Shown in pieces: positions 1-64,000 of a DNA stretch of 64,000 bases. This stretch comes from an uncultured bacterium (GTDB taxonomy: Bacteria > Planctomycetota > UBA1135 > GCA-002686595). The notes below the pieces were generated by a model. That model made no database searches. It was not told where the DNA came from and saw nothing but the letters and a program-made list of their open reading frames with translations. The stretch lies in assembly GCA_937905825.1 (NCBI GenBank), contig CALCXM010000155.1:1-64000 (forward strand), given 5' to 3'. The position numbers were made by a program, and so were the translations under genes. How positions within the stretch are numbered: position 1 is the first letter of the stretch; each line of letters starts with the position of its first letter.

Positions 1-34
1 TCACGCCGGCGTTTTCCAGGCCGTGAGGCTCCCA

Positions 35-730
35 CTAAAGGTGCAGGAGAGCCAGTTTTTCCCGTGGGTAGGTGCTCACCGTTCCCCCCCAATCGGCGGC
101 TTGGTCAATCGTTTGGAAGCGAAGACCTTGGCGCTTGGCTTCCAAAGCACAGGCCAAACCCGCGGGCCCAGCGCCAACGATCAGCAGGTCGAGCAGTTCG
201 GCTTCGCTGGCGGGCGCAGCCTGTTCGGACTCTTCCGACCGGCGACGAGCGACTTCCGCTGCCACTTGAGCTCCGTGCTCGACGGCGACTTTGATCAGGG
301 CGTGGGCGGTGACTTCCCCGGCGAGAAAGAGCCCGGGCGTGCCCACAGCCTCGAGGCCCGCATCGAGCACGGGGATGTCTTTGCGCGTTTCGAGGTTCGA
401 GAGGGTGACCTCGATGGCGCCCACTGGACATTCACGTTCGCATGCTGCGATGCCCATGCAGCCCGCGCCGTTGACGACGACTGCTTGGCCGTGAACGATC
501 TCCAAGACTCCGGTTTCGGGACAAACGGCGACGCAGGTGCTGCAACCCATGCAGCGCGTCAAGTCGACCACCGGGTGTTGCAACTGAGCCTCGCGGCTGC
601 CTTGTTGCAAGAGCGAGTCGCGATCCTCGAGGGATCGTCGCATGCTCCCCAAATCTGCACGTCGCAGGAACGCGAGCGCAGAAAGGAACCCAAGAACTAT
701 CACTAGTCCGATCAGGATGGTCCAACTCAT
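35..730 (-). CDS. 4Fe-4S ferredoxin domain plus start of an FAD/NAD(P)-binding (thioredoxin-reductase-like) domain; appears C-terminally truncated
   Basis: N-terminal TM segment, CMGCSTCVAVCP and CMGIAACERECP cluster motifs, LLIVGAGPAGLACALEAKRQG Rossmann motif; ends at TAG shortly after GGTVSTYPREKL. Confidence 0.75.
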   Translation of the reverse strand: MSWTILIGLVIVLGFLSALAFLRRADLGSMRRSLEDRDSLLQQGSREAQLQHPVVDLTRCMGCSTCVAVCPETGVLEIVHGQAVVVNGAGCMGIAACERECPVGAIEVTLSNLETRKDIPVLDAGLEAVGTPGLFLAGEVTAHALIKVAVEHGAQVAAEVARRRSEESEQAAPASEAELLDLLIVGAGPAGLACALEAKRQGLRFQTIDQAADWGGTVSTYPREKLALLHL

Positions 731-813
731 CAGAACGCGTCAGCCCACGACGCGCGGTGTTTTTCCTCTATTCATGCCCAGGCGCGAGTTGTCGCACCAG
801 ATTCCGACTTCTC

Positions 814-1599
814 TCAGATGCTCTTTTGTGTACGCGGCGAGGCTTGGCTTCGGGAGGCCGCCTTTTGCACGTACTGTTGGCAAGCCTCGGTGCACTCGGC
901 GAGTTGCACCGTCATTGCCTTGGACGATGCGATCAGAGCGCGAAGCTCCGTTTCGATCAGGGACACGGACTCCGAATTGAAGTCGTTGCCGAGGTAGAGC
1001 GAGTGGTCGCGCAGATTGCGATTGAATGCTTCATAGGCAACCATGGCCGGGCCGACTGTCCTGATCACGTTCTCGTAGCGCTCTTTCGCTTCGGCCATGC
1101 GCTGCTCACTGCGGGTGCGCATGGAATCGCTGACAATCGCTTCCACGTCTTTCTGCCAGCGATCGAAAACCGCGAGCGCCGTCCTCTGCAGGGGAACGAA
1201 GTGATCGCGCAAACCCTTCGCCTGCTTGTCCGATCGATCGATGGAAGCGATCAGTGCAAGATACGTGGCGGCTGGATCCCCCTGAAATTTGGGGCTGACC
1301 ATGCCGATCAGAGTCGTCATGGACTCCGTTACGTTTTGTCCCGCCAACTCGCAATCCACGTGAACCCCCTCGATGCGATTCAGCAGCTCGTCCACCTGGA
1401 CAAAGCCCGCGCTGTTCTCCGGGGCTGTTGAAAATAGGTTGCTGACCGCGGCACAGGAAGGCGCCAGGAACAGAACGGGAACCAGCAGGGTTCGAGCAGA
1501 AAAGAATGATCGCGCGTTCAACAAGTCTCTCTCCAATTGCCCGAAACGGGCGCAGTCGATTGATATTGGCCTCAGGCAACACTTCGGCGACACACTCAC
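814..1599 (-). CDS. DUF2959-like protein
   Basis: Helical protein with FDRWQKDVEAIVSDSMRTRSEQRMAEAKERYENVI...FNRNLRDHSLYLGNDFNSESVSLIETEL, resembling DUF2959; hydrophobic N-terminal segment with a possible lipobox; start codon uncertain. Confidence 0.65.
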   Translation of the reverse strand: MSVSPKCCLRPISIDCARFGQLERDLLNARSFFSARTLLVPVLFLAPSCAAVSNLFSTAPENSAGFVQVDELLNRIEGVHVDCELAGQNVTESMTTLIGMVSPKFQGDPAATYLALIASIDRSDKQAKGLRDHFVPLQRTALAVFDRWQKDVEAIVSDSMRTRSEQRMAEAKERYENVIRTVGPAMVAYEAFNRNLRDHSLYLGNDFNSESVSLIETELRALIASSKAMTVQLAECTEACQQYVQKAASRSQASPRTQKSI

Positions 1600-1693
1600 C
1601 CCGTCTTGAGCAGGAAGGCGTGTATTCCAGGGGGAATCGGCGATCCGAGATAGCAGCGAGGGCCCCCCGGACGTCCGATTCGAGCGGGCTAGA

Positions 1694-3409
1694 TCAGGGC
1701 GTCAGATGCAGCAAGAGCCCGTTGGATAGGTTGGACTGGCTCCCACAAGGCCCGCCGGAGGGATCTCGGTACCAGACCTGGAAGTGACGATCGAGGCCGG
1801 CGCTCCAGCCCTGCGAGCTAAGGATTCCGGGGCCCCAGTCGGCCTCGCCGGTGCTGTTCGTGGTGCGAACTTGGATGCGGGTGATCGCTCCAGCGGCGCA
1901 CAGAATGCCATCGCCTAGGAAGGATCCGTTGCCCCCGTTGACGGTTTGGGTGCCGGCAAAAAGCAGGCTGGGTTTGTTCGGCGCGGCGTCGCTCACGTGG
2001 AACATGAGGTCATCCGCGCTGGCGCTGGCGCTGCCACTTGCGACCACGCGAGCTCCATTGCCCGTGGAGTTGGAGCAGCCCCCAGAGTTGCCCGAAACGT
2101 TTCCACAGGGGCAGCCGATCCCGGTTCCGTTGCCGAGACATTGAGGGCTGCCCAAGAGGCTAGCCGCGCTGATCATCAGCACGGACCCCGAATCATTGCC
2201 CGCAGAGTTTGCCGATGGATCGCCGATTGCGTACTCCGCGCGCAGATCACCATCCAGGTCGAAGCCACCCGCGAAGGAGCTGCCCAGCAGGTCGTTCGTC
2301 GAGTTGCCCATTTGCTCGCTAAGCAGGCTGCCGTCGAGGCCCGAGTAGATCACGGCTCCGCCGTTGCCCAGCCCATCCTGGCGCCCGGCGATCCAGTCCG
2401 CTTGCCCGTCGCCGTTCCAATCTCCGGCGTTCGCCACGGCGAGTCCGAGGGTTTGCCCGCTGCTGCCGACCTTGGACTGGACGAGGGTCGCGCTTGAAAT
2501 CGAATAGACGTAGACCGCGCCCGTCGTCGATCCGGAGGAGCTGTCCTCTGGCGCGGCGATCGCCAACTGCGCCCGTCCATCTCCGCTCATGTCGGCGAGT
2601 CGTCCGACGATGGTTCCAATGGGACCGGTTTGGGCACTGCCTGAGAAGGTCTGCAAGGAAGCTCCGCTTTGCCCGGAGATCACCTCCACCGAGCCGAGTC
2701 CAGCATTGGTGTAGAAGGTGCCGATCGCATAGTCGTCGTCGCCGTCCCCGTCCGCATCCCCAGCATTGAGCAGAGCGAGGCCCAAACGGTCTCCAGCGGC
2801 GGTGCCGACGTGGGATCGGATCAGCGCGAAGGTGGCCCCGGAGTAGAGGTAAACCACCCCGGCGTCCATGCCGTTGGCATCCTCGAAAGGAGCGCTGACC
2901 GCCAGGTCCGGGATCGAATCCCCATTGAGATCGCCGAGGCCAGCCACGGCCGTCCCCAGGTTGGCGAAGGCCTCGCCGCCCACGTCGCTGATCAAGGACG
3001 CACCATTCGCGCCAGAGCGCAGTTCGACCAGACCGCTGCGCGTGGAGCCCGCTGAACTGAAGGGCGAGCCGACGATCCAATCGTCGATGCCATCAGCGTT
3101 TACGTCCCCAATCCGGTCCAGCGCCTCACCGAAGAGATCCCCGCTGCTAGCGCCGTCCATGCGGTAGATCTCGCTGCCGGTCGCGCTGGAAAAGGCGTAG
3201 ACGCTGCCCGAGTTGACCCCGTTGAAATTAGCTCGCGGAGCGGCCACGAGCAGGTCCTCCTTGCCGTCTCCATCGAGATCACCAATGCGCACCAGGCGCT
3301 TGCCAAAGTTGTCCCCGGCAGCGAATCCCGTCAGCTCGTAGACGGGAATCTGCGCAGCCAGCGGAGCGGCGAGGAGGAGAAAAAGCAGGGAGTGAATGGG
3401 ATTGCGCAT
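1694..3409 (-). CDS. Exported FG-GAP (integrin-like) beta-propeller protein with Cys-rich C-terminal domain
   Basis: Signal peptide MRNPIHSLLFLLLAAPLAAQ; repeated GDLDGDGKEDLLVAAPRA / GDVNADGIDDWIVGSPF units; C-terminal CPCGN...GDGILC...VWYRDPSGGPCG. Confidence 0.9.
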   Translation of the reverse strand: MRNPIHSLLFLLLAAPLAAQIPVYELTGFAAGDNFGKRLVRIGDLDGDGKEDLLVAAPRANFNGVNSGSVYAFSSATGSEIYRMDGASSGDLFGEALDRIGDVNADGIDDWIVGSPFSSAGSTRSGLVELRSGANGASLISDVGGEAFANLGTAVAGLGDLNGDSIPDLAVSAPFEDANGMDAGVVYLYSGATFALIRSHVGTAAGDRLGLALLNAGDADGDGDDDYAIGTFYTNAGLGSVEVISGQSGASLQTFSGSAQTGPIGTIVGRLADMSGDGRAQLAIAAPEDSSSGSTTGAVYVYSISSATLVQSKVGSSGQTLGLAVANAGDWNGDGQADWIAGRQDGLGNGGAVIYSGLDGSLLSEQMGNSTNDLLGSSFAGGFDLDGDLRAEYAIGDPSANSAGNDSGSVLMISAASLLGSPQCLGNGTGIGCPCGNVSGNSGGCSNSTGNGARVVASGSASASADDLMFHVSDAAPNKPSLLFAGTQTVNGGNGSFLGDGILCAAGAITRIQVRTTNSTGEADWGPGILSSQGWSAGLDRHFQVWYRDPSGGPCGSQSNLSNGLLLHLTP

Positions 3410-3527
3410 GGGGGGAGGGGCTAGCTAACGCCGGGCATTCTAGATCGCATTCAAAATTCAGGCGGGATCCGATGCACAATCCTGCGACTCCTTCGACAAA
3501 CTCGGCCGGAGCCTCCCTGACGCCGCC

Positions 3528-4703
3528 ATGACTATCGATCCGAACAACCACTACCAGCCAGAAAGGCCCGTTTCGGCCTCGTTCTCGCACTCGATCCTGG
3601 TTTTGGCCTTTGCCGCTCTCGGAATCTACGGAGCCTACGCGCTCATCCAGCGTCTCACGTCCCCGCTGCACAATCCAAGCGCGGTCCAGATGGAGGTGGT
3701 TCCCCGGGGGAATTTGGCCGAGGACGAGCAGTCGACCATCGAGCTCTTTCGGCAGGTCTCCCCGACGGTGGCGCACATCACCACCAGCAGCGTGGCGCGC
3801 CGCGGTTGGAACCGGAATCCCATGGCAATTCCGCGCGGGACGGGCTCCGGCTTCACTTGGGGATCCGATGGGTACATCGTGACCAATTATCATGTGGTGG
3901 CTGAAGGCAATCGCTGGACAGTGACCTTGGCGGATCGTTCGCAACACGACGCCCGTCTTGTCGGCGCCTACCCTCCGACGGATTTGGCGGTGCTGAAGAT
4001 CGACGCCCCGAATCACGAGCTGCGTCCGATTCGGATCGGTAGCTCGCGGGAGTTGCTCGTGGGTCAGAAAGTCTTCGCCGTGGGCAACCCCTTCGGCTTG
4101 GACCACACCTTGACCACCGGCGTGATCAGCGGATTGGGCCGCACCATAGAGAGCGTCAGCGGCGACACCATTTCGGATGTGATCCAAACGGACGCGGCCA
4201 TCAATCCCGGGAACTCCGGCGGGCCCTTGTTCGACAGTGCTGCGCGCTTGATCGGGGTCAACACAGCGATCGTCGGCACCGAAAACGGCGCCACGGGGAT
4301 TGGCTTCGCGGTGCCCATCGACACGGTCAATCAGGTGGTGCCGATGATCATCCGGGACGGTGGCGAGAGCCAATCTGCACCGGAAGCGCGGGCTGGCTTG
4401 GGGGTCTACATCGCCCCCGAAAGCTTCACCCAGCTGCGCGGGCTCGACGGCGTGGCGATCGAATCCGTGCTCGAGAACAGCGCGGCGGATCGCGCAGGTC
4501 TGCAGCCCATGCAGCTCGACCGGGACGGCGCCTATCGGGTGGACGTGATCAAGAGCATCGGCGGGGTCGCCACCCGCACGAACCACGACCTGCTGATGGC
4601 GCTCAAGGCCCATCGCCCTGGCGACGAGGTAGAGATCGTGTTCGAACGCAATGGCAACGAGGGCGTCGTCCGCGTGAAGTTGGACGACCTTTCGAGCCGC
4701 TAA
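3528..4703 (+). CDS. S1C-family trypsin-like serine protease with PDZ domain (HtrA/DegP-like), membrane anchored
   Basis: N-terminal TM; GTGSGFTWGSDGYIVTNYHVV, TDLAVLKI, DAAINPGNSGGPLFD catalytic motifs; C-terminal PDZ-like region. Confidence 0.93.
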   Translation: MTIDPNNHYQPERPVSASFSHSILVLAFAALGIYGAYALIQRLTSPLHNPSAVQMEVVPRGNLAEDEQSTIELFRQVSPTVAHITTSSVARRGWNRNPMAIPRGTGSGFTWGSDGYIVTNYHVVAEGNRWTVTLADRSQHDARLVGAYPPTDLAVLKIDAPNHELRPIRIGSSRELLVGQKVFAVGNPFGLDHTLTTGVISGLGRTIESVSGDTISDVIQTDAAINPGNSGGPLFDSAARLIGVNTAIVGTENGATGIGFAVPIDTVNQVVPMIIRDGGESQSAPEARAGLGVYIAPESFTQLRGLDGVAIESVLENSAADRAGLQPMQLDRDGAYRVDVIKSIGGVATRTNHDLLMALKAHRPGDEVEIVFERNGNEGVVRVKLDDLSSR

Positions 4704-4875
4704 AGCCAGCGGGCCAGCCCGCTTCCCGCGCGTCCGGCGCGATCAACCCGGCCGGATCGCGGTGCATAGAAGGGAGATTCTGGATCCTGGTGTAGATCAC
4801 CCTCCGCGGCGTCGATGAATGGGTATCCGGTCTCCGGGCTCCTCCCCAAGGTGCCTGATCGGTTCCCCAGCTATC

Positions 4876-5952
4876 ATGTCGAAAGTTTTTCCCATTGCCC
4901 TGATCCTGTTCGTGGCCGCCTGCGGAACGAGTCCTCAACAGCTCGCGCTGCACTACAACGAGGGCACTCAGGTTCGTTTCTCCGGCTCGACGCTCACCAC
5001 CCGAGAGGGCGTCAAGTTCGCCACGGATGAGTGGCAGTTCTGGTACGCCAATGGCGAGTTGCAAGCCCGTGGCAACTACGAAGCGGGAGGCCTTCCGAGT
5101 CTCGACGCCATCGACGCCACCTCCACCGACATCCCGCGGGTTGGACGCTCGGGGAACTGGTCCTTCTGGAACGACGCAGGTCAGTTGATGGAGGTCGGTA
5201 GCTACGTGAGCGGGAGCAAAGAGGGGGAATGGAAGACCTTCTTCCCGGATGGTTCCGTGCGCTCCGAGGGTAGGTTTCACGAGGGCCAGGCCCAAGGCAT
5301 GCACACCCGCTGGTTTCACGGGGGCCAACTTCAGTCAGAGATCCATTACGCCCGCGGCCTGCGCGAAGGTCTCGCGAGTGAATGGAACGGGCAAGGTCAA
5401 CTGCTTCGCCGGGGTCGCTACCTCGCAGATCAGCGGGTCGGCAAGCACGCCATCTGGAACGAAGAGGGACAGAAGATCGAGGAAGCAATGTACGTGGACG
5501 GATTCCTTCACGGCGAGCGCAGAACCTGGGACGAGGAAGGCTGCCTGGCCTGGGCAGCGAACTACGAATGGGGCGTCCAAGAGGGAAACTTCCTGCTCTA
5601 CTTTCCTTCTGGAGCGCTTCGCCAGCAGGGTGTCTTCGAGAACGGCCAGCAGGTTGGAATGCTCAGCGCTTACTACGACGGTGGATTCTGCGAGTGGGAG
5701 TTCCAATTCGAGAATGGGGAGCAAGAGGGTCGGCGGAGCTTCTGGTACCCGAATGGTCAACAGCGCACCGAGGGCCGATACCAGGGTGGCGTTCCCGTCG
5801 GCCGCCATCAGGAGTGGTATCCCAGTGGCAATCGAAAATCTGTGGGGAGCTATCGCGCCGGTCGCCCAATCGGCAACTGGCACTCCTGGCATCCGGATGG
5901 AACCCGAGACGAATCCCTGAGCGGCAATTTCTCGCCGGGGTCTGGGCGCTAA
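4876..5952 (+). CDS. Lipoprotein with tandem MORN/YwqK-type repeats
   Basis: Lipobox MSKVFPIALILFVAACG; about ten ~23-aa repeats such as EGRFHEGQAQGMHTRWFHGGQLQSE and EGRYQGGVPVGRHQEWYPSGN. Confidence 0.85.
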   Translation: MSKVFPIALILFVAACGTSPQQLALHYNEGTQVRFSGSTLTTREGVKFATDEWQFWYANGELQARGNYEAGGLPSLDAIDATSTDIPRVGRSGNWSFWNDAGQLMEVGSYVSGSKEGEWKTFFPDGSVRSEGRFHEGQAQGMHTRWFHGGQLQSEIHYARGLREGLASEWNGQGQLLRRGRYLADQRVGKHAIWNEEGQKIEEAMYVDGFLHGERRTWDEEGCLAWAANYEWGVQEGNFLLYFPSGALRQQGVFENGQQVGMLSAYYDGGFCEWEFQFENGEQEGRRSFWYPNGQQRTEGRYQGGVPVGRHQEWYPSGNRKSVGSYRAGRPIGNWHSWHPDGTRDESLSGNFSPGSGR

Positions 5953-5975
5953 GGGCCTGTCTCCGGGTCAGCCCT

Positions 5976-6407
5976 TCATCGGAACTGCTGCCCAAAGGTC
6001 CACTCGATCGAGTTGTTGTCCGGATCGACCACCTCGAAAAGGTAGCCCGCTTGCTCGTCCACGTAGGTGGGCGCGAAGAGCACTTTGGCTCCGATCTCGC
6101 GGGCGACCCGTGCTCGATCATCGACCGCTTCCCGGGATTCGCAGCGCAAACCGATGTGCTCGTAGCTACGCGTTTGTCGGGGCACAAGTCGGTGCAAGAT
6201 CCACATCAGCCAGCGCACCCGAGTGGGTTGAATCGCGACGATCGCGAATCCTTCTTGGCCCTCCGGTTCAATCCAGGCGATCTCGCTGCGCATCAAATCC
6301 GTGCCGTGTCGCCGGGCAATGACCCGCGCGGGAAGCAACCGTTCGTAAAAGGCGATGGTCTTCTCGAGGTCGTGCACTCGGAAGGCAATGTGGTCGCAAA
6401 TTGGCAT
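5976..6407 (-). CDS. VOC/glyoxalase superfamily protein
   Basis: MPICDHIAFRVHDLEKTIAFYERLL...YLFEVVDPDNNSIEW. Confidence 0.88.
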   Translation of the reverse strand: MPICDHIAFRVHDLEKTIAFYERLLPARVIARRHGTDLMRSEIAWIEPEGQEGFAIVAIQPTRVRWLMWILHRLVPRQTRSYEHIGLRCESREAVDDRARVAREIGAKVLFAPTYVDEQAGYLFEVVDPDNNSIEWTFGQQFR

Positions 6408-6585
6408 GGGGTCCTGCTTTATTGGCCAAGTGGGGTGTTCTGGCCGGCCTCAGCGGGCCCCAGTCTAGGCGCCTTCCGCAGATAGGCACAAACAAGCTCC
6501 ACCCGATTTGCTGCTGAGGGATACACTCGAAATGGGCTTGGGGGGGCTCTGGCCCGCCCGCGCATCTCGCCCGAAGCTAGCAGGA

Positions 6586-7167
6586 ATGACGAATCCCACA
6601 AAGATCCCCAAACAGGCTCGCGCCACGTTCACCGCAAGAGGTCCACGGTCACGGATCGTGGGAGGGTTGGTCCTTGGGTTCTTCACTTCCCTCTTGGCCA
6701 CTTTGGCGCCGGCCGGAACGGGGCAAGTCCAGCCCTTCTGTTTGGGGGACGGCACAGGCGCCGCCTGCCCTTGCGGCAACTACGGATCCTCTGGCGCGGG
6801 CTGCGTCAACTCGGGAGGCGCTGGGGCTTTCCTGACCCACAGCGGGACCCCGAACATCTTCGCGGACACCTTTGAACTGCAAGTCTCCAAGTGCCCGTCC
6901 AACACTCCGGGGATCTTCTTCGGTGGAAGCTCGGGCTCGGGGAGTTTGCCCTTTGGCAACGGCTTGCGCTGCGTGACCAACGACATCGTGCGCATCAAGG
7001 CAGTCTTCTGCGACCCAAGTGGCTCGGCTCACAGCGATATGGGAATCTCTGCTCGGGAAGGTTTGGGGCCCGGCGACGTGCGCTTCTACCAGTTTTGGTT
7101 CCGCGACATCATCGGCCCCTGCGGGGCGGCCTACAACACGAGCAACGGCTGCCGGGTGCAGTGGTAA
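6586..7167 (+). CDS. Short exported protein consisting mainly of the Cys-rich C-terminal domain
   Basis: Signal-like N terminus then CLGDGTGAACPCGNYGSSGAGCVNSGGAGAFL...FWFRDIIGPCGAAYNTSNGCRVQW. Confidence 0.8.
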   Translation: MTNPTKIPKQARATFTARGPRSRIVGGLVLGFFTSLLATLAPAGTGQVQPFCLGDGTGAACPCGNYGSSGAGCVNSGGAGAFLTHSGTPNIFADTFELQVSKCPSNTPGIFFGGSSGSGSLPFGNGLRCVTNDIVRIKAVFCDPSGSAHSDMGISAREGLGPGDVRFYQFWFRDIIGPCGAAYNTSNGCRVQW

Positions 7168-7314
7168 GCGCCTTGGCTGCGTCGAGCTAGCGCTCCGCGT
7201 CCGAGGGCCACTCGCAGATCCGACCGCCGGAACGCGAGTTTTGGTTTGGGCGCAAGCACCCTGCCCGTTGCGCTGGCACAAAGGCCGACTGGCTCGGACC
7301 GGCGCGCAGTAGTT

Positions 7315-7399
7315 TGGTGCGGGAAGGGGGACTCGAACCCCCACGCCTTGCGGCACGAGAACCTAAATCTCGCGCGTCTACCAGTTCCGCCACCCCCGC
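7315..7399 (-). tRNA. tRNA-Leu (anticodon UAG), CCA encoded
   Basis: Minus strand GCGGGGGTGGCGGAACTGGTAGACGCGCGAGATTTAGGTTCTCGTGCC...GGGGGTTCGAGTCCCCCTTCCCGCACCA; acceptor and T stems pair; TAG in the anticodon loop. Confidence 0.96.
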
Positions 7400-7507
7400 A
7401 CTGGCCAGAGCTTACCGCAAATGCCGCCGCGGGCTCCAGGCGAAATTCGAGCGAAGCGTCAGTGCAACGGCCCAGCGCAAGCGGTCAGCGCATCGGCCCC
7501 GAGCAAA

Positions 7508-7543
7508 GGCCCAGCGCAAGTGGCCCAGCGCAAGTGGCCCAGG
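7508..7543. repeat. 14-bp tandem repeat GGCCCAGCGCAAGT, about 2.6 copies; one further copy at 7469..7482
   Basis: Read directly: ggcccagcgcaagt|ggcccagcgcaagt|ggcccagg. Confidence 0.85.
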
Positions 7544-7548
7544 ACAAC

Positions 7549-7974
7549 TCAGCCCAAGGGCTCCGTACCGGAGGCTCCGCCGAAGCGCGGCAACTCGTCC
7601 GTGATCGGGCACCAGTCCGGGGCGCGGTCCGAATAGGCGTGGGCCGCGGGGAGCTTGTCGAGGGGCCCGAGCAGGTTGGCGACGATCACGTGCACCTCAG
7701 CGGGCCAGCGCTCGCCCTCGAACAGCAGGCTGGATCCGCACTTCGAGCAGAAGCGGCGCGAGGACTTGCAGTCGCTTTCAAAGCGCGTCAAGTGCTCCTC
7801 GCCCGCAAGGAATCGGAGAGCTTGCTTGGGCACGCCAGCGTAGGTCACGAAGCCAGCCCCGTGAGCTCGGCGACAGTTTTCGCAATGACAGTGGGCGACC
7901 CAGTTGGTCGGAAGAGCCACCTCGAAGCGCACCCGTCCGCAGGTGCAACTGCCTTCGACCCTGCCCGCGCTCAT
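7549..7974 (-). CDS. GFA-family (glutathione-dependent formaldehyde-activating-like) zinc protein
   Basis: CTCGRVRFEV...HCHCENCRRAHGAGFVTYAGV...RRFCSKCGSSL; ATGA overlap with the upstream ClC gene. Confidence 0.9.
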   Translation of the reverse strand: MSAGRVEGSCTCGRVRFEVALPTNWVAHCHCENCRRAHGAGFVTYAGVPKQALRFLAGEEHLTRFESDCKSSRRFCSKCGSSLLFEGERWPAEVHVIVANLLGPLDKLPAAHAYSDRAPDWCPITDELPRFGGASGTEPLG

Positions 7975-9827
7975 TGGGGAATCCGCTTGTTGCGCATGGA
8001 GCTAGCCGTCATTTCTCCGGACTTCAGGGCGTGCAAGCGTTTGTCGTAAGCACGACCAATGGCATTCCGTTCGAGGATCGCGAGCACCTGCCCTTCGTTC
8101 ACAGGATCCATGATCGGAATGGCGTTGATGTTGTTGACGGTCATGCGTTCCAAGACCCTATCGAGGTCCTCATCGGACTCGGCCGTGATGACGTTGTCGA
8201 TCATGAAGTCCCTGGCGATGATGAAGTCACCGACCGCCTCCTCGAGGTAGATGCGGCGGATGTCGGTCAGGGAAAAAATCCCCACCATGCGCTCCTCATT
8301 GTCCACCACCGGGAAGTAGGACTCGTGGGCTTCCGCCACAACCTTGAGCACGCGAACCAGGGTCATGTGGTGGTGGATCAATTGGGGGCGGCGTGCCTCC
8401 TCCAAGATTTCGCAGACCTGAATGTCGCTCAAGATGTCGATGACGAAGTCGCCCGAGTGAGCCGGGGAGTCCACGATACCGCCGACCTGGGCCTCGTAGA
8501 GCGACCAGTGCCTGGACAGCATGACGTGCAGAATGGACACGAGCAGCAGGGGCGCCACCAACTGATAGTTGCCGGTCATCTCGCAAATCATGACCGTGGC
8601 GGCCACGGGCACCTTGGCGACTCCCGCAAAGAAACCGCCCATGCCCACGAGGGCGAAGGCCGCCGGACTGATTCCAAGACCGGGGAAGAGCGCATCGATC
8701 GAGGATCCCACGGCAGCGCCGAGTAGCGCGCCGATCGCGACGGTAGGAGCGAACACGCCCCCTGATCCACCCGATGAGATGCTGAAGGCGGTGGCCAGGA
8801 TCTTGGCCAGGACGAGGGCGAACAGGATCTTGACGGAGGCCGTTCCTTGAATCGCCGTCATCATCAGGCCATAGCCGCCGAAGAGCACGCCATTCTCCCC
8901 TGTGAAGCTGGTCAAGAGCAGGGCGGTCATGCCTAACAGAAGTCCGCCAATCGCGGGCCGCACCGCCTTGGGCACCTTCGTCATTCGACTGAACAGACGG
9001 TGGATGCCATAGAAGATGTTCACGTGCAGCCAACCGACGATCGCACACACAAGCGCCAGGAATAGATAGGCGGGAACTTGGCTCGCCTTGAAATCGAGCA
9101 TGGCCGTGGAGGCCGCGTCGATGTGAATGACTTGGTGTTCCCCCGTCAATGTCGTGAACGTGATGAACGCGAAGATCGAGGCGATGATGCAGGGCATGAT
9201 CGATTCCCCTTCGAACTCCGGCTTGCGGTAGAGCACCTCTGGCATGAAGAGCGCGCCGCCCAGGGGCGAACAGAACATGGCGCCAATGCCACCACTGGCC
9301 CCGGACAAGAGGAACATGCGCCGGTCACGATCGGACAGCTTGAGGGCCGTGGCGAGGGCTGACCCGACTCCCGCACCCACCTGGGCCACCGGGCCTTCCT
9401 GTCCCGCCGAGCCGCCCGTGCCAATCGTGATGGCGCTGGTCAGGGCTTTGACCGCGATGACGCGCTTGCGGATGACCCCCTTCAAATGGTGGAAGGAGTT
9501 GATCACCGCATCCGTGCCGTGACCTTCTGCTTCCGGGGCAATCCACTGCACAAGCAGTCCTGTGATCAGGCCGCCGGCCGCGGGCACGAGCAGCAGCAAC
9601 CAGATCGAGAAATCGGCTCCGCCCAGGCCTTCGGCGGAGGATCCCACGATTTCCTCAAAGACGTGCAGCTTCGTCCAGGTCACCATCCACCGAAAGGTGA
9701 CCGCCGCCAAGCCGGTCACGAAGCCGATCAGCGAGGCGAAGAACATCCACTTGGTGACCCCGCCGAAGTCCAAGGAATCGCTGATTGCCCGCAGGCGCGG
9801 GTGGATCTTTGGGGAGCGCATGGACAT
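7971..9827 (-). CDS. ClC-family chloride channel/transporter with C-terminal CBS domains
   Basis: GTGGSAGQEGPVAQVGAGVGS, GGSGGVFAPTVAIGALLGAAVG, tandem CBS-like segments at the C terminus. Confidence 0.95.
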   Translation of the reverse strand: MSMRSPKIHPRLRAISDSLDFGGVTKWMFFASLIGFVTGLAAVTFRWMVTWTKLHVFEEIVGSSAEGLGGADFSIWLLLLVPAAGGLITGLLVQWIAPEAEGHGTDAVINSFHHLKGVIRKRVIAVKALTSAITIGTGGSAGQEGPVAQVGAGVGSALATALKLSDRDRRMFLLSGASGGIGAMFCSPLGGALFMPEVLYRKPEFEGESIMPCIIASIFAFITFTTLTGEHQVIHIDAASTAMLDFKASQVPAYLFLALVCAIVGWLHVNIFYGIHRLFSRMTKVPKAVRPAIGGLLLGMTALLLTSFTGENGVLFGGYGLMMTAIQGTASVKILFALVLAKILATAFSISSGGSGGVFAPTVAIGALLGAAVGSSIDALFPGLGISPAAFALVGMGGFFAGVAKVPVAATVMICEMTGNYQLVAPLLLVSILHVMLSRHWSLYEAQVGGIVDSPAHSGDFVIDILSDIQVCEILEEARRPQLIHHHMTLVRVLKVVAEAHESYFPVVDNEERMVGIFSLTDIRRIYLEEAVGDFIIARDFMIDNVITAESDEDLDRVLERMTVNNINAIPIMDPVNEGQVLAILERNAIGRAYDKRLHALKSGEMTASSMRNKRIPQ

Positions 9828-9913
9828 CTTGCGCGGAGACTAGCACTCCGGACCCCACCTGTCTGGAATGCGCGGGGATATAAAGAGGTCTGCCTAAGTC
9901 ATCCGGGAAAGTT

Positions 9914-10252
9914 CTATTCCGGGTCCCGGGGCCAGAGTCGCTCGCGGCTCTCGCGCATCTCCCGCAGAACCCGTTCCAGAATCGGACCTTCCTCGAGGGC
10001 TTGGATGGCATCCGAGTTCAGCTGGCAGACCGCGCAAACGGGACGCATGCCCAAGTAGCTCATCACGTCTTGGCGTTCGAGGGCCACGTCTTCGAGGCCC
10101 AACTCATCCGCGTCGAGTGGCGTTCCGTCCTCGTCAAAGCCAAAGAACAGCTTCACCTCGGCAGAGGTGCGGCGGCACAGGTAGCAGCGATCGTCCCCGC
10201 CTGAGCGGTCGAGGGCGCCGAAGTACTCATGAAAGCGATCGTCGATTCCCAT
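9914..10252 (-). CDS. Small protein of unknown function with two CxxC motifs
   Basis: 112-aa ORF with CYLC and CAVC pairs; same strand and 7 bp from the ATPase gene. Confidence 0.65.
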   Translation of the reverse strand: MGIDDRFHEYFGALDRSGGDDRCYLCRRTSAEVKLFFGFDEDGTPLDADELGLEDVALERQDVMSYLGMRPVCAVCQLNSDAIQALEEGPILERVLREMRESRERLWPRDPE

Positions 10253-10259
10253 GCAAGCC

Positions 10260-11606
10260 TTAGATCAGCTCTCCCTCGGGAACCCGTTCCACCTCGAGCA
10301 CCCGATCGGCCCGGTGCGTGATGCCGTAAGTGAGCTTGATGATGCGCCCGCCAAAGGCAGCCCGCAGCTGCTCTAGTTCCAAAGCCAGAACTCCTTCGTC
10401 CGGGGATCCATCGGGGATCACAAGCGCAGCGACGGTCGTGCCCTCCAAGGTGCGCCCCACGGCGCGCACGAACTTGCCGTCAAAGGTCCCGTGCTCGACG
10501 ATCTCTTCCCCAACGATCTCCGCCGCCTCGCGCCGCAGGTGATCCAGCACGAACTGCAAGCGGGCATCGTCGTAGAGCCGGGGAAAATCCGGTTCCACGG
10601 AGGTCTCCATGACGCGGGCGCCGCGCCCGGCGTTGATCAAGGTCACCGAGGGCTGCACGTGACGAAAGTGAAAGGCGACGAAGCGATCGGCGATGTGATA
10701 GGTGCCGCGCCGCGAGCGCAGGGGATTGGGGTCGGTGATCGGGATGTCGCGGCGCACGAGCCCAAGGTCGCGCAGGACGGTCAGGTACTTGTTGGCCGCC
10801 GTGCTGTCGATGCCGACGCTGAGGGCCACGTCTCCGACCTTGCGATCCCCGCGGGCCACTGCCGCAAGAATCGAGTTGTAGGTCGTCGGGCTGTTGAGCT
10901 CATTGCGCAGCAGGAATTGCACCTCCTCGAACAGGTAGCCTTCCGGGCAGAGGATCTCATCCAGGATGTTCTGGCGCAGGCTGCGCGAATCGTCGAAGCG
11001 CCGCAGGTAGGCGGGCATGCCCCCCAGAATCGAGTAGGCCAAGATCCGGTCTTCGACGCTCCACTTCGGAAAGAAGCCGACCGTGGCCGGGGGCGTCAAG
11101 GGTTGCAGGCGCTTCTGAGCCGTGCGTCGACCGAAGAGCGGCGACTTCTCCGAGAGCACCTGCTCCTCCATGAACGAGACCTGGCTGCCGCACAGGACGA
11201 GCATCAGCTTGGAGTTCTTGCCATGTCGATCCCAGAAACGCTGGAGCACCGAAGGCAGGCCCTTGTTCGCCTCACATAAGTAGGGGAACTCATCGATCAC
11301 GATCACCAGGCGCGTGTCCCCGGCTCGGTCGCAGGCGAATTCAAGGGCGGTCTCCCAGTCGGGGAAGTTGACCGCGGCGATCGATTCCCCGAGCCCGTCC
11401 GCCAGGGCTTCCCGGAAGGCGCGCAGGTTGTCCTTCTCACGCAGTTGTGCCGCCTGAAAGTAGACGGCCGTGCGCCCTTCACAAAACTGCTGGAGAAGTT
11501 CTGTCTTGCCGACCCGGCGCCGGCCGTAGAGCACGAAAAGCTCCGGCGCACCCCGGTCTGCCAGGCGATTCAGAACCCCCAGCTCAGCATCTCTTCCGAT
11601 GAACAT
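10260..11606 (-). CDS. Archaeal-type AAA ATPase (DUF234-containing family)
   Basis: FIGRDAELGVLNRL, LYGRRRVGKTELLQQF Walker A, LVIVIDEFPYL Walker B, C-terminal HTH and nuclease-like region. Confidence 0.85.
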   Translation of the reverse strand: MFIGRDAELGVLNRLADRGAPELFVLYGRRRVGKTELLQQFCEGRTAVYFQAAQLREKDNLRAFREALADGLGESIAAVNFPDWETALEFACDRAGDTRLVIVIDEFPYLCEANKGLPSVLQRFWDRHGKNSKLMLVLCGSQVSFMEEQVLSEKSPLFGRRTAQKRLQPLTPPATVGFFPKWSVEDRILAYSILGGMPAYLRRFDDSRSLRQNILDEILCPEGYLFEEVQFLLRNELNSPTTYNSILAAVARGDRKVGDVALSVGIDSTAANKYLTVLRDLGLVRRDIPITDPNPLRSRRGTYHIADRFVAFHFRHVQPSVTLINAGRGARVMETSVEPDFPRLYDDARLQFVLDHLRREAAEIVGEEIVEHGTFDGKFVRAVGRTLEGTTVAALVIPDGSPDEGVLALELEQLRAAFGGRIIKLTYGITHRADRVLEVERVPEGELI

Positions 11607-11709
11607 GGATAGAGGATAGATAGGCGCCGGCTTCGGATCACTCGGAAACCCTTCGGTCTGCGGATTGCGGTATGCTGGACCCGTCCCAATCGAGCCCTAT
11701 TTCCCCCCG

Positions 11710-12732
11710 ATGCCCGTCCTCGACCGCCACCAACGCCCCCTCGGCAACCTGCGCCTTTCTGTCACGGATCGCTGCAATTTGCGCTGCGGCTACTGCATGC
11801 CGGAGGAGAACTACACTTGGCTCGAGCGCCCGGAGGTTCTGACCCTGGCGGAGCTCAAGGTCCTGGTGGATGCGTTTTGCCTCTTGGGCGTTCGCAAGGT
11901 GCGACTGACCGGCGGAGAGCCTCTGCTACGCGGGGACCTGCCGGAGTTGATTCGCATGTTGAAGGCGAACGAAAACCTGGAAGACATCGCGATCACCACC
12001 AACGGGGTTTTGCTCGCCGCCCAAGCGGCTGAGTTGAAAGCGGCCGGAGTCGGGCGAGTCACGGTCAGCCTGGACTCTTTGCGTCCCGACCGCTTCTACG
12101 GACTGTCCAAGCGCAACGCCTTGTCGAAGGTCATCGCTGGCTTGGAGGCCCTCAAAGAACTGGGCTTCGAGAAGACCAAGATCGACACGGTGGTGCTCAA
12201 AGACGTCAACGATGACGAGTTGATCGATCTGATCCACTTCGGCCGCGAGATGCAGGCTCAGGTCCGATTCATCGAGTACATGGACGTGGGCGGGGCGACG
12301 CGCTGGTCCATGGACTCCGTGGTCTCGAAGGCGGAGATCCTCGAGCGAGTGGAGTCCCAGCTGGGCCCCTACGAGAAACTTGGCGAGCGCAACTCCGCTC
12401 CGGCGGATCGCTACCGCCTCGCCGACGGCACCGTGTTCGGCGTGATCTCCTCCACGACCGATCCGTTCTGCAGCGCTTGCGATCGCTCGCGCATCACCGC
12501 GGACGGCAACTGGTACACCTGCCTCTACGCACAAAAGGGCCGGGACCTGCGCACGCCCCTGCGCTCGGGAGTGGACGCCGAAGGGCTCGCGGAGCTGATT
12601 AGCGCCGGTTGGAGCCTGCGGACAGATCGCGGCGCGGAGGAGCGCGTGGAAATGGCGGAGCGTTCGGCGCTCTTCGATTCCGAGCAGTTGCGCAAGGATC
12701 CGCGGCTCGAGATGCATACCCGCGGCGGTTGA
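11710..12732 (+). CDS. moaA: GTP 3',8-cyclase (radical SAM, molybdopterin biosynthesis)
   Basis: LRLSVTDRCNLRCGYCMPEE, KVRLTGGEPLLRGDL, C-terminal FCSACDRSRITADGNWYTCLY second cluster. Confidence 0.95.
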   Translation: MPVLDRHQRPLGNLRLSVTDRCNLRCGYCMPEENYTWLERPEVLTLAELKVLVDAFCLLGVRKVRLTGGEPLLRGDLPELIRMLKANENLEDIAITTNGVLLAAQAAELKAAGVGRVTVSLDSLRPDRFYGLSKRNALSKVIAGLEALKELGFEKTKIDTVVLKDVNDDELIDLIHFGREMQAQVRFIEYMDVGGATRWSMDSVVSKAEILERVESQLGPYEKLGERNSAPADRYRLADGTVFGVISSTTDPFCSACDRSRITADGNWYTCLYAQKGRDLRTPLRSGVDAEGLAELISAGWSLRTDRGAEERVEMAERSALFDSEQLRKDPRLEMHTRGG

Positions 12733-12948
12733 GGAAACCCCGCGGCCTGGCACGGAGCTAGAGTCTGCAGCCAACTCGAGACGCGGTCTGAAAATGGCCC
12801 GGGCTGCGCGCCGCTGCTTTGCTGGTGGCGAGTCCCCGCATCCGTTCTCACGACCTGGACCAGTTCGCAGCGGTCTTTCCTATTCCTGGCCGCGACACCT
12901 GACTAGTCTACGTGCTCCTCATCCCAGCCCTTCCCAAACGATTCCCCG

Positions 12949-14055
12949 ATGAAGATCCGCGCAGCCGTCCTCGAAGAATTTGGCCAACCCCTGGTTGTTC
13001 AAGAAGTCGACATCGCCCCACCCAAAGCCGGCGAGGTGCTGGTCAAGCTGAAGGCCTGCGGCGTTTGCCACACGGACCTCTACACCGCCAGCGGCGCGGA
13101 CCCGAGCGGCTACGCGCCATGCGTTCTTGGCCACGAAGGGGCCGGCGTGGTGGAGGAAATCGGCGCGGGGGTCACGAGCCTGGCGGTCGGCGATCACGTG
13201 GTGACGCTCTTCTCTCCAGAGTGTGGTGAGTGCGTCAACTGCAGGAGCGGCAAGACAAACATCTGCACAGCGATTCGAGAGCAGCAGGGCCAGGGTTACA
13301 TGCCCGACGGCACCTCGCGCCTCTCCCGCGATGGTCAGAAGCTGCGCCACTTCATGGGCACGAGCACCTTCGCCGAGTACACGGTGATGCCCGAGATCGC
13401 GCTTGCCAAGATCAACAAGGAAGCCAACTTGGAGTCCGTTTGCCTCTTGGCTTGCGGCGCGACCACAGGCATCGCCGCAGCCCTGTGGAAAGCCGACGTG
13501 GAAGCTGGAAGCTCCGTGGCGGTCTTCGGGGCGGGCATGGTTGGCCTGGGCGCGGTGGCCGGCGCCAAGCTCAAGGGCGCCGAACGCATTTTCGTGGTGG
13601 ACCCCAGTGCGGAACGCCTCGAGCTGGCCAAGCGTTGGGGCGCGACGGACCTGATCCAACCGAAGGATGGGAACGCCGTCGAGGCGATCCTCGAGGCCAC
13701 CGGCGGGCTCGGGGCAGACTACACCTTCGAAGCGACCGGCCTGGTCAGCGTCATGGGGCAAGCGGTGGAAGCCGCGCGTTTGGGCTGGGGCTTGTGCACG
13801 GTGCTGGGCGTTGCCGGCCGTGGTGAAAAGCTGGAGATCATCCCGCGCTACTTAATCACCGGCCGTACGGTCCAAGGGGGCAGCTTCGGCGGTGCCAAGG
13901 GACGTACCCACGTGCCGCAACTGGTCGAGATGTACATGCGCGGCGAGCTGGACTTGGACGGCTTTGTTTCCCACCGCATCCGCTTGGACGAAGTCAACAA
14001 GGGCTTCGATTTGATGCACGCACAAGACGGCATTCGCTCGGTGATCACTTTCTAA
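12949..14055 (+). CDS. Zinc-dependent alcohol dehydrogenase, class III (S-(hydroxymethyl)glutathione dehydrogenase)-like
   Basis: LKACGVCHTDLYTASGADP, LGHEGAGVVEEIG, FSPECGECVNCRSGKTNIC structural zinc loop, VFGAGMVGLGAV. Confidence 0.92.
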   Translation: MKIRAAVLEEFGQPLVVQEVDIAPPKAGEVLVKLKACGVCHTDLYTASGADPSGYAPCVLGHEGAGVVEEIGAGVTSLAVGDHVVTLFSPECGECVNCRSGKTNICTAIREQQGQGYMPDGTSRLSRDGQKLRHFMGTSTFAEYTVMPEIALAKINKEANLESVCLLACGATTGIAAALWKADVEAGSSVAVFGAGMVGLGAVAGAKLKGAERIFVVDPSAERLELAKRWGATDLIQPKDGNAVEAILEATGGLGADYTFEATGLVSVMGQAVEAARLGWGLCTVLGVAGRGEKLEIIPRYLITGRTVQGGSFGGAKGRTHVPQLVEMYMRGELDLDGFVSHRIRLDEVNKGFDLMHAQDGIRSVITF

Positions 14056-14063
14056 ACGGAACC

Positions 14064-14792
14064 ATGTTTGACGATCTACGCAACGGCGCCGGCGAGCGCT
14101 TGGACAACACCTTCACCCCAGGCGACAGCGCAAACCAACGAGCCGGGGAACTGGTCGTGATTGGCCATGGGGTCACCGCCAACAAGGACCGCGAGTGGGC
14201 GCTGACCTTGGCCGCAACCCTCGCCAAGGCCGGCTTCGACAGCGTGCGCTTTTCCTTCTCCGGCAACGGTGACTCGGAGGGGGACTTCCGTGAATCGACG
14301 CCCAGCAAGGAAGCGCAAGACTTGGGTTCCGTGCTCGACGCATGCGAGGGTCGCAAGGTGACCTACGTCGGCCACTCCATGGGCGCAGCGGTCGGCGTCT
14401 TGTGCGCGAGCAAGGACAAGCGCATCCAAAACCTCGTCTCCCTAGCGGGCATGGTGGACACGGCCGACTTCGCCAAGCGCAAGTTCGCCGATGTGGTCCC
14501 CGGCGCAGGCAACATGTGGGACAAGCCCGAGTGCCCGCTCAGCCAAACCTTCCTGGACGACATGAACGCCATCGGTTCTGTCGATGAGCTGGCGGAAGAG
14601 ATCGAGGCCCCCTGGCTCTTCGTTCACGGCACCAAGGACGACGTCGTGCCCATCGAAGAGTCCGAGATGATGCTGACCCGCACGGGCGGTTCCGCGGACT
14701 TTATCGACATCCACGGGGCGGACCATGTCTTCTCCGGAGAGGCAGGTCGGGTTATGGCGGATCGCGTGGTGGACTGGCTTGTGGAGCGCTAG
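14064..14792 (+). CDS. Alpha/beta hydrolase
   Basis: VIGHGVTANKDREW, VTYVGHSMGAAVGV nucleophile elbow, HGTKDDVVPI, GADHVFSG. Confidence 0.9.
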   Translation: MFDDLRNGAGERLDNTFTPGDSANQRAGELVVIGHGVTANKDREWALTLAATLAKAGFDSVRFSFSGNGDSEGDFRESTPSKEAQDLGSVLDACEGRKVTYVGHSMGAAVGVLCASKDKRIQNLVSLAGMVDTADFAKRKFADVVPGAGNMWDKPECPLSQTFLDDMNAIGSVDELAEEIEAPWLFVHGTKDDVVPIEESEMMLTRTGGSADFIDIHGADHVFSGEAGRVMADRVVDWLVER

Positions 14793-15032
14793 AACCCGTC
14801 CGCTGGCTCGAAAAGAGCATCCCACCGTCTGAGCTCCAGCATGCGGTCGTCACCAAGCACGTCGAGCGCCGGGACAAGAGTTCCGGAATCCGGGGGCAGG
14901 GGTTGGAGGATTTCGTGCGCAATCGCTTTGAAAGGGTAGTGTATGGATGCCCCTGAAGGATCCCTGACTCACCCGAGAGTGGGGTCTTCGGGCTTCAAAA
15001 CCAAATCACCAACGTCATTTGGAGGTCCCCGC

Positions 15033-16091
15033 ATGACTGCTAACGTAATCCGCACCTGTTCACTTGCCTTGCTTGCGATGGGAGCACTTTCGAGTGCAAC
15101 CCAAGCTCAGCAATTCAACGTCGACTTTGATTCGTCGTTCCCGACCCAAGGTCCGACTCCTTCGACTTACCCAGCCGCAGGCACCGCTGGCACTTGGAAC
15201 CAAATTACGGGGGGCACAACGGGGCCCTTCAACTTGGTGGACAAAAGCGGCGCATCAACCGGGGTGACTCTGTCCTTGTCCTCCGGCGTGATCTCGAGCC
15301 TCGAGTTCGCGAACGCGAGCATTACCGGCGACCACGCCCTGCTGATGAACGACATCGTTTATGACGGCTTAGGGCCGGCGCTGTTCACCTTCAGTGGAAT
15401 GGCCGATGGAGTGTACACCGTCTACACCTACGCCATGGCCCCGGACAACAAGACCGGATTCATCAGTGGAGTCGACGTGAGCGGCTCGACAGACGGTTTG
15501 CAGAACGTGGGTGGAAGCCTATGGACTGGCGGCCACGCCCCGGGCGTCAGCTACGCGAAGCATACGGCGACCGTGAGCGGAGGAACTCTGGTCGTTACGG
15601 TGACCGAAGTCCTGACCTTCATGTCGATCAACGGCATCCAAATCGAAGGCGGAACCTCCCCTGGAGACCCCTACTGCTTCGGCGACTCGACAGGTTCTCC
15701 GTGCCCTTGCTTGGCCTTCGGCGCACCCGGGGCAGGCTGCCTCAACACCTCCGGAGCAGGCGCAGTCCTCGTTGGAACTGGTGTTCCGAACACCACCGCG
15801 GATACGTTGACCCTCTCAGCAACCGGCTGCCCGCCCCTCAAGCCGGGCCTCTTCTTCCAGGGCAACAACATGCTCGCCAACCCGGTCGGTGACGGTCTTC
15901 TGTGCACAAACGCTCTCCTGCGTTACGCCGTGAATTCCACCGACGCTGCCGGCAACGTGAGCCAAACGGGATTCGGCGCGAACGCTGCGACCGGAGTCAC
16001 CTTGAACTATCAGTACTGGTTCCGCGACCCCGCGAACCCCTGTGGCGGTGGATTCAACTTCACCAACGGCTGGGTCGTGACCTGGCTGTAA
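15033..16091 (+). CDS. Exported protein with Cys-rich C-terminal domain
   Basis: GGAGG upstream of ATG; signal peptide ...LLAMGALSSATQAQ; CPCLAFGAPGAGCLNTSGAGAVL...GDGLLC...YWFRDPANPCGGGFNFTNG. Confidence 0.85.
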   Translation: MTANVIRTCSLALLAMGALSSATQAQQFNVDFDSSFPTQGPTPSTYPAAGTAGTWNQITGGTTGPFNLVDKSGASTGVTLSLSSGVISSLEFANASITGDHALLMNDIVYDGLGPALFTFSGMADGVYTVYTYAMAPDNKTGFISGVDVSGSTDGLQNVGGSLWTGGHAPGVSYAKHTATVSGGTLVVTVTEVLTFMSINGIQIEGGTSPGDPYCFGDSTGSPCPCLAFGAPGAGCLNTSGAGAVLVGTGVPNTTADTLTLSATGCPPLKPGLFFQGNNMLANPVGDGLLCTNALLRYAVNSTDAAGNVSQTGFGANAATGVTLNYQYWFRDPANPCGGGFNFTNGWVVTWL

Positions 16092-16125
16092 GCGCCTAAG
16101 CGGCCCCGCCGCATGTGAATTAAGT

Positions 16126-16155
16126 GGAGCCCCCAGCTGGATAGCTGGGGGCTCC
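16126..16155 (+). terminator. Perfect 13-bp stem hairpin downstream of 15033..16091
   Basis: GGAGCCCCCAGCT-GGAT-AGCTGGGGGCTCC; no U-tract. Confidence 0.75.
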
Positions 16156-16260
16156 TTGCGTTGATCTTGTGCTCTCGCCGGGTCCCCTGGATCAGCCGCG
16201 TCTCCTGGCTAGGCTCAATTGCAGTGGCCTCTAAGGCACCCAGCCGCTACCCTTTTGGGC

Positions 16261-17409
16261 ATGGCTAAAGGGATGAAGTGTGCGCTCATTGGGCAGGCGT
16301 TTATGGGCAAGGCCCACTCCAACGCCTATCGGCAGGTTTCGCGGTTCTTTGACCTGCCCTTGCAACCGGAGATGCACAAGATCGCGGCTAGGGATGGGGC
16401 GGCTTTGGAGCCCTTCGCCAAGGCCCAGGGCTGGGCTGGGTGGACAACGGATTGGCGTTCGCTGGCGGATGATCCGGAAGTCGGGATGGTCGATGTATCG
16501 ACGCCCAACCACCTGCACCGCGAAATGTCCCTGGCCATGTTGAAGGCGGGCAAGCACGTGGCCTGCGAGAAGCCGCTGGCCTCTACGCTGGAAGAGGCCC
16601 GCGAGATGCGCGACGCGGCGCGCAAGGCCAAGGCTTCGAAGACCTTCGTGTGGTTCAACTATCGTCGGGCACCCGCCATCGCTTTGGCTTGGCAGATGTT
16701 GCGCAAGAAGCGGCTCGGCCAGATCTATCACGTGCGCGCAAGTTACCTGCAGAGCTGGGGCATGGCGTCGACGCCCATGGGCTGGCGCTTCAAGAAGAAG
16801 CACGCGGGCAGCGGAGCTCACGGTGACCTGAACGCACACATCGTCGACCTTGCGCGTTTCTTGTTGCAAGAAGAGATCGTCGAAGTCCACGGGGCCGTTG
16901 CGCGCACCTTCGTGAAGCAGCGCACTTGGGCAGAGACCGGCAAGCAGGCCCGTTGCGATGTGGACGACGCCGTGCTGTTCCTCGGCAGCTTCGCCGGTGG
17001 CGCCACCGCTTCCTTTGAAGCGACGCGTTTGGCCCCCGGGCATCTGAACGACAACACCATCGAGATCAACGGTGAGTTGGGTTCCCTGCGCTGGAACTTG
17101 GAGAACCTGAACGAACTGTGGCTGCACGAGGAATCCGAGCGGCCCGGCGAGAGCGGCTGGCGCAGGATTTCAGCAACCGACGGAGCCAACCATCCCTACG
17201 CGGATGCCTGGTGGCCCGGTGGTCACATCATCGGTTACGAGCACACCTTCACGAACCAACTGGCCGACATGATGCGCGTGCTTGCGCGCAAGAAACCGAT
17301 CATGCCGGTCGCCGACTTCGCCGACGCGTACGAAACGCAAAGAGTGCTGGAGGCCGCCTTGGTCTCCGCCCGCGAGCGTTGCGCCGTTCCTCTTAGCGAG
17401 ATTCGCTAG
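16261..17409 (+). CDS. Gfo/Idh/MocA-family oxidoreductase
   Basis: [49 protein letters not shown]. Confidence 0.93.
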
Positions 17410-17429
17410 ACCGCTACCCAAAGCCGATC

Positions 17430-18473
17430 ATGACCCGTCCTGTTTGCATGTTCACTGGCCAGTGGGCCGACCTGCCCCTCGAAGTCCTCGCCAAGAAGCT
17501 CAAGGGCCACGGCTACGATGGGCTGGAGCTGGCCGTGTGGGGGGACCACTTTGATGTGACGAAAGTCCTCAAGGATGACTCCTACGTTGAGAAGCATTGG
17601 AAGCTGCTCGCGGACGCGAACATCGGGGCCTACGCGATTTCGTCTCACCTGGTGGGACAGGCCACCTGCGATCGGATTGATGCCCGCCACAAGGCCTTGC
17701 TCTCCCCGCAGATCTGGGGAGACGGGGATCCGAAGGGGGTCCGTGAGCGTGCCGTGGAAGAGATGAAGAACACGGCGCGGGCCGCCCGCAAGTTCTTCGA
17801 CGCGGCACCGGAGCAGGTGCGCGAACGCTTGGACTTATGCGAGCGTGTTGTCGTGAACGGCTTCACCGGCAGCCCAATTTGGCACCTGCTTTATGGGTTC
17901 CCGCCGCCGGTGGAGGGTCAGTTGGACGCGGGCTACGCGGAGTTTGCCGAGGTCTGGGACCCGATCCTGGAAGTCTTCGAGTCGGAAGGCGTCTACTTCG
18001 CCCTCGAGGCCCATCCGAGCGAGGTCGCCTTTGACATCGAAACGGCGAAACGCACTTTGGATGCGATCGACCATCACCCGCACTTCGGCTTCAACTTCGA
18101 CCCCTCCCACTTCGCCTACCAGGGCGTGGACTACCTGCAGTTCCTGCGCGACTTTGGAGACCTGATCTTCAACGTGCACGTGAAGGACGTTTGGTGGTCG
18201 GATCGTCCCACACCAATCGGTGTCTTTGGCGGGCACTCGGACTTTGGTGCCGACGGCCGCTTCTGGGACTTCCGCTCGCCGGGGCATGGGCGTGTGGACT
18301 TCGAGGGGATCATCCGATTGTTGAACCACGCGAACTACGAAGGCCCGCTAACGGTCGAATGGGAAGATCCCATGATGAACCGCGACCACGGCGCCTTGGA
18401 AGCTTGCGAGTTTGTTCGCAAGCTGGACTTCCCGCAGTCGGACGTGGCGTTCGACGCGGCGTTCGCTGAGTAA
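17430..18473 (+). CDS. Sugar phosphate isomerase/epimerase (TIM barrel)
   Basis: [57 protein letters not shown]. Confidence 0.92.
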
Positions 18474-18557
18474 GCAACTCGAATAGACCGCGACCCACTC
18501 CACTCTTTGAAGTACGGCGACCAAGCACTGGCGGATCCGAATAGGACGCCCTTTGGG

Positions 18558-19832
18558 ATGAGCGTGAAGCTCTCCATCATGATGTTTCTGCAGTACGCCG
18601 TGTGGGGGGCTTGGCTGCCGATCCTCTACCCGTTCTTGCTGAACCATCGCGGCTTCACTCTGCAGGAGACCGGCTGGTGCCTCTCGGCAGGCGCAGTCGG
18701 GGCGATCTTCGGCCCGTTCATCTCGGGCCAACTGGCGGACCGTTCCTTTGACTCCGGGAAGCTCTTGGCCGCCAGTCACTTGATTGGCGCTGTGCTGGTG
18801 TTCCTGCTGGCGACGATCGAGACGGTGGCCCCCTTCGTGATCGTGTCCGCGCTCTATGGGTTTGTCTACACGCCTACGATCGCTCTCACGAATTCGGTGG
18901 CCTTGGCGAACATCAAGGACCGCGACCGAGACTTCGGCCCGATTCGCCTGTGGGGAACCATCGGCTGGATCGCAGCGGGCATCCTCGTCGGGCAGTACCT
19001 GTTGCGGGTCGCCACACCGAGCTCCGGGACGGAAGCAGAAATCAGCGCGGCCCTCAACGCGGGGCGGGCGGTGGCCTTCCAGATGAGCGCGATCTTGGGG
19101 CTCGTGATGGGCGTCTTTTGCTTCGCCTTGCCCAAGACGCCCCCTTCGATGAAAGAAGGAGAAGAGACGGCTTGGATCGCAGCCCTACGCGAGATTCGCG
19201 TGCAGCCTTTGCTCACGCTGTTCCTGATCGCCGTGCCGGTGAGCATGATTCACCAGTTCTACTTCGTGTTCACCAGCGAGTTCCTCACAGGCATTCAAAC
19301 TCAGGCGGCCAGCGCCGGTGCGGACCGCTTTGCGGATAAGGTGAATCAAGTGTTGGGCGTTGGAGGTGGAGGGCTGATGACCATCGGTCAAATGAGCGAG
19401 ATCGCGGTGCTCGCGCTCATGCCCCTCTTGGCCAAGACCTTTCAGAGGAAGTGGCTGCTGGCCATCGGACTGATCGCGTACGCCGGACGCATGGCGCTCT
19501 TCGCCTTCGCACCGAGCTTGCTACCGGTTCTCGCAGGAGTGGCTTTGCACGGCATCTGCTTCGGTTGCTTCATCTTCGTGGCCTTCATGGTGGTGGACGA
19601 GAACACGTCCAGTTCCGTGCGCGCGACGGCCCAGAACCTCTTCAACCTGGTCATCGTGGGCATCGGCATCATCGTCGGAAGCCTGTTCGCGACTTGGGTC
19701 GCCGAAGGCGCCAGCACAGCGGGCGAGCTAGACTACCAGCAGCTCTTCTCCGTCCCCATGTGGATGGCCTTAGGCTGCCTGATCGCCCTCTTGCTGTTCT
19801 ATCCCAACTCTTCCAAAGAGCCCGTTCACTAA
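18558..19832 (+). CDS. MFS transporter, nucleoside:H+ symporter-like
   Basis: Multiple TM segments; KLSIMMFLQYAVWGAWLPIL, FGPIRLWGTIGWIAAG. Confidence 0.9.
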   Translation: MSVKLSIMMFLQYAVWGAWLPILYPFLLNHRGFTLQETGWCLSAGAVGAIFGPFISGQLADRSFDSGKLLAASHLIGAVLVFLLATIETVAPFVIVSALYGFVYTPTIALTNSVALANIKDRDRDFGPIRLWGTIGWIAAGILVGQYLLRVATPSSGTEAEISAALNAGRAVAFQMSAILGLVMGVFCFALPKTPPSMKEGEETAWIAALREIRVQPLLTLFLIAVPVSMIHQFYFVFTSEFLTGIQTQAASAGADRFADKVNQVLGVGGGGLMTIGQMSEIAVLALMPLLAKTFQRKWLLAIGLIAYAGRMALFAFAPSLLPVLAGVALHGICFGCFIFVAFMVVDENTSSSVRATAQNLFNLVIVGIGIIVGSLFATWVAEGASTAGELDYQQLFSVPMWMALGCLIALLLFYPNSSKEPVH

Positions 19833-19865
19833 CTTCTCTCGTCGACGATTTCGTCCTCCCCTGTC

Positions 19866-20582
19866 ATGAAACTGCACAAGCTCCTCCTCGTTCCCGCGAC
19901 CATCGCCCTTTGCCTTTCGACGGCTTGCAACCAACCGCAGAAGGCCGCGCAGGAGAAGGCCGCTCCGATTCCTGCTAAGCCCGCTGAGGCGCTCTGGATT
20001 TCGCTCTTCGATGGCGAGACCACGAATGGCTGGGTGAACTACGGCCAAGAGACAATTTCAGACGGCTGGCAGGTCATCGACGGGGAACTCACCATGGTCG
20101 GCGGCGGCGGCGACATCGTCACCACGCAGATGTTCGGCGACTTCGAGTTGGAGATCGAGTGGAAGATCGCAGAGGCCGGCAACAGCGGGATCTTCTACGG
20201 CGTGCTTGATGGTCAAGGGGCTGTTTGGGCCAGCGCACCGGAAATGCAGGTGCTCGACAACGTCAAGCACCCCGACGGTCGCAACGTGTTGACCAGCGCC
20301 GGCGCTTGCTACGCCCTCTACCCGACCACCAAGAACGCCTTGAAGGCGCCCGGCGAGTGGAACAAGGTTGGCATTCGCCGCGAAAACGGGGCGGTGACGC
20401 ACACCATGAACGGCGAGACGATTTGCGAGTACACCATCGGCAGCGATGATTGGAACGAGCGCGTCGCCAACAGCAAGTTCAAGACGATGCCGCTCTTCGG
20501 CACCGCCGACAAAGGGCGCATCGCTTTGCAAGATCACAACGATCGCGTGGCCTACCGCGCCATGCGAATACGCGAGCTGTAG
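19866..20582 (+). CDS. Lipoprotein of the DUF1080 / 3-keto-disaccharide hydrolase family
   Basis: N-terminal lipobox LSTAC; WISLFDGETTNGWVNYG...DFELEIEWKIAEAGNSGIFYGV...APEMQVLDN...PGEWNKVGI. Confidence 0.92.
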   Translation: MKLHKLLLVPATIALCLSTACNQPQKAAQEKAAPIPAKPAEALWISLFDGETTNGWVNYGQETISDGWQVIDGELTMVGGGGDIVTTQMFGDFELEIEWKIAEAGNSGIFYGVLDGQGAVWASAPEMQVLDNVKHPDGRNVLTSAGACYALYPTTKNALKAPGEWNKVGIRRENGAVTHTMNGETICEYTIGSDDWNERVANSKFKTMPLFGTADKGRIALQDHNDRVAYRAMRIREL

Positions 20583-20665
20583 GCATCGATCAATGGGCGC
20601 TTGCCCGGTCTACTGGCGGTAGACGAACGACCGCTGGTAGAACGAATCGCTCACGGTCGGACGGC

Positions 20666-23464
20666 CTACCCGCGGTAGAAGGAACCGGGCAAGAACTCGA
20701 CTTCGCGATCGGAGCTGCGGGTGGGCTTGGGCTCGCCCGTGACCCGGCGCACCTCGGCAGCGCAGACCTTGTACTCGGCCGTGCCGGTCACGTTGTCGCC
20801 CTCGTCGATGGTCAGCAGGTTGGCGCGCGCTTCCGCGAAGTGGAAAGGCATCCAGATGCATCCACGTTGCACTTGCTTGGAGACCAGGGCTCGACAACGC
20901 AGGGTTCCGCGGCGTGACACCACGTCGACCCAGTCGCCGTCTCCGATCGAACGGCGTCCCGCGTCTTTCGGGTGCATTTCCACGTAGGCTTCCGGTTGCT
21001 TGACCTTGAGCCCCTGGGCGCGCCGGGTTTGGGTGGCGGCGTTGTAGTGGTACAGGGTGCGCCCGGTGGAGAGCACCAGGGGATAGTTGTCGTCGGCGAG
21101 TTCGAGGGAAGGCCGGTATTCCACCGCAGTGAAGAGTCCGCGCCCGCGCAACACACCCCCTTCGTGCAGGTAGCGCGTGCCGTCGCTTTCGTCGTCCGCG
21201 CAGGGCCATTGAATGCCGTGGCCGAGCTTCTCGATGTGCTCGTAGGTGATGCCTGCGAATTTGGGAGCCAGGGACGTCATCTCCGTGAAGATCTCTGAGA
21301 CGGTTTGGCTTTCGAGCGGAGTGCCCGCAGCGGCGAAGAGGCTGACCAGGATCTCCCAGTCGGCGCGCGCCTGCCCGGGGGGCTCGACCGCCTTGCGCAC
21401 CCGTTGCATGCGACGTTCCGAGTTCACGAAGACGCCGTCCTTCTCTGCGAAACAGGCCGCCGGCAAGACCACGTCCGTAAAGCGCATGGTCTCGTTGGGG
21501 AAGATGTCCTGCAACACGAGGAAGTCCATGTTGTTCAGGCCCTCTTCCAAGTGGCTGATGTTGGGTTCGGACATCACGATGTCCTCGCCCATGATGAACA
21601 TGGCGCGGATCGTTGTGCCCGCTACCTTCATCATCTCGTTGAGGTTGAGGCCGGGATTGGGGTCGAGATCGACTCCCCAGGCGGCTTCGTACTTCTTGCG
21701 CACGGCCTCATCGTCGACCCGTTGGTAACCCGGGTAGAAGATCGGAGTGGCGCCCGCGTCGTTCGCCCCTTGCACGTTGTTCTGACCGCGCAGGGGATTG
21801 AGTCCCATGGAAGCAGCGCCCAAATGCCCGGTCATCAGCACGAGGTTGGACAAGGCGTAGACGTTGTCCGTACCGTGGCTGTGTTCCGTGATGCCAAGGG
21901 TGTAGAAGATCGCGGCCTTGCGTGTGGTCGCGTAGCGGATTGCGACCTCGCGGATCACGGCGGCGTCGACGCCGGTGACTTTCTGCGCTTCTTCGGGGGT
22001 GTAGCGCTCGAGCACCTCGGGCAAGGCTTCAAAGCCCTCGGTGTTCTCCTCGATGAACTTCTCGTCGCAGAGCCCTTCTTTCAGGATCACGTGCGCCATG
22101 GCGTTCAGCAGCCAGACGTCCGTTCCCGGGGTGAGCTTGAGGTGCTTGTCCGCGATCGTCGTCATCCAAATCGAGCGCGGGTCGGCCACCACAAGTTCGG
22201 CCCCACGCTTGACGGCGCGCTTCATCTCCATCGCAATGATGGGATGGGCTTCAGAGGTGTTCGAGCCGATCACGAACATGAAGTCCGCATCGCGAATCTC
22301 TCCGATGGAATTCGTCATCGCTCCCGCTCCGAATGTGGCGACCAGACCGGCCACCGTGGGAGCGTGTCAGGTCGCCGCGCATTGGTGCACGTTGTTCGTG
22401 CCGAATGCGACGCGGGCGAGCTTCTGAACCAGGTAGTTTTCCTCGACGGTGCAGCGCGAGGAGGACACGAAAGCGAGGGCATCCTTGCCGTGCTCGGCTT
22501 CGACGGCACGCAAGCCCTTGGCGGCAGCGGCGAGGGCTTCTTCCCAGGTGGCTTCCTTGAGTTCGCCTTGCGCGTTGCGCACGAGCGGAACCTTCAAGCG
22601 GTCGGGGTGGTCGATGAAGTCGTAGGCGAAGCGGCCCTTTACGCACAGGTTCCCGTCGGAGGGCAGGGTTCCAGGGGGCGGGCTCGTGATCTTGGCCACT
22701 TGGCCCTTGCCGTTGTTGCCGTAGCCGTCGACGTTGATGTCCATCTGGCAACCGACGCCGCAGTAATTGCAGGTCGTGCGCACCTTGTGCAATTTTCGCT
22801 CGGGCGGAGCCTTCGCGACCAGCGGCATCTTCTCGGCCATGGCCCCCGTGGGGCAAACCGCGACGCAGCCGCCGCACAACTCGCAGGTGGTGTCGAACAG
22901 ACCGAGGGCGTCCGCGGTGGAGACGGTGGTCTCGATGCCACGCTTGGCCATGGTGATGGCACTGACCCCTTCGACCTCGTCGCAGTAACGCGTGCAGCGC
23001 GCGCAAGCGATGCAGCGATCCGCGCGGAACTCGATGTAGGGGTTGTCGTCGTTGGGCCGCTCTGCGCGAGCGAGGGGCAATGGCTCCCAATCCGTGGGTG
23101 CGCCGTAGGCCGCAGCCATGGCGTGCAACTCGCAGGGCGCGCCGTCTTCGCAATCGTCGTGCCCTTGGTGATGGTCCACCAAGTACAGGGCGAGCAGGTT
23201 CTGGCGGTGTTCGTCGATGCGCTCGTTGGCGGTCGTGACTTGCATGCCATCCCCGGCCTTGGTGGAGCAGGCGGGGGCCAGCCGGCGGGCACCTTCGATT
23301 TGCACAAGGCAGGTGCGGCAAGCGCCGGCGGGCTTGAGTCTGTCGTCGTGACAAAGGGTTGGCACTTGTCGCCCAGCCCGGCGCGTCACATCCAGGATGG
23401 TTTCGCCATCCCCGAAGGGCATGGGGACTCCGTCAACGGTGAGCGTCTTCTGTTGCGAGATCAC
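20666..23464 (-). CDS. fdhA: Formate dehydrogenase alpha subunit, predicted selenoprotein (Sec = TGA 22367..22369), about 932 aa
   Basis: Track ORFs 22367..23722 and 20666..22354 are in the same frame, separated only by TGA-CAC-GCT-CCC-ACG. Junction reads [36 protein letters not shown]. N-terminal 2Fe-2S/4Fe-4S NuoG-like region and CNYCGVGC cluster. Probable GTG start at 23464 overlaps the stop of the upstream NuoF-like gene. Confidence 0.93.
22319..22369 (-). promoter_or_regulatory. Bacterial SECIS element overlapping the Sec TGA
   Basis: Minus strand TGACACGCTCCCAC-GGTGGCC-GGTCT-GGTCGCC-ACATTCGGAGCGGGAGCG: 7-bp apical stem (22337..22355) with GGTCT loop and lower stem CGCTCCC/GGGAGCG. Confidence 0.88.
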
Positions 23465-25062
23465 GCGAACTCTCCGGGGAAGTATTGGATGGCGCTCGTC
23501 AAGGGCAGCGACGCAGTTTGACCGAGACCGCAGATCGAGCCTTCGATCATCTCCTTGGAGACCATGCTGAGTTTGGACAAGGAATCCTTGGCTCCGTCTT
23601 GGCCGCGCTTGGAGATGTAGCCGTCCAAGAGGTGGCGCTGGTAGGCCGTGCCGATGCGGCAAGGGGAGCACTGCCCGCAGCTTTCCCGTTCGAAGAACAG
23701 AAGTTGTTCTTGAGCTGCCCAAGCCATGTCGACGCTCTCATTGAGCACCACCACGCCGGCGGATCCGAGCATGCTTCCGATTTCGGCCAAGGCCTTGAAG
23801 TCCAACGGGCGCTTGCGTTCCGACGCGGGCAGGAAGCCGGAGCTCGCGCCTCCAGGGGAGAAGGCCTTGAGCTTGCCGATGTAACCGCCTGCCGCTTGAA
23901 CAAGGTCGTCGAGGCAAATGCCGAGGGGCATCTCGTAGACGCCCGGGTTCGCCACGTGTCCGCTGATGCAGTAGAGCTTGGAACCGGGCTGAGTCTTGCC
24001 GAGTGCTTTGAACCACTCGCCGCCGCGCGTCAGGATGCTCGGGACGCAGGCGATGGTTTCGACGTTTTGAATCAGGGTGGGCTTGCCCCACAGCCCGACT
24101 TCCGTGGGGAAGGGAGGCTTTTCGCGAGGTTGGCCGCGCTTGCCTTCGAGGGACTCGAGCAGGGCGGTCTCTTCGCCGCAAATGTAGGCGCCGTGACCTG
24201 AGTGGATGTGAAAGTGCAGCTCGGAGTAAAGCCCGGCGGATTGAGTGCGTTCGATGGCGTCCGCCATCACTTGTTGGGGGATCTCGAACTCACCCCGAAT
24301 GTACATGTAGATCTCGGTCGCTCGCACGATGCGCGCAGCGATCGCGAGACCCTCGAGCACCAGGTCGGGACGCTTCATCATGACCTCGCGGTCTTTGAAC
24401 GTGCCCGGTTCCGCCTCGTCGGCGTTCAACACCACGTAGCGTTTTGTTTCTGCTTGCCCGCGCACGGAGCGCCACTTGAAGGCCGCGGGGAAACCCGCGC
24501 CGCCGCGGCCCTGCAGGCCGGCCTCGTCGATCGCGGCGAGCACCGCTTCGTCGCCCATCTCCGTGGCGAGTGTTGAGGCGGCGCCGCTCCAGTTGGGCTT
24601 GCCAGCCAAGTTGATGGCGCAGGTCTTTGGCTTCGACTCAGCGGGCCAGACGTGACCGCTCCAGCGCAGGTGCTGGGGGACCTCTTTGGAGTCGAGTTCT
24701 TTCCAATCGCCCCCGCTGCGCTTGATGTCTGCGGCGGTGATCTCCACCAAGGTCCGGCGTTCTTTCAGAACCGCCGGCGCTCGATCACAAGCGGCCAAGC
24801 AGGAAGACTCCGTTGCACCCAGCCCAGCTGCTTGCGCTTGGGCCAGGATCTTTTCGGAACCTGCCAGACGACAGGAGAGTCCCGTGCAAACCCGTAGCTT
24901 CTTCTCGCTCTCACCGAGCAAGTTGAAGAACGTGTCCACTCCGAAGACGTCCGCGGCGGGAACCCCGGTGGTCTTGGCGGCGACGTTGGTGGCGTCCTCA
25001 CCGGCGGCGTGGGCCTTTTGCAATTCTTCCGGAACGGAAGCGCGGCGACTCTCCTCTCTCAT
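23461..25062 (-). CDS. Formate dehydrogenase beta subunit, NuoE-like/NuoF fusion (NAD+, FMN and 4Fe-4S binding)
   Basis: N-terminal thioredoxin-like 2Fe-2S region (CTGLSCRLAGS...SSCLAACDRAP), GRGGAGFPAAFKW, LNADEAEPGTFKDR, CGEETALLESLEG, ESCGQCSPCRIG. Confidence 0.95.
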   Translation of the reverse strand: MREESRRASVPEELQKAHAAGEDATNVAAKTTGVPAADVFGVDTFFNLLGESEKKLRVCTGLSCRLAGSEKILAQAQAAGLGATESSCLAACDRAPAVLKERRTLVEITAADIKRSGGDWKELDSKEVPQHLRWSGHVWPAESKPKTCAINLAGKPNWSGAASTLATEMGDEAVLAAIDEAGLQGRGGAGFPAAFKWRSVRGQAETKRYVVLNADEAEPGTFKDREVMMKRPDLVLEGLAIAARIVRATEIYMYIRGEFEIPQQVMADAIERTQSAGLYSELHFHIHSGHGAYICGEETALLESLEGKRGQPREKPPFPTEVGLWGKPTLIQNVETIACVPSILTRGGEWFKALGKTQPGSKLYCISGHVANPGVYEMPLGICLDDLVQAAGGYIGKLKAFSPGGASSGFLPASERKRPLDFKALAEIGSMLGSAGVVVLNESVDMAWAAQEQLLFFERESCGQCSPCRIGTAYQRHLLDGYISKRGQDGAKDSLSKLSMVSKEMIEGSICGLGQTASLPLTSAIQYFPGEFA

Positions 25063-25074
25063 GGTTCTTCTCGC

Positions 25075-25479
25075 TCAGCTAACGGAGTGCAATTCGACTC
25101 GGAAAACGAGGGTCTCGTTCGGACCGATGGAGGGGGGTGCTCCGCGGGAGCCGTAGGCCAGGTCGGCGGGAATCACAAAGGTGAAGTCACCTCCGGGCAT
25201 CATCAGTTGCAAGCCTTCGGTCCATCCGGAGATGACGCCGTTGAGCGGAAAACTGATCGTGTCGCCGCGGTCGAAGGAAGAGTCGAACTTCTTCCCGGCC
25301 AAAGTCCAGCCACAGTAGTGGACGGTGACCATGTCGGTGGGGCCGGGAGGGGCGCCGGAGCCCTTCTCGTGGGCCACGTACTTCAGTCCGGTGGAGGTGG
25401 TGGTGAGCTCGTCATCAGACGGCAGCTTAAAATCAGGCACGGGGAGCTTCTCCTTCTTGCCGAATAGGCGGCGAAACAT
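25075..25479 (-). CDS. FKBP-type peptidyl-prolyl cis-trans isomerase
   Basis: TDMVTVHYCGWTLAGKKFDSSFDRGDTISFPLNGVISGWTEGLQLM, IPADLAYGSRG. Confidence 0.95.
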   Translation of the reverse strand: MFRRLFGKKEKLPVPDFKLPSDDELTTTSTGLKYVAHEKGSGAPPGPTDMVTVHYCGWTLAGKKFDSSFDRGDTISFPLNGVISGWTEGLQLMMPGGDFTFVIPADLAYGSRGAPPSIGPNETLVFRVELHSVS

Positions 25480-25567
25480 GGTGGAATCCTTTGATGGAGG
25501 CTGGGGGCGAACAACTCAGCCCCCGAGGGCCTCAGGATACCGGACCTGCCTTGGCGGCGTGAGCAAA

Positions 25568-25624
25568 GAGCCCGCACAATCTCCCCATCCCGGGGGGAGG
25601 GCACGAAAGAGATTGCACGGGCTC
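25568..25624 (-). terminator. Imperfect inverted repeat between clpB and the FKBP gene
   Basis: GAGCCCGCACAATCTC ... GAGATTGCACGGGCTC, 14/16 complementary. Confidence 0.5.
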
Positions 25625-25692
25625 AAAGCGGAGGGATCACTCGTCATGGGCCCGGGGCGGAAGCGTTCCCGCCCCGAGGCGTGTTGCGCTGC

Positions 25693-28230
<2,538 letters not shown>

Positions 28231-28344
28231 GGTGCGAAGACTCCTGTTTTGGATTTCGAGGAACGCTCCCCCAGAGCAATGCCTGTGCCATGGGGTGAAT
28301 CCGCCTTTTTGATGTAGGCAAGGGGGTTTTTCGAAGCCGAAGAC

Positions 28345-28370
28345 TGCCATGATGGCATATGGACTGCCAT
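28345..28370. promoter_or_regulatory. Candidate operator: TGCCAT-G-ATGGCA dyad plus a third TGCCAT half-site
   Basis: Located between divergent clpB and the cyclophilin gene; read directly. Confidence 0.35.
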
Positions 28371-28513
28371 GTATGTTGACACTTCGAAGGCCTAGTTGGT
28401 CCTCCAAGGGGCCTCTCGCGAGCCGGCGCGGACTAATGGAGAGGTCAGCAGATTCCAACTCTCCGGCCTCCACGGGGTCCCAAAAGAGCCCAAGAGTCTG
28501 CTACCCTCCCGCG

Positions 28514-29416
28514 ATGAATACCCTTCTAAACCGCCTCTTTGCCGTGGGCGCCGCCACTCTTCTCTCAGGGTTGGCGTTCAGCCTCTCCCAGGAAACCAAA
28601 CCTGAAACCCCCGCCCCGGCAGAAGCAAAAGCGCCGAACCCGATGGCTGTCATCAAGACGTCCATGGGGACCATCAAGCTGGAGCTCTTCGCTGACGAGT
28701 GCCCCAAGACAGTCGCCAACTTCCTCGGTTTGGCGGACGGGACCTTGGAGTTCACCGAACTCAAACTCGAAGCGAGCGGAGCCGTGACCCCGGGCGACAA
28801 AGTGACTCGTCCGTTCTACGACGGCATCAAGTTCCACCGCATCATCCCCAGCTTCATGGCTCAGGGTGGCTGCCCCATCGGCACGGGCAGCGGCGGACCC
28901 GGCTTTCAGTTCGAGGACGAAATCAATGCCGATGCCCTAGGCCTCGACAAGGAGCTTGCCATGCAGGATGGCCAACCCCACAAGGCGCTGCTCATCCGAT
29001 CCCAGGAACAGTTTTCGGAGGAAGTGGTCAAAGTCGCCATCAAGAAGCTCGGCATCAAGACCCCGGAAGAGTTCGACCAGCGCAAGGAAGAGCTGAACGC
29101 GGCCCTCGCTACGTTGACCCTCAAGGAGATCTTCGAGCACATGGGATACAAGTACGATACGAGCCGCGGATCGCACCCGATGTCCCGGGGAACGATTGCC
29201 ATGGCGAACAGCGGTCCGAACACAAACGGCTCGCAGTTCTTCCTGAACATGGTCGACAACGACTACCTCAACGGCAAGCACACGGTCTTCGGCCGAATCG
29301 TCGAAGGCATGGAAGTCGTCGACGCCATGCAGAAGGTGAAGCTGGACGGATTAAACAAGCCTCTGGAGCCCATCACGATCAAGTCGATCCGCACCTTCGT
29401 ACCCCCGGCGAAGTAG
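28514..29416 (+). CDS. Cyclophilin-type peptidyl-prolyl cis-trans isomerase with a large internal insertion
   Basis: [61 protein letters not shown] ... [15 protein letters not shown]; ~90-aa insertion between these blocks. Confidence 0.94.
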
Positions 29417-29450
29417 TCCAACTCGCGCGGCAGATCGCCGCCACAATCGA

Positions 29451-29488
29451 AAAGCAGCCCCGAGCGATGCGTTGCTCGGGGCTGCTTT
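29451..29488. terminator. Perfect 15-bp hairpin between convergent genes (bidirectional terminator)
   Basis: AAAGCAGCCCCGAGC-GATGCGTT-GCTCGGGGCTGCTTT. Confidence 0.88.
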
Positions 29489-29506
29489 GCTATTGGCGCG
29501 TTCGGG

Positions 29507-31732
<2,226 letters not shown>

Positions 31733-32138
31733 GGGAGATCGGAAGCGGGGATCGATTCGAGATTGTTCGCGGTGGTCTAACAGATCCGGTGAGGAAAGAC
31801 GCGCACCGAGCCTAAGAAGAGGTCGGCAGCGGCACAGAACCGGAGCGATGGGGGGCAACATGATACCCGAGTCGCGCCGTGCTCGAGCCCGCTCGGTCCG
31901 GCTGTGTTGGAGCTGGCGGGCGGTTGCCGGCTGGATCGGGAGCCGGGGGGCAGGCGCTGACGGACGGTCCGCAGCTCGGGCACTGAGCTGGGGTGGGACG
32001 CGGGATGACGGGGGGCTGGATGGCCCTGGGGGCTGGGTCCGAGGGAAGGTTTGCCCCCCGCGGTTGGCGCTCTGCAGAGTCCTCGCGGTCCCGAAAAGTG
32101 GCCGTCTCTACATCGAAAAGGACACATTTCGCCATTTT

Positions 32139-32183
32139 GTTGCAATGTGCAACGAATTTGATTTCGATTGGCAACATGTTACC
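32139..32183. promoter_or_regulatory. Two dyads upstream of the MarR-GNAT gene
   Basis: GTTGCA-ATG-TGCAAC (32139..32153, perfect) and GGCAACATGTTACC (32170..32183, imperfect), about 30 bp centre to centre, in a locally AT-rich patch. Confidence 0.5.
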
Positions 32184-32236
32184 CCGGGCCCCGCAACCCC
32201 ACGAGTCAACGAATCCTGCCCGCTCCCAAACTCACG

Positions 32237-33157
32237 ATGAAGCACTCCTCCGAGATCCAACGCATCCGCCACGCCACCCGCCAAATCGTCCGGGATCTCG
32301 ACTTCATGAAGGGCAGTGTTTTGCAGACCGGCTGCAGCGCGTCGGAGATTCACATCCTGCTCGAGTTGGAGAACAGCGGGGAGCTTGCGGTTTCGGAGTT
32401 GGCCGACCGCCTGCGTCAAGACAAGTCCACGGCCAGTCGCAACGTGAAGGCTCTGGTCAAAGCTGGGTACGTGCAAAAGCTGGCGGACCCCAAGGACAAG
32501 CGCGTCTACCGCTTGAGCCTGACTCCTGCGGGGCTTGAAAAGGCGGCGAGCGTCAATCAACTGGCGAACTCGCAAGTTGGGGAAGCGCTCGAGCTACTGG
32601 ACGAGGAGGATTGTCAACAGGCAGTGCACGGCATCGAACTCTACGCCCGCGCTTTGCAGCGCAGCTACCAGCTCTATCGTATCGTGATTCGCCCGGTGGA
32701 GGCCCGCGACAACGAGGAGATGGGGCAGATCATCCGTCGTGTGATGACCGAGTTCGGTGCCGTGGGTGCCGGGTACTCGATAGAAGACTCCGAGGTGGAC
32801 GACATCCACGGTGCTTATGCAGGGGACCGCGCGCGCTACTTTATCGCGGAGCGCGAAGGCACGATCCTCGGGGGTGCGGGATTCGCGCCATTGGAGGGCG
32901 AGCAGGGATCCATGTGCGAACTACGCAAGATGTATCTATTGCCCGAAGGGCGCAGGATTGGCCTGGGGCGCAAGCTGCTCGCGCTCTGCTTGGAGGAAGC
33001 GCGGGGCTGCGGCTATGAGCAGTGCTACCTGGAGACCCTGCGTCGCATGGGCCAGGCTCAACAGCTCTATGCGAAGTTTGGCTTTGAATCGCTCAAAGGA
33101 CCCAAGGGAGCGACGGGGCACTTCGGTTGTGACGCCTGGTCGGTAAAGCGACTGTAG
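32237..33157 (+). CDS. Fusion of MarR-family HTH regulator and GNAT acetyltransferase
   Basis: LAVSELADRLRQDKSTASRNVKALVKAGYVQKLADPKDKRVYRLSLT; YLLPEGRRIGLGRKLLALCLEEARGCGYEQCYLET. Confidence 0.93.
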   Translation: MKHSSEIQRIRHATRQIVRDLDFMKGSVLQTGCSASEIHILLELENSGELAVSELADRLRQDKSTASRNVKALVKAGYVQKLADPKDKRVYRLSLTPAGLEKAASVNQLANSQVGEALELLDEEDCQQAVHGIELYARALQRSYQLYRIVIRPVEARDNEEMGQIIRRVMTEFGAVGAGYSIEDSEVDDIHGAYAGDRARYFIAEREGTILGGAGFAPLEGEQGSMCELRKMYLLPEGRRIGLGRKLLALCLEEARGCGYEQCYLETLRRMGQAQQLYAKFGFESLKGPKGATGHFGCDAWSVKRL

Positions 33158-33225
33158 CTGATTCACGCGTCCCTCAACTTCTGCGCGCTAGATCCCAAGT
33201 CTCCTCCAACTGACCACGGCTTTCC

Positions 33226-36200
33226 TTGCGGAAGCGTCCTCTCCCAACCCAACCTGCTTTGTCGAATCTCCAGCAAGCGCGAGAAGTGTTTCGCTTCGAA
33301 TTGAACCTCCAGTGGCGCCAAGCTGGATTCTGGTTGTCGTTGCTTGCGTGCATCGCCCTGGGCGTAGGCTTTGCCGCCACCGACATGGGTGGGGCCGACG
33401 TAGCCGTCGGCCGCATCCATCGCAATGCACCCTTCGCCGTCCTGCAGAACTTGGCAGGGCTTTCCGCCGCGGGGATGTTCATCGTGCTCGTGACCGTGGC
33501 GCAAGCCATCTTGCGGGACTTCACGACGGGAACCGCGCCTCTGCTTTTCTCGACGCCAATTCGATCCTCGGCCTACATGGCCGGCCGTTTCTTGGCTGGT
33601 TATTGCGCGGCCTTGACGGCGATCCTGGGGGGCGTGGTCGCGATGGCCGCAACTCAAGCAGTCTTGCAGTCGAGTGATCCATTGCTGGGCCCAGTGCCGT
33701 GGTCCGCGTTCCTCTATGGGGTGCTGGCGTTGATCTTGCCGAATCTACTTCTGGTGGGTTTGGTCGTGTTGTTACTGGGAGTCGTGACGCGACGCATGGG
33801 CGCAACGTTCCTGGGAATCTTGCCGGTCATGATCGGCCAAGACATCGCTGAGGCCTTGCCGGTTGGAGTTTTCGGTTATCAACTGCCGGCACTGCTCGAC
33901 CCCCTTGGCTTGGCGGCCTTGAAGAGTGCAACGCAAACTTGGACTGTGGGGCAGTTTGGCGAGGCGCTGCCCGGGTTCAGTGGGGACTTGCTGCTGAACC
34001 GGCTGATCTGGATTGGGTTGTCGGCGATGCTTGGAGCGGCGGCCTACGCCCTCTTTCACAGGAAGGTTCGCCGGGCGCAATCGGGCTCGAAGAGGGGACG
34101 AACGAAGCGCGCGATAGGGGACTCGCGAGCGGCAGCGCTTTCCACGCTTCCGATCAACGTGCACTTGAGCTCGGGCAAGGCTTTGGAACGCTCCCAACAC
34201 CGCGCGCTTCTACGTTTCGAACTCTCGAGTCTCTTGGGTAGCCTCTCCTTCAAGGTCATGCTGATCGCTGGCCTGGCCTTGGTGGGCTACAGCATGTGGC
34301 GCGGCGACGAAGTCAGCGGAGTGCGGCTCCTGCCGAGCGGGCAGTTGATCGCCCAGTCCCTGCGCCGTGCATCGACCTTGACCATGACCCTGATGGTGGT
34401 GCTCTTCAGCGGAGAAGCGGTTTGGCGCGAGAGAAGCACGCGCATGGCGTTGACTTTGGACAGCTACCCCGTGGCGAGTCGCACACTGGCGGGCGCGAAG
34501 ATGATGGCTGTCTGCGTCAGCTTGATCGTGGCCGTTGCCTTGTACGGCGCTCTCGCCTGGGGACTGCAAGCCTCCCAGGCGGGCCAGCCAGCGCCCACAG
34601 CGCAAGTGCTGGTCGCTGTCGGCAACGAGGCCCTGCGTGCGATTCAACTCGCGTGCGCGGCGTTCCTCTTGCAGACCATCGCTGGAGGTAGGATCACGGG
34701 CTACATGGCCATGGGGATCTTCTTGGCCTTGCGCCTTTGCTTGCAATTGCTCGGGCACACGAACGACTTGTACAGCTTTGCCGGCGCGAGCTTGCCGTTC
34801 TTGAGCGACATGAACGGCTTCGGCAATGGAGTCGAGCGTTGGCTACTTTTGCAAACCTATTGGACCCTGGTTGCCCTGGTGCTTGGGTTGTGCGCGGGCT
34901 TGTTTTGGCCGAGGGGTGCGCAGGCCAACGCAAGGGAGCGTTGGACGCGCGTGGCGCATGGACTCGCTCGCGGGGGGCGAGCGAGAATTGCAGGAGCGCT
35001 CGTTGCTGCCTTGGTCTGTGGCGCCTTCTTGCATCGGCAAACCATGGCGGCGGGCAAGGGTTGGGATCGCGACGGAATGGAGGCCTTCCTGATGGACTAC
35101 GAGGAAGAATTCCACCCCTGGCGCGACCGTCCACGGCCCGAGGTGATCGAACTCAAGGCGGACTTGGTGCTCGAATCGAATCCGCGCAGGTTGCGGGTCC
35201 GTGGACGCTACTTGTTGGAGAACACCGGCGGCGAGCCGATCGAAGAGATGTTGGTGAGCTACGACCCCGACTTGCAGTTGCATGGTTTGGCCTTGATCCA
35301 AGATTTGTCCGCGCCGCAGTTTGAGTTCGGCGCAAACGCACAGGCACTGAGCGGGGCCGAGCATCTGTCCCGCTTGCCTTTGGATGCGTTCACGATCCCG
35401 GGGACGCATGTGGTGCAGTTCGATCCAGCACTTGCTCCCGGAGCGAAGGCCGCTCTCGAGTTCGACTTGGAGTTCAATCCCGGAGGCTGGGGCGCGCGGC
35501 CCGCGGACCACTGGCTGATGGAGAATGGAACGCTCTTGCTCGCGGGCCCCGGGACTCACTCCTTTTTTCGAGGTGCGCAGGCTTTCTTGACCTTGGGCTA
35601 CGACCCAGCTCGGGAACTCAAGCGCACCAAGGCCCGCAAGCAGCGCGGATTGGGAGCATGGGATCCGCTGCCGACTCCCGAGCAGTACCTAGAGACCCAT
35701 GCGATCACCCATGGAAAGGGCGCGCGCGCTCCCGGCTTTGGCGGCTCCGACTGGGTCGACGCGGAGCTTTGGATTCACACGGAAGCAGATCAACAAGCCA
35801 TCGCACCGGGGCAGCTCGTCGAACGCTCCATCGAAGGGGGCCGCGCTCATCACCACTTCAAAACGAAGGACAAGATTCAGGCCTTCTTCCCGATCATGAG
35901 CGGGCGCTATGAGCTGGCGGAGGCATCGCAGGGAAACACGCGCCTCGAGGTCTACTTTCACCCGGGCCACGGGGCCCGCGTGGATCACATGATCTGGGCC
36001 ATGCAGCGTTCGCTCGCCTACTTCGAAGAGCATTGGGGGCCCTATCCCCACGAGACCTTGCGATTGGCTGAGGTTCCCGGGTTCGCAGGCGCCGCGTTCG
36101 CCTGCTCTTTCCCCGGAGGGATGATGGGCTTCACCGACAGCATGGGTTTCCGCTGTCCGCAGGGCGACGGCGCGCCGATCGCGTTCCCCGCGCGCTCATC

Positions 36201-37041
36201 CGAGTTGGCTTCCGCCGCCGACGTGGACCCTGTGCTTTGGACAGTGGCTCACGAGGTGGCCCATCAATGGTGGGACAGTCACGTCATCGCTGCCATGGCT
36301 TTGGGCGCGAGCTTCACCTCGGAATCCATGGCGCAGTACGGATCCCTGTGTGTCTTGCAGCAAGAGTATGGCGACGAGATGGCTTTGCGCGTGGCGGAGT
36401 ACAACCGTGAACGTTACTTGCAAGGTCGGCGCACTGCGGATCGCAAGGAACTGCCCCTCGTGCAAATCGATGAGCAGTCTCACGTGCATTACGGCAAGGG
36501 CTACGTCGCGTTTCACGCCTTGGCGAAGCTAGCGGGCTACGAAGCAATCAACCAAGCATGCGCTCAAGTCATCGAGTTGTATGCAGGCCCGAAGGGCTCA
36601 CCTGTGACCTCGGTGACCCTTCTCGACCACTTGCTGGATGAGCTGCCGGAGGAACTCGTTGCGCAGGCGCAGGGGTGGTTCGAGGAGATTTACTTTTTGG
36701 ACGGGGCGCTTTCGTCCGCTTCTGCCGAGAAGGACGGGGAAGGGCGCTATGTGCTCAAGCTGGAAGGATCGGCGCAGAGCTTGCTAGCGGATGGGGATGG
36801 CGAGGAAGCGGCGGAAGCATTCAGCGGCGAGCTAGAACTCGAAATCTCCTTTGCAGGCAAGACTCCAGTCGTGCTCGTTCGCGCCAAGTGCGCAGCCGGC
36901 ACCCTGCGCTTTCAACAGACCTTCGATAGGGAGCCCGTCCACGTGGAACTCGACCCACGCTTGCTCCACATGGATCGCGACCTCTCCAACAATTCTCTCT
37001 CAGTCACAAGGCAGCTTGCCGTCACCAGGAACTCCCAATGA
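33226..37041 (+). CDS. ABC-2 type permease fused to an M1-family (gluzincin) aminopeptidase domain
   Basis: Two sets of multi-TM segments in the N-terminal half; C-terminal VAHEVAHQWWDSHV (HExxH) with downstream TSESMAQYGSL. Confidence 0.9.
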   Translation: MRKRPLPTQPALSNLQQAREVFRFELNLQWRQAGFWLSLLACIALGVGFAATDMGGADVAVGRIHRNAPFAVLQNLAGLSAAGMFIVLVTVAQAILRDFTTGTAPLLFSTPIRSSAYMAGRFLAGYCAALTAILGGVVAMAATQAVLQSSDPLLGPVPWSAFLYGVLALILPNLLLVGLVVLLLGVVTRRMGATFLGILPVMIGQDIAEALPVGVFGYQLPALLDPLGLAALKSATQTWTVGQFGEALPGFSGDLLLNRLIWIGLSAMLGAAAYALFHRKVRRAQSGSKRGRTKRAIGDSRAAALSTLPINVHLSSGKALERSQHRALLRFELSSLLGSLSFKVMLIAGLALVGYSMWRGDEVSGVRLLPSGQLIAQSLRRASTLTMTLMVVLFSGEAVWRERSTRMALTLDSYPVASRTLAGAKMMAVCVSLIVAVALYGALAWGLQASQAGQPAPTAQVLVAVGNEALRAIQLACAAFLLQTIAGGRITGYMAMGIFLALRLCLQLLGHTNDLYSFAGASLPFLSDMNGFGNGVERWLLLQTYWTLVALVLGLCAGLFWPRGAQANARERWTRVAHGLARGGRARIAGALVAALVCGAFLHRQTMAAGKGWDRDGMEAFLMDYEEEFHPWRDRPRPEVIELKADLVLESNPRRLRVRGRYLLENTGGEPIEEMLVSYDPDLQLHGLALIQDLSAPQFEFGANAQALSGAEHLSRLPLDAFTIPGTHVVQFDPALAPGAKAALEFDLEFNPGGWGARPADHWLMENGTLLLAGPGTHSFFRGAQAFLTLGYDPARELKRTKARKQRGLGAWDPLPTPEQYLETHAITHGKGARAPGFGGSDWVDAELWIHTEADQQAIAPGQLVERSIEGGRAHHHFKTKDKIQAFFPIMSGRYELAEASQGNTRLEVYFHPGHGARVDHMIWAMQRSLAYFEEHWGPYPHETLRLAEVPGFAGAAFACSFPGGMMGFTDSMGFRCPQGDGAPIAFPARSSELASAADVDPVLWTVAHEVAHQWWDSHVIAAMALGASFTSESMAQYGSLCVLQQEYGDEMALRVAEYNRERYLQGRRTADRKELPLVQIDEQSHVHYGKGYVAFHALAKLAGYEAINQACAQVIELYAGPKGSPVTSVTLLDHLLDELPEELVAQAQGWFEEIYFLDGALSSASAEKDGEGRYVLKLEGSAQSLLADGDGEEAAEAFSGELELEISFAGKTPVVLVRAKCAAGTLRFQQTFDREPVHVELDPRLLHMDRDLSNNSLSVTRQLAVTRNSQ

Positions 37042-37940
37042 GCCTCCTTACCATTCGCGGCCTCTGCAAGACGTACGGCAACGGCACCCGAGCTCTCGAT
37101 CATGTGAACCTGGACGTTCCGCCGGGCATGTTCGGCTTGCTCGGTCCGAACGGTGCCGGGAAGTCGAGCTTGATGCGCACGATCGCCACCTTGCAAAGGC
37201 CCGACGCAGGGACGATCGAGTTCGACAGTGTGGACGTGTTGCAGGACCCCCAAGCCATCCGTCGCACCCTGGGCTACCTGCCCCAAGAGTTTGGTGTGTA
37301 TCCGCGGGTGGGGGCGGAGTCCTTGCTCAATCACTTGGCGATCCTGAAAGGCATGACGAACAAAGGGGAACGACGGGATTGCGTTCATTCACTCCTGCAT
37401 CAGACGAACCTTTGGGAGGTGCGCAAGAAGGCCGTTGCCGGGTTCTCCGGTGGCATGCGTCAAAGATTCGGCGTGGCTCAAGCGCTGTTAGGTTCCCCGC
37501 GGCTATTGATCGTGGACGAACCAACCGCAGGTCTCGACCCCGCCGAGCGCCAGCGGTTTCTCGATCTCATCTGCGAGGTCGGGGAGCAGGTCGCGGTGAT
37601 CTTCTCAACACACTTGGTGGACGATGTGCGCGAGCTCTGCCCGCGCATGGCGATCATGAATGGCGGACGTGTGCTGCTGACCGGCGAGCCAGAAGCCTGC
37701 ATCCACAAACTCCAGGGCCAAGTTTGGGGGCTTAGTTGCGACAGAGGTCAATTGGAGTCCTTGCGGGCCGAGCACCAAGTCATCTCCACCAAGCGTCGGG
37801 CTGGATGGATGCGCGTGCACGTGATCGCGCCCCAGGCGCCTGACGGGTTTGAAGAAGTCATTCCCAACCTGGAGGACGTGTACTTTTCGACCCTTGCGAG
37901 CCATCCAGCAAAGGATCAGGTTCCCGTGACGGCGAGTTAG
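37038..37940 (+). CDS. ABC transporter ATP-binding protein
   Basis: LLGPNGAGKSSLMRTIATL, GFSGGMRQRFGVAQALLGSPRLLIVDEPTAGLDP; ATGA overlap with the permease gene. Confidence 0.97.
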   Translation: MSLLTIRGLCKTYGNGTRALDHVNLDVPPGMFGLLGPNGAGKSSLMRTIATLQRPDAGTIEFDSVDVLQDPQAIRRTLGYLPQEFGVYPRVGAESLLNHLAILKGMTNKGERRDCVHSLLHQTNLWEVRKKAVAGFSGGMRQRFGVAQALLGSPRLLIVDEPTAGLDPAERQRFLDLICEVGEQVAVIFSTHLVDDVRELCPRMAIMNGGRVLLTGEPEACIHKLQGQVWGLSCDRGQLESLRAEHQVISTKRRAGWMRVHVIAPQAPDGFEEVIPNLEDVYFSTLASHPAKDQVPVTAS

Positions 37941-37998
37941 TCGTCGAACTGTTCGGCAGCAGTCAGGCGAGCAGGCGCTTTCGGAGTACCATGCTGCG

Positions 37999-38451
37999 AT
38001 GAAGAAAGCCTTTCCCCTCTGGCCTCGTGTGGCCGTTCTGTTCTTGGCGAGCGTCTCCCTGATCTCTTGCGGCCAGAAGCCTGGATCGGTGTTCAGTTCG
38101 ACAACGATCAACATTTCCAACCCTGACAACGAGTGGGGCAGGGACATTCAATACGTCAGCGGAACCGACGGCACGAGCGTGAGCGTCGATGGCGTGAAGT
38201 TCGAGATCTTGGATCATGGGAGCGCCACCGTCGATTTTGAAGCGCTGGGGTTGACCGGTGTCACGGTGACCAATACCAAAAAGCTCTCCGTCAAGAGCAT
38301 CGAAGAAAGCGAGGGAGCCTTCCTGGTCGTGCTCGATCGCCCCGTTGCGATACGCGAGGGTGTTCTGTTCTGGGGCGACAAATCCCTGGGAGAGGTTTCG
38401 AAGGGTGACGTGTTCATCGCCGACAGCCAAGGCTTGCGGCCTAAGCCTTAG
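37999..38451 (+). CDS. Hypothetical lipoprotein
   Basis: Signal peptide with lipobox VSLISCG; no recognised domain. Confidence 0.7.
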   Translation: MKKAFPLWPRVAVLFLASVSLISCGQKPGSVFSSTTINISNPDNEWGRDIQYVSGTDGTSVSVDGVKFEILDHGSATVDFEALGLTGVTVTNTKKLSVKSIEESEGAFLVVLDRPVAIREGVLFWGDKSLGEVSKGDVFIADSQGLRPKP

Positions 38452-38559
38452 CGCTCCGCTTCAAAGTGCGCTGCCCTTCATAAGGCGCCGCATACCGCGG
38501 AGAAGCGCCACCCTGCTTGCCCGTCTCCTGCAACGCGCTCCACCAAGAGAAGAATCGCC

Positions 38560-38937
38560 ATGGACTCGATCATGCCCCTGTTCATCGTCTCGGACTTGGC
38601 CAAGTCCGTCGCGTTCTACCGTGACCAACTCGGTTTCGAGCTGAGGATGAGCGTCCCCGATGAAGACCCGTTCTTCGCCATCGTTGGCCGAGGTGCTGTC
38701 GGTCTGATGCTGAAGCACATCTCCCCCGACGTTCCGCCGCTACCCAATCCAAAGCGCCATGCATGGGCTAAGTGGGACGCATTTGTTTCCACTGCCGATC
38801 CCGAATCCTTGGCATCGGAGTGCAGCGAGCGCGGCCTTGTGCTCGAAGTCGAAGACACCGAAGACGGTCTCCGGGGTTGCGAGATAGCCGATGCCGACGG
38901 CTATGTCTTGTTCTTCGGTCACCCGTCGGTGGCTTAG
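38560..38937 (+). CDS. VOC/glyoxalase superfamily protein
   Basis: LFIVSDLAKSVAFYRDQLGFEL...GCEIADADGYVLFFGHP. Confidence 0.9.
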   Translation: MDSIMPLFIVSDLAKSVAFYRDQLGFELRMSVPDEDPFFAIVGRGAVGLMLKHISPDVPPLPNPKRHAWAKWDAFVSTADPESLASECSERGLVLEVEDTEDGLRGCEIADADGYVLFFGHPSVA

Positions 38938-39314
38938 GCCCTGGGCGGAGCTTCGCTCCCTGGGGGATGCTCGCCCGGGTGGAGTCTGGCGCAGGGTTGC
39001 CCGTGGATTGTGGCGACGCCCTGTGCAGCGCGCGCGGTTCTCCATAGAACCGATGTGGGGCAGTAGACTGCGGAAGGAGCCGGGCTGGGCGAGAACGGTT
39101 TTAGCTGGGATCGTATGGGCTGGCCTTTACCCCTTCGCGTGGGACCCTGGCTGACATGGAGCAGCAAGCCCGAACCTTTTGCGGACTTGGCGCGAATCCC
39201 GCTCTGGCAAGATTGTCGCGCGAAACGTCACGGGGTCCCGGGACTGGCGTACTCCTTCGCACTTCCCTTTCCGAGTCGCCGGAGATCTCCGGCCTTCCTT
39301 GCACAGAACAAAGC

Positions 39315-39521
39315 ATGCCCTACGTCAACGTCCAGATCACCAAAGGCGCCACCCGCGATCAGAAGTCAGCCATCGTGCGCGACGTCACCCAATCCCTCGT
39401 GCGTGAGCTCGGGAAGAAGCCCGACCACATTCACATCGTGATTCAGGAGATTGAGGAGTCGAATTGGGGGTTCAGCGGGCAACTGACGGACGACTGGAAG
39501 AAGAGCCAGGGCATCGGCTGA
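39315..39521 (+). CDS. 4-oxalocrotonate tautomerase family protein
   Basis: MPYVNVQITKGATRDQKSAIVRDVTQSLVRELGKKPDHIHIVIQEI; Pro after initiator Met. Confidence 0.92.
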   Translation: MPYVNVQITKGATRDQKSAIVRDVTQSLVRELGKKPDHIHIVIQEIEESNWGFSGQLTDDWKKSQGIG

Positions 39522-39623
39522 CCTGCAGTTTGGAGGGGCTCTCACCCACGAGAGCTGAGCATCCACGGGACGCGCAGTTTGGCCTGCACGGTTCCACAAA
39601 TGGTGAGTGGATTCGGGTAGAAC

Positions 39624-41393
39624 ATGCGCGACTTCGCCAACATCGTCCCGCACCGCACCAGGCCCATGTCCAGCCCGCACACCGACGCCCCTGCTCTCCG
39701 ATCCAACCTGCGACTCTGGCCGGGAGTCGCACTCGTGACGATCCTGTTGGTGTTGCGTTTCGCAATCCCTGCTTTTGATCCAGGGTTCACCGGCCCCGGA
39801 ATGCTCAGTTCCTTGGCCCTGACGCTGCTAACCTTTATCTGGTGGCTGGGCTTCAGTCGAGCGCGGCGCACGAAGCGCTGGGGCGCGATGCTTGTGATCC
39901 TGCTTGGTATCTTCGCCAGTTACCTGACCGTGCATCCATCTATCGGGACGGGAATGATGGGGATTGCGGTGGTGATGTACTCGGCGCCCTTGCTTTGCCT
40001 TGTTTTGGTGCTTTGGGCATGGATGGCGCGCCGCCCTGCGAACGGCAATCGCTTCGGGATCCTCATGGTCGGATGCGCCCTCGTGACGGTCGGCTTGAAT
40101 CTGCTGCGCTCGGACGGAATGCGCGGAGAGGATGGCTCGGACTTGGCTTGGCGCTGGCAGCAAACTCCCGAGGAGTTGTTGCTCGCGCGAGGAGAGCAGG
40201 AGCTCGCTACCCTGCCGGAAGTACCTGCGGGGGAGCTCCAGGTGACGGAGTGGAGTGGCTTCCGCGGGCCGAACCGTGACAGCATCCTGCACGGCAGCCA
40301 GATCCAAAGGGACTGGGCGAGTTCTCCTCCGCAAGAACTTTGGAGACGCCCTGTGGGGCCTGCGTGGTCTTCTTTTGCGGTTCGCGGAGACTTGTTCTTC
40401 ACCCAGGAACAGCGTGGGGAAGAAGAGGTCGTCGGCTGCTACCGGGTGAGCACCGGGGAACCGATCTGGCGTCACCGCGATGAGATTCGCTTCTGGGAGT
40501 CGAACGCTGGGGCGGGTCCACGGGCCACGCCCACTTTGCATGGAGAGATCCTCCTGACCCTCGGCGCAACGGGCCACTTGAATGCGTTGAAGGTGTCGGA
40601 TGGCACGCCAATCTGGAGCAAGAACGCAGCATCGGATGCCCAGGTGGAAGTGCCCGAGTGGGGCTTCTCGAGCTCGCCCTTGGTGGTCGGCGATCTCGTG
40701 ATCGTCGCCATGCCCAGCACCTTGCTGGCTTACGCTATCGCGGACGGCGAGTTGCGTTGGAGTTCCGCTCCCGGTGAACAAAGCTATGGCTCCGCCCACC
40801 TCTTGACGCTCGCCGGAGTGCCACAGGTTGTGCTGTTGCGCGAGCCCGGTGCAGTCAGCGTTGCCCCCGAGGATGGAACGATCCTGTGGGAGTATCCGCT
40901 CGAAGGCGTGCCTTGCGTGCAACCAGCGCTTTGCCCGAACGGAGATGTCCTGCTCGGCGGCGGCCAGGGTCGTGCCATGAGTCGTGTCTCGGTCAAGCAG
41001 AAAGAGTCCGGCTGGGCCGTCGAGGAGGTCTGGCAAAGTCGGCGCATGAAGCCCTACTTCAATGACTACGTGGTTCACGAGGACTACATCTACGGGTTCG
41101 ACGGCAGCATCCTGGCTTGCATCGATCTCGAGACTGGAAGCCGTCAATGGAAGGGCGGTCGCTACGGCTACGGTCAGTTCTTGCTGTTGGCGGACCAGGA
41201 TCTGCTGGTGGTGTTGACCGAACAGGGGGAACTCGCCTTGGTCGAAGCCAAGCCCGAAGCCTTCACTGAACTCGCGCGCGTGCCAGCCATCGAAGGCAAG
41301 ACTTGGAACCTCCCGGTGCTGGTGGACGACGTGCTTTTGGTGCGCAACGACCAAGAGATGGCAGCCTTCCGGCTGAGCACAATCGGCGAGTGA
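39624..41393 (+). CDS. Membrane-anchored PQQ-like beta-propeller repeat protein
   Basis: N-terminal TM segments; WSGFRGPNRDSILHG...LWRRPVGPAWSSFAVRGDLFFTQEQRGEEEVVGCYRVSTGEPIWRH; start may be 39666. Confidence 0.88.
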   Translation: MRDFANIVPHRTRPMSSPHTDAPALRSNLRLWPGVALVTILLVLRFAIPAFDPGFTGPGMLSSLALTLLTFIWWLGFSRARRTKRWGAMLVILLGIFASYLTVHPSIGTGMMGIAVVMYSAPLLCLVLVLWAWMARRPANGNRFGILMVGCALVTVGLNLLRSDGMRGEDGSDLAWRWQQTPEELLLARGEQELATLPEVPAGELQVTEWSGFRGPNRDSILHGSQIQRDWASSPPQELWRRPVGPAWSSFAVRGDLFFTQEQRGEEEVVGCYRVSTGEPIWRHRDEIRFWESNAGAGPRATPTLHGEILLTLGATGHLNALKVSDGTPIWSKNAASDAQVEVPEWGFSSSPLVVGDLVIVAMPSTLLAYAIADGELRWSSAPGEQSYGSAHLLTLAGVPQVVLLREPGAVSVAPEDGTILWEYPLEGVPCVQPALCPNGDVLLGGGQGRAMSRVSVKQKESGWAVEEVWQSRRMKPYFNDYVVHEDYIYGFDGSILACIDLETGSRQWKGGRYGYGQFLLLADQDLLVVLTEQGELALVEAKPEAFTELARVPAIEGKTWNLPVLVDDVLLVRNDQEMAAFRLSTIGE

Positions 41394-41403
41394 GCCGCGA
41401 ATT

Positions 41404-41428
41404 CTTGTCGGAAACTTTTTCCGACAAG
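41404..41428 (+). terminator. Perfect 11-bp hairpin after the PQQ-like gene
   Basis: CTTGTCGGAAA-CTT-TTTCCGACAAG. Confidence 0.7.
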
Positions 41429-41580
41429 GCCTCCTAGGGGCGCGCGAGGGGAGCCCCAGGGGAGCGAATCTGCGAGCGCCTCTCGAGGTCTTGGAACCCG
41501 GGGTAGTTTTGAAGTGTCGGGTCAGCTGGGAGAGCTGGTTCGGCACCGCCGCCAAAACAACCTCGCCTCGCAGCACCGCT

Positions 41581-43263
41581 ATGAACCGAAACGCACTCGC
41601 CGCTTTCACCTTCGCACCGCTCCTCCTCTCGGCCAATTCTTGGGCCCAAACACCCCTCGCTTCGGTGGATGGGGAGTTCGCAGGAGACCGCTTCGCCGAC
41701 GCCGTCGCTGGCATCGGTGACGTCAATGGCGACACCATTCCTGACTGGGCCGTGGGCGCTCCCCACGCGAACCCGAACGGTTTGCACTCTGGCCGTGCTG
41801 TCGTGATTTCCGGCGCGACTGGCGTCGAGCTCTTGATGTACGAGGGCAACTCAGCCAACGATCAATTCGGCTCAGCCGTCGCAGGCGCGGACCTCAACGG
41901 GGACGGCTTCTCCGACCTCGTGGTCGGTGCCCACGGCGACGACGCGGGCGGATCGGAGTCCGGAACAGTGACGGTCTACTCCGGGTTCGACGGCGGTCAG
42001 ATGTACTTCCGCACGGGCATGACCCCGGGTGACTATTACGGCTACGAGCTGTCGATCGTGCCGGACGTGGACGGAGACAACCTCCCAGAGATCCTGGTCG
42101 GTGCGTGGACCGCAGGCGGCGCCGGCATCAACGCGGGGCAAGCTCAACTGATCAAAGGATCGGATGGATCCATCCTTCAAACCTGGGGCGGCGCACAGGC
42201 CTACGACTTCTTTGGCAAGGCCGTGGCAGGCCTCGAGGACGTCAACGGTGACGGTTTCGGCGACGTACTGATCGGTGCGCCCGGCCGCATGAACGGTCGC
42301 GGAGCGGCCTTTGTGTACTCGGGAGCCACTGGCGCTTTGCTGGCGAGTTATGCGGGGGACAACTCGAACGACAGCTTTGGCGCCGTGCTGAGTTCCGCCG
42401 GGGACTTGAATGGCGACGGTCGCGGGGACTTCATGATCGCCTCCCCTGGATCCGATTTGGCGCAGGTCAACGGCGGCATGGTCGAGGTCTTCAACGGCAA
42501 GCGTGGCAACAAACTCTTCACCTTCTTCGGACAAGCTGTCGGCGACTACTTCGGCAGTTCTCTCGCTGGCGGTCTCGACTTGACCGGCGATAGCGTTCCC
42601 GAGCTCATCATCGGAACGCCCCACGCCGATCCGAAAGGCAGCAGTTCCGGGCAAGTGCGCGTCTTCTCGGGTTCGGACGGCGCGCTGGTCGCCACTCTCG
42701 ATGGTCTGGCTTCCAAAGATAGCTTTGGCGGCGCCGTAGCTTGCTCACCGGACACGAACGGAGACGGCGCAGGCGAGCTGTTGATCGGCGCTTGGGGCGA
42801 GGACACGGGCTCTGGCGCCTTCGCCGGCAAGCTGCACGTGATCACCTTCGCCGTCGAGCCCACGAATGTGGTGAGCTACTGCAGCTCCGCACCCAACTCC
42901 AACGGAACGTCTGCTTCCATGGACCACGCGGGTTCGACCCTGGTCGCTGCCAATGACTTCCAGCTGACCGCTCTGGGCGCGGTTCCCAATGTGCCTGGCC
43001 TGTTCTTCTACGGACCCAACGAGTCGTCCACGCCCTTCGGTGACGGAACCCTGTGCGTCGGCGGTCAGATCGCTCGATTCGATGCGACGACCACGGACAG
43101 CCAAGGCTTGGCTTCTGTCGCAGTCGACTTCACGGCTCCCCCGATTCCCTCGGCTGTGATCAGCGCCGGTAGCACCTGGAAGTTCCAGTTCTGGTATCGC
43201 GATCCAGCTGGCGTTCAGGCGCCCTTCAACCTTTCAAATGGCTTGAGCGTTACGTTCGAGTAG
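41581..43263 (+). CDS. Exported FG-GAP beta-propeller protein with a variant C-terminal domain
   Basis: Signal peptide ...LLLSANSWAQ; GIGDVNGDTIPDWAVGAPHA repeats; C-terminal PGLFFYGPNESSTPFGDGTLCVGG...QFWYRDPAG...FNLSNGLSVTFE. Confidence 0.9.
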   Translation: MNRNALAAFTFAPLLLSANSWAQTPLASVDGEFAGDRFADAVAGIGDVNGDTIPDWAVGAPHANPNGLHSGRAVVISGATGVELLMYEGNSANDQFGSAVAGADLNGDGFSDLVVGAHGDDAGGSESGTVTVYSGFDGGQMYFRTGMTPGDYYGYELSIVPDVDGDNLPEILVGAWTAGGAGINAGQAQLIKGSDGSILQTWGGAQAYDFFGKAVAGLEDVNGDGFGDVLIGAPGRMNGRGAAFVYSGATGALLASYAGDNSNDSFGAVLSSAGDLNGDGRGDFMIASPGSDLAQVNGGMVEVFNGKRGNKLFTFFGQAVGDYFGSSLAGGLDLTGDSVPELIIGTPHADPKGSSSGQVRVFSGSDGALVATLDGLASKDSFGGAVACSPDTNGDGAGELLIGAWGEDTGSGAFAGKLHVITFAVEPTNVVSYCSSAPNSNGTSASMDHAGSTLVAANDFQLTALGAVPNVPGLFFYGPNESSTPFGDGTLCVGGQIARFDATTTDSQGLASVAVDFTAPPIPSAVISAGSTWKFQFWYRDPAGVQAPFNLSNGLSVTFE

Positions 43264-43278
43264 ACCCTCGAAGCGCGA

Positions 43279-44199
43279 CTACTCCAACTCGACTGGGGCC
43301 GCGTTCAAGGAATAGATCGCCGGCGAGTTGCGCAGAGTCACGCGCAGCTTCCGGTGATTTTCCGCTTCCAAAGGAGCCAAGGGCAAGCGCACGTCTGGCA
43401 TGCACAACTGCAGTGCAGCGAGCGCGGACTTCAAGGGGACTGGATTGGTCTCCAAGGCGAGCGCGACGTTCAGGGTTTCCAGCTCGTCTTGCAGCTCCCG
43501 TGCGACACGCAGATCCCGTTGGTTGCAGGCCCCGCGCAGAATGCCGCTGACATGCCGGGGGACAAGATTCGCCACGGTGCTAATCGCTCCAACCGCGCCG
43601 GCCACCCCGTACTCGAAGATCAAGCTGTCTTCCCCGCACAAGACGGCGAGGTCCGTGCTCTTCACCAGCCGGCGTACCCGTTCGATGGAGAGGCTGGTCT
43701 CCTTGATGGCGACGATGTTGTCGTGGCGCGCTGCGAGTTCCGCGGCGACTTCCGGCAAGAGGTCAAGGCCCGTTCGCTTGGGGACGTTGTAGAGCACAAC
43801 GGGCAGGTCCGTGGCGTCCGCCACATGGCCGAAGTGCAGCAGCAGGCCCTTGCGTGAGGGCCGGTTGTAGTAGGGCGTGATCACCATGACCGCGTTCACG
43901 CCAGCCTCTGTCGCAAAGCGCGCCAGGTCCACGGAGCTGCGCGTGCAGTTGGTGCCGATGCCCGCGAGCACACTGACGCGCTCGCGGCTGGCCTCGACGG
44001 CGCAACGAATCAGGCTGCGGTGTTCGTAGTCATTGAGAGTCGGGACCTCTCCGGTGGTTCCTGCCACCAGGATGCCGTCCGCGCCGAGGTCCGCCACCCG
44101 CTCAATCAACCTTTCGAAGCACTCCTGGTCCACCCGGCCCTTGCGGAAGGGGGTGGGGAGCGCGACGTAGTTGCCTTGGACGGGGTGTTCCATACTCAC
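43279..44199 (-). CDS. dapA: 4-hydroxy-tetrahydrodipicolinate synthase (DHDPS family)
   Basis: LVAGTTGEVPTLNDYEH, VITPYYNRPSRKGLLLHF, LPVVLYNVPKRTGLDL, IVAIKETS. Confidence 0.92.
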   Translation of the reverse strand: MSMEHPVQGNYVALPTPFRKGRVDQECFERLIERVADLGADGILVAGTTGEVPTLNDYEHRSLIRCAVEASRERVSVLAGIGTNCTRSSVDLARFATEAGVNAVMVITPYYNRPSRKGLLLHFGHVADATDLPVVLYNVPKRTGLDLLPEVAAELAARHDNIVAIKETSLSIERVRRLVKSTDLAVLCGEDSLIFEYGVAGAVGAISTVANLVPRHVSGILRGACNQRDLRVARELQDELETLNVALALETNPVPLKSALAALQLCMPDVRLPLAPLEAENHRKLRVTLRNSPAIYSLNAAPVELE

Positions 44200-44200
44200 C

Positions 44201-44932
44201 TTAGCTGCCAGCCTGCTGAATCAAACGCGCCATGCGTGCGACGGCTTCGTCCACACCACAAAACAGGGACTCGGCGACGATCGCGTAACCGATGTTGAGT
44301 TCGACGACGCCGGGCAAGAGGGCGATCGGTTGCACGTTGCTGTAGTCGAGGCCATGGCCAGCGTTGACTTGCAATCCAAGGGAGGTGGCTAGCTCCGTGG
44401 CTCGCACGAGCCGCGCCAATTCTGCCTCGCGATCAATACCCTGAGCGAGGGCGTAGCGGCCAGTGTGCAGCTCGATGAACTGGGCTCCGCTGTCGGCCGA
44501 GGCGCGCACCTGGTCTTCCTCCGGATCGATGAAGAGGCTGACTTCGCCGCCGCGCTCGATCAGCGCCGGCACGACTTCCGCCAAGCGCTGGGATTCCTTG
44601 CGCGCGTCGAGGCCGCCTTCGGTGGTGACCTCTGCGCGACTTTCAGGCACGAGGCAAAAGGCTTGGGCGCCGCTCTCGACGGCGATCGCCACGATCTCCG
44701 GGTTCAGGCTGAGTTCTAGGTTGAGGCGCGTGCCGATGCGTGCTCGCAATTGGCGCACGTCCTCGTCTTGGATGTGGCGACGATCCATGCGCAGATGGCA
44801 GGTGATGCCTTCGGCTCCCGCAGCCTCCGCACGCAAAGCCCAGGCCACCGGATCGGGGAAGGCCTCGCGGCGCGCCTGGCGAACGGTCGCCACGTGGTCC
44901 ACATTCACGTGAAGTTTGACGGAGGTGCTCAT
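44201..44932 (-). CDS. pdxJ: Pyridoxine 5'-phosphate synthase
   Basis: LHVNVDHVATVRQARREAFPDPVAWALRAEAAGAEGITCHLRMDRRHIQDEDV, ELHTGRYA, NAGHGLDYSNV. Confidence 0.96.
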   Translation of the reverse strand: MSTSVKLHVNVDHVATVRQARREAFPDPVAWALRAEAAGAEGITCHLRMDRRHIQDEDVRQLRARIGTRLNLELSLNPEIVAIAVESGAQAFCLVPESRAEVTTEGGLDARKESQRLAEVVPALIERGGEVSLFIDPEEDQVRASADSGAQFIELHTGRYALAQGIDREAELARLVRATELATSLGLQVNAGHGLDYSNVQPIALLPGVVELNIGYAIVAESLFCGVDEAVARMARLIQQAGS

Positions 44933-45067
44933 GTCAATTGGATTCTAGCCCTGGGCGTGTCGGGTAAAAAAGCATTTCGGCCTCTCTCCCGAACGCGGGC
45001 CAGAATCTTGCGCAGGCGCCCCGTTTCGGATTTTCAGCTAGCCGGCCGGGTGCGCGAGCAATGCGGG

Positions 45068-47485
45068 CTATGCGGCCTGGCCCGCGTCCTTGCCGGAGCG
45101 CAGCGCCACGATGATGGCGATCAAGAGGTAGCAGGCGATTCCCAGGACGGCCACCACGGTGACCCCGGCGGAGCGTGTCAGAACGGCCGAAAGGATGGAG
45201 CCGTAGACCGAGAAGGTCACGGTGACTGCCCAGCACCAGGCGATGGTGCGCGCTTGCCCCGCTCCGTAGGTGGATAGGGAAAGCGGAACCACGTGGCCCA
45301 GCAGGAACCCGAGCACTCCGAAGGCCAAGAACAAGAACCCGGCCGCACCGGCAAAAGGCAAGGACAGGAGCGTCGAGTGCAAGACGAGGGGGGCCGCGAA
45401 CACCAGGGCCGAGAAGGTCGCCGACAGGCTGGCGTAGCGCACGACGCTGCGGGTGGTCGGGGCCACGCGGCCGCTGTGCATGCTGCCGAGTCCCGCGCCG
45501 CAGATCATGCTGGAGAGCACGACGATCATCGCCACCGTCGGATGTTGCAGGTAGAGCTGGAAGCGGAACATGCTCGCCATCTCGACGAACATGAAGCCGA
45601 GTCCCGTGAGCACCGCGATCACCACCAGGCGTGAATCCGGCTTGCTCTCTCCGCTCGATTTCAAGCGCCCTTTCATGAGGAAGGGCAAGCCAACGAAGAG
45701 CAACGCAAGCACCGAGACGATGCCGAGCAGCTTGCGGTAGCTGTCCCCCAGGATGAACTCGAAGCCTTCTCCGCTGAAGTTGAAGATGCCCGACTTGAAC
45801 TTGTAGGGCCGGTCATCAGAGAGCGGGTGATCCTCCACCGCTTGAAAGGCCAGGGGCAACGCGCTGAAACCGACAGGCTGTGTGCTGTCCATCACCGCGA
45901 CCACCGAACTTGCCAAGCCTGGGTCCGAGAAGATGTTCTCCGGTGGATTGGGAATGTTGCGCACATCCGGATAGGCCACGGTCACGTGCACTGGCTGTCC
46001 ACGCTCGTCGGCTGCCGCAGGTAGATCGGCGGCGATTTGCATGTAGCGTCTGATCTCTGCGGGGCTGAACTTGGTCGGCTTGACCAGGTAGGTGAACCAG
46101 TTCTGCTGCTTCAGAATCAACAGGTTCTCTTTCGGATTCGCCACACCGGCGAGCTTCAAGCCAGCCGTGATGCTGCGAATGCGTACCTTCGTGATCGGGT
46201 GAGTCAGCGGATCCTTTCCTTGCCAGGCACCGGGTGATCCCGGGTACGCGGCGGTGGAGAAGGCAAAGACACCATCGGGCCTGAGGTGCGCTAGGTACTC
46301 CTGAACGGCCTCTTGGGAGGTGATGAAGTTGGTGGACCAAGCGCTCGCCATTTGCCCCGTGGCGCTGAAGCCCTCCACCGTGCGCAGCATGATCAGGTCG
46401 TACTTCTTGTTCTGTCGCATGACGAACGAACGAGCGTCTGCGATGTGGTAGTTGACTCGATCGAGCAAGTAGGGGTTGCCCGGATCGTCCTTGCGATCCT
46501 TGACAATGTGGTTCACGACCCCATCGGCGATCTCCACCGCATCGATCGAGCGCGCACCAAAGCGGTTCGCCATGATGATTCCGGGACCACCACCGGAAGC
46601 GACGACCAGCACATCGCCACCGGACTTGGCCTGCAACGGAACGCAGTAGACCTCCCGTGAGAAGTTCTCCAGGTTGGCCGGCGTGTTGGGCGCGTAGGTG
46701 GCGTAGCTGTTGTTGACCACGTAGCTTTGGGCACCATCGCCGCGCTCGACCAGGGCGATGCGCGCCAGGGGCGTCCAGATCTCTTTGACCAAGCGGCCCA
46801 CGCTTCCGATCCAAGTGCTTTGACCGGCGCAGTAGCGCACTCGGAAGTTGTCGTCCGCGGCCAGAAACCCAATCAAGCCCGCGGAGAGCGCGAAGGCGAC
46901 GAAGTTGGCGGGCCGTCGTCCTTGAATCACAAGCAGCAGCGCCGGGATCAGCAGCACCACTCCCATGGCCACAGCGACTCCTTTCAAGCCGAGGGGATAC
47001 AAGAGCAGTTGAAAGACCACCGCGCCCACGGTGGCTCCGATCAAGTCCGCGCCATAGAGTTTGCCGAAACGCGCCGCGTCGTTCTTGAAGATGCCCACCT
47101 GCAAGTAGCCCGAGATCAAGAAGGGCAGGAAGGCGATCGGGATTGCGTAGTAGAGCTTGCCCGACGAGAGGAAGTTGTCCGTGCTGAAGTAGCGCCAATA
47201 GGTCACCGAGTTGGGAACGAACTCGATCTGCAACAGGCACCAGATGGACCCGACGACCGCTGCTGCCAAGAGGACCAACAGGTAGACCAGGCGCCGCCGC
47301 CATCGTTCCGCTTCGACCTCGCCCTCCACGAATCCGAGTGCGCCACCGGATGCGACTCCCAACAACGCGAGAGCGATCGCCACCGCTCCATGACTGGAGA
47401 ACAGCGCGATCGAGAAAACGTTCGTCAGTAGAATCTCCAGCCCCAGGGTGACGGCGGAGACGATGACGATGATGAGAAAGGGCAT
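45068..47485 (-). CDS. Polytopic membrane protein with central spermidine-synthase-like SAM domain
   Basis: N- and C-terminal TM blocks flanking VLVVASGGGPGIIMANRFGARSIDAVEI ... YHIADARSFVMRQNKKYDLIMLRTVEGFS. Confidence 0.85.
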   Translation of the reverse strand: MPFLIIVIVSAVTLGLEILLTNVFSIALFSSHGAVAIALALLGVASGGALGFVEGEVEAERWRRRLVYLLVLLAAAVVGSIWCLLQIEFVPNSVTYWRYFSTDNFLSSGKLYYAIPIAFLPFLISGYLQVGIFKNDAARFGKLYGADLIGATVGAVVFQLLLYPLGLKGVAVAMGVVLLIPALLLVIQGRRPANFVAFALSAGLIGFLAADDNFRVRYCAGQSTWIGSVGRLVKEIWTPLARIALVERGDGAQSYVVNNSYATYAPNTPANLENFSREVYCVPLQAKSGGDVLVVASGGGPGIIMANRFGARSIDAVEIADGVVNHIVKDRKDDPGNPYLLDRVNYHIADARSFVMRQNKKYDLIMLRTVEGFSATGQMASAWSTNFITSQEAVQEYLAHLRPDGVFAFSTAAYPGSPGAWQGKDPLTHPITKVRIRSITAGLKLAGVANPKENLLILKQQNWFTYLVKPTKFSPAEIRRYMQIAADLPAAADERGQPVHVTVAYPDVRNIPNPPENIFSDPGLASSVVAVMDSTQPVGFSALPLAFQAVEDHPLSDDRPYKFKSGIFNFSGEGFEFILGDSYRKLLGIVSVLALLFVGLPFLMKGRLKSSGESKPDSRLVVIAVLTGLGFMFVEMASMFRFQLYLQHPTVAMIVVLSSMICGAGLGSMHSGRVAPTTRSVVRYASLSATFSALVFAAPLVLHSTLLSLPFAGAAGFLFLAFGVLGFLLGHVVPLSLSTYGAGQARTIAWCWAVTVTFSVYGSILSAVLTRSAGVTVVAVLGIACYLLIAIIVALRSGKDAGQAA

Positions 47486-47818
47486 GGCGCGGGGAAGAGA
47501 TGCGGGCGGCTGCCCTCGGGGACCAGGGGCCAAAGTATAGCGCTTGGGCCTGTGTGGGGCAGGTAGCAAGGAGGCGAGATTGGCGATGGGAGTTGCTGCG
47601 CAGCAGCCGCGCACTGCATTCCACTTCCCGATTGGCAAGGCCGGGCAAGCCCTCCTCATATACTTGCTGGCTCGGACGCCAGACGAATCAGGCAGAACAG
47701 AGCGCTCAAACGAGAAGCGGCGCTCCCACCGAACTCGGGTTGAGTCAGGGAGGGAACGCCGCTCGATTGTGGTGGCGGCTTAGCGGAGGAACAGAGGGTT
47801 CCTCGCCAGCCATTCAGA

Positions 47819-49582
47819 TCATGGGGTGAAGATCACCGTGTAGGAGTTGCTGGTGTTGAAGCCAGTGCTGCACGGGCCCGCAGGATCCCGGAACCAGCAT
47901 TGGAAGTTCATGGTCGTCGAGGGCAAGATCCCGAAGGCAAAGGCCAGGCCCGGGCCGGCGGTCAAGGTGCCCGTCGCGCTGGTCAAGGTGGGTGTCGTGA
48001 AGCGCACGATGCCGCCCCCGGCGCAACGCAAGCCGTCACCGAAGGGGAGCGGGCCAACCATCAGCGGGCCGCCGAAGAAGATGCCCGGTTTGGCTGGGGG
48101 CATTTGGCTACCGGTCAACACGAGGTTGTCCAGAGAGACGCTACCCGTTCCGCTCGCCGTCAACAGCGCACCGAGCCCGGTCGAGTTCTTGCAGCCACCG
48201 GTGGGATAGGGATTGCCACAAGGAGCGAAGGGAGCGAAGCAGAAACAGCCGGGACCGCCAATGATCTCGCAGTCGTCCGGAATGCCGTTCGAGTTGATGT
48301 CGGTCGAGGTGCCACTGATGATGTCGATCAAGTCGCTGACCCCGTTGCCGTTGCAGTCCAGGTTGGACTGCACGATGGTGTCGAGAGCGTTCAGGTCGTC
48401 TGGCACGACTCCGGCGATCCGCGAGGTGTTCAGGCCAATGTTCTCCGCGGCGCAGTAGATGCCGGGGAAAGGGGAGACGCCGCCAAAGATGGTTGGCAAG
48501 GGAGTCGTGAGGATGTCGCCTTCGTTGATCGGCAGACCGAAGATCGAGTCAGGCATTCCGATGATTCCTGAGCCCCGACGCACGGAGAACAGCAGCATGT
48601 CTGGGCCGCCGGGCGTGAGCCAGTCGTTGGGCTGCTGGGAGGGTTGGAAGCCAGGCGCTCCGTTCTCTCGCAAAGCGAGCGCGTCCACGTCATCCGCGAC
48701 GCCCGTGAGTTCAAGCCCTAGCAAGAACGACGGAGCGTAGACCACCGGCGGGCCGCCGGGGGCCAGACTCACCAAAACGTCCGCGCCGCTGAAACCGTTG
48801 GCCGCTGCCGACGCAGAGTGCGGGAAGCCGGTGAAGGGATCCGGGAAGGCAGCGTCGAGCGAGAAGTAGACGCCCGTGGGAGGGAAGGCTCCGCCCAAAC
48901 CGCTCGGGTCGTGATCGAGGGCGTCGATGTTGTCGCCAAAGGTCGGCGCCGGCTGCGGGAACGAAGGCTCTGCCAAGCCCATGCCCGGATAGACCGCCGA
49001 ACTTCCGCTTATGAAGCCGTTGCCGTCGATGACGCCCAGGTGACCGACCAGAGCTGCGAAGGGAGGCAGTGGCCCGAGGGGCAAGGGACCACCGTTGACC
49101 CAAACGTCAGGAGCGGAGTCGCCAGAGGGAGACTCGCTCGCGATGCTCGGAAAGAGAACCGGGGGAACTCCAGCGGTTGCGAAGGCATCCGTGGAAAAGA
49201 GGTAGCTGCCCGGTGCCGCCGAGTTCAATCCCATCGGATGGTCGCGGCCATAGGAAAGGGCGTCGACTTCCACGCGGCAAGGTGTTCCGGGAGGGTGACC
49301 GATGCATGCGCCAAAGGCGAGAAGACCGAGGCCGCCGGGACCTCCAGGAATCGCAATGCACGGTGGAGCGGCCGGGCCAAGCGTCGGCACTCCCGCGGCC
49401 GGTATGAGGATATCGCCTTCTGTCATCGGAACGCCTCCGCAGGTGTCCGGCACGGCCAAGGCCGCGCTGTTCCAATCGACCGAGAAGGTGATTTGCGCTT
49501 GGCTGATCGAGGCCAGGCTCGACGCGCCTAATGTGAGGAGGGCGATCCTCCGTAGGTCGCCAGCTTGAAAATGGATGTTCAT
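47819..49582 (-). CDS. Exported protein with Cys-rich C-terminal domain
   Basis: Signal peptide ...GASSLASISQAQ; DLIDIISGTSTDINSNGIPDDCE segment; CGNPYPTGGCKNSTGLGALL...PGIFFGGP...GDGLRC...CWFRDPAGPC. Confidence 0.88.
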   Translation of the reverse strand: MNIHFQAGDLRRIALLTLGASSLASISQAQITFSVDWNSAALAVPDTCGGVPMTEGDILIPAAGVPTLGPAAPPCIAIPGGPGGLGLLAFGACIGHPPGTPCRVEVDALSYGRDHPMGLNSAAPGSYLFSTDAFATAGVPPVLFPSIASESPSGDSAPDVWVNGGPLPLGPLPPFAALVGHLGVIDGNGFISGSSAVYPGMGLAEPSFPQPAPTFGDNIDALDHDPSGLGGAFPPTGVYFSLDAAFPDPFTGFPHSASAAANGFSGADVLVSLAPGGPPVVYAPSFLLGLELTGVADDVDALALRENGAPGFQPSQQPNDWLTPGGPDMLLFSVRRGSGIIGMPDSIFGLPINEGDILTTPLPTIFGGVSPFPGIYCAAENIGLNTSRIAGVVPDDLNALDTIVQSNLDCNGNGVSDLIDIISGTSTDINSNGIPDDCEIIGGPGCFCFAPFAPCGNPYPTGGCKNSTGLGALLTASGTGSVSLDNLVLTGSQMPPAKPGIFFGGPLMVGPLPFGDGLRCAGGGIVRFTTPTLTSATGTLTAGPGLAFAFGILPSTTMNFQCWFRDPAGPCSTGFNTSNSYTVIFTP

Positions 49583-49812
49583 GGTACGCGTCAAAATCGA
49601 AGGTTGAGGGAAAGCGCAGACAGTCCGTCTGGGCCCACCGTGCAAGTGACTTCTGCGCGGGGAGTCGGACAAGAATCCGCGACGAAAATCATTATATCTG
49701 GTTTGGGCTGTCTAGGGATTCGCGTGAACTTCCCGTGGTCCCTGCTTCTCGCTCGACCCTTCGGTGCCGGGCTTCGTGGCCACGAGTTAAGCCAACTGGT
49801 CACTCCGAAAAC

Positions 49813-49859
49813 GAAGCGATCGGCCTCCCGCTTCATGCGGAAAGCCGATCAGTTGCTTC
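49813..49859 (-). terminator. Branched or bulged hairpin between two C-terminal-domain genes
   Basis: GAAGCGATCGGC ... GCCGATC...GCTTC with inner CCGC/GCGG. Confidence 0.55.
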
Positions 49860-49948
49860 TCTCGTGGCTTCAGCGCCACTCGGATGACTCTAAGGTTCAG
49901 GCCTTGGACTAGGAGATTGCATCCGGGTCGGCGGCGCGCCCCAAACGA

Positions 49949-51757
49949 TTAAGGCTGGAAGGTGATGGAGACTCCACTCGAAGTGTTGAAGGACGCGCCG
50001 CAAGGGCCGGCGGGATCCCGGTACCAGACTTGGAAGTTGCGGCTGTCCCCGGAGTTCCATCCCTGTGAACTCGCGATGCCCGGGCCCCAGGCTGCCGCGC
50101 CGCTGCCGTCCGTGAAGACCACAGCGAGGCGTTGGATGGAGCCACTCACGCAAAGCAAGCCATCGCCAAAGTTGACCGAGGTTTGGTTGGGACCCGCGAA
50201 CAACAGAGCGGGTTTGTTGGCCGAACCGCTGCTAAGCGCGAAGGTCAAGTTGTCCGAGCCTACGCTCGCGGATCCAGCGCTGCTGAGCAGTGCGCCACTG
50301 CCTGAGCTGTTCACGCAACCCGCCGCCGGGTCCCCGTTGCCGCAGGGGCAAACGGCGCCAAAGCAGTAGGGAGTGCCCACGCTGGTGGCTCCCCCGAGGC
50401 TTCCGTCGGGCTGAACGTTCTGTCCGAGGATGTCGTTCGCATCCACCCGGTTGTCCATCCATGCGAGGGCGACTTGGCCTGCTGCGGAGCGATCACTCGC
50501 CAGGCGCGACTTGCCGCTCGGCGTCGAGGCCACGTCAAAGATCGCGATGTCCACGCTGCCGGCCGCGTCCAAGTGCGCGCCTTGAATAATGTCGTTGTTG
50601 AAGGCGGAAGACGCGCTCCAGAAGACGAAGGAACCGTTGCTATCGGATTCGGTGGTGACCCAGTTGTTGGATGTGGGCGAGAGGCCCACAAGCGAAACTC
50701 CATTGGCTCCCCACTGGCGGACGCCCGCTGCGTCAAAGCGCTGGCTGCCGACTCCGGACTGGCTTTGGCTTCCGTTGAGTTCCGTCCAGGATAGATAGGT
50801 CGACCCGCTCGTGGGGTCATAGGAGACGGAGGGACTCACGCGCAACTGCGCGCCATCGATCGAGCCCGCGGAACCGTTGTGAGGGAAGAGCTCCACGCCT
50901 GCCGCCGACACCCGTTGGGCGTAGCACTGCAAAGGGGAGCTGCTGTACCAACCGAACACCGCGCCACCGCTGCCGTCCGTGACGAAGTCGGGGAAGTTGC
51001 CGATCTGCAAGGACCCGCCATCAAAGACGGCGAGGGGCGCCGCTCCCCAAAGCAGGGCTCCGCTGGAGTCCAGCTTCTGAGTCTTCAGGTGCTTTGGTGC
51101 AGAGAAGGAAGAACCCGTTTGATGCACGATCGAGAGGATCGCGTCCGTGCCCGATCCGTGCAGGTCGCTAACGAAGTAGTTGCCTGCAGGGGGGGGCATC
51201 ACGACGTCGCCAACCCACTGCGCGACCCCCGCCGCGTCGAGCCTTTGGACGCGAGTCGTTCCGTTGTCGGACCAGGCAACGACCACATGGCCATCGGTGG
51301 TGCCGCTAATCGCGGGCGCTGCCAGGAAGCCTGTGGTGCTCGTCAAAGTCTTCGTCCACAGCAACGCGCCAGCGGGGGACACTTGCGTCGCGCTGATCTG
51401 AACGTTGGCGCCGCTGTCATCGCGGTAGGCGAGGATCGCGTTGCCCGCCGCGTCGATGTCGAGCCCATAGTCTTGGGTCGAGGAGAACCCGCGGTCCGCG
51501 ACCAAGACTCCGTTGTGCGCCCATTGTTCATTGCCGGCGGCGTCGAGGCGCTGAAGGCGCACGTCGTAACCTGTGCCGATGCCATCGAACCAACTGATGA
51601 AGCAGCCGCCATCGGGGGTCGAGATGACCTTCGGTTGCGCCTGGTCGCTGGCCCCATCAGCGATGGAGAGGTTGATGGCGGCGTCGCTCGACCACTGGGC
51701 GGTTGCGGGCAGGGCGAGGAAAAGTAGCGGCCAAATGCCGTGAATGATGTTCTTCAT
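49949..51757 (-). CDS. Exported protein with Cys-rich C-terminal domain
   Basis: Signal peptide MKNIIHGIWPLLFLALPATAQ; repeated VQRLDAAGVAQW / LQRLDAAGNEQW units; CPCGNGDPAAGCVNSSGSGALL...GDGLLC...VWYRDPAGPCGASFNTSSG. Confidence 0.9.
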   Translation of the reverse strand: MKNIIHGIWPLLFLALPATAQWSSDAAINLSIADGASDQAQPKVISTPDGGCFISWFDGIGTGYDVRLQRLDAAGNEQWAHNGVLVADRGFSSTQDYGLDIDAAGNAILAYRDDSGANVQISATQVSPAGALLWTKTLTSTTGFLAAPAISGTTDGHVVVAWSDNGTTRVQRLDAAGVAQWVGDVVMPPPAGNYFVSDLHGSGTDAILSIVHQTGSSFSAPKHLKTQKLDSSGALLWGAAPLAVFDGGSLQIGNFPDFVTDGSGGAVFGWYSSSPLQCYAQRVSAAGVELFPHNGSAGSIDGAQLRVSPSVSYDPTSGSTYLSWTELNGSQSQSGVGSQRFDAAGVRQWGANGVSLVGLSPTSNNWVTTESDSNGSFVFWSASSAFNNDIIQGAHLDAAGSVDIAIFDVASTPSGKSRLASDRSAAGQVALAWMDNRVDANDILGQNVQPDGSLGGATSVGTPYCFGAVCPCGNGDPAAGCVNSSGSGALLSSAGSASVGSDNLTFALSSGSANKPALLFAGPNQTSVNFGDGLLCVSGSIQRLAVVFTDGSGAAAWGPGIASSQGWNSGDSRNFQVWYRDPAGPCGASFNTSSGVSITFQP

Positions 51758-51848
51758 GGGAGCTTGCTGGAGAGGGTCGATTATGGGGGGGGCGGGCACT
51801 TTTTGGGGTTCGCGGTTGGATAGTAGCGCGCTCTTTTCTCCCCGGGAG

Positions 51849-51877
51849 CTTTCTCTGGAGAAAACTCCCAGAGAAAG
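51849..51877 (+). promoter_or_regulatory. Perfect 10-bp inverted repeat about 68 bp upstream of the 51945 gene
   Basis: CTTTCTCTGG-AGAAAACTC-CCAGAGAAAG. Confidence 0.55.
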
Positions 51878-51944
51878 ATTCTTCCCCTATTTTCACACCT
51901 GCAGTAGCTTGGGAAGCCTTCCCAGCCCTCGACGCAGCAATCCC

Positions 51945-53153
51945 ATGTCCCTGACCGATACCCCGCCCTTTGCCCAGCACTTCCTCCAGGCCCTGGATGG
52001 ACTGCGAGGTTCTCTAACGGAACTTTACTGCGCACTGGGCGCCGATCCGGAAGACCCCCAGACGGTTTCGCGGGAGTTCGGTCTGCACCGCAACTTGTCC
52101 TGGAAGCTCACGCGCATCATGCGCACGCCGGATGCGGAGGGAGTGCTTCCCTACCTTCCGGGCAGTGCGGGCTTGGACCTCGCCTTGAAGGCCTTCAAGA
52201 AGGCCGGCGCTCCGAAGAAGGAGTTGGATGCACTGACCCGCGCCAAGGAGGACTTCGAGTCCATGATCAACATGCACGCCGGCGATCGTGCGACCTTGGA
52301 GTTGATGCTCGACAGTTCGGGGCTCGGCGTTCAGGGCGATCCGCTCGAGGCGAGTCGCAAGCTCGCCTTCCGCGGCAACAGTGGGATCTGGGGAATTCAA
52401 GCGCGCACTCGCTTGCGCACCACCTTCGTCGCGCCCAACCCGGAAGACCCGACGGTGCTGGATCTAGCTCACTTGAGTGGCTTGATCGACTTGCGCCGTT
52501 TGCGCCCGAACGCAGCGTGGCCCCTGTTCCAACGCAACACGTTCAACGACGACATGAGTCCCCGGGAAACGAAGTCGGAACCGATCGACCCGGACGCGGA
52601 CCCGACGTCGGAAACGCGGCTCTGGGCTGAATTTTGCACCAAGCCCTTGCCGCAACTGCGCGCCACGGAAACACGCCTGGGTGCGCGCTACGAAGTGATT
52701 GGCGAGGAAGTCGGCAACCGCGGACTTTCGACCTGTGTGCACGGGGATGTGGTGCGGAAATTCGCCACCCGTTATGCGGATGAGGAGAACACCCGTGGTG
52801 AGTTCTATGCGGACAGCAACGCTCCCGCGGAGAACATGATCTTTGACTTGATCATCCACCGGGATCTCGAACAAGAGCTGCAACCCGAAGTCCGCGTGTT
52901 GCTCTTCGACGGAAACACGGGCGCCGAACCCGGTGGTTCCGCCATCGCTTGCACCGAGACGATCCGTCGCATGGGCTCCGTTCCCTTGCGAGTGACCACG
53001 CCCCTCGTGCCGCGCTACAGCCAGATCGTCGACAAGGTCTACCAGCGAATGGATTGGAAGCCGGAAGACTTCATCGGCCTGCGCTTCGAGATGAAGTGCC
53101 CGCCCTTGCCGTCCACGGTGCAGATGCGCTACGACTTGCCGAAGCGGCCTTAG
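51945..53153 (+). CDS. Protein of unknown function, possible N-terminal HTH-like segment
   Basis: 402-aa coherent ORF; VSREFGLHRNLSWKLTRIM resembles a winged-helix region; no other recognised domain. Confidence 0.75.
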   Translation: MSLTDTPPFAQHFLQALDGLRGSLTELYCALGADPEDPQTVSREFGLHRNLSWKLTRIMRTPDAEGVLPYLPGSAGLDLALKAFKKAGAPKKELDALTRAKEDFESMINMHAGDRATLELMLDSSGLGVQGDPLEASRKLAFRGNSGIWGIQARTRLRTTFVAPNPEDPTVLDLAHLSGLIDLRRLRPNAAWPLFQRNTFNDDMSPRETKSEPIDPDADPTSETRLWAEFCTKPLPQLRATETRLGARYEVIGEEVGNRGLSTCVHGDVVRKFATRYADEENTRGEFYADSNAPAENMIFDLIIHRDLEQELQPEVRVLLFDGNTGAEPGGSAIACTETIRRMGSVPLRVTTPLVPRYSQIVDKVYQRMDWKPEDFIGLRFEMKCPPLPSTVQMRYDLPKRP

Positions 53154-53388
53154 TCCACGCGCCTCGAGTGCAACCAGGTCAGCCACGGCAATCCGCCGGG
53201 CCAGATCGAGTGTCGCCGGATTTTGGGAGGGGTAGGGATCGTTCCGCTCAAGCGCTCAAAGCGTTGCCGAGGACGTCCCGCACCCGGACAAATTCCCCTC
53301 ACACTTCCCCGCAGTCCGCGTACCCTGATTCTTCCCCAAGGATCCTCTCACTCGCAAGAGGAGCGCGCATCGGGAAGGTGGAAGCTCC

Positions 53389-54705
53389 ATGACATCGACG
53401 AAGACGACGACAACTCTGACCTTGGTCCTGCTGCTGATCGGTTCAGTGCTCGCTTGCCTCTTCCTATTGGGCGACGGTCCCGTGCCGGGCGGAGTTTCGG
53501 GCGCAGTTGTTGCGGGAAGCACCTCCCATCCGGCTTCGCGGAACGACTCACCAGCAGAGGAGTCCTTGCCAGCCGCAGACTTGCTCCTAGCCAGCGACTC
53601 AGAATCGCGCGTGCCCCTCGACAAGTCAGGGAAACCGATCGTCGGCGCTGCGAAAGGATGCATCACCGGACGTGTGCTGATTCCCAGAGGGCCAGCAGTT
53701 GGCGCGACCGTCGTGGTCTACCGGCCCGGGGACTACACGAGGTACGAAAACATTGAGCTTGGGCCCATCTTCGAACCCGATGACGAGGCAGAAAGCGAAT
53801 CGGAGAGAAGGTACAGGCGGGCCATCGGAGGGAAGTGGACCTCGAACAGTTCCAACGGGATTCAGGCAAACAAGTCGCGCAAGAAACCAGTTCCCGTAGG
53901 TGTCGACGTGGGATATCTGCTGAGCACCGATCGAGTCGAGACCAACCAGGCTGGCGAGTTCGAGCTCTGCGTCGTCCCCGGCAACTACGTTCTCGAGGTG
54001 ATCATCGACACCAAACGCCGCGAGTCCAGGGTTGTCCAAGTGATGGAGGGCGAGCGCCTTGACCTAGGGGACCTGGAGATCAAGCCCGGTGCCTGCATGA
54101 ACGAGCTAGACGAGATAGCGATGCCACAGCCAAAGCCCGGGACCGTGACCGTCCACACGGGGCATCCCGGTCTGCGCGTGGTGACCACCTTCGAAGACGC
54201 GCTGGAGTCGACCCGACAAACAACGACGGGCCCCGCTGGGGACGCCCTCTTCACCCTGGTGGAATCGCGGCCCCTACGGATTGACCTGATCGACAAGCAC
54301 GACTTCGTCTTGGGCAGCACGGACTCCTTCCAGGCCTACTCCGCCAACGGCCCGACCGAGCTCTTCATCCCCTCGGTCCCTGGTTCCCTGACCATTCGCT
54401 TGCCAGGAGGCGTCGAGGCGCTTGGCGGGGAAACTTACCAGGTTCACCTCACTCGAATTGATAGCCCCGAACTCGACCTGCGCGTGAAGTCGATCGCGAG
54501 CAAGCGCATCCCACTCGCAGAGCAAGGCTTCACTACTTCACCGACCGGCCTCCAGTACAATGCCCTGCGCACGGGTGCCTACGAAGTCAAGGCGATCCGC
54601 CAAACCGTGCCAGCCGGCGCATCCGCTCCGGTCAACACCGGCGAGTGGCTGCGCACCACGGCCCATGTATTTGCAGGCCAAGAGACCCACTGCACGCTCG
54701 AGTAG
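53389..54705 (+). CDS. Membrane-anchored or exported protein, tandem paralogue 1 (possible carboxypeptidase-regulatory-like beta domain)
   Basis: N-terminal TM; GEFELCVVPGNYVLEVIIDTKRRESRVVQVMEGERLDLGDLEI; shares its C-terminal block with the next gene. Confidence 0.8.
   Translation: MTSTKTTTTLTLVLLLIGSVLACLFLLGDGPVPGGVSGAVVAGSTSHPASRNDSPAEESLPAADLLLASDSESRVPLDKSGKPIVGAAKGCITGRVLIPRGPAVGATVVVYRPGDYTRYENIELGPIFEPDDEAESESERRYRRAIGGKWTSNSSNGIQANKSRKKPVPVGVDVGYLLSTDRVETNQAGEFELCVVPGNYVLEVIIDTKRRESRVVQVMEGERLDLGDLEIKPGACMNELDEIAMPQPKPGTVTVHTGHPGLRVVTTFEDALESTRQTTTGPAGDALFTLVESRPLRIDLIDKHDFVLGSTDSFQAYSANGPTELFIPSVPGSLTIRLPGGVEALGGETYQVHLTRIDSPELDLRVKSIASKRIPLAEQGFTTSPTGLQYNALRTGAYEVKAIRQTVPAGASAPVNTGEWLRTTAHVFAGQETHCTLE
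54470..54705 (+). repeat. 236-bp direct repeat, copy 1 (3' end of paralogue 1)
   Basis: Matches 55799..56034 except a few positions (CATGTA/CACGTT, CTC/CTG, stop TAG/TGA). Confidence 0.95.
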
Positions 54706-54708
54706 GGC

Positions 54709-56034
54709 GTGACGAAACAAACGGGAACGCACATGGGCTTCACAAGACGAAGGATCACGCTGGCGGCACTCGCTCTCTGCGTTCTCGTGATTACCCTTGT
54801 CGCGTTGAACCTTGATTCCAGCTCGGAGCCAGCCCGCGCGCTAGTCGTCACGCACCCAGGGGATCATGACTTGAGCTCCGGCTTCCCGGCGGAAACGCTG
54901 CCCCACGCGTCCGACTTGCAAAGCGCACGCATCCCCAGCGAGAACGGAGCGCGAAGTGGGACCCGAATCGGTGCTTCTGGCAAGGGAGCCGTGATTGGCT
55001 TGGTTCTGGCCGGTGGAGAGCCAATGCGCGAGGCGGCGGTGATCGTCTACACGCCGGGCCAGAAAATGGTCTCCCACGCGTTCTTGGAGAAGGCCAACTT
55101 TCTAGCAGGTCGAGCCTACAATGGCCTCGGAACGTGGGGGAGTTTTGAGGACATTACGGGGTGGGACAGGAAGGAAGCGAATGGCGAGACGGAAGGAGGG
55201 CCGCAAGTCGACGTCGGTTTCCTTTTCCCTGAAGCTAGGCAGCTGACATCGGGAAAGGGTGCCTTCCGCATCGAGGCAAAGCCTGGCGCCTATGTGCTCG
55301 AGGTCATCACCCAGCCCCAGGGGAAACGCTGTCGCTGTGTCCCGATCGAAATCGAAGCAGGGGAGACCTTGGACCTGGGGACCCTGAGACTCAAGTCCGG
55401 CGAGGCTCCGGCGCAAGTGGATCCCTTCAAACGAGTCCGCGATGAGCAACGAGCCCGCGATGATTACGGGGTCCTCGTCTTGCACACTGGGCAGCCCGGC
55501 TTGCGCACTCGGATTCAGGCAGAGGGCGAGGGAGGCTCCGCCAACTACCATCGAATGTTCGGCGAAAAGGGGATCAATCTTAAATGGAAGGAGCCGCGCC
55601 CGGTGCGCATCGAACTGCTGGACAAGCACGACTTTGTGGTGGGAAGCACGGACTCCTATCAGGCCTATCCAACACAGGGGACAACCGAGCTCTTCATCCC
55701 CTCCGTTCCCGGTTCCCTGTTCATTCACTTGCCTCGTGGACTGCAGGCGGGAGCAGGGGAGACCTACCAGATCCACCTCATTCGCACGGACAGCCCGCAA
55801 CTCGACCTGCGCGTGAAGTCGATCGCGAGCAAGCGCATCCCACTCGCAGAGCAAGGCTTCACTACTTCACCGACCGGCCTCCAGTACAATGCCCTGCGCA
55901 CGGGTGCCTACGAAGTCAAGGCGATCCGCCAAACCGTGCCAGCCGGCGCATCCGCTCCGGTCAACACCGGCGAGTGGCTGCGCACCACGGCCCACGTTTT
56001 TGCAGGCCAAGAGACCCACTGCACGCTGGAGTGA
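54709..56034 (+). CDS. Membrane-anchored or exported protein, tandem paralogue 2
   Basis: N-terminal TM; GAFRIEAKPGAYVLEVITQPQGKRCRCVPIEIEAGETLDLGTLRL; 3 bp after paralogue 1; start may be 54733. Confidence 0.8.
   Translation: MTKQTGTHMGFTRRRITLAALALCVLVITLVALNLDSSSEPARALVVTHPGDHDLSSGFPAETLPHASDLQSARIPSENGARSGTRIGASGKGAVIGLVLAGGEPMREAAVIVYTPGQKMVSHAFLEKANFLAGRAYNGLGTWGSFEDITGWDRKEANGETEGGPQVDVGFLFPEARQLTSGKGAFRIEAKPGAYVLEVITQPQGKRCRCVPIEIEAGETLDLGTLRLKSGEAPAQVDPFKRVRDEQRARDDYGVLVLHTGQPGLRTRIQAEGEGGSANYHRMFGEKGINLKWKEPRPVRIELLDKHDFVVGSTDSYQAYPTQGTTELFIPSVPGSLFIHLPRGLQAGAGETYQIHLIRTDSPQLDLRVKSIASKRIPLAEQGFTTSPTGLQYNALRTGAYEVKAIRQTVPAGASAPVNTGEWLRTTAHVFAGQETHCTLE
55799..56034 (+). repeat. 236-bp direct repeat, copy 2 (3' end of paralogue 2)
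   Basis: Matches 54470..54705 as above. Confidence 0.95.
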
Positions 56035-56811
56035 AAGGAGCTTGCGAGCGGGCCTGCTGAGGTGCCGGGTGCGGGGGCCTGCACTCGCGCGGAGCCTGTC
56101 TTCTCTCCCTTCTTGTCTCGGAGTTCTGCTCCACCGAAACCCGCTTCGGCCCGAACGAACCGGCGCGCCCGAGGGATGAGCGACTGCGATTCTTGGCCTG
56201 GAATCCAGCCTGTGGGTCCCGAGAAGGCCGTTGGCGAGGTTTTCATGACAATCCTGTCACGAAGGCCAGCCCGGGGGATCTCCAACCTGTGAAGCGACGG
56301 GATGCCTGGCCTAGGTCAGTCTCCCGGAGCGACTCAGAGAAGCGAAGTGATGAGCAACTATCCCGAAACCCAACCCGAGTGCCTTCCAGCACCGGGTTCT
56401 GTTCGCCCCCTCACGGGCCGCGCTTTTGCGAGCGAAGGTCTGGGCCGGGACCGCGCAGGGTTTCTGGCCGCGTTCGCGTTGGGAAGAGCGAACGCGGTAC
56501 TTCGGGCTCCTCTGCAATTGCAAAGAGGGGGCCGGAGCTTCGCGAGAGAGAAGGAGACTGACCGACACGGAGAGGAAGTCAGCGCGTGGTTTGGTGCGTC
56601 GGGTATCGCAAGCACCCAAGGCGACTTTGGAAGGGGGCTTTTGAGGAGAAGCGGTGAGCTGTGAACGAAGGCCAAGGGTAGAGCGCGGGATGGGCACAGC
56701 AACATCTCGGGGGGCGCTCTCCCTTGGCCGGCCGCTGATCGCCTGACGGTTAGCGAATCGCGCGGCACGTGGATCCCGCAAGCTCGGGGCGCCCACGTTT
56801 CGATGTACGTT

Positions 56812-56866
56812 CAAACGGGTACCCCCGCGCTCTCGGCTTGATCGAGAGCGCGGGGGTACCCGTTTG
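56812..56866. terminator. Perfect 24-bp stem hairpin
   Basis: CAAACGGGTACCCCCGCGCTCTCG-GCTTGAT-CGAGAGCGCGGGGGTACCCGTTTG. Confidence 0.75.
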
Positions 56867-56901
56867 TTGTGAAGGATCCTAGCGGGGACCCGCTCGCCCG
56901 A

Positions 56902-58569
56902 TCACTTGAAGCGGTCCCGCTGGCGATCGAACATCTTGTCGGCGCGGGTGCGCGCTGAACCCTTGAGCGCCACGTAGAACTCGATCATCCCCTGGCGAAC
57001 AGCGGCGGCCTTCTCAATCGAAGCGTCGATCTCGCGGCTGGTGTACACGTAGGAGGCCTGCGAGACCAGGCCCGCGTTGTAGTCCATGCACAGGCGCTTG
57101 CTCTTGATGATGACGAGCTGGGCGGCGTGGCCATAGTCGAGTCCCTTCTCCCGGGCCCAGGTGCACTCGGGGCCGAGATTGAAGAAGGAGATATGCAGGC
57201 TGAGTCGCGTCTTCACGCTTGCGGCGATCACGTCCGTGTCGAGTCGCGGGACGGTCACCATGCGCTCGCTCGTGTCGTCCACGCGAACCTTGATGGTGTC
57301 CGTGGTGGGGTCCACTTGAAACTCGCCGACGCTCTCAACGAAGGCATCCCAAGCCTTCATGTCCGCGCGGTGTTTCTCGCTCAGCTCCTCGACGGTCGAG
57401 GCCGGGCGCTTGCCCTTTTGCAGCTCGTTCGTGGATTTTCGTTTCTTGTCCAAACCACCCTTTAGGTCGTCCACAAGGGAGGAACGGCCCCCGAGCTTTT
57501 CGTCCAGGACAGCTTCTAGAGCTGCCTTGCGCTCGTTGAGGCGATTGGTCATCTCTTCGCGGGCGGCGAAGGCGCGGCGCTCGGCCTCCATCAACTCCGT
57601 GAGACGATCGAAGTAGTCTTCCTGGGAGATCACGCTGCTGTTGTACTCGAGGCACAGCTTGCGGTACTTGAGGATCAGGACCTGGGCGGCATCGTCGTAC
57701 TTCGCCTTGGCCTGCAAAGTCCAGTTGATGTCCTTGCCGACGTAGACGGAAACCAACGGCGGCGAGTACTTCATCTGCACGCAGAGGCTTTGCTCGAACT
57801 CTTGCACCAGGCCTTCCACGTCGAGCATCGGAACGGCGATCTGGGACGTGCGTGCCTTGTCCTTCCAGATGTTGATCAGCTTGCGATCCCCTCGGCTCTT
57901 GATGGGCTTGACCTCGAGGGCCGCGTCCAATTCGGCCATGCGGCTTTGAACCGCGCTTTTGGTGCGATCCATCTCGCTGACTTCGGTTGCGTCGAAGACT
58001 TCGTTCTCCGAGGGCAATTTCATGTCATGGGGCCGGATCGTCTCCGCCAGGGTGCGAAAGGCATCGAGGGCGGCGGTGACCTGCTGTTCGTACTCAGCGT
58101 TGCCGAGGGGAGGCAGGTCGATGGCCTCGTCCAACTTGTCGCTAGCCTTCTTGGCCGCCAAGGAAGTGTGAACGGCGAGCTCCATCGAACAGATGCGTGC
58201 CGCCTCGATCCCGTTGAAGATACGCCGCACCCGTCGCTGGTAGGTTTCTAGGGTGAGCTTGCCATCGTTGAACTCGTCGCACAGATCGCGAATTTGCTCG
58301 ATGAGCTTTTGGGCCTTCTCGCTGTACTCGACCCCTTGCTCGCGGGACCAACCGAGGCTGATGCCGACCTGACCGATGCTGCCCCCAGCTCCGATCGAGA
58401 AGGAGGAGGGGTCCGCGATCTCGTCAGGGTCGAGGGTGTCCACCTGGGTTTGGCGCGTGTGGGCGTCATCCACCCAAACGGTGATCTTGTCGGCCAGGGC
58501 CGAGCCGCTCATAGCGAGAGCGACGAGGCAGCAGGCGAGGGTTCGAGTTGTACGAGTGAGCGGATTCAT
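56902..58569 (-). CDS. Exported protein of unknown function with three internal repeats
   Basis: Signal peptide ...LVALAMSGSALA; three units with pattern (I.V..DD...V..LD...Y..AAQ.LI.K.R.LC.(D/E)YN...S...Y). Confidence 0.8.
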   Translation of the reverse strand: MNPLTRTTRTLACCLVALAMSGSALADKITVWVDDAHTRQTQVDTLDPDEIADPSSFSIGAGGSIGQVGISLGWSREQGVEYSEKAQKLIEQIRDLCDEFNDGKLTLETYQRRVRRIFNGIEAARICSMELAVHTSLAAKKASDKLDEAIDLPPLGNAEYEQQVTAALDAFRTLAETIRPHDMKLPSENEVFDATEVSEMDRTKSAVQSRMAELDAALEVKPIKSRGDRKLINIWKDKARTSQIAVPMLDVEGLVQEFEQSLCVQMKYSPPLVSVYVGKDINWTLQAKAKYDDAAQVLILKYRKLCLEYNSSVISQEDYFDRLTELMEAERRAFAAREEMTNRLNERKAALEAVLDEKLGGRSSLVDDLKGGLDKKRKSTNELQKGKRPASTVEELSEKHRADMKAWDAFVESVGEFQVDPTTDTIKVRVDDTSERMVTVPRLDTDVIAASVKTRLSLHISFFNLGPECTWAREKGLDYGHAAQLVIIKSKRLCMDYNAGLVSQASYVYTSREIDASIEKAAAVRQGMIEFYVALKGSARTRADKMFDRQRDRFK

Positions 58570-58808
58570 GGTTCTTCGATAGGGGCTGGAAGGGGGATCT
58601 GTGGGATCTCCAATGTCCTTCTCGGTCATTAGGGTCATCGGCTCGAATGATACACGCTCCATTTGGGCAAGATCTGAGCTGGGTCCCCCGGGGTGCCTCC
58701 ACCCATGCCTTGGGTGTGGGCGTAATTCCTTTCTTGGCAGTGGATTAGGCTGATTGATCGGCGGCTCCCATGGGCCCGATGCGGCCTTGCGCTGCAAGCC
58801 CCGGCGCC

Positions 58809-60053
58809 CTACTTCCCGTCTCCTTCCGCGAGCATCTGTTCGATCAGGGTTTGGTAGCGATCGGACATGTGTTCGTAGGCTGGCCCGGTGGCGGGGCCGC
58901 TGAATCCCGTGTGGATCGCACGCACCTTGTTGTGGCGGTCCAAGAAGATCGCGGTGGGATAGGCGCGCACCCGATCGAGGGCGGTGAAGGCTTGCGAGGC
59001 TTTGGTCTTGTTCGACTCGCCGGCGATCAACACCGGGTAGTTCGCGGAGTGGGCCTTTTTGAAGCGTCGCACCATTCGGCAGCTGCGCTCGAAGTCATTG
59101 TCGAGTTCGAAGGCCAGGCCGAGGATCGACAGACCCCGTTTCCCGTAGCGTTCGTCCAAGCCAGCCAGGAAGCGCGCCTCGTCGTTGCAGTTGGGGCACC
59201 AGGTCCCGAAGAGCGAGATGATGCGAGCTTGGCCTGCAAAGGCGGGGTCGTCCAAGGCGCGTAGCTTGCCCTCCAAATCCGGAAAGGACAGATCCCCGAG
59301 GGACACGTCTGAGTTCCAGGTGGTCAAGCCAAAGGGATCGGCGAGCTTGGCGTTCGGGTCCTTGCGCCCGGTCCAATTCTCATGCCACACATCCCTCGAC
59401 CAGAAGTCGCCGGCGAGTTCGCCAGTGGGTGTGAGTTGCGCGTGGAACAGAAAGGCGTGTCCGCCATCGAAGCAGGACAGGCGCAGTTGTTTGCCGTCGA
59501 AGGTGCCCGCTAGGAAGCGATAGTCTCCGAGGGTTGTTTCGAAGGTCCCGCGCAGGGACCCGTCGGCAGAGGTTGCGAAGGTGCCGACGGAGAGGTTTTC
59601 GTCGGAGTCGAACTTGACCGACCAGCGGCCGTCGAGCTGTTGCTGCTGTTCGCTACTGAGCTTGACCAATGGGAACCGATCTCGAACGACGCTCGATCCC
59701 GTGAGTGGAAGCTGCGTGCGCTGGTCTCCGCCGAGTGACTTCGTCCAGATGCCGGTCAAACGGCTGCCATCCTCAGAGACTTCCGCTCGCAACTCCGAGT
59801 CATAGGGGGTGACGTGCAGCGTGAGTTGATTTCCGTCGAGCACGGTAGAGCCCACTGGAATGACTTCGGATCCGTTGTGGATGGTCGAGCGCAGTTCGCT
59901 TCCCTCGCCCTCGAAGCGCACGAGGAACGGAAGCTCGCCGCCGGGGGACGCGAGCACGAAGCGCCACTCGCTCGGGAGGGTCGTGTGAGACTCAGTTGAG
60001 GCGGTCATCGAAACGAGCAGGGGGAGAAGGACGAAGGGCAGGAGCTTTTGCAT
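58809..60053 (-). CDS. Exported TlpA-like thioredoxin-fold protein
   Basis: Signal peptide; ARIISLFGTWCPNCNDEARFLAGLDERYGKRGLSILGLAFE with CxxC. Confidence 0.9.
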   Translation of the reverse strand: MQKLLPFVLLPLLVSMTASTESHTTLPSEWRFVLASPGGELPFLVRFEGEGSELRSTIHNGSEVIPVGSTVLDGNQLTLHVTPYDSELRAEVSEDGSRLTGIWTKSLGGDQRTQLPLTGSSVVRDRFPLVKLSSEQQQQLDGRWSVKFDSDENLSVGTFATSADGSLRGTFETTLGDYRFLAGTFDGKQLRLSCFDGGHAFLFHAQLTPTGELAGDFWSRDVWHENWTGRKDPNAKLADPFGLTTWNSDVSLGDLSFPDLEGKLRALDDPAFAGQARIISLFGTWCPNCNDEARFLAGLDERYGKRGLSILGLAFELDNDFERSCRMVRRFKKAHSANYPVLIAGESNKTKASQAFTALDRVRAYPTAIFLDRHNKVRAIHTGFSGPATGPAYEHMSDRYQTLIEQMLAEGDGK

Positions 60054-60126
60054 CGACAGCACCGGGGGGATTTGGTTGCGGGGAGAAGCAAGCGAACGGC
60101 GCCGTGTGGCGCCGTCCAGGCGAGGA

Positions 60127-62136
60127 CTATTCCTTGTGTGACTCGGGCTCGTCAGCCACCACAGCTTCGTCCTGCTTGTCCTTGTCCTTGGACGCGGGCC
60201 ACTCGTGACCAATCCAGGAAGCGTAGGAGCTCCTCTGAGCGTCCGATGCCTGCTTGATGCGCTTGATTTTCCACTTGCCGTCCTCTATGCCCGCAACTTC
60301 GACCGAGAGTTCGAAGAGGTGCTCGTGGCGGATCAGCGTGAAGGTCACCGTGTCGCCGATTGCGAGGCGTTTCAGTCGGTCGCTCAAATCGCTGGAGCGC
60401 AGGCGCTTGCCGTCCATGGCGATGATCTCGTCGCCGACCACCAGGCCGGCGCCGTACGCGGGTCCTTCGGAACTCACACTGCGCACCAGGCAACCACTGC
60501 CGCCGTCCCGCAGACGCAGTCCGAGGTCCGCCTTCAGCGGAGGGCCGCTGGGCTCGACTTTGTCGTCCTCGCCCTTCTCGTCATCCTTGTCCTGCTTCGC
60601 TGGTTCGAAGTACAGCTCAAGCCCCACGGCTTTGAGTTCCTCCTCGAATGGAAAGGGCTCCGTACTCGCGATGTGCCTGTGGAAGAAGCCTTGGAAGGAA
60701 CTACCCGTCAACTCGTCGAGGACTCCAATCAAGTCTCTTGTGGAGTATCCCGGCCCGCTCAAGGGGTAGCGCTCGTACACCACGCGTAGGACATCGTCAA
60801 AGCTCGCCTTGCCTTGTGAGCGCGCACGAACTTCCATGTCCAAGGCCAGCGACGCCAGGGATCCGCCAGAGTAGAAGGAGATCTCCGTGTTGCCGTCATC
60901 CGCCGAATGACTGTTGAAGTGCGTCCAGGCGTCAAAAGACGACGATGCCAGGCTTTGCACCTGCGCACCTGGATTGCGCAAGTGCGATCCAATCGAGCTG
61001 GCGAGCCCATCCAAGTAACTCTGCTCTGTCTTGAGTCCGGCTCGTGCTTGCGTGAGGGCGCTGTAGTAGGTCGTGCTGCCCTCCGCCACCCACAGGAGAT
61101 CCGTGTAGTTCTCCTTCAAGTAGTCGTACGGGTGCATGCCCGTGGGTCGAAAGGCCTTGACGTTCCAAGTGTGGAAAAACTCGTGGGCGACGAGTCCGAG
61201 GAAGCTCTTGTAGGAACCCGACCGGTCGTGGCTTCCCTCCAATGCATCGCGGGAGGTTTGCATGATGGTGCTGTTCAAGTGCTCCGTGCCGCCTCCGCCC
61301 GCTCCCGCGTGGACCAAGAAAACGTAGCGCTCGTAGGGAGCACTGCCGAAGATGGAGAACTGTTCCTCGACGATCTTGGTGATGTCTTCAATCACCTGCT
61401 TCACGTCGTAGTCGAGGCCCTTGGGCCAGACGATGATCTCGTGGGGGAGTCCAGCGGCCTCGAAGGTGTGCTTGTCGTGCAAGCCCAACTCCAAGGGCGA
61501 GTCGACCAAGACGTCGTAGTTGGGCGCCACAAGAACCTTGGTCTCATTCGGTGCGAGCTCGAGTCCGCCCGCCACTCGCCAGCCCGTCGGCATCTGCAAA
61601 ACAACTCGCACCGGCGACCTGCGTGAACCTTGGTCGTAGAGGAAGACCGATGACCCGGAGAGGAAGGCATGGGTGCTGTCCACGTGCCGAGTGCGGTCCG
61701 CGATGGAGTTGGCGTAGATCTGATAGACCACGTGAATCTCGTCCGCGCCCGCGCTGTGGATGCGCCAACTTGATTTTGCGGTTTTCTCGAACGGCAAGTC
61801 AGAGCCATTTTCGTCCGTGACCCGAATCGCGCGCAGGGTGCCCACTGGATCGAGGATCTCGTAGCGTCCCGGACGCCAGGTCGGGAGGTGCACGAGAACT
61901 TCGCTGCGGCCTTGAGCGGGGAACGCCGCAGTGATCTCGACCATCTGCGTTTGCGCTTGCGCCAGGGAAACCGTGTAGGTGACCTCGTCGTTTGAACTCG
62001 CCGCCGCTGCCAGGCCAGGGAAACCGAAGCAGAAAGTCAGCAGCCACGCGACGCACTGCCGTAGCCAGAACGCGGAGGGTCCTGGGGAAATCGAACAAGC
62101 CGTGGAGGAGGGAACGAACGAAGGAGTGCGCGTCAT
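60127..62136 (-). CDS. M61-family metallopeptidase with PDZ domain
   Basis: LVAHEFFHTWNVKAFRP (HExxH), WVAEGSTTYYS, C-terminal PDZ segment VGDEIIAMDGKRLRSSDLSDRL. Confidence 0.93.
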   Translation of the reverse strand: MTRTPSFVPSSTACSISPGPSAFWLRQCVAWLLTFCFGFPGLAAAASSNDEVTYTVSLAQAQTQMVEITAAFPAQGRSEVLVHLPTWRPGRYEILDPVGTLRAIRVTDENGSDLPFEKTAKSSWRIHSAGADEIHVVYQIYANSIADRTRHVDSTHAFLSGSSVFLYDQGSRRSPVRVVLQMPTGWRVAGGLELAPNETKVLVAPNYDVLVDSPLELGLHDKHTFEAAGLPHEIIVWPKGLDYDVKQVIEDITKIVEEQFSIFGSAPYERYVFLVHAGAGGGGTEHLNSTIMQTSRDALEGSHDRSGSYKSFLGLVAHEFFHTWNVKAFRPTGMHPYDYLKENYTDLLWVAEGSTTYYSALTQARAGLKTEQSYLDGLASSIGSHLRNPGAQVQSLASSSFDAWTHFNSHSADDGNTEISFYSGGSLASLALDMEVRARSQGKASFDDVLRVVYERYPLSGPGYSTRDLIGVLDELTGSSFQGFFHRHIASTEPFPFEEELKAVGLELYFEPAKQDKDDEKGEDDKVEPSGPPLKADLGLRLRDGGSGCLVRSVSSEGPAYGAGLVVGDEIIAMDGKRLRSSDLSDRLKRLAIGDTVTFTLIRHEHLFELSVEVAGIEDGKWKIKRIKQASDAQRSSYASWIGHEWPASKDKDKQDEAVVADEPESHKE

Positions 62137-62406
62137 AGCGAGGGCCGGATCAGAGGCTCGGGAACAATAGGGTGCAGCAAAAGCACCAGCATCCCCCGAG
62201 CTTACTGGAACCTGAGCTGAGCGGAGGAACGCGACCCAGACTCCTACAGAGTGCTGACGACTTGGTCGTGGACCCTGGCTAGTCCGGGCGGAGGGACGGC
62301 ATTCTCCAATTGGATGCCGCGGGCCTTCTCCTGGACCCAACAAGTTCCGAGTTCAAACCCGACTCTCACGCGCCCGGGGCCCGGGCGAATGGGGTACTCT
62401 TCCGGA

Positions 62407-63030
62407 ATGCGGATCATTGCAGGCGAACATCGCGGCCGACTTCTTCAAGCGCCCCCGGGCCAGGGCACGCGCCCCATGCTCGATCGAGTGCGCGAGGCCA
62501 TGTTCTCAACCCTCGGCCAGGGCATCGAGGGTTGCTACGCCCTGGACCTTTTCGCGGGCAGCGGCAGCTTGGGCCTCGAGTCCCTCAGTCGCGGCGCTGC
62601 CTACGCGCGCTTCGTTGAGGACAACCCGCACGTGGTCAAGATCATCAATGGCAACGTGGAGGAACTCGGGCTGGAGGCGAAGGCCCACGTCTTGAACGCC
62701 AGCGCCATCGCGCCGAATTCCTGGGCTCCCCCGAAAGGCGAAGCGGCTCGCTGGGCCGACGTGATCTTCTTCGACCCGCCCTACCCGTGGCTGCGTGATG
62801 ACCGCCGCAACAGCGTCTTCGAGGCAGCCAACGCACTCGCAAAAAACGTTCTGCGCCCCGGCGGCTTGCTCGTCTTCCACACGCCCAAGCGCGGCGCCGA
62901 TTCCCACGAGTTTGACGCGCTGCTCGAACCGGACAAACGCAACTACGGCAGCTCCGCCCTTTGGTACCTGCGCGGTCCTGAAGAAGACGGGGCCGAAGAG
63001 GCAGAGCCGGAGCCGGAGACGCAAGCGTGA
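62407..63030 (+). CDS. rsmD: 16S rRNA (guanine(966)-N(2))-methyltransferase
   Basis: MRIIAGEHRGRLLQAPPGQGTRPMLDRVREAMFSTL, LDLFAGSGSLGLESLSRGA, IFFDPPYP. Confidence 0.95.
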   Translation: MRIIAGEHRGRLLQAPPGQGTRPMLDRVREAMFSTLGQGIEGCYALDLFAGSGSLGLESLSRGAAYARFVEDNPHVVKIINGNVEELGLEAKAHVLNASAIAPNSWAPPKGEAARWADVIFFDPPYPWLRDDRRNSVFEAANALAKNVLRPGGLLVFHTPKRGADSHEFDALLEPDKRNYGSSALWYLRGPEEDGAEEAEPEPETQA

Positions 63031-64000
63031 TGCGCTTGCAAGGACGTCTTCTGGTGAACGGGTCCTTGCGCACGGGGACCATCGACTTTGAGGACGGAAT
63101 CATTCGTGAGCTCGCCTTCGACGAACCCGCTTGGGACGAAGGCAGTTTGCCGATCATCGCCCCGGGCCTGATCGACTTGCACATCCATGGCTTCGGTTCC
63201 TGCGATCCCTTGCAGGATTTGGACGGCATGGCGAGGGCCCTGGCGCGTCATGGCACCACAGGTTTTCTGCCGACGCTCTTTCCAGCCCAACCCGCAAGGC
63301 TCGGGTCCCAATGCGAGAGCGTGGATCTCGCGGCGAGCGGCAAGCAGGAGGGTCTCGCCAGTCCACTGGGATTGCACTTAGAAGGACCCTTTGTCAACCC
63401 AGCCTCCGCGGGCGCCTTGCCCTTGGACTGCTTGGCGACTCCTTCGCTGCAAGCCCTGCGCGAAGTGGTCGGTTCTTCCAGCGCCGGCGGGCGCGGCATT
63501 CGAACCATCACCTTGGCCCCCGAACTTCCCGGTTGCATGGACCTCGTGCGCGAGTTGCAGACCCTCGGAATTCGGGTTTCCCTCGGGCACAGCCTAGCGA
63601 ATGCGACGGAAGCGCGGGCCGCGGCCAGAGCGGGGGCCGTGGGAGTCACGCACTTGTACAACGCCATGAGTGGCATCCATCACCGCAACATGGGACTCGC
63701 CGGCATCGCCTTGACGGAAGACGTGCTGTTCGCGGAGATCATCGGCGACCTGGTGCACGTGGAGCGCGAAGCGTTTGAGTTGGCCCTCGCGGCTCGTGGC
63801 CCCCAAGGTCTGTGCTTGGTCAGCGACGCCTTGTCTGGGGCAGGCACCGGTTGCGATCACTTCCACAGCTACGGGCGAGAGCACCTCATTCAAAATGGCG
63901 CCGCCTACTACCCCGCTGATTCGAACCACCCGCAACCACGCTTGGCGGGTTCGGCCTTGAGCCAGTTAGAAATGGTGCAACGCCTGTGCGCCCAAGGAGT
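63030..64000 (+). CDS. nagA: N-acetylglucosamine-6-phosphate deacetylase (truncated by window end; missing from the ORF track)
   Basis: ATG at 63030 overlaps the rsmD stop (TGATG); APGLIDLHIHGFG (HxH), LHLEGPFVNP, VSLGHSLANATEA, THLYNAMSGIHHR, LVSDALSGAG. Confidence 0.92.
   Translation, partial: MRLQGRLLVNGSLRTGTIDFEDGIIRELAFDEPAWDEGSLPIIAPGLIDLHIHGFGSCDPLQDLDGMARALARHGTTGFLPTLFPAQPARLGSQCESVDLAASGKQEGLASPLGLHLEGPFVNPASAGALPLDCLATPSLQALREVVGSSSAGGRGIRTITLAPELPGCMDLVRELQTLGIRVSLGHSLANATEARAAARAGAVGVTHLYNAMSGIHHRNMGLAGIALTEDVLFAEIIGDLVHVEREAFELALAARGPQGLCLVSDALSGAGTGCDHFHSYGREHLIQNGAAYYPADSNHPQPRLAGSALSQLEMVQRLCAQG

Follow-up and report, generated by a model that had tools for sequence, protein, structure and literature searches.

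The minus strand of the 64,000-nucleotide stretch analysed here (the window) carries a gene whose product contains three diverged copies of a unit of about 110 amino acids, an architecture that, together with its history of duplication, is well supported by the sequence comparisons given below. These comparisons point to a real, sparse and unnamed domain family, apparently exported, of which this protein is a triple-module variant. The gene (58569-56902) runs from an ATG at 58569 to a stop codon at 56902 and encodes 555 aa; its GC content by codon position (61/41/82%) resembles that of the neighbouring genes, which indicates that it is coding. Its N-terminus, MNPLTRTTRTLACCLVALAMSGSALA followed by DKITV, was judged by eye to be a plausible cleavable signal peptide. 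The original prediction had called the protein secreted, and the leaders visible by eye in this protein and in its homologues L007 and L008 are consistent with export. The features discussed are the following:

56902..58569, minus strand: whole gene of the putatively exported three-unit protein (P0001, 555 aa), an open frame from ATG with a GC3 of 82%.
58492..58569, minus strand: putative signal peptide, residues 1-26, ending in ALA before DKITV (sequence by eye; similar leader in L007 and L008).
58120..58485, minus strand: unit 1, residues 29-150 (repeat statistics; profile match).
58279..58281, minus strand: invariant hairpin Cys of unit 1, C97 (LCDEFN; invariant column).
58189..58191, minus strand: second Cys of unit 1, C127, at a position not conserved between units (sequence).
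57877..58119, minus strand: linker 1, residues 151-231, not repeated (linker 1 against linker 2 no better than shuffles).
57502..57876, minus strand: unit 2, residues 232-356 (repeat statistics; profile match).
57781..57783, minus strand: second Cys of unit 2, C263, within the beta-rich part (sequence).
57652..57654, minus strand: invariant hairpin Cys of unit 2, C306 (LCLEYN; invariant column).
57295..57501, minus strand: linker 2, residues 357-425, charged, not repeated (linker comparison against shuffles).
56920..57294, minus strand: unit 3, residues 426-550 (repeat statistics; profile match).
57163..57165, minus strand: second Cys of unit 3, C469, where the beta-rich part ends (sequence).
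57088..57090, minus strand: invariant hairpin Cys of unit 3, C494 (LCMDYN; invariant column).
56816..56862, no strand assigned: 20-pair stem-loop, possibly a transcription terminator (consensus scan); it lies about 40 bases beyond the stop codon, between convergent genes.

The three unit pairs gave BLOSUM62 local scores of 104, 130 and 121; shuffles averaged 29-33 (sd 5), and none of 1000 reached the score of any pair. When the units were split in two, the repeat was strong in the helical halves of all three pairs; in the N-terminal halves it was found in pairs 1-2 and 1-3 and was weaker in pair 2-3 (reached by 7 of 1000 shuffles). The two linkers are unrelated (score 26, shuffle mean 27). A profile made independently of the three-unit protein, from the single-unit proteins L007 and L008 of two other planctomycete genomes only, matched it exactly three times (33.8, 35.6 and 24.2 bits, over residues 13-126, 229-349 and 425-526), and the best of 2000 shuffled copies of the protein reached 7.3 bits, which rules out chance and artefacts of helix composition. 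The identity between units is only about 27-31%, as might be expected if the repeat were a chance or low-complexity helical similarity or an artefact of the assembly. Next to no probability remains for such an origin, which is refuted by unit scores beyond every shuffle and by three separate matches to a profile of outside homologues; a recent misassembly is further contradicted at the DNA level, where the units are so diverged that two of the three pairs score within the shuffle range. The three diverged copies described in the original prediction are thus borne out, as is the length of the unit; its layout needed correction, because the units begin at residues 29, 232 and 426, at a pitch of about 200 aa produced by the unrelated linkers of about 70-80 aa that separate them.

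Each unit consists of a short beta-rich stretch and a helix-turn-helix hairpin with an invariant Cys, and is followed by a helical linker. The hairpin motif of the units is LC..[FYHW]N.G.[ILV][ST]..[ED]Y. The core Cys had been placed in an LC.(D/E)(F/Y)N motif, and it is indeed kept; of that motif with its following Gly (LC.(D/E)(F/Y)N.G), C and N alone survive in every member of the family, together with a D in the N-terminal half. AlphaFold placed strands at 2-4 and 12-14 and helices at 56-73 and 79-121 of unit 1 (mean pLDDT 57), and in L007/L021 strands followed by a helix at 63-80 and a long helix from 86 (mean pLDDT 67); the predicted order of beta-rich N-terminal half, helix, turn and long helix agrees between the two models.

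There are exactly two Cys in each unit (C97/C127, C263/C306 and C469/C494) and none elsewhere in the mature protein; two are also found in the mature parts of L007 (43, 96) and L009 (50, 100), a pattern suggestive, although not conclusive, of one disulfide per unit. The units might accordingly be redox- or disulfide-controlled modules, with a bond between the invariant hairpin Cys and the other Cys of the unit that a periplasmic thioredoxin-fold protein forms or reduces. We consider this improbable, since the second Cys is placed differently in each unit and L008 has three mature Cys. It is also doubtful that the bond would be handled by the redoxin-domain protein with a WCPNC motif encoded by the next gene upstream: redoxin genes are common in the family, including genomes devoid of the unit gene (35/61), so this neighbourhood is probably coincidental. 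The order redoxin gene, unit gene, M61 peptidase gene found in the window is not kept in relatives, and the redoxin was therefore demoted from functional partner to a rival explanation.

No named family accounts for the unit, and the original prediction likewise knew of none. No Pfam or NCBIfam model reached its curated cut-off for the three-unit protein, its units or its homologues, and the finding that had been named as refuting the prediction, a confident Pfam match of each unit, was looked for and did not appear. PHROGs gave no significant match for the unit, no similar solved structure was found among PDB sequences, and the structure prediction and fold comparison proposed at the outset yielded modest models that matched no known fold (nothing at E<=0.001 when two models of low confidence were compared with PDB and viral structures).

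The proposed profile search for single-unit homologues, by contrast with these named families, did return relatives: L007 (E 1.4e-16) and L008 (E 3.6e-9), aligned over model positions 2-120 of 125 and thus over both halves of the unit, each about 190-195 aa long with a leader peptide and a helical tail. Clear members are present in three of the 393 Planctomycetota genomes sampled: that of the window, G211 (JACPCR010000057.1, a Planctomycetota groundwater MAG) and G275. There was no other copy among about 150 close relatives, including one genome of the same genus. A distant and weaker clade (L009, L025-L027; genomes G200, G505, G519 and G486) was reached via a weak match, with hhalign P values of 2.5e-5 to 4e-5 over 35-43 hairpin columns; its members keep the LC...N hairpin and an N-terminal D......R....D pattern, and their homology across the beta half is likely, though not proven. 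No homologue was found on plasmids (three queries) or viral contigs (three scans). Scanning 264 billion genomic bases for a DNA motif recovered the gene of G211 itself and two chance matches (GlyA and SecY); other phyla were covered by this one scan, and the distribution may be wider than seen. Several weak profile matches were rejected as unrelated from their translations: L010 (macro-domain-like), L012, L015, L036 (a lipoprotein coiled coil) and L038 (a recombinase).

The two single-unit genes share a gene neighbourhood. In both G211 and G275 the same four-gene arrangement was found: a divergent gene encoding an LPP20+DUF4384 protein (41% identity between the two genomes), the unit gene, an LPP20 gene and a second LPP20 gene, some of the LPP20 matches being below the Pfam cut-off. 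The corresponding loci (L018 3195-7684 and L019 3341-7477), in which the LPP20+DUF4384 protein has a Big_1-like middle and this gene and the two LPP20 genes flank the single-unit gene, are conserved in two genera. LPP20-type genes occur in only 33 of the 393 sampled Planctomycetota genomes, yet in all three clear carriers of the unit, and they are absent from the other sampled genomes of the window's family; such a three-out-of-three co-occurrence has a chance probability of 5e-4, or 0.007 when the two sister genomes are counted once. DUF4384 is common in relatives (30/151), so its co-occurrence carries no weight. In the distant clade, the unit-related gene of G200 lies directly before a TPR/PEGA gene and a CsgG gene. 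A short motif, GDQSPAI..GGD(V/I)(T/N)I.YG, is recurrent (L020 2568-5857, minus strand; L028 1498-1944, minus strand): it stands at the end of the L009 protein, close to the start of the TPR protein that follows, and in another protein of that genome that looks unrelated.

Lipoprotein genes of the window's genome were found on small contigs (L067 3-2216, minus strand, and L074); their products are an LPP20 protein whose Big_1-like segment runs beyond the contig end, a lipoprotein with TPR, and one that combines DUF4384 with a CsgG-looking part. That this genome has a complete equivalent of the LPP20-DUF4384 protein is unproven (hhalign P 0.007, over a Big_1-like segment only), and its DUF4384 protein is a different lipoprotein.

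Taken as a whole, the protein would be an exported, periplasmic or envelope-associated one in which three modules are strung on helical linkers, each module probably comprising a small beta-rich stretch and a SHOCT-like alpha-helical hairpin with the invariant Cys that is prolonged as a long helix. The ancestral state was likely the single-module form; the three-unit protein arose by an old internal duplication and would be a three-fold, multivalent binder. The most likely role of the three-unit protein may be that of a periplasmic structural adaptor or scaffold working with outer-membrane lipoproteins of the LPP20/CsgG type, a proposal that we hold tentatively and with somewhat less than even confidence; these partners are proposed because such genes adjoin the single-module versions. 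We infer the scaffold role from the apparent export, the architecture, the neighbourhood kept in two genomes and the co-occurrence in a third. Several observations count against it: no LPP20/CsgG gene adjoins the three-unit gene, unlike the two known single-unit loci with their LPP20/DUF4384 genes, and the gene order is not kept in relatives; the LPP20-type genes of the window's genome lie on separate contigs, with matches close to the Pfam cut-off (DUF4384 lipoprotein genes are also elsewhere); and two genomes of the distant clade, G200 and G486, gave no LPP20 match. The adjacency in G211 and G275 may moreover reflect one shared inheritance, and the structure models are of low confidence and match no known fold.

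A leader peptide, repeats and restriction to one lineage (of about 150 relatives, this genome alone has the gene) would also suit a protein on the surface or outside the cell, for example an adhesin or a component of an envelope layer, using its repeats for avidity and having no link to LPP20-type proteins. This seems unlikely to us, given that the single-module relatives are small and lie within a conserved lipoprotein cluster, and that neither a surface-anchor motif nor a beta-sandwich domain was found. Taken furthest, the scaffold reading would have an undescribed exported domain family take part in an uncharacterised envelope complex of the LPP20/CsgG type in Planctomycetota, where both the single and the triple forms would serve as subunits or adaptors and the triple one would stand in for three single ones assembled together; as a complete statement this is rather speculative and has a low probability.

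The analysis contributes an unnamed, apparently exported domain family with a clear evolutionary step from single to triple, in a phylum with a poorly understood cell envelope, and points to a conserved LPP20/DUF4384 gene cluster. Nothing observed contradicts ordinary envelope biology, and what is likely to be gained is an entry for a new domain and a candidate for an envelope complex, not a new principle. Elsewhere in the window, two tandem genes (53389-54705 and 54709-56034, plus strand) encode related exported-looking proteins of 438 and 441 aa, neither with a Pfam match over the cut-off; the two proteins are identical over their final 77 residues (86% identity across the last 450 nt), the genes being diverged elsewhere, a pattern suggestive of gene conversion or of 3' ends under strong constraint.

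Among known domains, the hairpin resembles SHOCT (PF09851) and DUF1707 (PF08044) in its pair of short helices on either side of a G.[IL][TS]..E[FY] turn. The hairpin half of the unit might belong to this superfamily, and the protein would then be exported and use its SHOCT-like modules for localisation or binding: DUF1707 aligned with residues 94-118 (E 0.015, sub-threshold) and TIGR04540 with residues 87-119 (E 1e-4, 22.4 bits, under its cut-off of 50 bits); the unit profile weakly retrieved a classical-SHOCT-looking C-terminal segment, GILTDEEYARKKEDLL (L037, E 0.005); and G.[IL][TS]..[ED][FY] is in register and gap-free in L007. We regard membership as quite unlikely, however, because the SHOCT model gave no match at E up to 1 in the three-unit protein or in eight family members, and because short helical hairpins converge easily, that of the recombinase L038 having also been retrieved. 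SHOCT is a two-helix unit of about 30 aa, and two helices are predicted here as well. In the published description, however, its Gly and Glu are strongly conserved, it lacks a conserved Cys, and it is C-terminal in 89% of its proteins (PMC3581485). The Gly is absent in unit 2 and L009, the Glu before Tyr is absent in units 1-3, and the family has an invariant Cys and internal hairpins, so the units are at most SHOCT-like in shape. They further differ from SHOCT and DUF1707 in reaching no curated match, in including an N-terminal beta-rich half and in standing in triplicate in a protein apparently exported by a leader. The likeness to TIGR04540 (the CLB_0814 family, of unknown function) is confined to 33 hairpin residues of a 73-aa model. 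The proteins of the L009 clade are similar in having a visible leader (L009, L025, L027), the Cys pair, a D......R..(L)D start and an LC..WN...[TV].EEY hairpin; they differ in a shorter beta part, a single copy and TPR/PEGA and CsgG neighbours, one of them being fused to TPR repeats. The single-module proteins of G211 and G275 are true homologues, with one unit, a leader peptide and a helical tail; unlike the three-unit protein, they carry one copy instead of three and sit in the LPP20/DUF4384 cluster.
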